Assembly (NCBI GenBank): GCA_947581645.1
Contig: CANPVF010000021.1
Span: 1-36,700 of the forward strand
Source: Candidatus Caribbeanibacter nitroreducens
GTDB lineage: Bacteria; Gemmatimonadota; Gemmatimonadetes; Palauibacterales; Palauibacteraceae
Direction of reading: 5' to 3'
DNA length: 36,700 nucleotides
Shown: positions 1 through 36,700 of the stretch, one piece after another
Layout of the letters: the number at the start of each line of letters is the position of its first letter
Position numbering within the stretch: the stretch's first letter is position 1
Made by a program: the position numbers and the translations under genes
Notes under the pieces: model-generated
Told to the model about the DNA's origin: nothing
Databases searched by the model: none
The model's input: the letters and a program-made list of their open reading frames with translations, nothing else

Positions 1-20
1 CGGACGAGGACGACGTCCAA

Positions 21-91
21 TTGGCCCCCCGGGAGTCGAACCCGGATTACCGGCTCCAAAGGCCGGAGTCTTGCCGTTAGACCAGGGGCCA
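21..91 (-). tRNA. tRNA-Gln (anticodon UUG)
   Basis: The reverse strand folds as a full cloverleaf. The 7-bp acceptor stem (TGGCCCC with GGGGCCA) starts with the U1-A72 pair typical of tRNA-Gln. The anticodon stem CCGGC/GCCGG holds the loop CTTTGGA, giving anticodon TTG. The T arm is CCGGG-TTCGACT-CCCGG. The discriminator base is A. The 3' CCA is not encoded, so it must be added by the CCA-adding enzyme, whose gene is at 5927-7417. No other tRNA is seen nearby. Confidence 0.96.
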
Positions 92-107
92 GCGCACGGT
101 CGATGGA

Positions 108-136
108 AGTATGGAATCACCGCCAGCGGGCGGCAA
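108..136 (-). promoter_or_regulatory. Probable housekeeping promoter of tRNA-Gln
   Basis: On the minus strand a -35 element TTGCCG (131-136) lies exactly 17 bp upstream of a -10 element CATACT (108-113). The first base of the tRNA is 16 bases beyond the -10, so transcription would start a few bases before the mature 5' end. Spacing and form match the promoters proposed here for alaS and recA. Confidence 0.6.
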
Positions 137-205
137 TGGCCGCCGCGGCGCGACGGGAATCTTCGTGCCCCGTGGAACACCGCGGGGCCCGCGGCGTTCG
201 CCGGC

Positions 206-1288
206 TCAGTCGCCGGCGTCCCGGGTCGCCCGCTCCCGGTCGTCCGATCCGTCGCCCTCCTCCACGGTGGACTCGACGATCTCCTCGCTTCGCTCGACCT
301 CCGACCACTCGATGCCCAGCACCCGGACGTACCAGATGCCCATGAGGCTCACCGGGATGAAGGTCAGGATGTGGTACCCGGTGGCGAAGCCGACCACCTG
401 GGCCGAGGCCACGCCGTAGAGCCCGAGCGCCAGCTTGGCCGCCGCCTCGAAGGGCCCGAAGAACCCGGGACTGGACGGGATGGCCACGGCGAAGGCGATC
501 AGGGACTGCACGAACACGGCGCCCGTGAAGCCCGGGGCCGTGATGTCGAACGCCAGCAGGCCCAGCCAGATGGACGCCGCCAGCCACAGCCACACGGCGA
601 AGGACCACGCCAGGGCCCGGAGGAAGAGCACGGGGTCGTGCAGGGACCCCAGGCCGTCGATGAAGCCGGAGAGGACCTCGATCCCGCGGTCGGTCAGGTG
701 CGGGGGGAGGACGCGTCCCGCGGTGGCCTCGAAGAGGGTGAGGGTCCGGTCCGGGTAGCGGACCATGAGCCACAGGACGACCAGCGCCAGGCCGAAGAGC
801 CCGGCTCCCACCGCCGTCAGGTCCCGGATCGTGGAATCGGCTCCGATGCCGGCCGAGACGAAGCCGGGGACCGAGATGGAGAGGAAGAGGAAGAAGGCGA
901 CCACCAGGCCGTCGAACACCCGCTCCACCACCAGCGACGCGAAGGACTCGCTCATCCCCACGTCGCTGATCTTCGACAGGCTGAACGCCCGGGCGAACTC
1001 CCCGAGCCGTGCCGGCAGCACGTTGTTGGCCATGAAGCCGATGCAGACGGCGGCGAATCGCGGGCGGAACCCCACGCCGGGGGCGTTGGGCAGGAGCAGG
1101 ACTCGCCACCGTGCGGCGCGGACGGCGAACCCGGCGGTGGCCACGACGACGGAGGCCGTGAGGAGCCAGGGGTCGGCGCCGCGGATCTCGGTCCACACCT
1201 CGGCCAGCGAGACGTCGTGGAGGACCCACCACAGCAGGGCCGCCGAGATGATCAGCCCCACGAGCCCCCGGATCCGTCGCTTACTCAC
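206..1288 (-). CDS. YbhN/AglD-like multi-spanning membrane protein (flippase-like domain)
   Basis: A 360-aa integral membrane protein with about eight hydrophobic segments. It resembles the lysylphosphatidylglycerol-synthetase N-terminal/YbhN family (old UPF0104 type), including the conserved stretch NNVLPARLGEFARAF near residues 88-102 and the motif IPSSPGFFGPFE. Family members are inner-membrane proteins. Some are linked to lipid or lipid-linked sugar translocation, but the substrate here cannot be told. The GTG start has GGGAG seven bases upstream. The C-terminal 35 residues are a charged, Glu/Asp/Arg-rich cytoplasmic-type tail. It lies 65 bases downstream of pdxJ on the same strand and may be co-transcribed. 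Family assignment is firm; function is unknown. Confidence 0.85.
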   Translation of the reverse strand: MSKRRIRGLVGLIISAALLWWVLHDVSLAEVWTEIRGADPWLLTASVVVATAGFAVRAARWRVLLLPNAPGVGFRPRFAAVCIGFMANNVLPARLGEFARAFSLSKISDVGMSESFASLVVERVFDGLVVAFFLFLSISVPGFVSAGIGADSTIRDLTAVGAGLFGLALVVLWLMVRYPDRTLTLFEATAGRVLPPHLTDRGIEVLSGFIDGLGSLHDPVLFLRALAWSFAVWLWLAASIWLGLLAFDITAPGFTGAVFVQSLIAFAVAIPSSPGFFGPFEAAAKLALGLYGVASAQVVGFATGYHILTFIPVSLMGIWYVRVLGIEWSEVERSEEIVESTVEEGDGSDDRERATRDAGD

Positions 1289-1353
1289 GGCGAAACTCCC
1301 ATCGTCCCCGGTCGCTGTATCCCGTCAACCGTCGCCCCGCCCCCCGGCGGCCG

Positions 1354-2094
1354 TCACGCGTCCCGGAGCCCGCGCCGGGCGCGATCCACGATCTCCCGCA
1401 TCGTGCGCACGGCGTCCTCCATGCCCTCGAACACCGAGCGGCTCACCACGGAGTGGCCGATGCTCACCTCCTCGCACTCGGGGATGGCCACCACTGGCGC
1501 CACGTTCTCGTAGGTGAGGCCGTGGCCCATGTGGACGTCCAGGCCCAGGTCCCGGGCGGCCCGGGCCCCCGAGCGGAGCCGATCGAGCTCCGCCTCGCGC
1601 CCCTCGTCACTCGTGGCGTTGGCGTACTCGCCGGTGTGGAGCTCGACGGCGTCGGCGCCCCAGTCGGCGGCCCGGCGTATGGCCTCCTCCTCCGGGTCGA
1701 TGAACAGGGCGACCCGGCTCCCGGCGTCCGCGAGCCGCTCCATGGCGCCCGTGATCCGCTCCCTCGTCCCGCTCTCGAGCGCCATACCGCCCTCGGTGGT
1801 GACCTCCTGCCGACGCTCGGGGACCAGGGTGGCCTGGTAGGGCTCCCACTCCCGCGCCAGCTCCACCACCTCCTCGTCGGTGGAGAGCTCCAGGTTCAGC
1901 ACCGTCCGGATCGTCTCGTCCAGCAGCCGGACGTCGCGTTCCTGCACGTGGCGCCGGTCCTCGCGCAGGTGGACGGTGATCCCGTCCGCGCCCCCCAGCT
2001 CCGCCAGCACCGCGGCCCGGACGGGGTCCGGCTCGTCGGTCTGGCGGGCTTCGCGAACGGTGGCGACGTGGTCGACGTTGATGTACAGCCTCAT
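1354..2094 (-). CDS. pdxJ: Pyridoxine 5'-phosphate synthase PdxJ
   Basis: Closes the ring of pyridoxine 5'-phosphate from 3-amino-2-oxopropyl phosphate and 1-deoxy-D-xylulose 5-phosphate, the last ring-forming step of DXP-dependent vitamin B6 synthesis; cytosolic TIM barrel. At 246 aa it matches the usual family length. Signature stretches are INVDHVATVREAR at residues 5-17, HLREDRRHVQ at 42-51 and VPERRQEVTTEGG at 91-103, followed by the late glycine-rich GHGLTYENV. The ATG start is fixed by the conserved N-terminus; its ribosome site (GGAG, about 12 bases away) is weak. Other B6-dependent enzymes in the window (threonine aldolase, aromatic decarboxylase) use its end product, but that is not evidence of linkage. 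Confidence 0.97.
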   Translation of the reverse strand: MRLYINVDHVATVREARQTDEPDPVRAAVLAELGGADGITVHLREDRRHVQERDVRLLDETIRTVLNLELSTDEEVVELAREWEPYQATLVPERRQEVTTEGGMALESGTRERITGAMERLADAGSRVALFIDPEEEAIRRAADWGADAVELHTGEYANATSDEGREAELDRLRSGARAARDLGLDVHMGHGLTYENVAPVVAIPECEEVSIGHSVVSRSVFEGMEDAVRTMREIVDRARRGLRDA

Positions 2095-2166
2095 CAGACT
2101 GGGTTGCTCCGGTGACTCCAGGATGAGCGGATCTCTGGCGCAGCGGGGACCGGGCGGCGCCGGCGG

Positions 2167-3105
2167 TCAGGCGGACGAGCCCCCGTCCCCGGAGACCATC
2201 TCCCCGACGGCGCGGCGCACGGCCGGCTCCACGTCCGCCTGGCGCAGGAGCTCCTCCGTCAGGCTAGCATACAGGCTCCGCGCGGCGGGATCGAGGGCCT
2301 CCAGATGCGATCGGACGGTCTCGAGGTCGCCCCGGACCACCGGACCCGTGAGCCCCGCGGCAGGCCCGTGCCGCTCCACCTGGTCCAGGGCCGACCGGGC
2401 CAGGGGCAGGAGGTCGTCGGCCGAGGCCGCCCCGCCGGAGGCCTCCCGCACCTGGCCCAGTCCCGCGCCCAGGCACGCCACCAGGAGGTTCGAGGCCAGC
2501 ACCGCGCCGGCGTGGTAGCGCGCCTTCTCCCCCGGCCTGACGCGGAGGGCCCGCCGTCCGATGGTCGAGGCCAGCTCCTCGGCCAGCTCGGCGGCCTCGC
2601 CCTCCCCCTCGACGCCGAAGGTGACGCCGCGGAAGGCGTCGGCCTCCGGGCGGGCGACGGCGCACAGCGGATGGAAGCTCGCCACCGGCGGCCTCTCCCC
2701 GTCCGTCGCCTCGCCCAGGGGCGCCAGCTCCGAGGCGGGGCGGGTGCCGGAGGTGTGGAAGGCGGCCCGCAGAGCGGGGCCCGACGGGGTCGCTGCGCCC
2801 GTGGCGGGCAGGAGGCCCGCCTCCGCCAGGCCACGCCCCCAGGACCGGGCGGCCTCCCGGATGGAGCCGTCGGGGACGCAGAAGAAGAGGAGGAGCTCCC
2901 CGTCCGATCGCCGGGACAGCTCCCGGATCCGGTCCTCCCGCGGGCCGTAGGCGATCTCGTCTCGCCCCTCCAGGAAGTCGGGGCGCCCGGGACGGCGTCC
3001 CGCCACCCAGACCCCGCCGAAGTCACCGCTGGCCTCGAGGGCGGCCGCCAGGGAGAGGCCGATCCGGCCCGCTCCGACGACGCCCGCCTCCGCGGCGGCG
3101 GTCAC
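2167..3105 (-). CDS. Rossmann-fold/DUF2520 putative NAD(P)-dependent oxidoreductase
   Basis: A 312-aa protein. The N-terminal Rossmann fold has the dinucleotide-binding fingerprint GAGRIGLSLAAALEASG (residues 11-27). The C-terminal helical DUF2520 domain carries the typical FHPLCAV and KARYHAGAVLASN motifs. The architecture resembles ketopantoate reductases and F420-dependent NADP oxidoreductases, but the substrate is unknown. In other bacteria this family often sits beside pantothenate genes; none are present here. Its GTG start overlaps the hflX stop in a GTGA junction, so the two are probably translationally coupled. pdxJ follows 72 bases later. Confidence 0.86.
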   Translation of the reverse strand: MTAAAEAGVVGAGRIGLSLAAALEASGDFGGVWVAGRRPGRPDFLEGRDEIAYGPREDRIRELSRRSDGELLLFFCVPDGSIREAARSWGRGLAEAGLLPATGAATPSGPALRAAFHTSGTRPASELAPLGEATDGERPPVASFHPLCAVARPEADAFRGVTFGVEGEGEAAELAEELASTIGRRALRVRPGEKARYHAGAVLASNLLVACLGAGLGQVREASGGAASADDLLPLARSALDQVERHGPAAGLTGPVVRGDLETVRSHLEALDPAARSLYASLTEELLRQADVEPAVRRAVGEMVSGDGGSSA

Positions 3106-4409
3106 GCCGCGTCGCGCCGCCGGACCTTGACCCCGTCCTGTCCGCGCCAGCGACCCAGCACGTTCTCCGGCACCCGGGCGGTGAGGACGATCTGCAGCCC
3201 CTCCTGGCGCCGCTCCAGGACCTCGCCCTCGCGGTACGCCTCGGCCAGTCGCTCGCCGTCCTTGACCGAGAAGGTGACCTCCACGGTGGGACGGGCGCTC
3301 CGGATGCGCTCGCGCAGGACGCGCCGGATGTCCTCCAGGCCGTCCTCCTCGTGCACGGAGCTCAGCACGTGCGGGCCGAACAGCTCCGCCGCGCGCTTCC
3401 GGAGGGCCGCCTCCTCGGCGTGGGTGAGCTGGTCGATCTTGTGGAAGTCCAGGATCACCCGGCCCGAGGGCGTGTCCAGGTCGTCCAGCACCTCGTTCAC
3501 GGCCTCCACCTGGCGCTCCCAGTTCCGCGCCGAGGCGTCGATCACGTGGAGCAGGGCGTCGGCCTCCTGCACTTCCTCCAGGGTGGCGCGGAAGGAGGCC
3601 ACCAGGTGGTGGGGCAGCTTGCGGATGAAGCCCACGGTGTCCGTGATCAGCGCGTCGTAGCCCTCGCCCAGGTCGACCTGGCGCGTGGCGGAGTCCAGGG
3701 TGGCGAAGAGCCGGTCCTCGACGAACTGCTCGTCGTCGCTCAGCCCCTGGAGGATGGACGACTTGCCCGCGTTGGTGTAGCCCACCAGGGCCACGGTGAA
3801 CTCGTCCCGCCGGGCCTTCCTCTGCACGTCCCGGTTCTGGGCCACCTTGTCCAGGCGGTTCCGGAGCTTCGTGATCTTCTCGTCGATGAGCCGGCGGTCG
3901 GTCTCGATCTGCTGCTCACCGGGACCGCGCGCTCCGATCCCGCCGCCCATGCGGGAGAGGTGGGTCCACATGCGCTTCAGCCGCGGACGCATGTACTGGA
4001 GCTGCGCCAGCTCCACCTGGAGCTTCGCCTCCGCGGTCTGGGCGCGCTGGGAGAAGATGTCCAGGATGAGCTCCGTGCGGTCCATGACCCGCACGTCGAT
4101 CTCGTCCTCGAGGGTGGTTCCCTGGGTGGGACTCAGGTCCTCGTCGAAGACGATCAGGGAGGCGTCCCTCTCCGACGCCAGCGACCGGATCTGCTCCGTC
4201 TTCCCGCGGCCGATGTAGGTGGCCGGGTCCGGCGAGTTCCGGCGCTGCACCACCCGATCCACGACCTCGGCTCCCGCCGTGTCGGTGAGGAGCTCCAGCT
4301 CCTCCAGGTGCTCGTCCACCAGTTCCCGGGGCCGCTCCGGGGGCGGTGCGCCCACCAGGATGGCCCGCTCGACGGGATCCTCTACCTCGTGCATGGAACG
4401 ATCGGTCAT
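3102..4409 (-). CDS. hflX: Ribosome-associated GTPase HflX
   Basis: HflX binds the 50S subunit and splits stalled ribosomes using GTP. The chosen ATG gives 435 aa, close to family length. A longer open frame upstream (to 4553) is low-complexity and lacks family similarity. The N-terminal HflX domain (about 13-195) includes the glycine-rich stretch GGGIGARGPGEQQIETDRR at 155-173. The GTPase domain has G1 GYTNAGKS at 210-217 and G3 DTVGF at 257-261. The G4 position reads HKID (323-326) instead of NKxD, an unusual change in the guanine-specificity motif. An AGGAGG lies 15 bases upstream of the start, rather far. The stop overlaps the start of the DUF2520 gene. Confidence 0.95.
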   Translation of the reverse strand: MTDRSMHEVEDPVERAILVGAPPPERPRELVDEHLEELELLTDTAGAEVVDRVVQRRNSPDPATYIGRGKTEQIRSLASERDASLIVFDEDLSPTQGTTLEDEIDVRVMDRTELILDIFSQRAQTAEAKLQVELAQLQYMRPRLKRMWTHLSRMGGGIGARGPGEQQIETDRRLIDEKITKLRNRLDKVAQNRDVQRKARRDEFTVALVGYTNAGKSSILQGLSDDEQFVEDRLFATLDSATRQVDLGEGYDALITDTVGFIRKLPHHLVASFRATLEEVQEADALLHVIDASARNWERQVEAVNEVLDDLDTPSGRVILDFHKIDQLTHAEEAALRKRAAELFGPHVLSSVHEEDGLEDIRRVLRERIRSARPTVEVTFSVKDGERLAEAYREGEVLERRQEGLQIVLTARVPENVLGRWRGQDGVKVRRRDAA

Positions 4410-4467
4410 GGAAGCGGCGGTTGGCCTCCTCGCCTGTGTCCGAGCTCTCCGGTCGGTTCCCGGGGGG

Positions 4468-4483
4468 CGGACCGCGCGGTCCG
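4468..4483. repeat. Perfect 16-bp palindrome between rarA and hflX
   Basis: CGGACCGCGCGGTCCG is a perfect dyad with a 6-bp stem and a GCGC loop. It lies in the 97-bp gap between the rarA stop and the hflX start. No T-tract follows on either strand, so it is not a classical intrinsic terminator. It may be an RNA stem at the end of the long upstream unit, or a protein-binding site. Confidence 0.4.
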
Positions 4484-4506
4484 TCTCCCGGCTCTTCGTG
4501 CAGACC

Positions 4507-5934
4507 CTACCCGTCCTCCGCGCTCCGGGTCCGGGAGCCGTCTCCGCTCGCATCGTCTCCCCCGCCGGCGGAGGGCCCCTCGTTCCGGCGGCGGAGCTCC
4601 CGGATCCGCTCCAGGCGCTCGGCCAGCTTCGCCTCGACGCCGGCCTCCCCGGGCTCGTAGAAGGGCGCCGCGTCCCGCACCGCGTCCGGCAGATAGTGCT
4701 GCGGCGCCACGCCCTCGGGGTCGTCGTGGTCGTAGCGGTAGTCCTCGCCGTAGCCCAGCTCCTCCATCAGCTCGGTGGGGGCGTTCCGGATGTGCAGGGG
4801 CACCGGCTCCGCCGGCGTCTCACGCGCCGCCCGTCGGGCGCGTCCGAAGGCCTCGTAGATCCGATTCGACTTCGGCGAGGCGGCCAGGTAGACGGCGGCC
4901 TGCGCCAGGGCCAGGTCGCCCTCCGGGGAGCCGATGAAGTGGTACGCGTCCCGGGCGGCGACGCAGAGCGACAGCGCCCGCGGGTCGGCCAGACCGATGT
5001 CCTCCGAGGCCATCCGGGTCAGCCGGCGGGCGATGTACAGCGGATCCTCGCCGCCCTCGAGCATGCGCGCCAGCCAGTACAGGGCTCCGTCCGGATCGGA
5101 GCCGCGGATGGCCTTGTGGAGGGCGGAGATCAGGTTGTAGTGCTCCTCCCCGGACTTGTCGTAGCGGGCGAAGCGGCGCTGGAGCGCCTCCTCCACGTGC
5201 CCGACCTCGATGCATCCGCCCTCCGCCAGGTCGGCGGCCGTCTCCAGGGCGTTGAGCGCCCGGCGGGCATCGCCGTCGGCCGCCTCGCCCAGTCGCTCCA
5301 GGGCCTCCCCGTCGGCCTCGATCCCCCGTCCGCCCAGGCCGCGCTCCGGATCGTCCAGCGCCCGGCGGCAGACCCGCGTGACCTCGTCGGCCTCCAGCGG
5401 GTCCAGCGTGAAGATCCGCGTGCGGCTCAGGAGCGGTCCCACCACCTCGAAGCTCGGGTTCTCCGTGGTGGCCCCGATGAGGATCACGGTGCCGGCCTCC
5501 ACGTGGGGGAGGAGGGCGTCCTGCTGCGTCTTGTTGAAGCGATGGATCTCGTCCACGAAGAGCACGGTGTCGCGGCCCGTGGCGCGGCGCCGCTCCTCCG
5601 CCTCCTCGATGACCTCCCGGATCCGGGGGATGCCCTCGGTGACCGCGCTGAAGGGGACGAAGGCCGCGTCCGTGGCCCGGGCGATGATCCCGGCCAGGGT
5701 GGTCTTCCCGCAGCCCGGAGGGCCCCAGAAGATGAGGCTCGGGACGCGATCGCGCTCGATGAGCTCCCGGAGGGCGCTCCCCTCGCCCACCACGTCCTCC
5801 TGGCCGACGAACTCGTCCAGGCTCCGCGGCCGCATCCGGGTGGCCAGGGGCGCCCCCTCCGACGCCGAGAGCGGGCTCCCGTCCTCGTCGCGGCGGCCGG
5901 CGTCCGGACCGAAGAGCGTCGGCTCGTCAGGCAT
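4507..5934 (-). CDS. rarA: Replication-associated recombination protein RarA (MgsA), AAA+ ATPase
   Basis: A clamp-loader-like AAA+ ATPase acting at stalled forks and single-strand gaps, known to interact with SSB in E. coli. The 475 aa are slightly longer than E. coli RarA (about 447), owing to N- and C-terminal extensions. Walker A is GPPGCGKTT (71-79), Walker [10 protein letters not shown] (125-133), and sensor 1 is the GATTEN stretch. The C-terminal half carries the tetramerisation domain motifs ([22 protein letters not shown]). The C-terminus is an acidic, glycine-rich tail. The ATG overlaps the end of cca by 8 bases, so it is probably the last gene of the alaS-to-rarA unit. Confidence 0.96.
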
Positions 5935-7417
5935 CCGACGCCGATCCGCCGTCCGTCCCGTCGTCGCTCCCGCCGAACCCCGGCGCGGGCTCCGGCGGCT
6001 CCCCGCCCCGCGGCGGTCCTCCGAGGCCGGGACCCGGCGGTGGGGCCGTCCCCTCCCCGTCGCCGGCGTCGCCCTCCGTCCCCCAGGACTCGAATTCGTC
6101 CAGCTGCTCCTCCTCCACCAGGCGCCGGGCCAGGGACATCAGCTCCTCCCGCTCGTTGAGCCGGGGATCCTCCACCACGCGGGAGAGGAGCTCCTTGAGG
6201 AGCACCCCCACCAGGGGCCCCTCCTCCACCCCCAGCTCCAGGATGTCCTCGCCGCTCACCGCCAGGTCGGAGGCCGTGAGCGGGGGATCCTCCTGCGCTT
6301 CCTCGTGCACCCGGCGCCACGTGGCCTTCAGGTATCTCTTCTTCTCCTCGGCGCCCACCGACCGCGCGCCGGCCAGGTGGAGCCGGAAGACGTCACGCAT
6401 GGAGTCGGTGCCCACCCGGGCCAGCCACTCCCTGATCTGCGCCGAGGAGTCCATGGGCCCCACCAGGGGACGGTAGTTCTCCAGCAGGTGGAGGACGCGC
6501 TGGCTGTCGTCGTTGCTGAACTTGAGCCGGTCCAGGAGCGACTTGGCGTCGTCGCTCCGGGTGTCCCACCGCTCGCCCAGGGGCACCATCCACCGCGCCA
6601 GCCGCACGATCTTCCGCTCCCGGGAGATCTCGTCCACGGCTCGAAAGTACTGCTCCCTCCGGGGGTGTCCCCCGTAGGTCTCCGCCAGCTCCGGGTACCA
6701 CACCCGGAGCACTCCGAACTCGGCGTAGAGGCGGAGCGCCGTCGAGGGGGTCCGATCCCCCAGGACCTTCATCAGCTCCTCCCGCACCCGCTCCGCCGAC
6801 AGGCCCTCCGTCAGGCGGGCGGCCGCGCCGAGCGCCTCCCGCGTCTCGTCGTCGATCCGCATGTCGTACCGGCCGGCGAAGCGGAGCCCGCGGAGCACGC
6901 GGAGGTGATCCTCCCGGAAGCGCTCCGCCGGCTCGCCCACGGCCCGCAGGATCCGCTGCTCGAGGTCCAGCCGGCCGTCGAAGGGGTCGCGGAGCTCCTT
7001 CGTGGCCGGGCGCCAGGCCATGGCGTTGATCGTGAAGTCTCGGCGGGAGAGGTCGGCGTCGATGCGCGCCGCGAACTCCACCACGGCGTGTCGCCCGTCG
7101 GACTCCACGTCGCGGCGGAAGGTGGTGACCTCGTACATCTCGTCGTCCCGGATCACGCCCACGGTGCCGTGCTCCACGCCGATGGGCGCCGTACGGGGGA
7201 AGATCCGCTGCACGTCGTCCGGGCGGGCGTCGGTGGCCAGGTCCCAGTCGGCACGCTCGTCCCCCATGAGGGCGTCGCGCACGGCGCCGCCCACGGCCCA
7301 CGCCTCGTACCCGCTGCTCTCCAGCCGCCCGGCCACCTCCCGCAGGCCGTCCGGCGGCTCGAGCTCGATCTCCTCCCTCTCCTCTCCGCCGGGCTCCGGG
7401 ACCTCGGGTCGGTTCAT
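5927..7417 (-). CDS. cca: CCA tRNA nucleotidyltransferase (class II)
   Basis: Adds or repairs the 3'-CCA of tRNAs, using CTP and ATP without a template. The head domain has GGAVRD (43-48) and the metal-binding DWD (57-59), followed by RRDFTINAM and the neck motif [15 protein letters not shown]. At 496 aa it is longer than minimal class II enzymes; the last 60 or so residues are a Gly/Pro/Glu-rich tail of no recognisable fold. I see no clear HD phosphohydrolase motif. A bacterial poly(A) polymerase is the main alternative. The need for a CCA-adding enzyme is visible in the window, since the tRNA-Gln gene lacks CCA. The ATG overlaps the preceding dehydrogenase stop in an ATGA junction. Confidence 0.92.
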
Positions 7418-8235
7418 CCGCAGAGCACGCTGCCGCCGTTCACGTTCACGACCTCACCGGTGATCTGCCGGCCCAGGTCGCTGGCCAGAAAGCAGATGGG
7501 GCCCGCCACGTCCTCGGGCTGCGCCACGCGGCGGAGGGGGATCTCCGCCAGGATCTCCTCCATCTCCCCGGACTCGAGCACGGGCCGGCTCATGTCGGTG
7601 TCCACCCAGCCCGGGGCCACGGCGTTCGCCGTGATGTCCCGGGGACCGAGCTCGCCGGCCAGGGACTTGGTGAAGGAGATGATGCCGCCCTTGGACGCCG
7701 CGTAGTGGCTGTGCTCGGGCTCGCCCCGCTGGCCCGCCGTGGAGGAGACGAGGATCACGCGCCCTCCGTCGGGCATGCGCCGCACGGCCTCCCGGGTGGT
7801 GAGATAGATCGACCGCAGGTTCACGTCGATCATGCGCGACCACTCGTCGGCGTCCAGCTCCTCCAGCCGGACGGGCTCCTGGTTCCAGATGCCGGCGTTG
7901 CCGACGAAGACGTCGACCTGGCCGAACTCCTCGTCGGCGCGCTCGAACAGCGACCGCGCTCCGCTCTCCCGGGAGAGGTCCGCCGCCCGGGTCCAGACCC
8001 GGTCGTCGGCGTCCTCCACGCCGGCGGAGCGGAGGGCACGTCGGGCCTCCTCCGCGGTCCGGGCCGCCGCCTCGTCCGCCGTATGGTAGGCGATGCCCAC
8101 GGAGGCTCCGGCCCGGGCCAGCATGATCGCCGCCTCCCGCCCGATCCCGCGGGAGCCGCCGGTGATGACGACGCGCTTCCCCCGCAGGCCGGGCAGCCGC
8201 AGCTCCGAGCTCGCTTCAGCTTCCAGATCCACCAT
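7414..8235 (-). CDS. Short-chain dehydrogenase/reductase, FabG-like
   Basis: A 273-aa classical SDR. The cofactor motif TGGSRGIG is at 25-32, NAG at 113-115, the catalytic Ser at 164/165 and YAASK at 178-182 (Tyr178, Lys182). The C-terminal PGWVDTDM and NVNGG motifs are those of 3-oxoacyl-ACP-reductase-like enzymes. The substrate is unknown; its position between gmhA and cca gives no direct hint, though a sugar or acyl reductase for the envelope is possible. The ATG is chosen because it is preceded by GAGGGAG and the family begins about here; the open frame continues further upstream without similarity. It overlaps gmhA by 20 bases. Confidence 0.9.
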   Translation of the reverse strand: MVDLEAEASSELRLPGLRGKRVVITGGSRGIGREAAIMLARAGASVGIAYHTADEAAARTAEEARRALRSAGVEDADDRVWTRAADLSRESGARSLFERADEEFGQVDVFVGNAGIWNQEPVRLEELDADEWSRMIDVNLRSIYLTTREAVRRMPDGGRVILVSSTAGQRGEPEHSHYAASKGGIISFTKSLAGELGPRDITANAVAPGWVDTDMSRPVLESGEMEEILAEIPLRRVAQPEDVAGPICFLASDLGRQITGEVVNVNGGSVLCG

Positions 8236-8884
8236 CGATCGCTCCCTCTCCCCTCCGGTTCTCGATGCGTTCGACCGTCTCTCCTCGGCGCCGGTCGGCG
8301 CCGTCCCCTCCCGCGATCCAGCCGTCCACCCGGTCCACCACGGCGTGCTCCACCGCCAGGTGGAGCTCCTGGATCCGGGCCGGGTCGGCTGCCGGTACGG
8401 CCAGGCACAGGTCCGCCGCCTCCTGCAGGAGCCCCCCGTCGTCACCGGTCAGAGCCACGGTACGGGCGCCGAGCCTGCCGGCGGCCTCGACGGCGCGCAC
8501 CACGTTCTTCGAGGTGCCGCTCGTGGAGTGCACGACCAGCAGGTCGTTCGGGCCGGCGCGGGCCTCCACGGCCCGGGCGAAGGCGGCCGGGAACCCGAAG
8601 TCGTTGGCGGCCGCCGTGAGCTCCGGGGCGCTGGCGCCCAGGGCCTCGGCAGGCAGCGGACGGCGGCGGCGCCGGAATCGGACCACGTACTCGGCGGCCA
8701 CGTGCTGGGCGGTGGCCGCGCTCCCCCCGTTCCCGCAGAGGAGCACGCTCCCTCCGCCCTCCAGCGTCTCCCGCACCCAGGCGGCGTAGCGGGCGGCGGG
8801 TCGGGAGAGCTCCCGCGCCGTGCGGCGGGCGGCCTCCTCCAGGTCGCCCAGCGCCTCGGACAGGAACGCCCGGCCGTCGCTCAC
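8216..8884 (-). CDS. gmhA: D-sedoheptulose 7-phosphate isomerase (GmhA-type SIS protein)
   Basis: Converts sedoheptulose 7-phosphate to glycero-manno-heptose 7-phosphate, the first step towards the ADP- or GDP-heptoses of LPS core, S-layer or capsule; cytosolic. The 222-aa SIS domain has CGNGGSAATAQH (50-61) and STSGTSKN (120-127). All four zinc ligands of the family are present at His61, Glu65, Gln172 and His180, the same numbers as in E. coli GmhA. The C-terminal 30 residues are an extra Gly/Arg/Glu tail. The GTG start overlaps the stop of the phosphatase gene (GTGA). No hldE or gmhB is in the window, so the rest of the pathway must lie elsewhere. Another SIS isomerase is less likely given the full ligand set. 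Confidence 0.9.
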   Translation of the reverse strand: MSDGRAFLSEALGDLEEAARRTARELSRPAARYAAWVRETLEGGGSVLLCGNGGSAATAQHVAAEYVVRFRRRRRPLPAEALGASAPELTAAANDFGFPAAFARAVEARAGPNDLLVVHSTSGTSKNVVRAVEAAGRLGARTVALTGDDGGLLQEAADLCLAVPAADPARIQELHLAVEHAVVDRVDGWIAGGDGADRRRGETVERIENRRGEGAIDGGSGS

Positions 8885-9687
8885 CAGGTCTCGTCCGCCA
8901 CGGTGGGGCGGAGCTCGTCCAGCCGCTCGGCGGAGACCTCCGTGGCCGGGACCCGGGCCAGCTCCCTCCCCTCGAGGAGCGACCCGGGGTTGAGAGCCAC
9001 CAGCAGGGACGCGGCCTCCTCGTGCCCGTCCTCGGACAGCAGGTCCCAGATCGGGCGCAGGCTGTCGGCACGGCCCGGGCGGGAGTGGTTGTCCGTGGCC
9101 AGCATGTCCATCTGACCGTCGGCCAGCATGCGTCGGGCCACCCCGGCGGCCCGCTTTCCGTGCCGTCCCCACAGGCTGCCCACGTTGCCGCAGGTCCGGA
9201 GTCCCGACGAGCGCCACTCCACGAGGCGCCCGTAGACGTCCCCGATGCCCCGGTACCGCTCCGGGTGTGCCAGCACCGGCGTCCGACCGGCCTCCCGGAT
9301 CGTCTCGAACCATCCCTCCGGGTCGTCGGGGACCCGAAACCCCGAGAACTCCACCAGCAGGGCGTCTCCGGCGCCCAGGACCAGGTCCGGCTCCCCGAAG
9401 TCCGCCGTGGGATCGTCCAGGCGAATCTCGTACGCCAGCTCCAGCTGCAGGCCCTCCAGCTCCTCCCGGGCCCGATCACGCAGCTCCCGGAACGCGGCCC
9501 GCACCTCGGGCCGGTACGGGCCGTCGATCCGGGACGCCGGCAGGTGCGGGGTGGCGGCCACCCGACGCACGCCGTCGGATTCGAGATCGCGCAGGTACTC
9601 GAGGGCCTGATCGACGCTCCGTGCACCGTCGTCCACCCCGGGCACGAAGTGGGTGTGGAGGTCGGTGATGGGCGGGACGCGGCTCAC
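8881..9687 (-). CDS. PHP-domain phosphatase, CpsB/YwqE-like
   Basis: A 268-aa metal-dependent PHP hydrolase like the tyrosine-protein phosphatases CpsB and YwqE, which act on the tyrosine kinases that control capsule and exopolysaccharide export. Metal-binding motifs are DLHTHFVPGVDDGARS (His11, His13), TPH (His48), AHPERY (His141) and ATDNH (Asp199, His201). The GTG start is chosen because it forms a GTGA junction with the upstream gene and is followed directly by the first PHP motif. No cognate BY-kinase gene is seen, and a small-molecule phosphatase (for example a sugar phosphate) is possible. Its coupling to gmhA fits envelope polysaccharide metabolism. Confidence 0.87.
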   Translation of the reverse strand: MSRVPPITDLHTHFVPGVDDGARSVDQALEYLRDLESDGVRRVAATPHLPASRIDGPYRPEVRAAFRELRDRAREELEGLQLELAYEIRLDDPTADFGEPDLVLGAGDALLVEFSGFRVPDDPEGWFETIREAGRTPVLAHPERYRGIGDVYGRLVEWRSSGLRTCGNVGSLWGRHGKRAAGVARRMLADGQMDMLATDNHSRPGRADSLRPIWDLLSEDGHEEAASLLVALNPGSLLEGRELARVPATEVSAERLDELRPTVADETW

Positions 9688-10059
9688 GCCTTCCCCCGCA
9701 TCCGCGCCGCCAGCTCGCGTCCGAGTCGGCCGGACGTGCCCCACTCGTCGGCCACGCGGGCCAGATCCTCGTCCCCCTCGGCCGCCGCCTCGAAGGCGAA
9801 GGTCAGGCTGGCGTCGGCGGCCAGGAGACGCAGGGCCTCCTCGCGGTCCCCCCTGCGCCCGGCCTCCACGCGGCCGAACTCCTGCAGGGCCGCCCGGGCC
9901 AGCCACCCGGAGAGCCCTGTCGGGTCCCCGTCGATCTCCACGCGCTCGAGGCACTTCCGCACGGCCTCCGCCAGGCGCGGCGGCGCGTCCCGAAGCCGGG
10001 ACTCCAGCCAGGCCTCGGCGTCCTCGCGGTCCACGCCCGGCCCGTCCGCTCCGCCGGCG

Positions 10060-10067
<8 letters not shown>
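9684..10067 (-). CDS. Conserved-context hypothetical protein, 127 aa
   Basis: Not recognised. The product is a soluble, Ala/Arg/Glu-rich, probably all-helical protein with no signal peptide, membrane segment, Cys or His motif. Its GTG start overlaps the alaS stop by 8 bases and its stop forms a GTGA junction with the PHP phosphatase, so it is clearly part of the alaS unit and its ribosomes are probably coupled to those of alaS. Codon use matches the neighbours. It could be a small adaptor; nothing in the sequence identifies a partner. Confidence 0.78.
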
Positions 10068-12720
<2,653 letters not shown>

Positions 12721-12774
12721 CTACGGCCGTGAGTGGGGGTTGGGCGGGACGGAAACGGTCGGTGCGCCCGTGGA

Positions 12775-12803
12775 AATATGCCGCTCGGAACCGAGGGGTT
12801 CAA
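12775..12803 (-). promoter_or_regulatory. Probable housekeeping promoter of alaS
   Basis: The minus strand reads TTGAAC (-35, 12798-12803), 17 bp, then CATATT (-10, 12775-12780). The -35 overlaps the TGA stop of recX. The predicted start would leave a leader of about 48 bases before alaS. This gives alaS and the genes below it a promoter independent of recX. Confidence 0.6.
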
Positions 12804-13483
12804 TCGTCGGCGGGGCCGGCGTCGTCCGGGTACTCGTCCCGGTAGAGCTGGTCGCCGAAGTATCGCCGCTCCACGTCCCGGATCAGGGCGTACGGAAAGC
12901 CCCGCCGGGACAGGTAGCTCCGGAAGCGCCGCCGCTCCCTCACCGGATCCTCGCCCTCCAGGTCGGCCCACTTCTTCTCGGCGGCCCTCTCGAGCAGCTC
13001 GCGCTCCGTGACGCCGGCCTCGCGGAAGGCCCGGCGGATGGCCTCCTCGGCCGTCTCCTCGTCGACCCCCTTCTTCCGGAGCTCGTCCCGGAGTCGCCGC
13101 ACGCCCCGGGGGTTCAGTCGGACCCGGTCCCGGACGTGGGAGCGGGCGAACTCGAGATCGTCCACGTAGCCCAGCTCCCGGCAGCGATCGACCGCGTGGC
13201 GGACGGCGTCCTCCGAGAAGTCGCTGTCCCGGAGCTTCCGCTCCAGCTCGGCCTCGCTCCGCGGCCGGTAGGAGAGGTAGTTGAGGGCGCGGTCCATGGC
13301 CTCCTGGCGGTGCACTTCCGAGCGCAATCGGTCCAGCTCCTCGTCGGTGAGGCTCCGCCCTTCCCGCAGGTCCATCCGCTCGGCCCGGGCCGCCGGCAGC
13401 TCGCCCTCGCGCCGTCCGTCCACCTCCACCCTGAGCCGGTCGCCGTCGCTCCCCGCCGGTCGGAGCCCCGTGATCGTGGGCAC
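12800..13483 (-). CDS. recX: Regulatory protein RecX
   Basis: RecX binds RecA filaments and limits their ATPase and recombinase activity. The 227-aa protein has the three-repeat helical fold typical of the family: RALNYLSYRPRSEAELERKL (about 66-85), ELGYVDDLEFARSHVRDRV and a third helical repeat ending SYLSRRGFPYALIRDV. About 60 N-terminal residues precede the repeats, as in longer RecX proteins. The GTG start has GGGAG seven bases upstream. It would normally follow recA directly, but here a divergent amidase gene sits between them, so recX needs its own promoter, which I could not define. Confidence 0.93.
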   Translation of the reverse strand: MPTITGLRPAGSDGDRLRVEVDGRREGELPAARAERMDLREGRSLTDEELDRLRSEVHRQEAMDRALNYLSYRPRSEAELERKLRDSDFSEDAVRHAVDRCRELGYVDDLEFARSHVRDRVRLNPRGVRRLRDELRKKGVDEETAEEAIRRAFREAGVTERELLERAAEKKWADLEGEDPVRERRRFRSYLSRRGFPYALIRDVERRYFGDQLYRDEYPDDAGPADD

Positions 13484-13560
13484 GTCAGCTCCCGCGGGGG
13501 AAGATTCCGACGAGCCGCCCCCCCGGCGTCCACTGGCCCGCGGCCGCCTCGGGGCGAAGA

Positions 13561-13583
13561 TTGGAGGCAGTCACCACTTCCAA
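13561..13583. promoter_or_regulatory. Inverted repeat between divergent recX and amidase genes
   Basis: TTGGAGG, nine bases, CTTCCAA: the arms match at 6 of 7 positions. It lies 12 bases before the amidase ATG, partly upstream of its GGGAG ribosome site, and in the shared upstream region of recX. A repressor site is plausible; it does not resemble the E. coli or Bacillus LexA boxes. Confidence 0.3.
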
Positions 13584-13595
13584 CGGGAGTCCTCC

Positions 13596-14927
13596 ATGGA
13601 CCGCCGCGATTTCGGCACCCTGCTGGCCGGCGCCATCGGCGCCGCCGCCTTCTCCCCCTTCCCCTTCCGGCCGCTGGCTGCGCAGGACGCGCCCCTGGGC
13701 GTGGACGGCCCGCGGCTCCGCCGACGGCTGGACGAGATCACCCGCTTCGGCTCCACCGGCGACGGCGGCATCGACCGTCCGGCCTACGGCGACGCCGACA
13801 TCGCGGCCCGGGAGTACGTCCGGACCGTCATGCGGGAGGCCGGCCTGGAGCCGTCGGTGGACGCCGCCGGGAACATCCTGGGGCGCCGCCCCGGAGCGGA
13901 GTCGGGCCTCCCTCCCCTCATGGCCGGCTCCCACATCGACTCGGTGCCGAACGGCGGGCGCTTCGACGGCCCGCTGGGCGTCCTGGCCGCCGTCGAGGCG
14001 GCGCAGCGGCTCCGGGAAGCCGGCGTCGAGACCCGGCACCCGCTGGAGATCGTCGTCTTCTCGAACGAGGAGGACGGCAAGGTCGGCAGCCGGGCCCTCG
14101 CCGGCGAGGTGACGGCGGAGGAGCTCGACCGCACCACGAACAGCGGCTACACGATCCGCGAGGGACTGGAGCGGATCGGCGGCGACCCGGAGCGCGTCAC
14201 CGAGATCGGACGCTCCCGGGGCGACGTGGCGGCCTTCCTGGAGCTCCACCCCGAGCAGGGGGCGATCCTGGTCGGCGACGACCTGGACATCGGCGTCGTC
14301 CAGGGCATCGTCGGCATCAAGCGCTGGCAGGTGACGATCACCGGCGAGGCGAATCACGCCGGCACCACGCCCATGGACCAGCGCAGCGACGCCCTGGTGG
14401 CCGCGGCCCGCTTCGTCGACACGGTCCACCGCCGGGCCCGATCCATGGAGGGGCGGCAGGTGGCCACGGTGGGACGGATCTCGGCGCACCCCGGCGCCGC
14501 CAACGTGATTCCGGGGCGCGTGGAGCACACCCTCGAGATCCGGGACCTGGAGATGGCGAAGATCGACCGCGTCTACGACCTCCTCCGGAAGGAGGCGTCC
14601 CGTATCGCCGCGGAGACGGGCACCGAGTTCGAGTTCTCCCACTACTACACCACCCACTCGGCGCCGACGGATCCCCGGCTGCGGGACATCGTGGAGGAGG
14701 CCGCGCGCTCCCGGGACCTGTCGACGCTCCGCATGCCGAGCGGAGCCGGCCACGACGCCCAGAGCATCGCGCAGTTCGCCCCGGTGGGGATGGTCTTCGT
14801 GCCCAGCGTGGGAGGGATCAGCCATTCTCCCGACGAGTTCACCCGCCCGGAGGACGTGGTGAACGGGGCCGAGGTCGTGCTCGGCGCCCTGCGGGCCGCC
14901 GACGGCCGGGACTGGAGCGCGGCCTGA
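13596..14927 (+). CDS. M20-family amidase, N-carbamoyl-L-amino-acid hydrolase/allantoate amidohydrolase type, Tat-exported
   Basis: A 443-aa binuclear zinc hydrolase of the hydantoinase/carbamoylase family. Known members remove a carbamoyl or ureido group from N-carbamoyl amino acids, allantoate or beta-ureidopropionate. Metal-site residues visible are His113 (GSHID), Asp124 (GGRFDG), Glu158/159 (NEED), His218 (ELHPEQG) and His410 (GISHSP). The lid-dimerisation domain follows VGIKRWQVTITGEANHAGTTPMD. The N-terminus MDRRDFGTLLAGAIGAAAF, ending near LAAQ, is a twin-arginine signal, so the enzyme probably acts outside the cytoplasm, which is unusual for this mostly cytosolic family. ATG chosen with GGGAG upstream. 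It is divergent from recX and convergent with recA (22-bp gap). Confidence 0.9.
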   Translation: MDRRDFGTLLAGAIGAAAFSPFPFRPLAAQDAPLGVDGPRLRRRLDEITRFGSTGDGGIDRPAYGDADIAAREYVRTVMREAGLEPSVDAAGNILGRRPGAESGLPPLMAGSHIDSVPNGGRFDGPLGVLAAVEAAQRLREAGVETRHPLEIVVFSNEEDGKVGSRALAGEVTAEELDRTTNSGYTIREGLERIGGDPERVTEIGRSRGDVAAFLELHPEQGAILVGDDLDIGVVQGIVGIKRWQVTITGEANHAGTTPMDQRSDALVAAARFVDTVHRRARSMEGRQVATVGRISAHPGAANVIPGRVEHTLEIRDLEMAKIDRVYDLLRKEASRIAAETGTEFEFSHYYTTHSAPTDPRLRDIVEEAARSRDLSTLRMPSGAGHDAQSIAQFAPVGMVFVPSVGGISHSPDEFTRPEDVVNGAEVVLGALRAADGRDWSAA

Positions 14928-14949
14928 CGTCGACGGCAGTCCCCCGGCG

Positions 14950-16044
14950 CTACTCCCCGTCGCCCTCGGGATCGCCGCCGTCGGCCTCCGGGCCGGCCCC
15001 GTCGGAACCGGCCTCGCCGTCCTCCTCCGAGTCGACGAGCCCCATCTCCTTTCGGACGCGGGCCTCGATCTCCTCGGAGATGTCCGGGTTCTCCTTCAGG
15101 AACTGCTTCGCGTTCTCCCGCCCCTGGCCGAGCTTGATGTCGTCGTCCTCGCCGTAGGAGTACCAGGCGCCGGCGCGGCTCACGATGCCGTGCTCCTCCC
15201 CGAGATCGACCAGGAGCCCCTCCTTGGAGATGCCCTGGTTGAACATGATGTCGAACTCGGCCTGCTTGAACGGCGGGGCGCACTTGTTCTTCACGACCTT
15301 TACGCGCGTCCGGTTCCCCACCTGCTCGTCGCCCTCCTTGATGGAGGCCACGCGACGGATGTCCAGCCGGAGGGACGCGTAGAACTTGAGCGCCCGGCCA
15401 CCGGACGTGGTCTCGGGGTTCCCGAACATCACGCCGATCTTCTCGCGGATCTGGTTCGTGAAGATCAGGGCGGTGTCCGATCGGCCGATGGCGCCGGTGA
15501 GCTTCCGCATGGCCTGCGACATGAGCCGCGCCTGGAGGCCGACATGGGAGTCCCCCATCTCGCCCTCGATCTCCGCCTTGGGCACCAGGGCGGCGACCGA
15601 GTCCACGACGACCACGTCCAGCGCCCCTGAGCGCACCAGCACCTCGGCGATCTCCAGCGCCTGCTCTCCCGTGTCGGGCTGGGAGACCAGCAGGTTCTCC
15701 GTGTCGACGCCGAGCCGCTCCGCGTACTCCACGTCCAGTGCGTGCTCGGCGTCGATGAACGCCGCCACGCCGCCCTGCTTCTGGGCGTTGGCGATGATGT
15801 GGAGGGTGAGGGTGGTCTTCCCGGACATCTCCGGCCCGAAGACCTCGGTGATCCGACCGCGCGGGACGCCGCCGATGCCGGTGGCGTCGTCCAGGTTGAG
15901 CGCCCCGGTGGAGATGGCCGGGGGCTCCACCCGGGCGTCCTCCGAGCCCAGGCGCATGATGGCGCCCTTGCCGTGCTGGCGCTCGATCTGGTTCATCGCG
16001 ACGTTGAGCGCCTTCTTCCGCTCTTCGGTCATCTCCGGAGCCAT
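14950..16044 (-). CDS. recA: Recombinase RecA
   Basis: The DNA strand-exchange ATPase and SOS co-protease. The 364-aa protein matches RecA throughout, with Walker A GPEMSGKT at 70-77 (most RecA proteins have GPESSGKT, so the fourth residue differs) and the [17 protein letters not shown] and [17 protein letters not shown] (DNA-binding loop) stretches. The C-terminus ends in a long acidic tail, which in E. coli restrains activity. The ATG is fixed by the conserved [11 protein letters not shown] start region, with AAGGA about 11 bases upstream. A strong promoter lies about 130 bases upstream. It is transcribed towards the amidase gene. Confidence 0.98.
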
Positions 16045-16173
16045 CGGACCACCGTTCCTTGACGTGAGTTCGCTTCGTGGGGACCCGGAGCCGGGTCTGG
16101 CGAGAGGCCGGACGCCGCCCGGTCTTTCGGACGACCGGTCGGAGCCGCGCGCGGCCTTCTCTCGAGGATCGTC

Positions 16174-16202
16174 AGTATAGCCCCCGCCCCGAGTCTTCGC
16201 AA
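16174..16202 (-). promoter_or_regulatory. Strong sigma-70-type promoter of recA, with an overlapping direct repeat
   Basis: The minus strand reads TTGCGA (-35, 16197-16202), 17 bp, TATACT (-10, 16174-16179), the best promoter in the window. A direct repeat CGAAGA, five bases, CGAAGA (16194-16210) covers the -35. Its 11-bp period puts both copies on one face of the helix, as expected for a regulator site. The leader to the recA ATG is about 120 bases. No E. coli-type (CTGT-N8-ACAG) LexA box is seen. Confidence 0.65.
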
Positions 16203-16283
16203 TTTCTTCGGGTGCCCTCTCCGGCGCTCCTGCCGGCCCCCGAATCGGCACTCCACACCGTGCCGCCGGCCGTCATCGGCGGC

Positions 16284-17342
16284 TCATCCGAGGCACGCCG
16301 CCGCGGCCCGATCCAGGGCCCGGATCGCCCGCTCGACGTCCCCGTCGTCCACGTCCCGGTGCGTCACGGCCCGCAGGCGGCGTGGGCCCGCGGGCAGCAG
16401 CCGGGCGCCCTCCTCGCCGGCCGCGTCCACGAGATCCCCGGGCTCCAGGGCGGCCTCCTCGAGACGGATCATCACGATGTTCGTCTCCGGCTCGGGCGCC
16501 GAGAGCCCCCGGATGCCGTTCGCCCCCTCCGCCAGCCGGCGCGCGCGGCGGTGATCCTCGGTCAGCGCGTCCAGACCCCGATCCAGCGCGTGCAGGCCGG
16601 CGGCGGCCAGGAGCCCGGACTGGCGCATGCCGCCGCCCAGCCGCTTCCGGACGACCCACGCCCGCTCCATGGTCGCGGCGGGCCCGGCCAGCAGCGACCC
16701 CACCGGACATCCGAGCCCCTTGGATAGCGAGACCATGACCGTGTCCGCGCACGCGGCGAAGGCCGACATGGCGGTTCCCGACGCCGCGGCGGCGTTCCAG
16801 AGCCGCGCCCCGTCCAGGTGCACCGGCACGCCCCGCTCCCGGCCCAGGCCGCGCACCTCGCGGAGGCCGTCCACCGGGGCCACCACGCCGCCGTGGTCGT
16901 TGTGGGTGTTCTCGGCCCACAGCAGGCCGGTCCGGGGATGATGGCGGTCTCCCGGGCGCAGCGCCGGCTCGTAGTCGCGCCGATCCACCCTGCCGCCCTC
17001 CGAGGCGAAGGTGCGGAGCTGGACCCCGGAGAGGGCCGCGGGCGCGGCGTGCTCGTAGTGGAAGACGTGCGCCCGCTCCTCGATCACCACCTCGTCGCCG
17101 GGCTCCGTGTGGACGGCCAGCGCCGTCTGGTTCGCCTGGGTGCCCGACGGGAAGAAGAGGGCCGCCTCCTTGCCCAGCAGGGCGGCGACCCGGTCCTCGA
17201 GGCGGGCCACGGTGGGGTCCTCCCCCAGCACGTCGTCCCCCACCTCGGCGCCGGCCACCGCCTCCCGCATGGCCGGGGTGGGTCGCGTCACCGTGTCGCT
17301 GCGGAGGTCGACGGCCCGCCCCTCCGCCCCTTCTCCGGTCAC
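16284..17342 (-). CDS. ltaE: Low-specificity L-threonine aldolase (PLP)
   Basis: Cleaves L-threonine/allo-threonine to glycine and acetaldehyde; cytosolic, fold-type I PLP enzyme. The 352 aa include the N-terminal [19 protein letters not shown] signature, [13 protein letters not shown], the [11 protein letters not shown] stretch, the [11 protein letters not shown] cofactor motif and [14 protein letters not shown] with the PLP lysine. The GTG start is inferred from the family N-terminus; its ribosome site is weak. The stop of the zinc-ribbon gene lies just 7 bases upstream, so the two are probably co-transcribed. A beta-eliminating lyase of the same fold is less likely. Confidence 0.93.
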
Positions 17343-17349
17343 GCTCCGC

Positions 17350-17901
17350 TCACGCCGGGAGCTCGGTCCCGCACTGGCCGCAGAAGCGGGCGTCGGCCCC
17401 GGCCTCCGTCCCGCACTCGGGACAATGCACCGGCGCCCCGGTCCCCTCCGGCTGCTCACCGCCCGCGGCCGCCCTCGCCCTCTCCGCCCCTTCCCCGGAG
17501 TCCGCCCCGATGCCGGCCGCGCTCCCGCCGCCCTCTTCCTCCCGGCGCGCCTCCACCGCTGCCCGGGCGTACTTGTTCTTCAGGCGTCGGTAGTCCTCGT
17601 CCGACAGCTTCCCGGTCTCGTGCTCGAACTGGAGCTCCTCCAGGGCGTCCAGCGCGGCCTCCCGGCGATCCTCCGGCGAGGCGTCGCCGTCCGGCGAGTT
17701 CGGATCGGCGGGCTCGTCCTCCAGGAGCGGCGCCACGACGAGCCCCGATATGAAGAGCACGGCGATGATGATGCCGAAGATGTAGACCGAAGCGATGACG
17801 TCCTCCCGGACCTTCTCGAGCGTCTGAGCGCGCGCTCCCGCGTGAGGCGGCCGTCCCGTTCGCCGATCCCTCCCGCGGTCGTGACACCGTCGAGGTACCA
17901 C
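17350..17901 (-). CDS. Membrane-anchored zinc-ribbon protein with CcmI-like helical segment
   Basis: Not recognised as a named protein. One membrane segment lies at about 36-59, then an acidic linker. A helical stretch (about 84-119, [25 protein letters not shown]) resembles the start of CcmI-type cytochrome c maturation proteins. A second Ala/Glu-rich linker follows, and a C-terminal zinc ribbon (Cys159, Cys162, Cys173, Cys176; spacing C-x2-C-x10-C-x2-C). The GTG start is uncertain: there is no ribosome site, and the first 20 codons have atypical third bases, so the true start may be nearer the membrane segment. It lies 7 bases upstream of the threonine aldolase. No cytochrome maturation genes are nearby. 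Confidence 0.75.
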
Positions 17902-17999
17902 CCAGTGCGGGAAGCGTGCACGGCCGTCACGACGCGGTCAACAACGCCCCGCCGCCGGACGCGGTTCGCGCCGGGGCCGTCGCTCCGGGCCCGTGCCGG

Positions 18000-18521
18000 T
18001 CAGTGGTAGCCGCGGAAGTACCCGCTGGCCGACATGCGCGAGCTGTCCCCCGGGCTCTCCCCGCCCAGCGCTTCGAAGCGGAAGCTCCCGTAGGCCTCCA
18101 TGCCGGTGACGCGGGTCATCGTGACGTCCCCGCTCTCGGCCAGGTATCGGCGGACGATCGAGTCCGCGTCGAAGACGGCGACGAGCCCGAAGGCCTCCTC
18201 CTCCGAGAGGGGCGGATCGAAGGGGACGACGCCGTAGGTCGACTGCCGGGGCGCGTCGGTTCCCCCGACCACCTGGATCTCGGTGCGACCGCCGGGGCGG
18301 TGGGCGGTGAGCGAGAGCAGCCACACGTCCTGACGGATCTCGCCCGGGAAGTTGGCCGTGGCCTCCGTGAGCGTCGCCTCCCCCGACAGGGAGCGCTCGA
18401 GCGACCCCTGGAAGCTGGCCTCGAACGTGCTCTCCTCGAGCGCGTCCGGGCCCGTGGGCTCGCCGCAGGCGGCCACGGTCACGAGGAGCGCGACGGACAC
18501 GATCCTCCTCTCGACGCTCAT
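18000..18521 (-). CDS. Putative lipoprotein of unknown function
   Basis: A 173-aa protein with a type II signal peptide: positive n-region SVERR, hydrophobic core VSVALLVTV and lipobox VAAC, giving lipidated Cys19. The mature part is probably beta-rich, with no motif I recognise. The ATG is well supported by GGAGGT seven bases upstream. It follows the SLOG gene by 34 bases on the same strand and could be the end of the helicase-dtd-SLOG unit, although its own strong ribosome site suggests independent translation. Confidence 0.8.
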   Translation of the reverse strand: MSVERRIVSVALLVTVAACGEPTGPDALEESTFEASFQGSLERSLSGEATLTEATANFPGEIRQDVWLLSLTAHRPGGRTEIQVVGGTDAPRQSTYGVVPFDPPLSEEEAFGLVAVFDADSIVRRYLAESGDVTMTRVTGMEAYGSFRFEALGGESPGDSSRMSASGYFRGYH

Positions 18522-18555
18522 AGCCCGACACCTCCGGGGGGGTCTGAAAGCCTTT

Positions 18556-19101
18556 CTAGCGCTGCGCTCCCTCTCGCCTCCGTCCCTGTGCCAGCTCGAA
18601 GGCTCGCGCCACGGCCGCGGCCGGGTCCCGGAACCGATCGATGGGAAACTCGTCCGGCAGGGAGTCCAGCACGCCCACCAGCGGCACGCCGAGCTTCATG
18701 CAGAAGGCCGCCTCGCTCATGGTCCCCCATTCGCCGGAGACCGCGATCACGGCCTCCGACGCCCGGACCACCAGCACGTTCCGCGCCTCACCCAGGCCCG
18801 TGGGCACCGGGATCGAGACGCCGGGCGCGGCGTCCCCGGGGTCGTCCCCGGGCAGCAGTCCCAGCACGGGTGCCCCCTCCTCGGCGGCCCCCTCGGCCGC
18901 CGCGGCCATGACGCCGCCGAGCCCACCGCACACGAGCAGAGCCTCGGCCCGGGCCAGCGCGCGGCCGACGGCCCGCGCCGCCACCAGCACCTCGCCCTCG
19001 GCGTCGGCGGACCCGATGACGCCGATGCGGAGGGGACGCTCCACGGGCTCCTCCCGTCCGCCCCGCCCCGCGCCGCCGATCCCCACCGTGGGCGCGCTCA
19101 C
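18556..19101 (-). CDS. SLOG/LOG-fold nucleotide-binding protein (TIGR00725 type)
   Basis: A 181-aa protein with a Rossmann-like lysine-decarboxylase/LOG fold: IGVIGSA at 26-32, LLVCGGLGGVMAAAAEGA at 55-72 and GEWGTMSEAA at 123-132 (equivalent of PGGxGTxxE). The family relates to Lonely-Guy phosphoribohydrolases and DprA-like nucleotide sensors; members of this subtype are uncharacterised. The GTG start overlaps the dtd stop (GTGA), so expression is coupled. The open frame continues far upstream inside the helicase region, but the residues before this GTG have no similarity and are a shadow. Confidence 0.88.
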   Translation of the reverse strand: MSAPTVGIGGAGRGGREEPVERPLRIGVIGSADAEGEVLVAARAVGRALARAEALLVCGGLGGVMAAAAEGAAEEGAPVLGLLPGDDPGDAAPGVSIPVPTGLGEARNVLVVRASEAVIAVSGEWGTMSEAAFCMKLGVPLVGVLDSLPDEFPIDRFRDPAAAVARAFELAQGRRREGAQR

Positions 19102-19541
19102 CGCTCCAGGAGGATCGTCACGGGACCGTCGTTCACGATCTCCACGTCCATCATGGCGCCGAACTCGCCGGTCTCCACGGGCTCGTGCAGCTCCCGGCAC
19201 CGGTCGACGAAGCGCTCGAAGAGCTCGCGCGCCGGACCGGGGTCGGCGGCGTCGACGAAGGAGGGGCGACGGCCGCGGGAGACGTCCCCGTACAGGGTGA
19301 ACTGGGGAACCAGGAGGAGCCCCCCGTCCACGTCCGCCAGGTCGAGGTTCATCTTCCCCTCCCCGTCGTCGAAGATCCGGAGGCCGCAGAGCTTCTCGGC
19401 CATCCAGCCGACCTCGTCGTCGCCGTCGCCCTCGCCGAATCCCACCAGGGCCATGAGCCCCCGGTCGACCTCGCCCAGGACCTCGCCCCCGTCGGCCCGG
19501 CGGACCGCTCCCCGCGACACCCTCTGCACGACCAGCCGCAT
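19098..19541 (-). CDS. dtd: D-aminoacyl-tRNA deacylase
   Basis: Hydrolyses D-aminoacyl-tRNAs and Gly-tRNA-Ala, keeping D-amino acids out of translation; cytosolic homodimer. The 147 aa match family length. The N-terminal MRLVVQRVSRG and KMNLDL stretches and the NDGPVT motif (137-142) are intact. The active-site motif reads PQFTLYGD (79-86), where nearly all Dtd proteins have SQFTL, so Ser is replaced by Pro while the catalytic Thr82 is kept. The start was chosen at MRLVVQ, with GAGG six bases upstream, over an ATG 13 codons earlier. It functionally complements alaS, encoded in the same window. Confidence 0.95.
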   Translation of the reverse strand: MRLVVQRVSRGAVRRADGGEVLGEVDRGLMALVGFGEGDGDDEVGWMAEKLCGLRIFDDGEGKMNLDLADVDGGLLLVPQFTLYGDVSRGRRPSFVDAADPGPARELFERFVDRCRELHEPVETGEFGAMMDVEIVNDGPVTILLER

Positions 19542-19586
19542 CTCCGTCCTCTCTCCTCCTTCTCGCTCCACTCTCTCCATCTCGGA

Positions 19587-19602
19587 CGTCTCCGCGGAGA
19601 CG
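19587..19602. repeat. Perfect 16-bp palindrome between helicase gene and dtd
   Basis: CGTCTCCGCGGAGACG forms a 6-bp stem with a CGCG loop in the short gap after the helicase stop. No T-tract follows. Its form is the same as the palindrome between rarA and hflX: six base pairs plus a four-base GC loop. Confidence 0.4.
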
Positions 19603-19616
19603 CCGCGTCGCCTCCG

Positions 19617-21626
19617 CTATCCCGCGGCTCGGATCTCCTCGAAGACGTGACCGGCGTCCTCGATCCCCTTCGCGTCCACGACGACACCGTCGCGCTCGAC
19701 CCGGGCCAGGACCCGGTTGAGCAGGGCGTCCTCCGGCAGGGTCTCGGCGAGCCCGTCGGGCGATCCCACCATGACCAGCATGTCCCGCGTGCGGGAGAGC
19801 GCCACGTTCAGCAGCCGGGGGAAGTCCCGGTTCTTCCCCTCGTTCAGGAACCAGCTCCGGCCCGGCGGGGCGTCCACGGTGTCGAACACCACCAGCCGCT
19901 TCTCGCGACCCTGGAAGCGGTGGATCGTGCTCACCTCCAGGTCGTCGGGCGCCGCCCGCCCCAGCCGCTTGCGGGCCAGCTTCCAGATCCGCTTCGACTG
20001 CACCCGGTACGGGGCCACCACGCCCACGTCCGAGTAGCCCTGCTCGGCGGCCAGCTGGAGGAAGCGGACCACGGCCTCCACGTGCACCGCGTTGGCCCGG
20101 GATCCCTCCACCCGCTCCGTGGAGGGGTCCATGGAGTCGGTGTCCAGCAGGACCAGCGAGCTGGCGGGCAGCGGCCGGTCCAGCACCTCCGGGGCGTCCT
20201 GGAGGCGGCCGGCGTAGAAGATCTCGCTCACCAGACGGCGGACCTGCGGGGCCATCCGGTACTGCTGGACCAGCATGGCGCAGAGCTGGTCGTTCTCGGA
20301 CGGGAGCGAGATCTCGCCCCGCACCGTGTCCTGGACGATGCCCGCCTCGCGGAACAGGTCCCGACTCAGCCACCGCTCGGCCTTCTCGCCGCGGGAGGTG
20401 ACCACGGCCGGGAGCTGCTGGAAGTCGCCGACGGCCACCGCCCTCCCGGAGGTCTGGCCCGCGGCCAGCGCCACGTACGAGAGCGGCGCCGTGCTGGCCT
20501 CGTCGAGGACCAGCGAGTTGAAGCGGAGCTGCGCCAGCTCCTCCCAGGCGGCCAGACGGGCGAAGGTGGAGAGGACGACGCTGGCCTCCTCCAGCGTCCG
20601 GGTCGTCTCGCGGCCGATCTCGGCGTTCAGCCGGGTCAGGCGGGAGAGGGCGTCCTCGTCGCCCTCGGAGCGGGCGGCCGCCACCAGGCGCCGGTGCCGG
20701 CTCCGGAGCGTCCGGCCGCGCACGCCGCCGCCGGAGCCCCCGACGAGCCGGTCCTCGAGCTCCTCCAGCTCGGCCTTCACGCTGCCGGCGCCGGCCTCCA
20801 GCCTCCGCTCCAGGGCGGCGTCCAGCGACAGCTCGTCGTCGCCGGTCATGCTGAACTCGGCGCCGACACGGACCACGCGCCCGGCCTCCACGGCCCCGCT
20901 GCCCATGGCGCGGGCGACCCACTCGGCGGCCTCGTCCACGGCGCCGTTGGTGGTGGCGGCCACCAGCACCTTCTCGGTCTCCGCCAGCTCCGCCACCGCG
21001 TGGCCCAGCAGCCGGGTCTTCCCGGTCCCCGGCGGGCCCCACACGTACTGGACGTCGCTGCCCAGGAGCCGGGCCAGGGCGTCGCGCTGCGACTCGTTCA
21101 GGTCGCGGGCGGCCTCCTCGCTCGGCTCCCGCCGGTCCACCTCCGGGTAGGTGCGGCCGAAGAGGCGCAGCACCGTCTCCGGGTGGTACTCCTCCGGCTC
21201 GGCCAGCATGCGCTCCAGCTGCTCGGACAGGGCGGCCAGCAGCCACGTGGGGTCGAACTCCAGCTCGGCGCGGCCGGGGCGCTCCCCCAGCCACTGCCCG
21301 ACGGCCACCCGCACGCGGCCGGAGCTCTTCTCGAAGCCGGCCACGAAGCCCAGGGCCTCCCCGTCCTCCGTCCGGATCCGCACGGCGTCGTCCACCCGGA
21401 CCCGGGGCCCGTCCTCCGCGGTGGGGAGGCTCCGGAGGCGCCACTGGTAGACGAAGCCCGAGCCGCCGGTGTCGCGGACGCGTCCCTCCTCGGCGTCCAG
21501 GGGACGGTCCAGGCCGCGCTCGGCGAGCTCCTCCTCCACGGCCTCGACCTCCTCGGCCACGGCTCCGAGGCAGCCCTCGAGGATCTCGGCGTACTGCGGG
21601 TCGACGTCCTGCGCGGCGGTGGTCAT
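19617..21626 (-). CDS. Superfamily 1B (Upf1/IGHMBP2-like) DNA/RNA helicase
   Basis: A 669-aa ATP-dependent helicase. The N-terminal part (about 1-170) is a coiled-coil and small beta domain. The core has Walker A GPPGTGKT (197-204), Walker B as VLDEAS, motif III VAVGDFQQLP, motif V STIHRFQGREK and motif VI NVALSRTRDML. This motif set is that of the AAA_11/AAA_12 Upf1-like clan; bacterial members are little studied, so DNA versus RNA preference is open. The ATG MTTAAQ is favoured over a GTG 16 codons earlier, but neither has a ribosome site. Divergent from the AhpD-like gene (113 bp), followed by dtd. Confidence 0.92.
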   Translation of the reverse strand: MTTAAQDVDPQYAEILEGCLGAVAEEVEAVEEELAERGLDRPLDAEEGRVRDTGGSGFVYQWRLRSLPTAEDGPRVRVDDAVRIRTEDGEALGFVAGFEKSSGRVRVAVGQWLGERPGRAELEFDPTWLLAALSEQLERMLAEPEEYHPETVLRLFGRTYPEVDRREPSEEAARDLNESQRDALARLLGSDVQYVWGPPGTGKTRLLGHAVAELAETEKVLVAATTNGAVDEAAEWVARAMGSGAVEAGRVVRVGAEFSMTGDDELSLDAALERRLEAGAGSVKAELEELEDRLVGGSGGGVRGRTLRSRHRRLVAAARSEGDEDALSRLTRLNAEIGRETTRTLEEASVVLSTFARLAAWEELAQLRFNSLVLDEASTAPLSYVALAAGQTSGRAVAVGDFQQLPAVVTSRGEKAERWLSRDLFREAGIVQDTVRGEISLPSENDQLCAMLVQQYRMAPQVRRLVSEIFYAGRLQDAPEVLDRPLPASSLVLLDTDSMDPSTERVEGSRANAVHVEAVVRFLQLAAEQGYSDVGVVAPYRVQSKRIWKLARKRLGRAAPDDLEVSTIHRFQGREKRLVVFDTVDAPPGRSWFLNEGKNRDFPRLLNVALSRTRDMLVMVGSPDGLAETLPEDALLNRVLARVERDGVVVDAKGIEDAGHVFEEIRAAG

Positions 21627-21739
21627 GACGGTGGCCGAAGGTATGTCATCGAGTACGCGGCACCAATCGTGCACGAGGTCACCGCCGGAACGCGCCCGAA
21701 ACGCACGCTGTTCAACACCGAGGACCGCGGGGGTCGAGA

Positions 21740-22111
21740 TTGAGCGACAGCCTCGACGAGTTCCGCGAGTTCCGGGAGCGGATGGACGAGGAGATCCGGG
21801 ACGCGGGCAACCTCACCGTGAACCGGTTCTTCGCCCTCGACGACCGGGCGTACCGGGACGGTGCCCTCGACGCCTCGACCAAGGAGCTGCTCGGCCTGGT
21901 GGCGTCGATGGTCCTCCGGTGCGACGACTGCATCACGTACCACCTCGTTCGCTGCCGCGAGGAAGGCTTCACCGACGAGGAGCTGTTCGAGGCGTTCTCC
22001 GTGGCGCTCGTGGTCGGGGGCTCCATCGTGATCCCCCACCTGCGGCGCGCCGTGGACACGCTGGACGACCTGCCCGATCCCGGCGACGGGGCGGGGAGCG
22101 ACGGGGACTGA
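21740..22111 (+). CDS. Carboxymuconolactone decarboxylase/AhpD-like protein
   Basis: A 123-aa all-helical protein of the CMD/AhpD family with the redox-type motif CDDCITYH (Cys61, Cys64, His68), which in AhpD-like members provides peroxidase-related thiols. It could act as a small alkylhydroperoxidase or, in the gamma-carboxymuconolactone branch, as a decarboxylase; the CxxC motif favours the redox role. The start is TTG, with only a G-rich stretch upstream. It opens a plus-strand run followed by DoxX, also often linked to thiol or oxidative-stress systems. Confidence 0.9.
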   Translation: MSDSLDEFREFRERMDEEIRDAGNLTVNRFFALDDRAYRDGALDASTKELLGLVASMVLRCDDCITYHLVRCREEGFTDEELFEAFSVALVVGGSIVIPHLRRAVDTLDDLPDPGDGAGSDGD

Positions 22112-22151
22112 TCTCCGCCCCGCAGCTTCGGAACGCGGGTCAACACCGACT

Positions 22152-22185
22152 CACAGCTGTGCCGGCGGCCCGTGCGGGGCCGCCG
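22152..22185 (+). terminator. Dyad plus GC stem-loop after the AhpD-like gene
   Basis: A perfect 10-bp palindrome CACAGCTGTG (22152-22161) is followed at once by a 9-bp stem CGGCGGCCC/GGGCCGCCG with loop GTGCG (22163-22185). No T-tract follows, so a Rho-independent terminator is doubtful. The stem may slow read-through into doxX, and the short palindrome could be an operator. Confidence 0.35.
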
Positions 22186-22217
22186 CGCGACTTCTCCGTC
22201 GAGCAGGGAGGACGACC

Positions 22218-22610
22218 ATGTGGAACGGGCTCTTCTGGACCGGACGCATCCTCTTCGCCGCGATCTTCATCATGTCCGGCCTGAACCACTTCACCCAGGC
22301 CGGCGCCATGACCCAGTACGCCGAGTCCAAGGGCCTGCCCGCCCCGCGCTTCATGGTGCTCTTCAGCGGCGCCATGATCCTCGCCGGGGGGCTGAGCGTC
22401 CTCCTCTGGCAGTACGTGGTCTACGGCGCCGGGCTCCTCTTCGTCTTCCTGCTCGTGGCGGCCTTCACGATGCACGACTTCTGGGCCATCGAGGACGAGC
22501 AGCAGAAGCAGAACGAGATGACCCAGTTCATGAAGAACCTGTCGCTGTCCGGCGCCGCCCTGATCCTCTACGTGCTGGCGCAGGTCCCGGACCCGAACGC
22601 CCTCTTCTGA
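22218..22610 (+). CDS. DoxX family membrane protein
   Basis: A 130-aa inner-membrane protein with four hydrophobic helices and the family signature GRILFAAIFIMSGLNHFTQ near the start. DoxX-like proteins are found with thiosulfate:quinone oxidoreductase, thiol-oxidative-stress complexes and many unrelated systems, so role and substrate are open. The ATG has GGGAGG seven bases upstream. The O-methyltransferase gene follows after 9 bases, suggesting co-transcription. Confidence 0.93.
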   Translation: MWNGLFWTGRILFAAIFIMSGLNHFTQAGAMTQYAESKGLPAPRFMVLFSGAMILAGGLSVLLWQYVVYGAGLLFVFLLVAAFTMHDFWAIEDEQQKQNEMTQFMKNLSLSGAALILYVLAQVPDPNALF

Positions 22611-22619
22611 GCCGGGACG

Positions 22620-23639
22620 TTGACCGGACGCGGATCGTCCCGGGGCCGGTCGGGCCCCGAGCTGGCCCGGCTCCCCACCTACCGGCGGCACGCCGACTGG
22701 GCCGTGGTGGCCGCCCTGGGACTGGAGGTCGGGGTGTACGACGCCCTGGACGACGGTCCCCTCCCGCCGGACGAGCTCGCCCGGCGGCTCTCGGCCGACG
22801 AGCGGGGCCTCGGGATCCTCCTGGCGGCCCTGGAGGAGCTGGGGGCCGTGCGCCGTGACCCGGAGGGATGGCGGCTCACGGGACCGGGTCGGGCCCGCTT
22901 CGTGGACGAGGACACGCCGGACCACCAGGCCGGCGCCGCGGAGCTCTGGCTCTCCAACACCCGTCGGCTGCTGGAGGAGCTGCCGGAGGCCGTGCGCACC
23001 GGAGAGCCGGTGCGGACCGACCAGGCCGAGGGCGCGGACGAGGGGGACGTGGCCCGGTTCCAGGCCGCCATGGCGGACAAGGACCCGGAGCTGGTGGAGC
23101 GGGTGGCCGGACGGTGCGCCGAGGCGTGCCTGGAGCGCGCCCCGGACGGGGGGCGAGCCCTGGACGTGGGCGGCGGCCCCGGCGTCTTCGCCCGTGCCCT
23201 CCGTGACCGGGGCTTCCGGGTGACCCTGTTCGACACCCCGGAGGTCATCGACCACGTGGCCGACGCCTACGGCCTGGCCGACGCCGACGGGATCGACCTC
23301 GTCTCCGGAGATTTCGGGGAGCGCCTCCCGGAGGGCCCCTTCGACCTGGTGCTCCTGGCCAACATCACCCACCTCCTCCCCCCGGCGAAGAACGTGGACC
23401 TCCTGACCCGCGTGGCCGATCGGATGCCGGAGGGGGGCGTGCTGGCGGTCCTGGACTTCGTCCGGGGGGCGTCCTCCTTCGCTCCCCTGTTCGGGATCAC
23501 CATGCTCCTGAACACGGACGAGGGGAATACCTACGAGCGCCCCGACTACGAGCGGTGGCTCGAGGAGGCCGGGTTCGAGGGCATGCGCCTCCGGCCGGCG
23601 GACGGGGACCGGCACCTGCTGACGGCCCGGCGATCGTGA
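22620..23639 (+). CDS. SAM-dependent O-methyltransferase, acetylserotonin-methyltransferase-like
   Basis: A 339-aa class I methyltransferase with the winged-helix dimerisation domain (about 20-100) of plant and bacterial small-molecule O-methyltransferases and the SAM-binding motif ALDVGGGPGVFARAL (180-194). The later ANITHLLPPAKN stretch follows the family pattern. The substrate is unknown; phenols, hydroxyindoles and polyketides are typical of the family. The TTG start is the first in frame after doxX and is only moderately supported. Its stop overlaps the GTG of the aromatic decarboxylase (GTGA), so the two are coupled and may act in one pathway. Confidence 0.87.
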   Translation: MTGRGSSRGRSGPELARLPTYRRHADWAVVAALGLEVGVYDALDDGPLPPDELARRLSADERGLGILLAALEELGAVRRDPEGWRLTGPGRARFVDEDTPDHQAGAAELWLSNTRRLLEELPEAVRTGEPVRTDQAEGADEGDVARFQAAMADKDPELVERVAGRCAEACLERAPDGGRALDVGGGPGVFARALRDRGFRVTLFDTPEVIDHVADAYGLADADGIDLVSGDFGERLPEGPFDLVLLANITHLLPPAKNVDLLTRVADRMPEGGVLAVLDFVRGASSFAPLFGITMLLNTDEGNTYERPDYERWLEEAGFEGMRLRPADGDRHLLTARRS

Positions 23640-25126
23640 GCGCGCCGGCGGGAGGCCGGGAGCCCGGCCCGGACATGGAGCCGGAGGCGTTCCGCCAGGC
23701 GGCCCGGGAGGTGGCCGACTGGGCCGCGCGCTACCGGGAGCAGGTCGACGAGCATCCCGTCCTGGCCCGGGTGGAGCCCGGCGAGGTGGCCTCGCGCCTG
23801 GCGGCGAGCCCGCCGGAGGAGCCCGAGCCCTTCGCGGACATCCTGGACGACGTGGAGCGGGTCGTCCTCCCGGGGATCACGCACTGGAACCACCCCGGCT
23901 TCTTCGCCTACTTCGCCAGCTCCTCCTCGGCCCCGGCGCTCCTGGCCGAGTTCGTGGCGGCGGCCCTCGGGGGGAACGCCATGCTGTGGCGCACCTCGCC
24001 GGCCGCCACCGAGATGGAGGAGCGGACCGTGGACTGGCTCCGGCAGTGGGTGCACCTGCCGGAGGCCTTCCGGGGCGTGATCCTGGACACGGCCTCCACC
24101 TCGAGCTTCACGGCCCTCCTGGCGGCCCGGGAGGAGACCGGACTCGACGTCCGGCGCCGGGGGATGGCGGGCCGTGCCGACCTCCCGCCCCTCACGGCCT
24201 ACGTCTCCGATCAGACCCACTCCTCGCTGGAGAAGGCCGCCATCGCCGCCGGGATCGGCCAGGAGCGGGTCCGCCGCGTGCCCACCGACGACCGCTTCCG
24301 GCTCCGCCCGGACGCCCTCCGGGAGGCCATGGAGGAGGACCGGGATGCCGGTCGCCTTCCGTTCTTCGTGTGCGCCACCGTGGGCACCACCTCCACCACC
24401 AGCGCGGACCCCGTGGCCCCGGTGGCCGACGTGTGCGAGGAGCAGGACGCCTGGCTGCACGTGGACGCCGCCTACGCCGGGCCCGCCGCCGCGCTCCCGG
24501 AGCGCCGCGACCTCTTCGCCGGCTGGGAGCGCGCCGACTCGGTCGTGATCAACCCGCACAAGTGGCTGTTCACGCCCATGGACTGCAGCGTCTTCCTGTT
24601 CCGCGACGACGAGGCGGTGCGGCGCTCGCTGGCCCTCACGCCCGAGTACCTCTCCAGCGGCGAGGAAGGGGCGACCAACCTGATGGACTACGGCCTGCCC
24701 CTGGGCCGCCGGTTCCGGGCCCTGAAGCTGTGGTTCCTGTTCCGGTTCTTCGGGGGCGACGGGCTCCGGGAGCGCCTGCGGGCGCACCTGGACTGGACCG
24801 GCGACTTCGTCCGGTGGATCGAGGAGGACCCGCGCTTCGAACGGACGGCGCCGGCCCCCTTCAGCACGGTCTGCTTCCGGACGAAGCCGCCGGAGGAGAC
24901 GGCCGGCGACGAGGTCGGCCGGGAGACCGTGAACGACTGGAACCGCAGGCTGCTCTCCGAGGTGAACCGGGAGGGGTCCGTCTTCCTGTCCCACACCGTC
25001 CTCGACGGCACCTACACCCTTCGCCTGGCCGTGGGCAGCATCCACCACCGGCGCCAGGACGTCCGGCGCGCCTACGAGCGGCTGGTCGAGGCCCGGGAAC
25101 GGCTCGCCCGGGGAGCGGACGGGTAA
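23636..25126 (+). CDS. PLP-dependent aromatic-L-amino-acid decarboxylase
   Basis: A group II PLP decarboxylase that turns Trp, Tyr, Phe, DOPA or 5-hydroxytryptophan into the amine; cytosolic. The 496 aa include THWNHPGFFAYFASSSS (82-98), His195 that stacks on PLP (SDQTHSS), Asp277 (HVDAAYAG) and Lys309 (NPHKW) that binds PLP. The family sequence begins at MEPEAFRQ, so an ATG at 23675 is a good alternative start; the GTG here is chosen for the 4-base overlap with the methyltransferase. Known enzymes prefer aromatic substrates; the exact one cannot be read from sequence. A glutamate decarboxylase is less likely. Confidence 0.93.
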   Translation: MSAPAGGREPGPDMEPEAFRQAAREVADWAARYREQVDEHPVLARVEPGEVASRLAASPPEEPEPFADILDDVERVVLPGITHWNHPGFFAYFASSSSAPALLAEFVAAALGGNAMLWRTSPAATEMEERTVDWLRQWVHLPEAFRGVILDTASTSSFTALLAAREETGLDVRRRGMAGRADLPPLTAYVSDQTHSSLEKAAIAAGIGQERVRRVPTDDRFRLRPDALREAMEEDRDAGRLPFFVCATVGTTSTTSADPVAPVADVCEEQDAWLHVDAAYAGPAAALPERRDLFAGWERADSVVINPHKWLFTPMDCSVFLFRDDEAVRRSLALTPEYLSSGEEGATNLMDYGLPLGRRFRALKLWFLFRFFGGDGLRERLRAHLDWTGDFVRWIEEDPRFERTAPAPFSTVCFRTKPPEETAGDEVGRETVNDWNRRLLSEVNREGSVFLSHTVLDGTYTLRLAVGSIHHRRQDVRRAYERLVEARERLARGADG

Positions 25127-25139
25127 CCAGTGACGCCAC

Positions 25140-25161
25140 CGGTCGGGCCGACGCCCGGCCG
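25140..25161 (+). terminator. GC stem-loop after the decarboxylase gene
   Basis: A 9-bp stem with one G-U pair (CGGTCGGGC/GCCCGGCCG) closes a CGAC tetraloop, 13 bases after the decarboxylase stop. No T-tract follows, so termination is possible but unproven. It separates the methyltransferase-decarboxylase pair from the DsbA-like gene. Confidence 0.4.
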
Positions 25162-25205
25162 ATGACTCGCCTGTCAGCATCGACAAGAGGATCAGAGGTC
25201 CCTCC

Positions 25206-25946
25206 ATGACACGCCACGCACCCGCCCCCTCGCGCCAGCTCGCGGCCGACGCCGGCCCGACCTCGGCGGCCCGCCGGCTCTCCGAGGCCCTGCTCGTGGC
25301 GGTGACGGCGCTGCTCGCCACGGCGGGCTGCGCCGAGGGCCAGGGCCAGTCCGCCGGGGGCGTCGTGCCGCAGAACCCGGACACGGTCGCCCGGCTGGCG
25401 GATCAGGCCCGGGTGAAGGGGGACACGACGGCTCCGATCCGGGTCATGGAGGTCTCGGACTTCCAGTGCCCGTACTGCCGCCAGTACTTCGAGCAGACCT
25501 ACCCGACCATCGACAGCCTCTACATCGAGCGCGGGCTGGTGGAGTACGTGTGGCTGGCGTTCCCCAACCCGAACCACCAGAAGGCGTGGCCCGCCATCGA
25601 GGCCGCCTTCTGCGCCGGGGCCGCCGGCAGCTTCTGGCCCATGCACGACCGCCTCTTCGCCCGGCAGGGAGAGTGGTCGAACGCCGAAGACCCGGTGTCG
25701 GCGTTCGTCGGCTACGCCGGATCGCTGGGCATCGACGAGGAGTCGTTCCGCTCCTGCATGGTGCAGGACCGCGCGGCCAGCCTCATCATCCGCGACTACG
25801 ACGCGGTGACGAGAGGAGGCGTGAAGGGCACGCCCTTCTTCGTCATCGCCGACTCCCTCTCCTTCCAGGGCGCGCAGCCGGTGAGCAAGTTCCGCTCGGT
25901 CCTGGACGACGTGCTGAGGGCGAAGGGCATCGAGCCGCCGCAGTAG
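25206..25946 (+). CDS. DsbA-family thioredoxin-fold lipoprotein
   Basis: A 246-aa exported thiol-disulfide oxidoreductase. The N-terminal positive region and hydrophobic stretch (about 25-40) end at Cys42 in TAGC, a lipobox with Thr rather than Leu at -3, so lipidation is likely but not certain. The DsbA domain has the active site CPYC (Cys88, Cys91) and the cis-Pro loop GTPFF (Thr209-Pro210). Two further Cys, in AFCAG and RSCMV, may pair. It resembles DsbA/BdbD-like periplasmic oxidases. ATG with AGAGG upstream. It ends 8 bases before the convergent gene at 25955. Confidence 0.92.
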   Translation: MTRHAPAPSRQLAADAGPTSAARRLSEALLVAVTALLATAGCAEGQGQSAGGVVPQNPDTVARLADQARVKGDTTAPIRVMEVSDFQCPYCRQYFEQTYPTIDSLYIERGLVEYVWLAFPNPNHQKAWPAIEAAFCAGAAGSFWPMHDRLFARQGEWSNAEDPVSAFVGYAGSLGIDEESFRSCMVQDRAASLIIRDYDAVTRGGVKGTPFFVIADSLSFQGAQPVSKFRSVLDDVLRAKGIEPPQ

Positions 25947-25954
25947 CGAGGGGC

Positions 25955-26653
25955 CTACCGAAAGACCTCCCGCATTCCCTCCACCGCGCCGGCCGCCGTG
26001 GAGGCCCCGGCCTCGAAGAGGTCGCCCAGCTCCCGCTCCCCCGTGCCGGCCATCGGGATGTCCAGCGAGAAGTGGACGGAGACGCCGGAGGGCTGGACGC
26101 TGGCCCCCGACAGCTGCCCCCACCCCTCGCGGCTGGACATGGCCCCCTCGATGTGGACCTCCACGAAGTCGGTGCCGCTGCCGATCTCCTGGGCCATCTC
26201 CGACAGGCGGTCGGCCAGCTCCTCGTTGGTCTCGGGGTCGGCCTCCCGCTCCTCGAGCCACAGCGGCGGAGGGGCCACGTCGATGTTGAGCACGCCGAGC
26301 AGGGCCTCTCCGGAGAAGCGCACCTCGTCGGGCTCCACGCGGTCCGGCGCCGAGGAGGTCTCGCCGGCCTCCGGCTCGTGCACCAGGTACGACGTGGTGC
26401 CCTCCAGCCCGACGTTGGCCATCCCCAGCGCCATCTCGTCCACGGCCAGCTCCACCAGCGCCGAGGGCGCGTGGAGCTCGTCCACGGCGCCGGACTCCAG
26501 GATGTCCAGCTCCGACTGGTCGTAGGCCACCCCCCGGAAGAACCACGAGAGGGGCTCCTGCCGTCCCTCGAACAGGTCCCGGACGCCGAGGCCCTCGGCC
26601 CGGAGCGCGTCCAGGAGCGTCGACCCCATCTGGTGTCGCGTCAGCTGCGGCAT
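25955..26653 (-). CDS. Hypothetical acidic protein, 232 aa
   Basis: Not recognised. It is strongly acidic, with no signal peptide, membrane helix or catalytic motif, and no Cys. The N-terminal half (about 10-85) looks alpha-helical; the second half (about 105-210) looks beta-rich, with alternating hydrophobics as in FVEVHIEGAM and VSVHFSLDIPM. The ATG has GGGGGG close upstream. It begins 10 bases after the lipoprotein gene on the same strand, so they form a two-gene unit convergent to the DsbA-like gene. GC content and codon use match the surroundings. Confidence 0.75.
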   Translation of the reverse strand: MPQLTRHQMGSTLLDALRAEGLGVRDLFEGRQEPLSWFFRGVAYDQSELDILESGAVDELHAPSALVELAVDEMALGMANVGLEGTTSYLVHEPEAGETSSAPDRVEPDEVRFSGEALLGVLNIDVAPPPLWLEEREADPETNEELADRLSEMAQEIGSGTDFVEVHIEGAMSSREGWGQLSGASVQPSGVSVHFSLDIPMAGTGERELGDLFEAGASTAAGAVEGMREVFR

Positions 26654-26663
26654 CGTCCCCCCG

Positions 26664-27278
26664 TCACGGGCTGCTGATCATCACGTGGGCGTCGGGCCGG
26701 CCCTGGGCCATGAGCCACGGAACGCCCCCCGACGGCTTGGCCGGAAGGCCGAGCTGCTCGGCGGTGGCGCCCCGGACGTACAGCACCGTCAGGCGCTGGC
26801 TCTCCGCCGGGGGCTCGCCGGCCGACGGATCCTCCGGCGCGCTCTTGCCGGCCAGCGTGAACAGGGCCGCCGGGTGGTCCGGATAGGCCAGCTCGCCGCT
26901 CTCGATCTCGGCGAAGCGTACGCTGTCCACGGCCTCCCCCTCCATGCCCTGGCGGCGGAGTTCCCGCCCCCGGGCCATGAAGGGCTCCAGGTCCCGGTGG
27001 TAGCAGGTGACCTGGAACCCCTCGCTCTCGGGATCGTCGGCCAGGCAGAGGAGCTCGTTCGAGCCCTCCCGCAGGGTGGTGACCCGGCCGTCGCTCCCGT
27101 AGCCCAGCACGCCGGCCGCGGCGCGCCTGGACTCCGGTGCCGCCAGGACGGCCTCGGCGATCTGACGATCGTCCGGCTTCACCTGGACGGTGGACTCGCC
27201 CTGCTCGCAGGCGGTGGTGGCGGCGCCGGCCAGGAGCGCTGCGGCCAGGGCCAGCGGAGCGGCGCGTCGAGGGGTCAT
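26664..27278 (-). CDS. Putative lipoprotein of unknown function, 204 aa
   Basis: The signal peptide MTPRRAAPLALAAALLAGA ends in a lipobox at TTAC, making Cys24 the likely lipidated residue. The mature protein has two further Cys (LLCLADD and VTCYH) that could form a disulfide in an oxidising compartment, where the nearby DsbA-like protein also acts. No family is recognised. The ATG has GGGAG six bases upstream. It is first in a two-gene minus-strand unit and divergent from pntAA. Confidence 0.8.
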   Translation of the reverse strand: MTPRRAAPLALAAALLAGAATTACEQGESTVQVKPDDRQIAEAVLAAPESRRAAAGVLGYGSDGRVTTLREGSNELLCLADDPESEGFQVTCYHRDLEPFMARGRELRRQGMEGEAVDSVRFAEIESGELAYPDHPAALFTLAGKSAPEDPSAGEPPAESQRLTVLYVRGATAEQLGLPAKPSGGVPWLMAQGRPDAHVMISSP

Positions 27279-27322
27279 GGCATCTCCCGGAGGAAGTCGA
27301 GGTTCCCGTCGCCCGGAACGCC

Positions 27323-27358
27323 CGCAACCGGCCGGTCTCGGCGCAGGATCGCAACCGG
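27323..27358. repeat. Direct repeat CGCAACCGG in the lipoprotein-pntAA divergent region
   Basis: Two identical 9-bp copies (27323-27331 and 27350-27358), 27 bp apart start to start, lie in the 193-bp divergent region. They could be regulator sites or chance. No clear promoter could be assigned in either direction. Confidence 0.3.
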
Positions 27359-27471
27359 TCGACGTCGTCTTGCGTGAGATGCGCGGCGCTCCAAGTTGAG
27401 GTGACTCGGGCTCCAGGAGCCGGACACGACGGTCCGGCCGCTCGGCCTTCCTCCGACACGACGGGGCGCCG

Positions 27472-28608
27472 ATGCTGATCGCTGTTCCCAGAGAGACGAC
27501 ACCGGGCGAGACCCGCGTGGCGATGACGCCGGACGCCGCGCGGCGCGTCGTGGACGACGAGCGCGTCCTCAGAGTGGAGTCCGGGGCCGGCCAGGGCGCC
27601 GGATTCGCCGACGACGACTACCGGGAGGTCGGCGCGGAGGTGGCCGGCGACCCGGAGGCCCTGTACGACGGGGCCGACGTCACGCTCAGGGTCCGGCCGC
27701 CGCGCCCGATGGACGACGGCCACGAGGCCGACCTCCTGCCCTCCGGATCGGTCCTCGTCGGCCTCCTGGACCCCCACGGCTCCGCCGACCTCTTCCGCCG
27801 CCTGGCCGAGGGCGGGGTCACCGCCTTCTCCCTGGAGCTCCTCCCCCGCATCACCCGGGCGCAGCGCATGGACGCCCTCTCCGCCATGAGCACGGTGGCG
27901 GGCTACAGGGCGGCGCTCATCGCGGCGGGCTCCCTGGACAAGTTCTTCCCCATGCTGATGACCGCGGCCGGCACGGTGTCGCCGGCCCGGGTCTTCGTGC
28001 TCGGCGCCGGAGTGGCCGGGCTCCAGGCCATCGCCACCTGTCGCCGCCTGGGCGCCGAGGTGGAGGCGTTCGACATCCGGCCCGAGGTCGCCGAGCAGGT
28101 GGAGAGCCTGGGGGCGGACTTCGTGCACCTGGAGGAGGAGGACGCGGAGCTGGCCGAGGCCGGCGGCGGCGAGGGCGGCTATGCCGGCGAGCTCTCGGAC
28201 GAGGAGCAGGCACGGGAGCGGGAGATGATCGGCCGGCACGTGGCCGAGGCGGACGTGGTGATCACCACCGCGCAGGTCCCCGGGGGGCAGGCGCCGACGC
28301 TGGTCACCGCCGACATGGTGGGCGACATGCGGCCCGGATCGGTCATCGTCGACCTGGCCGGCGAGAGCGGCGGCAACTGCGAGCTGAGCCGGGTCGGCGA
28401 GACGGTGCGCGAGGGGGGCGTCGTGATCCAGGCCCCCACCAACCTCCCGGCCTCGCTCCCGGTGCACGCCAGCCAGATGTACGCCCGCAACCTGACCTCC
28501 TTCCTGGATCACATCGCGCCGGAGGGCCGCGTGGAGGTCGACCTGGAGGACGAGATCCAGGAGGCGTGCTGCGTGACCCACGACGGCGACGTCCGCTTCG
28601 AGCCATGA
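27472..28608 (+). CDS. pntAA: NAD(P) transhydrogenase subunit alpha 1 (PntAA)
   Basis: NAD(H)-binding domain I of the proton-translocating transhydrogenase, which drives NADH + NADP+ to NAD+ + NADPH using the proton gradient. The 378-aa soluble subunit lacks the membrane part, as in the three-gene Rhodospirillum rubrum type. Seen are the N-terminal VPRETTPGETRVAMTPDA, RAQRMDALSAMST, the nucleotide fold VLGAGVAGLQAIATCRRLGAEVEAFDIRP and ADVVITTAQVPG. The ATG is fixed by the family N-terminus. pntAB follows after 22 bases. Confidence 0.97.
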   Translation: MLIAVPRETTPGETRVAMTPDAARRVVDDERVLRVESGAGQGAGFADDDYREVGAEVAGDPEALYDGADVTLRVRPPRPMDDGHEADLLPSGSVLVGLLDPHGSADLFRRLAEGGVTAFSLELLPRITRAQRMDALSAMSTVAGYRAALIAAGSLDKFFPMLMTAAGTVSPARVFVLGAGVAGLQAIATCRRLGAEVEAFDIRPEVAEQVESLGADFVHLEEEDAELAEAGGGEGGYAGELSDEEQAREREMIGRHVAEADVVITTAQVPGGQAPTLVTADMVGDMRPGSVIVDLAGESGGNCELSRVGETVREGGVVIQAPTNLPASLPVHASQMYARNLTSFLDHIAPEGRVEVDLEDEIQEACCVTHDGDVRFEP

Positions 28609-28630
28609 CCGCAGAGGGGGAGGTGCCGGC

Positions 28631-28936
28631 ATGACCGGCTCGATACTCGTCTCGATCTACGTCTTCGTGCTCTCCCTCTTCGTGGGATACGAGGTGATCA
28701 CGAAGGTCCCGCCCACCCTCCACACCCCGCTCATGTCGGGGGCCAACGCCATCTCCGGGATCGCCATCGTCGGCGCCCTGCTCATCGCCGGCTCCGGCGA
28801 GGGCCCGTGGATGACGGTGATCGGGGTGGCGGCGGTGATCATGGCCACCATCAACGTGGTCGGCGGCTTCCTGGTCACCGACCGAATGCTGAAGATGTTC
28901 CACAAGGGACGCGGCGGCGACGGGGAGGCCGCGTGA
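28631..28936 (+). CDS. pntAB: NAD(P) transhydrogenase subunit alpha 2 (PntAB)
   Basis: The small membrane subunit contributing helices to domain II. The 101-aa product has three hydrophobic segments and the family stretches GYEVITKVPPTLHTPLMSG and NAISGI. The ATG has GGGGAGGT seven bases upstream. The stop overlaps the pntB GTG (GTGA), consistent with stoichiometric co-synthesis. Confidence 0.96.
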   Translation: MTGSILVSIYVFVLSLFVGYEVITKVPPTLHTPLMSGANAISGIAIVGALLIAGSGEGPWMTVIGVAAVIMATINVVGGFLVTDRMLKMFHKGRGGDGEAA

Positions 28937-30309
28937 ACAGCGTCGTCGCGCTGGTCTACCTGGGCTCGGCCAGCCTCTTCATCCTCGGGCTGAAGCGTCT
29001 CTCGTCCCCGGACACCGCCCGCACCGGGAACCTCATGGCCGCCATCGCCATGCTCCTGGCGGTGGCCGCCACGCTGGTGAACCAGCAGATCGTCGGCTAC
29101 ACCTGGATCGTGGTGGGGATGGTCGCCGGGTCCCTCATCGGCGTGGTGATGGCCCGCACCGTGGAGATGACCGCCATGCCGCAGATGGTGGCGGTCTTCA
29201 ACGGCTTCGGCGGCGGCGCCTCCGGACTGGTGGCCATCGCCGAGTACCTGAGCTGGACCCAGGGCGGGGCGCTCAACCCCGGGGGCGAGGTCTCGATGAT
29301 GGCCGGCACCGTGATCGGAGCCGTCACCTTCTCCGGCTCCATGGTGGCCTTCGGCAAGCTGGAGGGGATCGTCACGGAGCGCGTGGTCACCTATCCGCTC
29401 CAGAAGACCGGCAACACGGTCCTCTTCCTGGGCATCCTGGCCGCCGCCGTCCTGGCCGCCCTCTCCCCCGCGCTCAACGTCTTCCTGGCCATGGCGGCCG
29501 GCACGCTCCTGCTGGGCGTCCTCATCGTCCTCCCCATCGGCGGCGCCGACATGCCCGTCGTGGTGTCGCTGCTCAACTCCTACTCGGGGCTGGCCGCCGC
29601 GGCCGCCGGCTTCGTCCTCAACAACTACGCGCTGATCACCGCGGGCTCGCTGGTGGGCGCGGCGGGCTTCATCCTCACGGTGATCATGTGCAAGGCCATG
29701 AACCGCTCGCTCACCAACGTGATGTTCGGGGCCTTCGGCACCGGCGCGGCGGAGTCGGCGGCCGAGACGGGCGAGCGGACGGCCAACCAGGTGGACGCCG
29801 AGGAGGCCGCCATGCTCCTGGGCTACGCCAGCAAGGTGGTCATCGTCCCCGGCTACGGGCTGGCGGTGGCCCAGGCCCAGCAGAAGCTCAAGGAGCTGGC
29901 GGACCAGCTCACCGAGCGCGGCGTCGAGGTGAAGTACGCCATCCATCCCGTGGCCGGACGGATGCCCGGCCACATGAACGTGCTCCTGGCCGAGGCCGAC
30001 GTGCCCTACACGCAGCTGTACGAGGCCGAGGAGGTGAACCCGGAGATGCCCACGGTGGACGTGGCGCTGGTCGTGGGCGCCAACGACGTCACCAACCCCG
30101 CCGCCCGGGACGACCCGGAGAGCCCCATCGCCGGCATGCCCATCGTCGAGGTGGACCGGGCGCAGAACGTGATCATCCTGAAGCGGAGCCTGAGTCCCGG
30201 GTTCGCCGGCGTGGACAACGAGCTCTTCTTCATGGACGACTCCTACATGCACTTCGGTGACGCCGCGGAGACGATCCCCGAGATCCTGAGCGCGGTCAAG
30301 GACCTCTGA
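28933..30309 (+). CDS. pntB: NAD(P) transhydrogenase subunit beta (PntB)
   Basis: Carries most of the membrane domain II and the NADP(H)-binding domain III. The 458-aa protein has about nine transmembrane helices with MTAMPQMVAVFNGFGGGASG and GGADMPVVVSLLNSYSG, then domain III with VIVPGYGLAVAQAQ, HPVAGRMPGHMNVLLAEA and GANDVTNPAA. The GTG start is chosen at the overlap with pntAB. The stop codon overlaps the CTG from which the next gene appears to start. Confidence 0.97.
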   Translation: MNSVVALVYLGSASLFILGLKRLSSPDTARTGNLMAAIAMLLAVAATLVNQQIVGYTWIVVGMVAGSLIGVVMARTVEMTAMPQMVAVFNGFGGGASGLVAIAEYLSWTQGGALNPGGEVSMMAGTVIGAVTFSGSMVAFGKLEGIVTERVVTYPLQKTGNTVLFLGILAAAVLAALSPALNVFLAMAAGTLLLGVLIVLPIGGADMPVVVSLLNSYSGLAAAAAGFVLNNYALITAGSLVGAAGFILTVIMCKAMNRSLTNVMFGAFGTGAAESAAETGERTANQVDAEEAAMLLGYASKVVIVPGYGLAVAQAQQKLKELADQLTERGVEVKYAIHPVAGRMPGHMNVLLAEADVPYTQLYEAEEVNPEMPTVDVALVVGANDVTNPAARDDPESPIAGMPIVEVDRAQNVIILKRSLSPGFAGVDNELFFMDDSYMHFGDAAETIPEILSAVKDL

Positions 30310-31688
30310 GCGCCCTCGAGCGGTTCGGACGCGCCCTGTGGCGGCGCGGGCCCGACGCCGCGCTGGACGCCGCCGGCCTGGACCGCCCGGAGACCCGCGC
30401 GTGGGCGCTGTACGACTGGGCCAACTCGGCCTTCGTCACCGTCATCACCACGGCGGTCTTCCCCATCTACTTCTCCCGCGTGGCGGCCTCCGGCATGTCC
30501 GGCGCCGAGGCCACGGCCCGATACGGCACGGCCACCACGGCGGCCCTGGCGCTCATCGCCGCCCTGGCCCCGATCCTCGGGGCCCTGGCCGACTACACGG
30601 CGAAGAAGAAGCGGCTGCTGGGCGGCTTCATGGGCCTGGGCGTGGCGGCCACGGCCTGCCTCTTCTTCGTGGGCAACGGCGACTGGCTGCTGGGAGCCGT
30701 CCTCTTCGCCGCCGCCAACATCGGCGCCTCCGGGAGCTTCGTCTTCTACGACGCCCTCCTCCCGCACGTGGCCCGGAAGGAGGAGCTGGACCGTGTGGCC
30801 ACGGCGGGCTTCGCGCTGGGCTACCTGGGCGGGGGGCTGCTCCTGGCGGTGAACCTGGCCTGGATCCAGAAGCCGGGCTGGTTCGGGCTGGCCGGCGCCG
30901 ACCCCACCCTCCCGACGCGGCTGGCCTTCGTCTCGGTGGCCCTCTGGTGGCTCGGCTTCTCGATCCCGCTGCTCCGGACGGTGGAGGAGCCGCCGCGGCA
31001 GCTCGACCCGGGGGAGGACCCGACGGAGAAGGCGCTGGGCGTGGCCTTCCGGCGGCTGTGGGACACCTTCCGGGAGATCCGGACCTACCGCCACGCCTTC
31101 CTCTTCCTGCTGGCGTTCCTCCTCTTCAACGACGGCATCCAGACCATCATCCGCTTCGCCACGGTCTACGGCACCGAGATCGGCATCGGGCAGGGGGCGC
31201 TCATCGGCGCCATCCTGATGGTCCAGTTCGTGGGCATCCCCTTCGCCGTGCTCTTCGGGAAGCTGGCGGAGCGGATCGGGCCGAAGCCCGCCATCTACCT
31301 GGGCCTCGGCGTCTACTGCGTCATCAGCGTGCTGGGGTTCTTCATGGAGAGCGCCCTGCACTTCTTCGCCCTGGCGGCGCTGGTGGGCACCGTCCAGGGG
31401 GGCACGCAGGCGCTGAGCCGCTCGCTCTTCGCCTCCATGATCCCGCGCCACAAGTCCGGCGAGTTCTTCGGCTTCTTCAGCGTCCTGGTGAAGGCCGCCA
31501 GCATCTTCGGCCCCATGGTCTTCACCCTCTTCGTCTCCTTCACCGGCTCCAGCCGGAACGCGATCCTGGCCGTGGCCGCCTTCTTCGTGGTGGGCGGCGG
31601 CGTCCTCACGCTGGTGGACGTGGAGGAGGGCCGGCGGGTGGCCGACGCCGAGGAGGAGCGGGCCCGGCGCGCCGCGGAGGCGGGCTGA
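30306..31688 (+). CDS. UMF1/Atg22-like MFS transporter with apparent CTG start
   Basis: A 460-aa, roughly 12-helix major facilitator of the UMF1 (Atg22-like) family; the substrate is unknown in bacteria. The diagnostic N-terminal stretch RAWALYDWANSAFVTVITTAVFPIYF is encoded in frame upstream of the first GTG (30480), so starting there would delete the first helix. Between the in-frame stop at 30258 and 30480 there is no ATG, GTG or TTG. The best candidate is CTG at 30306, which overlaps the pntB TGA as CTGA, with AAGGA just before it. Translation may depend on re-initiation after pntB. A sequencing error is the main alternative. Confidence 0.88.
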   Translation: MSALERFGRALWRRGPDAALDAAGLDRPETRAWALYDWANSAFVTVITTAVFPIYFSRVAASGMSGAEATARYGTATTAALALIAALAPILGALADYTAKKKRLLGGFMGLGVAATACLFFVGNGDWLLGAVLFAAANIGASGSFVFYDALLPHVARKEELDRVATAGFALGYLGGGLLLAVNLAWIQKPGWFGLAGADPTLPTRLAFVSVALWWLGFSIPLLRTVEEPPRQLDPGEDPTEKALGVAFRRLWDTFREIRTYRHAFLFLLAFLLFNDGIQTIIRFATVYGTEIGIGQGALIGAILMVQFVGIPFAVLFGKLAERIGPKPAIYLGLGVYCVISVLGFFMESALHFFALAALVGTVQGGTQALSRSLFASMIPRHKSGEFFGFFSVLVKAASIFGPMVFTLFVSFTGSSRNAILAVAAFFVVGGGVLTLVDVEEGRRVADAEEERARRAAEAG

Positions 31689-31703
31689 CCGCGTCTCCGC
31701 GGT
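31688..31703. terminator. Short stem-loop between convergent UMF1 and CPBP genes
   Basis: ACCGCG, loop TCTC, CGCGGT: a 6-bp stem starting at the last base of the transporter stop codon and ending 12 bases before the CPBP stop. It could serve as a bidirectional end point, but there is no T-tract on either side. Confidence 0.35.
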
Positions 31704-31715
31704 GACGGCCGGCCC

Positions 31716-32387
31716 TCAGAGGGGGGCTGTGAGCCAGATTCCCCCGTGCATCCCGATCGGCACCACCAGGTTGTCCGTGCGCTCGTACGCCAGCCCGAAG
31801 CCCAGCCCGATCAGACCGGTCGTGACGAAGGACGGCAGGCCGCCCGAGAGGAAGACGTGCATGAGCCCGAACAGCGCCGCCCCGATCAGGACGACGGGCC
31901 ACGTGCCGAAGGCCTCGCGCAGCCGGCCGTGGATGACGCCCCGGTAGAGGAGCTCCTCCATGGGGGCCATCACGCCGAAGACGACGCCCAGTACGAGCGG
32001 AATCGTCCACGGCGCGGAGAGCATCGCCTCCCACTCGGGCGCCCCCCCGGCGTGGCTCGTCCCCAGGAGCGTCTCGCCGACCCAGCCCGCGCCCGCGCCC
32101 AGAAGCGGGCCGAGCGCGATCCACGCCAGTCCCTCGGCGGAGGGGCGGCCGAGCCGTACGAACCGCTTCGGGTGCTCCCGCAGAACGAGGTAGACGCCGG
32201 CCAGCACGGCGAAGCCGGGCTGCACGACGTAGCTGCCGACGAGCTCCCGCGCGAAGGATCCGGCGGGCAGCAGAGCGTCGTACAGGCCCGGGGCCGTCCA
32301 CGCCGAGACGAAGCCCCACCCCACGCCGCCGAGCGCGAGTCCGAGGGCCACGAGGACCGCGCGCCGTCGCCGGTCTCCCGGACTCAC
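31716..32387 (-). CDS. CPBP-family intramembrane glutamic endopeptidase
   Basis: A 223-aa membrane protein with about six helices and the three CPBP/Abi motifs: EELLYR at 144-149 (Glu144, Glu145, Arg149), FGLMH ending in His177, and His214 in the last motif. Relatives are the CAAX prenyl protease Rce1 and bacterial proteases with roles in maturation of peptides or self-immunity; no substrate is evident here. The GTG start overlaps the DUF5916 gene stop (GTGA). A long in-frame extension upstream is a shadow of that gene. Confidence 0.91.
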   Translation of the reverse strand: MSPGDRRRRAVLVALGLALGGVGWGFVSAWTAPGLYDALLPAGSFARELVGSYVVQPGFAVLAGVYLVLREHPKRFVRLGRPSAEGLAWIALGPLLGAGAGWVGETLLGTSHAGGAPEWEAMLSAPWTIPLVLGVVFGVMAPMEELLYRGVIHGRLREAFGTWPVVLIGAALFGLMHVFLSGGLPSFVTTGLIGLGFGLAYERTDNLVVPIGMHGGIWLTAPL

Positions 32388-34792
32388 GGCCTCACGGCGT
32401 AGCCGATCTTCATGAAGAAGGTCCGGTTCGTCTGCCGCAGGTCGAACTGCCGCACCCCCTGCCGGTTCCCGGAGTAGCCCAGGAAGAGCTTGGTGCGCGG
32501 GTCCAGCTTGTAGGAGAAGAGGAACTGGGTGAAGAGCTGCTCGCTCTCCGGGCTCACGTCCGCCCCGTACATGGCCGGGTTCCGGCTCACGTTCCGGTAC
32601 TGCAGCACGCCCCGCAGGTAGGCCTCCACGCTCAGGTGGTACCGCACGTTGAGCTGGGAGAGGTTCGCCTCGAACACCTGCCGGCCGTCGCGGGAGAGCT
32701 GCTGCAGGTCGTGGCTCGCCTCCAGGTCCAGGTGCCGCCCGGCCTGCCAGGTGACCCGGGGGCCGACCTCCAGCAGGTCGCCCTTCCGCGCGTTGGCGAA
32801 GTCGATCTCGTCGCCCACCGTCCCGTCCAGAGAGACGGAGAGAGCGCCCGTGGGCTGGAACCCGATCCCCACGTCGTGCTGCCGCAGCGTGAACAGCTGC
32901 CCGGCGAAGTACTGGTCGCCGTAGCTCGTGTTCACGTAGAGGTCGGACTGGAGCGGGCCCTCGTACCGGCCGCTCACCTCCGCCACCCGCCGCGCCGGAT
33001 TCCCGTCCGGGTCCGCGTAGTAGGTGCCCCTCGCTCCGACCCGGAACCGCGTGAACCACCCGGCCCCGTCGCTCCAGAAGGAGCGCTCGGCGCTGGCCTG
33101 GGCGCCGTGGAGGCCGGACTGGGGCAGGAACCCGGCGTCGGCGCGGAAGCCCTCGCCGACGCTCAGGAGGTTGCCCCACGCCCTCCACTCGCGGGTGCGG
33201 TGGCTGAAGCCGGCCGCCGCCAGCCTCCCGGTGAACTGTCCGGCCGGCTGATCGAATCTCGAGGTCACCCGCGACGGGTAGTCGGTGAGGGTCCCGGCGG
33301 CCTGGTACCAGAGGCTGGTCCCGGAGCCGACCCTGAACTGTCCGTCGGTGCTGGCGAGGAGGTTGTGGTATCCCCCGCCGGCGCGGACGGTCACCAGCCC
33401 GCCCACGGTGGAGGAGCGGCCCACGTCCCGCCGGTAGCGGGCCACGCCGGTGGTGACGTCGCTCCCCCGCCCCTCCTCCAGGAGCGTCTGGTCCGAGGAG
33501 TGGGACCCGGGCAGGAGGAGGCTGTTGACCCGGTCGCGGGTCACGAAGGTGCCGATGGCGTGGGGGCCCGCCTTGCCGGTGAACTTGGCCCCGGCCACCG
33601 GGTCCACCACCGTCCGGGTGTGGACCAGGTTGCCCGGCACCTGGAAGAGGTCCGATCCCTCCTGGAAGAACGGGCGCTTCTCCGGATACTGGACGGCGAA
33701 GCGCCGGTTGGTCTGCAGCCGGGCCACGTCGGCCTCCACCTGCGAGAAGTCCGGGTTGACCGTGGCGTCCAGGGTCAGGTTCGATGTCACGCCCCACTGC
33801 GCCGTCAGGCCCGGCTCCACGTCGACGTCGCCGGTCTCCAGCTCCTCGGCCGTGAACGCCGGACGCGCGTCGGTCCGCTTCGTGGTCAGCGTGGGGTCGA
33901 ACTCCAGCCGGTGGCCGGAGGAGATGCCGCGGAGCCCGGTGAGCCGATCCGCCTGGCACAGCAGGCAGCTGTCGGACTGGTCCGTCTCGATGGACCGGAT
34001 CCGGTGCCGCCGGCTGCGGGGGTAGGTGCGGCCGACGATGATCCCCCAGCTCTGGCTCTTCCGTGCCCGGTCCGGGAACGAGAGGGTCTCGAAGGGGATC
34101 GACGCCTCCACCACGTAGCCGTCCTCCGTGATCCGGCCGTCGGAGTCCCAGATGCCGTCCCAGGAGAAGTCGCTCCGCCCGGCGAAGAGGGCGTCCATCT
34201 GGACGCCGAGCGGATTCACGCGGAACTCGTACGCGCGCCGCTGGTCGTCGAAGGTGTCGAGGAGGATGCGGACGTGGTCGTCGTCCAGCGGCTGATCCCG
34301 GTCGGCCAGGTTCGCCCGGATGGCGCCGGGGCTCGGGTCCTCGGCCCGGCATCCCACGTACAGGGCCTCGTCGTCGTAGGTGACCCGGCAGGTCGTCTCC
34401 ACCGGCGCCCGGGCGTTGTCCCGCGGCTTCCACTCCCACGGGAGCCGGATCACCGTGGCGTCGTCCCACCCGGCCTCGTCCAGTCGGGCGTCGACCTCGA
34501 TCTCCGTCTCCACCGGACGGGCCCGGTAGACGTCAACGGACGAGGCGCCCCCGTCTCCGGACGCCTCCGCCGCCGACGGACCGGCCTCCTGGCCCGACCC
34601 CGCCGACTGGGGGATCGCCGCCGGGGCCGCCAGGGGGAGCAGGAGCAGGGCAGCGGCCGCCAGCAGCGCCGGAACCGCCGACGCGGCCACGCCGCTCTCC
34701 CGGTCTGCACCGTCGCCGGACGTCGGCTCGTCGCCTCGAGCTCTCTCGTTTCGGTAACGGACGGGTGTATAGGGAAGTTCGCTCATGTCCAT
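32384..34792 (-). CDS. CBM9-like/DUF5916 outer-membrane beta-barrel protein
   Basis: An 802-aa exported protein. The hydrophobic signal core lies at about 36-58, after an unusually long charged n-region. A carbohydrate-binding family 9-like beta-sandwich follows (about 88-275, with LDEAGWDDATVI and YVVEASIPFETLSF), then DUF5916 (about 295-802) with VNPDFSQVEAD and YPEKRPFFQEGSDLF and many amphipathic strands, as in an outer-membrane barrel. Function is unknown. The ATG has a near-ideal GGAGGT five bases upstream; a GTG at 34690 (GGGAG upstream) is an alternative that would shorten the n-region. The early codons have AT-rich third positions, unlike the rest. Coupled to the CPBP protease gene. 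Confidence 0.9.
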   Translation of the reverse strand: MDMSELPYTPVRYRNERARGDEPTSGDGADRESGVAASAVPALLAAAALLLLPLAAPAAIPQSAGSGQEAGPSAAEASGDGGASSVDVYRARPVETEIEVDARLDEAGWDDATVIRLPWEWKPRDNARAPVETTCRVTYDDEALYVGCRAEDPSPGAIRANLADRDQPLDDDHVRILLDTFDDQRRAYEFRVNPLGVQMDALFAGRSDFSWDGIWDSDGRITEDGYVVEASIPFETLSFPDRARKSQSWGIIVGRTYPRSRRHRIRSIETDQSDSCLLCQADRLTGLRGISSGHRLEFDPTLTTKRTDARPAFTAEELETGDVDVEPGLTAQWGVTSNLTLDATVNPDFSQVEADVARLQTNRRFAVQYPEKRPFFQEGSDLFQVPGNLVHTRTVVDPVAGAKFTGKAGPHAIGTFVTRDRVNSLLLPGSHSSDQTLLEEGRGSDVTTGVARYRRDVGRSSTVGGLVTVRAGGGYHNLLASTDGQFRVGSGTSLWYQAAGTLTDYPSRVTSRFDQPAGQFTGRLAAAGFSHRTREWRAWGNLLSVGEGFRADAGFLPQSGLHGAQASAERSFWSDGAGWFTRFRVGARGTYYADPDGNPARRVAEVSGRYEGPLQSDLYVNTSYGDQYFAGQLFTLRQHDVGIGFQPTGALSVSLDGTVGDEIDFANARKGDLLEVGPRVTWQAGRHLDLEASHDLQQLSRDGRQVFEANLSQLNVRYHLSVEAYLRGVLQYRNVSRNPAMYGADVSPESEQLFTQFLFSYKLDPRTKLFLGYSGNRQGVRQFDLRQTNRTFFMKIGYAVRP

Positions 34793-34985
34793 CGCGGACC
34801 TCCGGCTGGATCGTCGGGCTCTCCTCGTTCTCGGGCCGCACTACGGGAGCCCTCGGAGCCGTGTTTCAGAGGGCGGCGGGACGGCCCGGGCGGGGACTTC
34901 CCGTGTAGCATCCACCGGCCGGACCGCACCGGTCGTTGCCCGTCGGGAGGTCGACCACCGGAATCAGAGGACGAGCGAGTACGAC

Positions 34986-35534
34986 GTGAGCGAGGAGCGA
35001 GCCCGCTGGAAGACCCTGCTGGAGGCGGTCGTATGGATCGCCGTGCTCGGCTACGCCGGCCATCAGTTCTGGCCCCAGGTCGCGGCGGCCCTGGGGGTCG
35101 GCGGCGAGAGCCGCCCCGCCCCCTCGGAGGTGACGGTGCGGACCCTCGAGGGCGAGCGGGTCCGGATCGGGGATCTCCGTGGTCAGGTGGTCCTGGTCAA
35201 CTTCTGGGCGACGTGGTGCCCTCCCTGCCGGCTCGAGATGCCCGGGTTCCAGGACGTGTACGAGGAGTATCGGGACCGGGGCTTCACGGTGCTCGGGCTC
35301 ACCACGGAGAGCGCGCCCCGGGAGGAGATCCGGCCCTTCCTGGCCGAGCACGGCGTCACCTATCCCGTGGCCCGGGCCACCCGTGAGGTGGAGCGCGCCT
35401 TCGGCGGCGTGACGGCGCTCCCCACGTCCCACCTCATCGACCGGCAGGGGAGGATCCGCCGCACGGTCCGGGGCTTCTTCGCCGAGGTGGCCCTCCGACG
35501 GGCCGTGGAGCGTTTGCTGGACGAGGACGCCTGA
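34986..35534 (+). CDS. TlpA/ResA-like membrane-anchored thioredoxin
   Basis: A 182-aa thiol-disulfide oxidoreductase with one N-terminal membrane helix (about 11-30) and an exported thioredoxin domain. The active site WCPPC is at 77-81 (Cys78, Cys81) and the cis-Pro loop LPTSHL has Pro146. Such proteins reduce apocytochrome c or other envelope disulfides. The GTG start is chosen because the membrane anchor begins right after it; an ATG at 34785 would add 67 residues with poor codon use and no similarity, overlapping the divergent gene. The ribosome site is weak (GAGG, about 15 bases). It is the second exported thioredoxin-fold protein in the window. Confidence 0.9.
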   Translation: MSEERARWKTLLEAVVWIAVLGYAGHQFWPQVAAALGVGGESRPAPSEVTVRTLEGERVRIGDLRGQVVLVNFWATWCPPCRLEMPGFQDVYEEYRDRGFTVLGLTTESAPREEIRPFLAEHGVTYPVARATREVERAFGGVTALPTSHLIDRQGRIRRTVRGFFAEVALRRAVERLLDEDA

Positions 35535-35651
35535 GCCGCGTCCCGACGCCTCGCCTCCTGCCTCCTCCCGGAGTGCGGGCTTGCGGCGAGCCGGGCGGCC
35601 GGGAAGAGTAGCTGCACGGAACGGGTGCGAACGTGACCGGCACCCGTACAT

Positions 35652-35696
35652 TATCCATTAAGAGGTCAAGTTCTGGATAGACCTCGATGTTTCGAG
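35652..35696 (+). promoter_or_regulatory. AT-richer leader with interleaved inverted repeats upstream of the MEDS sensor
   Basis: Three dyads overlap: TATCCA (35652-35657) with TGGATA (35674-35679); GAGGTC (35662-35667) with GACCTC (35680-35685); and CTCGA-TGTT-TCGAG (35683-35696). The first two interleave in the order a-b-a'-b', as in an H-type pseudoknot, and the third competes with the second. As DNA they could be operators; as RNA, a switchable leader. The rest of the 220-bp gap shows no gene and no convincing promoter. Confidence 0.35.
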
Positions 35697-35754
35697 CATC
35701 CTCTCGGGATTCCCGCGTCGGCGGCGCACACGCTCTCCAGGAGGCCCGACCGAG

Positions 35755-36700
35755 ATGTCCACGCCCCATGACGCGGTCCAGACGGACGGGGGCCCCGTCT
35801 CGCGCCACGCGTGCCTCATCTACCGCTCCGCCGGGGAGCGATGGAGCCGGCTGGCCGACTTCGTCCGGACGGGGCTCGAGCGGAACGAGCGTGTCCTGTG
35901 CCTCACGGACCTCGAGCGCCGAGACGCCTTTCTCTCCCACCTGCGCGACGCGGGCCTGGACGCCGCCGGCGCTGCCGATTCCGGACAGCTCGTGGTCCGC
36001 CCGTCGGACGACGCCTACCTGTTCGACGGCCGCTTCTCGCCGGAGCGGAGCCTGCGGCAGCTGCGTACGGCCATCCGCCAGGCCGACCGCGAGGGCTACG
36101 CCGGCTTCCGGATCGCCGGCGGCACCGGCTGGATCAACGCCTCGCGGCCGGGCTCCAGGCGGCTTCTGGAGTACGAGCGGGGGGCGGATCGGGTCCTGGA
36201 GCGACACGGATGCGCCGGCCTCTGCCAGTACGGGGCCGACGCCGTCGACGAGGCCACCCTGGGGGAGCTGCGTCGCGTCCACAGCCCGGTCCTGGAGGCC
36301 CGACCCGGCCGCCGCTCCACGGCACGACCCCGGACGCGGCCGGGGGAAGGGGGGCGTCGTGACGCCGTGCCCGGCCCCGCCGACGCCCGGCACTTCCACA
36401 CCCTCCTGGAGAACATCTCGGACATCGTCACGGAGATCGGCCGGGACGGCACGATCGTCTACGAGAGCCCCTCCGTCGAGCGCGTCCTGGGCTACCCTCC
36501 CGAGGAGCGGATCGGGGAGGACGTGTTCGACTTCGTCCACCCCGAGGACCGGGACGAGGCCCGGACCCGCTTCCGCGCGGCCTTCGACCGTCCCGGAACC
36601 GTCGACTCCACCCGGGTCCGCATCCGACACGCCGACGGCGACTGGCGCCTCCTGGAGGTCCAGGGCGTGCGCCCCCTCGGCTCGCCGCCGGTGGAGGGGA
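35755..36700 (+). CDS. MEDS-PAS sensory protein, 3' end outside the window
   Basis: At least 315 aa, open at the window end. The N-terminal MEDS domain (about 18-180, methanogen/methylotroph DcmR-type sensory domain) has HACLIYRSAGERWSRLADFVRTG-type sequence starting at His18 and the DGRFSPERSLRQL stretch at 91-103. An Arg/Pro-rich linker (182-210) follows, then a PAS domain (about 213-310) with VHPEDRDEAR and RHADGDWR. The output domain is missing; histidine kinase, GGDEF or response-regulator partners are all known for this architecture. The ATG has AGGAGG ten bases upstream. It is preceded by the structured leader described above and shares no promoter with the TlpA-like gene. Confidence 0.88.
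   Translation, partial: MSTPHDAVQTDGGPVSRHACLIYRSAGERWSRLADFVRTGLERNERVLCLTDLERRDAFLSHLRDAGLDAAGAADSGQLVVRPSDDAYLFDGRFSPERSLRQLRTAIRQADREGYAGFRIAGGTGWINASRPGSRRLLEYERGADRVLERHGCAGLCQYGADAVDEATLGELRRVHSPVLEARPGRRSTARPRTRPGEGGRRDAVPGPADARHFHTLLENISDIVTEIGRDGTIVYESPSVERVLGYPPEERIGEDVFDFVHPEDRDEARTRFRAAFDRPGTVDSTRVRIRHADGDWRLLEVQGVRPLGSPPVEG

Follow-up and report, generated by a model that had tools for sequence, protein, structure and literature searches.

We analyzed a window of 36,700 nucleotides, corresponding to contig C21 of a 2.96 Mb genome (199 contigs, 96% complete). In this window, the gene for a predicted methyltransferase (MT) lies directly upstream of the gene for an aromatic-L-amino-acid decarboxylase (AADC). 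The plus strand carries, in order, the genes for an AhpD-like protein, a DoxX protein, MT, AADC, and a DsbA-like lipoprotein, and a divergent helicase gene is located upstream of this run. The features are listed below.

19617..21674, minus strand: divergent AAA_11/AAA_12 helicase, which in the family bounds the AADC locus on its upstream side
21740..22111, plus strand: AhpD/carboxymuconolactone-decarboxylase-like protein, the first gene of the plus-strand run
22218..22610, plus strand: DoxX-family membrane protein, which directly precedes AADC in five relatives lacking MT
22620..23639, plus strand: MT, a predicted COMT-type (Methyltransf_2) SAM-dependent methyltransferase of 339 aa with a TTG start and His251 at the general-base position
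23636..23639, plus strand: GTGA, the MT stop codon overlapping a possible AADC start
23636..25126, plus strand: AADC, a predicted group II PLP decarboxylase of 496 aa (start at GTG 23636) or 483 aa (start at ATG 23675)
25206..25946, plus strand: Thioredoxin_4/DsbA-like lipoprotein, which in the family bounds the AADC locus on its downstream side

The two reading frames, the enzyme families, and the tight co-directional order agree with the initial annotation of this DNA. Its remark that neither a hydroxylase nor an N-acetyltransferase is nearby also holds, as the Pfam scan detected no aromatic hydroxylase or acetyltransferase among the 30 window proteins scanned.

Overlap of the two reading frames

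The annotation further held that GTGA ties MT to AADC. The overlap is present: at the MT stop codon it is in frame with AADC, and the same arrangement is found in the two other genomes with a strong MT match, G023 (locus L041) and G016 (locus L044). The start codon that it offers has a rival. In the window, an in-frame ATG (23675) lies 13 codons past the GTG, at the edge of the AADC part that can be aligned to solved relatives, and in G023 the corresponding distance is 15 codons. In G016, the GTG itself has an ATG-like distance to a conserved Trp, and only the GTG fits there. A start of AADC within the overlap is therefore likely in G016, whereas GTG 23636 in the window is a possible candidate that is unproven against ATG 23675.

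The overlap is also not specific to MT. In all five loci that bear DoxX and lack MT, the DoxX stop codon lies within an uninterrupted AADC reading frame, and the candidate AADC starts are a CTG at -1 or a GTG/ATG at -19 (19 nt upstream). Therefore, the tight packing before AADC is a habit of the locus, and we rejected the idea that the GTGA overlap proves a pathway. The packing is compatible with co-transcription of the two genes but is no evidence for a two-step pathway.

Properties of the two enzymes

PF00282 matches AADC over its full length (2.6e-98; residues 48-417, profile positions 1-375 of 375; Pfam scan). Among solved structures, the closest to AADC is the DOPA decarboxylase (DDC) 7xin, which also aligns over the full length (1.1e-124). 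An alignment with pig DDC places H192, T246, D271, H302, K303, Y332, and G354 (pig DDC numbering) in AADC, so that the complete catalytic set of the DDC-type enzymes and their Gly at position 354 are shared, and all seven residues are invariant in 36 of 36 aligned AADC orthologues, including that of the window. We take K303 to be the PLP lysine and H192, D271, T246, and H302 to be its partners. The loop residue Tyr332 presumably marks a decarboxylase rather than an aldehyde synthase, and Gly354, which we assume to be common to DDC and indole-accepting enzymes, presumably marks an enzyme that is not histidine-decarboxylase-like. As judged from the aligned sequences, this residue set is that expected of a true DDC/tryptophan-decarboxylase-type enzyme and speaks against both an aldehyde synthase and a histidine decarboxylase. 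The sampled PF00282 paralogues have Ser at position 354 (4/4) and in part Phe at position 332 (2/4). One such second paralogue, which is about 35% identical and has Ser at DDC position 354, occurs in several genomes (loci L073, L074, L075, and L076). Because substrate promiscuity has been reported for bacterial AADCs (PMC9048412), the substrate of AADC is not readable from its sequence. P. putida AAAD, a characterized bacterial enzyme of the DDC type, is reported to prefer L-DOPA (PMC9048412). A PdxJ gene for pyridoxal phosphate synthesis (PF03740; 1354-2094, minus strand) is located about 20 kb from the PLP-dependent AADC in the window, which is probably a coincidence.

The Pfam scan assigned PF00891 to MT above the curated cut-off (1.9e-14; 54 bits against 22.3), and the dimerisation domain PF08100 fell just under its own cut-off (24.1 bits against 25.6). 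The predicted structure of MT (pLDDT 87.1, built with 42 sequences) has a helical N-terminal dimerisation domain and a Rossmann domain, and the 50 PDB matches listed for it have Z scores of 25.6-29.8 over 300-321 residues. His251 occupies the general-base position of COMT-type methyltransferases. It is invariant in 42 of 42 aligned MT sequences, of which the window sequence is one, and it aligns with the His residues of acetylserotonin methyltransferase (ASMT) and MfnG. In homologues, the equivalent residue is reported to participate in deprotonation (PMC10784701).

The initial annotation described MT as acetylserotonin-methyltransferase-like. Human ASMT is the top solved fold for the MT model (Z 29.8, rmsd 3.9, 314 aligned residues), and its His is in the same place. 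However, its identity to MT is 23%, and LaPhzM (Z 29.0) is tied with it by fold, followed by PigF (28.6), RedM (28.2), DsyB (28.0), DtpM (27.8), and MfnG (27.5). In the PDB sequence ranking, ASMT is fourth after 5i2h, MfnG (5.2e-15), and 2r3s. The acidic residues of ASMT that we take to assist the His, D256 and E311, have no acidic counterparts in MT: the Asp after the His aligns with Leu and the later Glu with Thr, although a local shift is possible at 23% identity. "ASMT-like" is thus a label for MT at the level of the fold.

A family profile of MT ranks RedM first (212 bits, 8.5e-62), followed by 2r3s, 3mcz, 22ow, DsyB (188), MfnG (183), and ASMT (179), and the polyketide enzyme DnrK is lower (151 or less). 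A grouping of MT with polyketide enzymes, which the annotation had named as one of two findings that would speak against its reading, is not indicated by this ranking, which orders named enzymes by score and is not a tree. MfnG, the L/D-tyrosine O-methyltransferase of the marformycin pathway, is reported to act on both L- and D-Tyr, placing the methyl group on the phenolic oxygen (PMC10792529). It shares with MT the COMT-type fold, the His, and 26% identity. It is the second-best PDB sequence match of MT, whereas it stands 2.3 Z below ASMT by fold and is the sixth distinct name by profile. The two also differ in setting, as MfnG is described as serving a peptide synthetase (PMC10792529) and MT adjoins a decarboxylase.

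Distribution and relatives of AADC and MT

AADC is core to the lineage, and MT is optional. AADC matches at 1e-60 or better were found in 41 of the 43 order genomes, 40 of which have a close copy (a match or pieces at least 51% identical); G006 has a 33% copy only. In a second family, AADC matches were found in 19 of 21 genomes, 18 of them at 48% identity or more. Those of G263, G340, and G342 in that family contain one in-frame stop each, which may reflect decay or an assembly error. MT matches at 1e-20 are confined to 5/43 genomes of the order and are strong in three, namely the source genome, G023 (53%), and G016 (52%), with MT identities of 50-53%; the other two are at 29-30% identity. The second family has MT in 2/21 genomes. 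MT is immediately 5' of AADC in all three strong carriers, and G016 retains the pair although AhpD and DoxX are absent there. The conservation of the pair that the annotation depended on therefore holds within the strong carriers but not across the order, where a close AADC far outnumbers a strong MT.

We fetched the AADC loci of 35 of the 39 other order genomes with a close AADC, of which 29 belong to the same family and 6 to the other family of the order. The helicase gene is upstream of AADC in 27 of the 29 same-family loci, and in the remaining two the contig begins there. The DsbA-like gene is downstream in 28, and in the remaining one the contig ends. MT, DoxX, and AhpD are variably present between the helicase and AADC. 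Neither the helicase nor the DsbA-like gene was seen at the six loci from the other family. Throughout the sampled family, the AADC locus thus lies between the helicase and the DsbA-like lipoprotein, neither of which has an obvious functional link to it.

Two explanations for the patchy presence of MT were considered and rejected. Relocation of MT within the relatives that lack it at this site is contradicted by the 43 whole genomes, which gave no further strong match. For a remnant at the site, tblastn searches of the fetched loci up to E 1 returned weak matches only, all with E values of at least 0.17, and these fell within the helicase or lay elsewhere in the loci. In addition, no AADC residues track the presence of MT beyond chance; two positions do so, a number reached by 16% of 200 random triples.

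In the AADC tree, the three MT carriers are ungrouped, and the presence of MT requires three changes, with gain and loss being indistinguishable. The window and G023 sequences sit on long branches, and support for their fork is weak (83/72). In the MT tree, one clade (100/98) unites the three AADC-linked MTs with that of G342, and the free tree places the unlinked MT of G342 among the three. A single origin of the three, imposed by grouping them to the exclusion of G342, is compatible with the data (p-AU 0.158). The MT gene of G342 is directly followed by a GmrSD-type gene instead of AADC, and the AADC of this genome is on another contig. The G342 contig begins inside the MT gene, so only the downstream side is visible.

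A class search found MT at 1e-28 in 14 of 394 genomes. At the 11 class relatives outside the family, no AADC occurs in the fetched stretch, several contigs being short (L089, 5.3 kb; L093, 3.2 kb; L094, 7.5 kb). No AADC was found either at the best 80 of 405 MT relatives from a wider contig scan, at least four of which repeat class loci. Together, the 91 loci contain no AADC at E 1e-4 (at least four contigs were fetched twice, and some are short), and among these fetched loci (11 class loci and the best 80 of 405) we found no MT-AADC pair outside the order. The nearest named MT relatives among the matches listed (the best 80 of 405) are Gemmatimonadota assemblies, which suggests that the source genome is also of this phylum. 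A viral scan with MT gave one weak relative, and PHROGs gave no match for MT or AADC.

The neighbors of the MT relatives, which were chosen with a crude GC3-heuristic gene caller, are diverse. Four of the 11 class loci (L088, L090, L091, and L096; another family) have a gene for a PF00850 deacetylase of the histone-deacetylase type immediately before the MT relative. At L098 it directly follows an XdhC gene, and at L097 it lies about 1.2 kb downstream of a gene for a molybdenum-hydroxylase subunit of the xanthine-dehydrogenase type. On a Rubrobacteraceae contig (L104:5974-7273), there is an overlap between the MT relative and a small ORF, whose match to a Franean1_4349-type ribosomal-peptide precursor (PF14407) is weak and falls short of the cut-off.

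Possible joint chemistry and alternatives

As a tentative reading, which we prefer without regarding it as established, MT and AADC act on a shared compound. AADC would turn an aromatic amino acid into its amine, and MT, directly upstream in a few lineages and probably on the same transcript, would tailor the compound of AADC. In the simplest chemistry, MT would methylate the phenol of tyrosine or tyramine to give O-methyltyramine (4-methoxyphenethylamine), with the two steps in either order; another methylated aromatic amine could also be the product. Tyrosine and tyramine already bear a phenol, and therefore no hydroxylase would be needed. The annotation had assumed that a hydroxylated precursor must come from elsewhere, which is not required if tyrosine or tyramine is O-methylated directly. 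Because tyrosine and tyramine carry this phenol and MfnG is reported to methylate Tyr (PMC10792529), the path from tyrosine to O-methyltyramine appears to be the shortest route. A substrate with a ready phenol is also favored because the whole genome (96% complete) yielded no PF00351 aromatic hydroxylase. For the same reason an indole route is less likely, so that of the methoxytyramine- or methoxytryptamine-like amines proposed initially, the latter loses weight. The data show the two genes, their order and families, the catalytic residues of AADC, and the patchy presence of MT; that the genes share a transcript and a substrate, that the route starts from tyrosine, and that methylation is on oxygen and not on nitrogen is our inference.

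Evidence that the pair forms a joint pathway is modest, and MT and AADC are both ordinary, known kinds of enzymes. The position of MT directly 5' of AADC in every strong carrier of the order, at 50-53% MT identity, argues for it. On the other hand, most relatives have AADC without MT (close AADC in 40/43 genomes, strong MT in 3/43), AADC has no residues that track MT beyond chance, and G342 has an MT of the same clade with no AADC directly downstream. The ranking of MfnG (Z 27.5 against 29.8 for ASMT by fold, sixth by profile) also weighs against a tyrosine pathway. Because the helicase (27/29) and the DsbA-like gene (28/29) neighbor AADC more widely than MT does, the MT-AADC adjacency may be plain synteny. 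We consider it doubtful that Gemmatimonadota have, in this pair, a bacterial two-gene route dedicated to making a methylated trace amine such as O-methyltyramine, with a core decarboxylase and an optional methyltransferase. Our literature search found nothing that pairs an AADC with an O-methyltransferase in Gemmatimonadota, and nothing on O-methyltyramine biosynthesis by a tyrosine decarboxylase and a methyltransferase. If the route were real, a group of bacteria that has received little study would have trace-amine chemistry as a standing trait, and some of its lineages would have a methylated variant. The more solid point is the wide conservation of AADC, with a close copy in 40/43 genomes of the order and 18/21 of the second family. 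The benefit of aromatic amines to bacteria is described as not fully understood (PMC12607914).

Nearly as likely as the reading with a shared compound, MT could have an unrelated small molecule as its substrate and simply be part of a compact run of genes before AADC. Its relatives have other partners, and its place here would then be where it landed. The AADC frame overlaps its upstream neighbor, be it MT or DoxX, and the 11 class relatives outside the family include four that come after a PF00850 deacetylase gene and two that are downstream of xanthine-dehydrogenase-type or XdhC genes. The lack of AADC at the 91 loci searched at E 1e-4 (with at least four contigs fetched twice, and some short) points in the same direction, as do the 40 of 43 order genomes with no strong MT match, two of which have a 29-30% relative. 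Such a chance neighborhood is less easily reconciled with the three strong order carriers, which all have MT directly 5' of AADC, and with G016, which keeps this order behind different upstream genes.

Starting again from a shared compound, MT could act on nitrogen and convert the amine made by AADC to N-methyl-tyramine, -tryptamine, or -phenethylamine, which we regard as improbable. The COMT-type family is reported to include the N-methyltransferases RedM and PhzM (PMC10784701), and RedM, which acts in the reductasporine pathway, ranks first among the PDB entries matched by the MT family profile. The deacetylases beside MT relatives could also free amines. However, RedM is reported to have Ser at the position of the family His, and a His introduced there to abolish its activity (PMC10784701), whereas the family His is present in MT and in the 41 sequences aligned with it.

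A serotonin/melatonin-like route from 5-hydroxytryptophan via serotonin to methoxytryptamine is very improbable: it would draw on the ASMT-type fold of MT and on the Gly at DDC position 354, which we take to be shared with indole-accepting enzymes, but the genome has no PF00351 hydroxylase, PigF, RedM, DsyB, and DtpM are within 2 Z of ASMT, and Leu and Thr replace the presumed acidic partners of the ASMT histidine.
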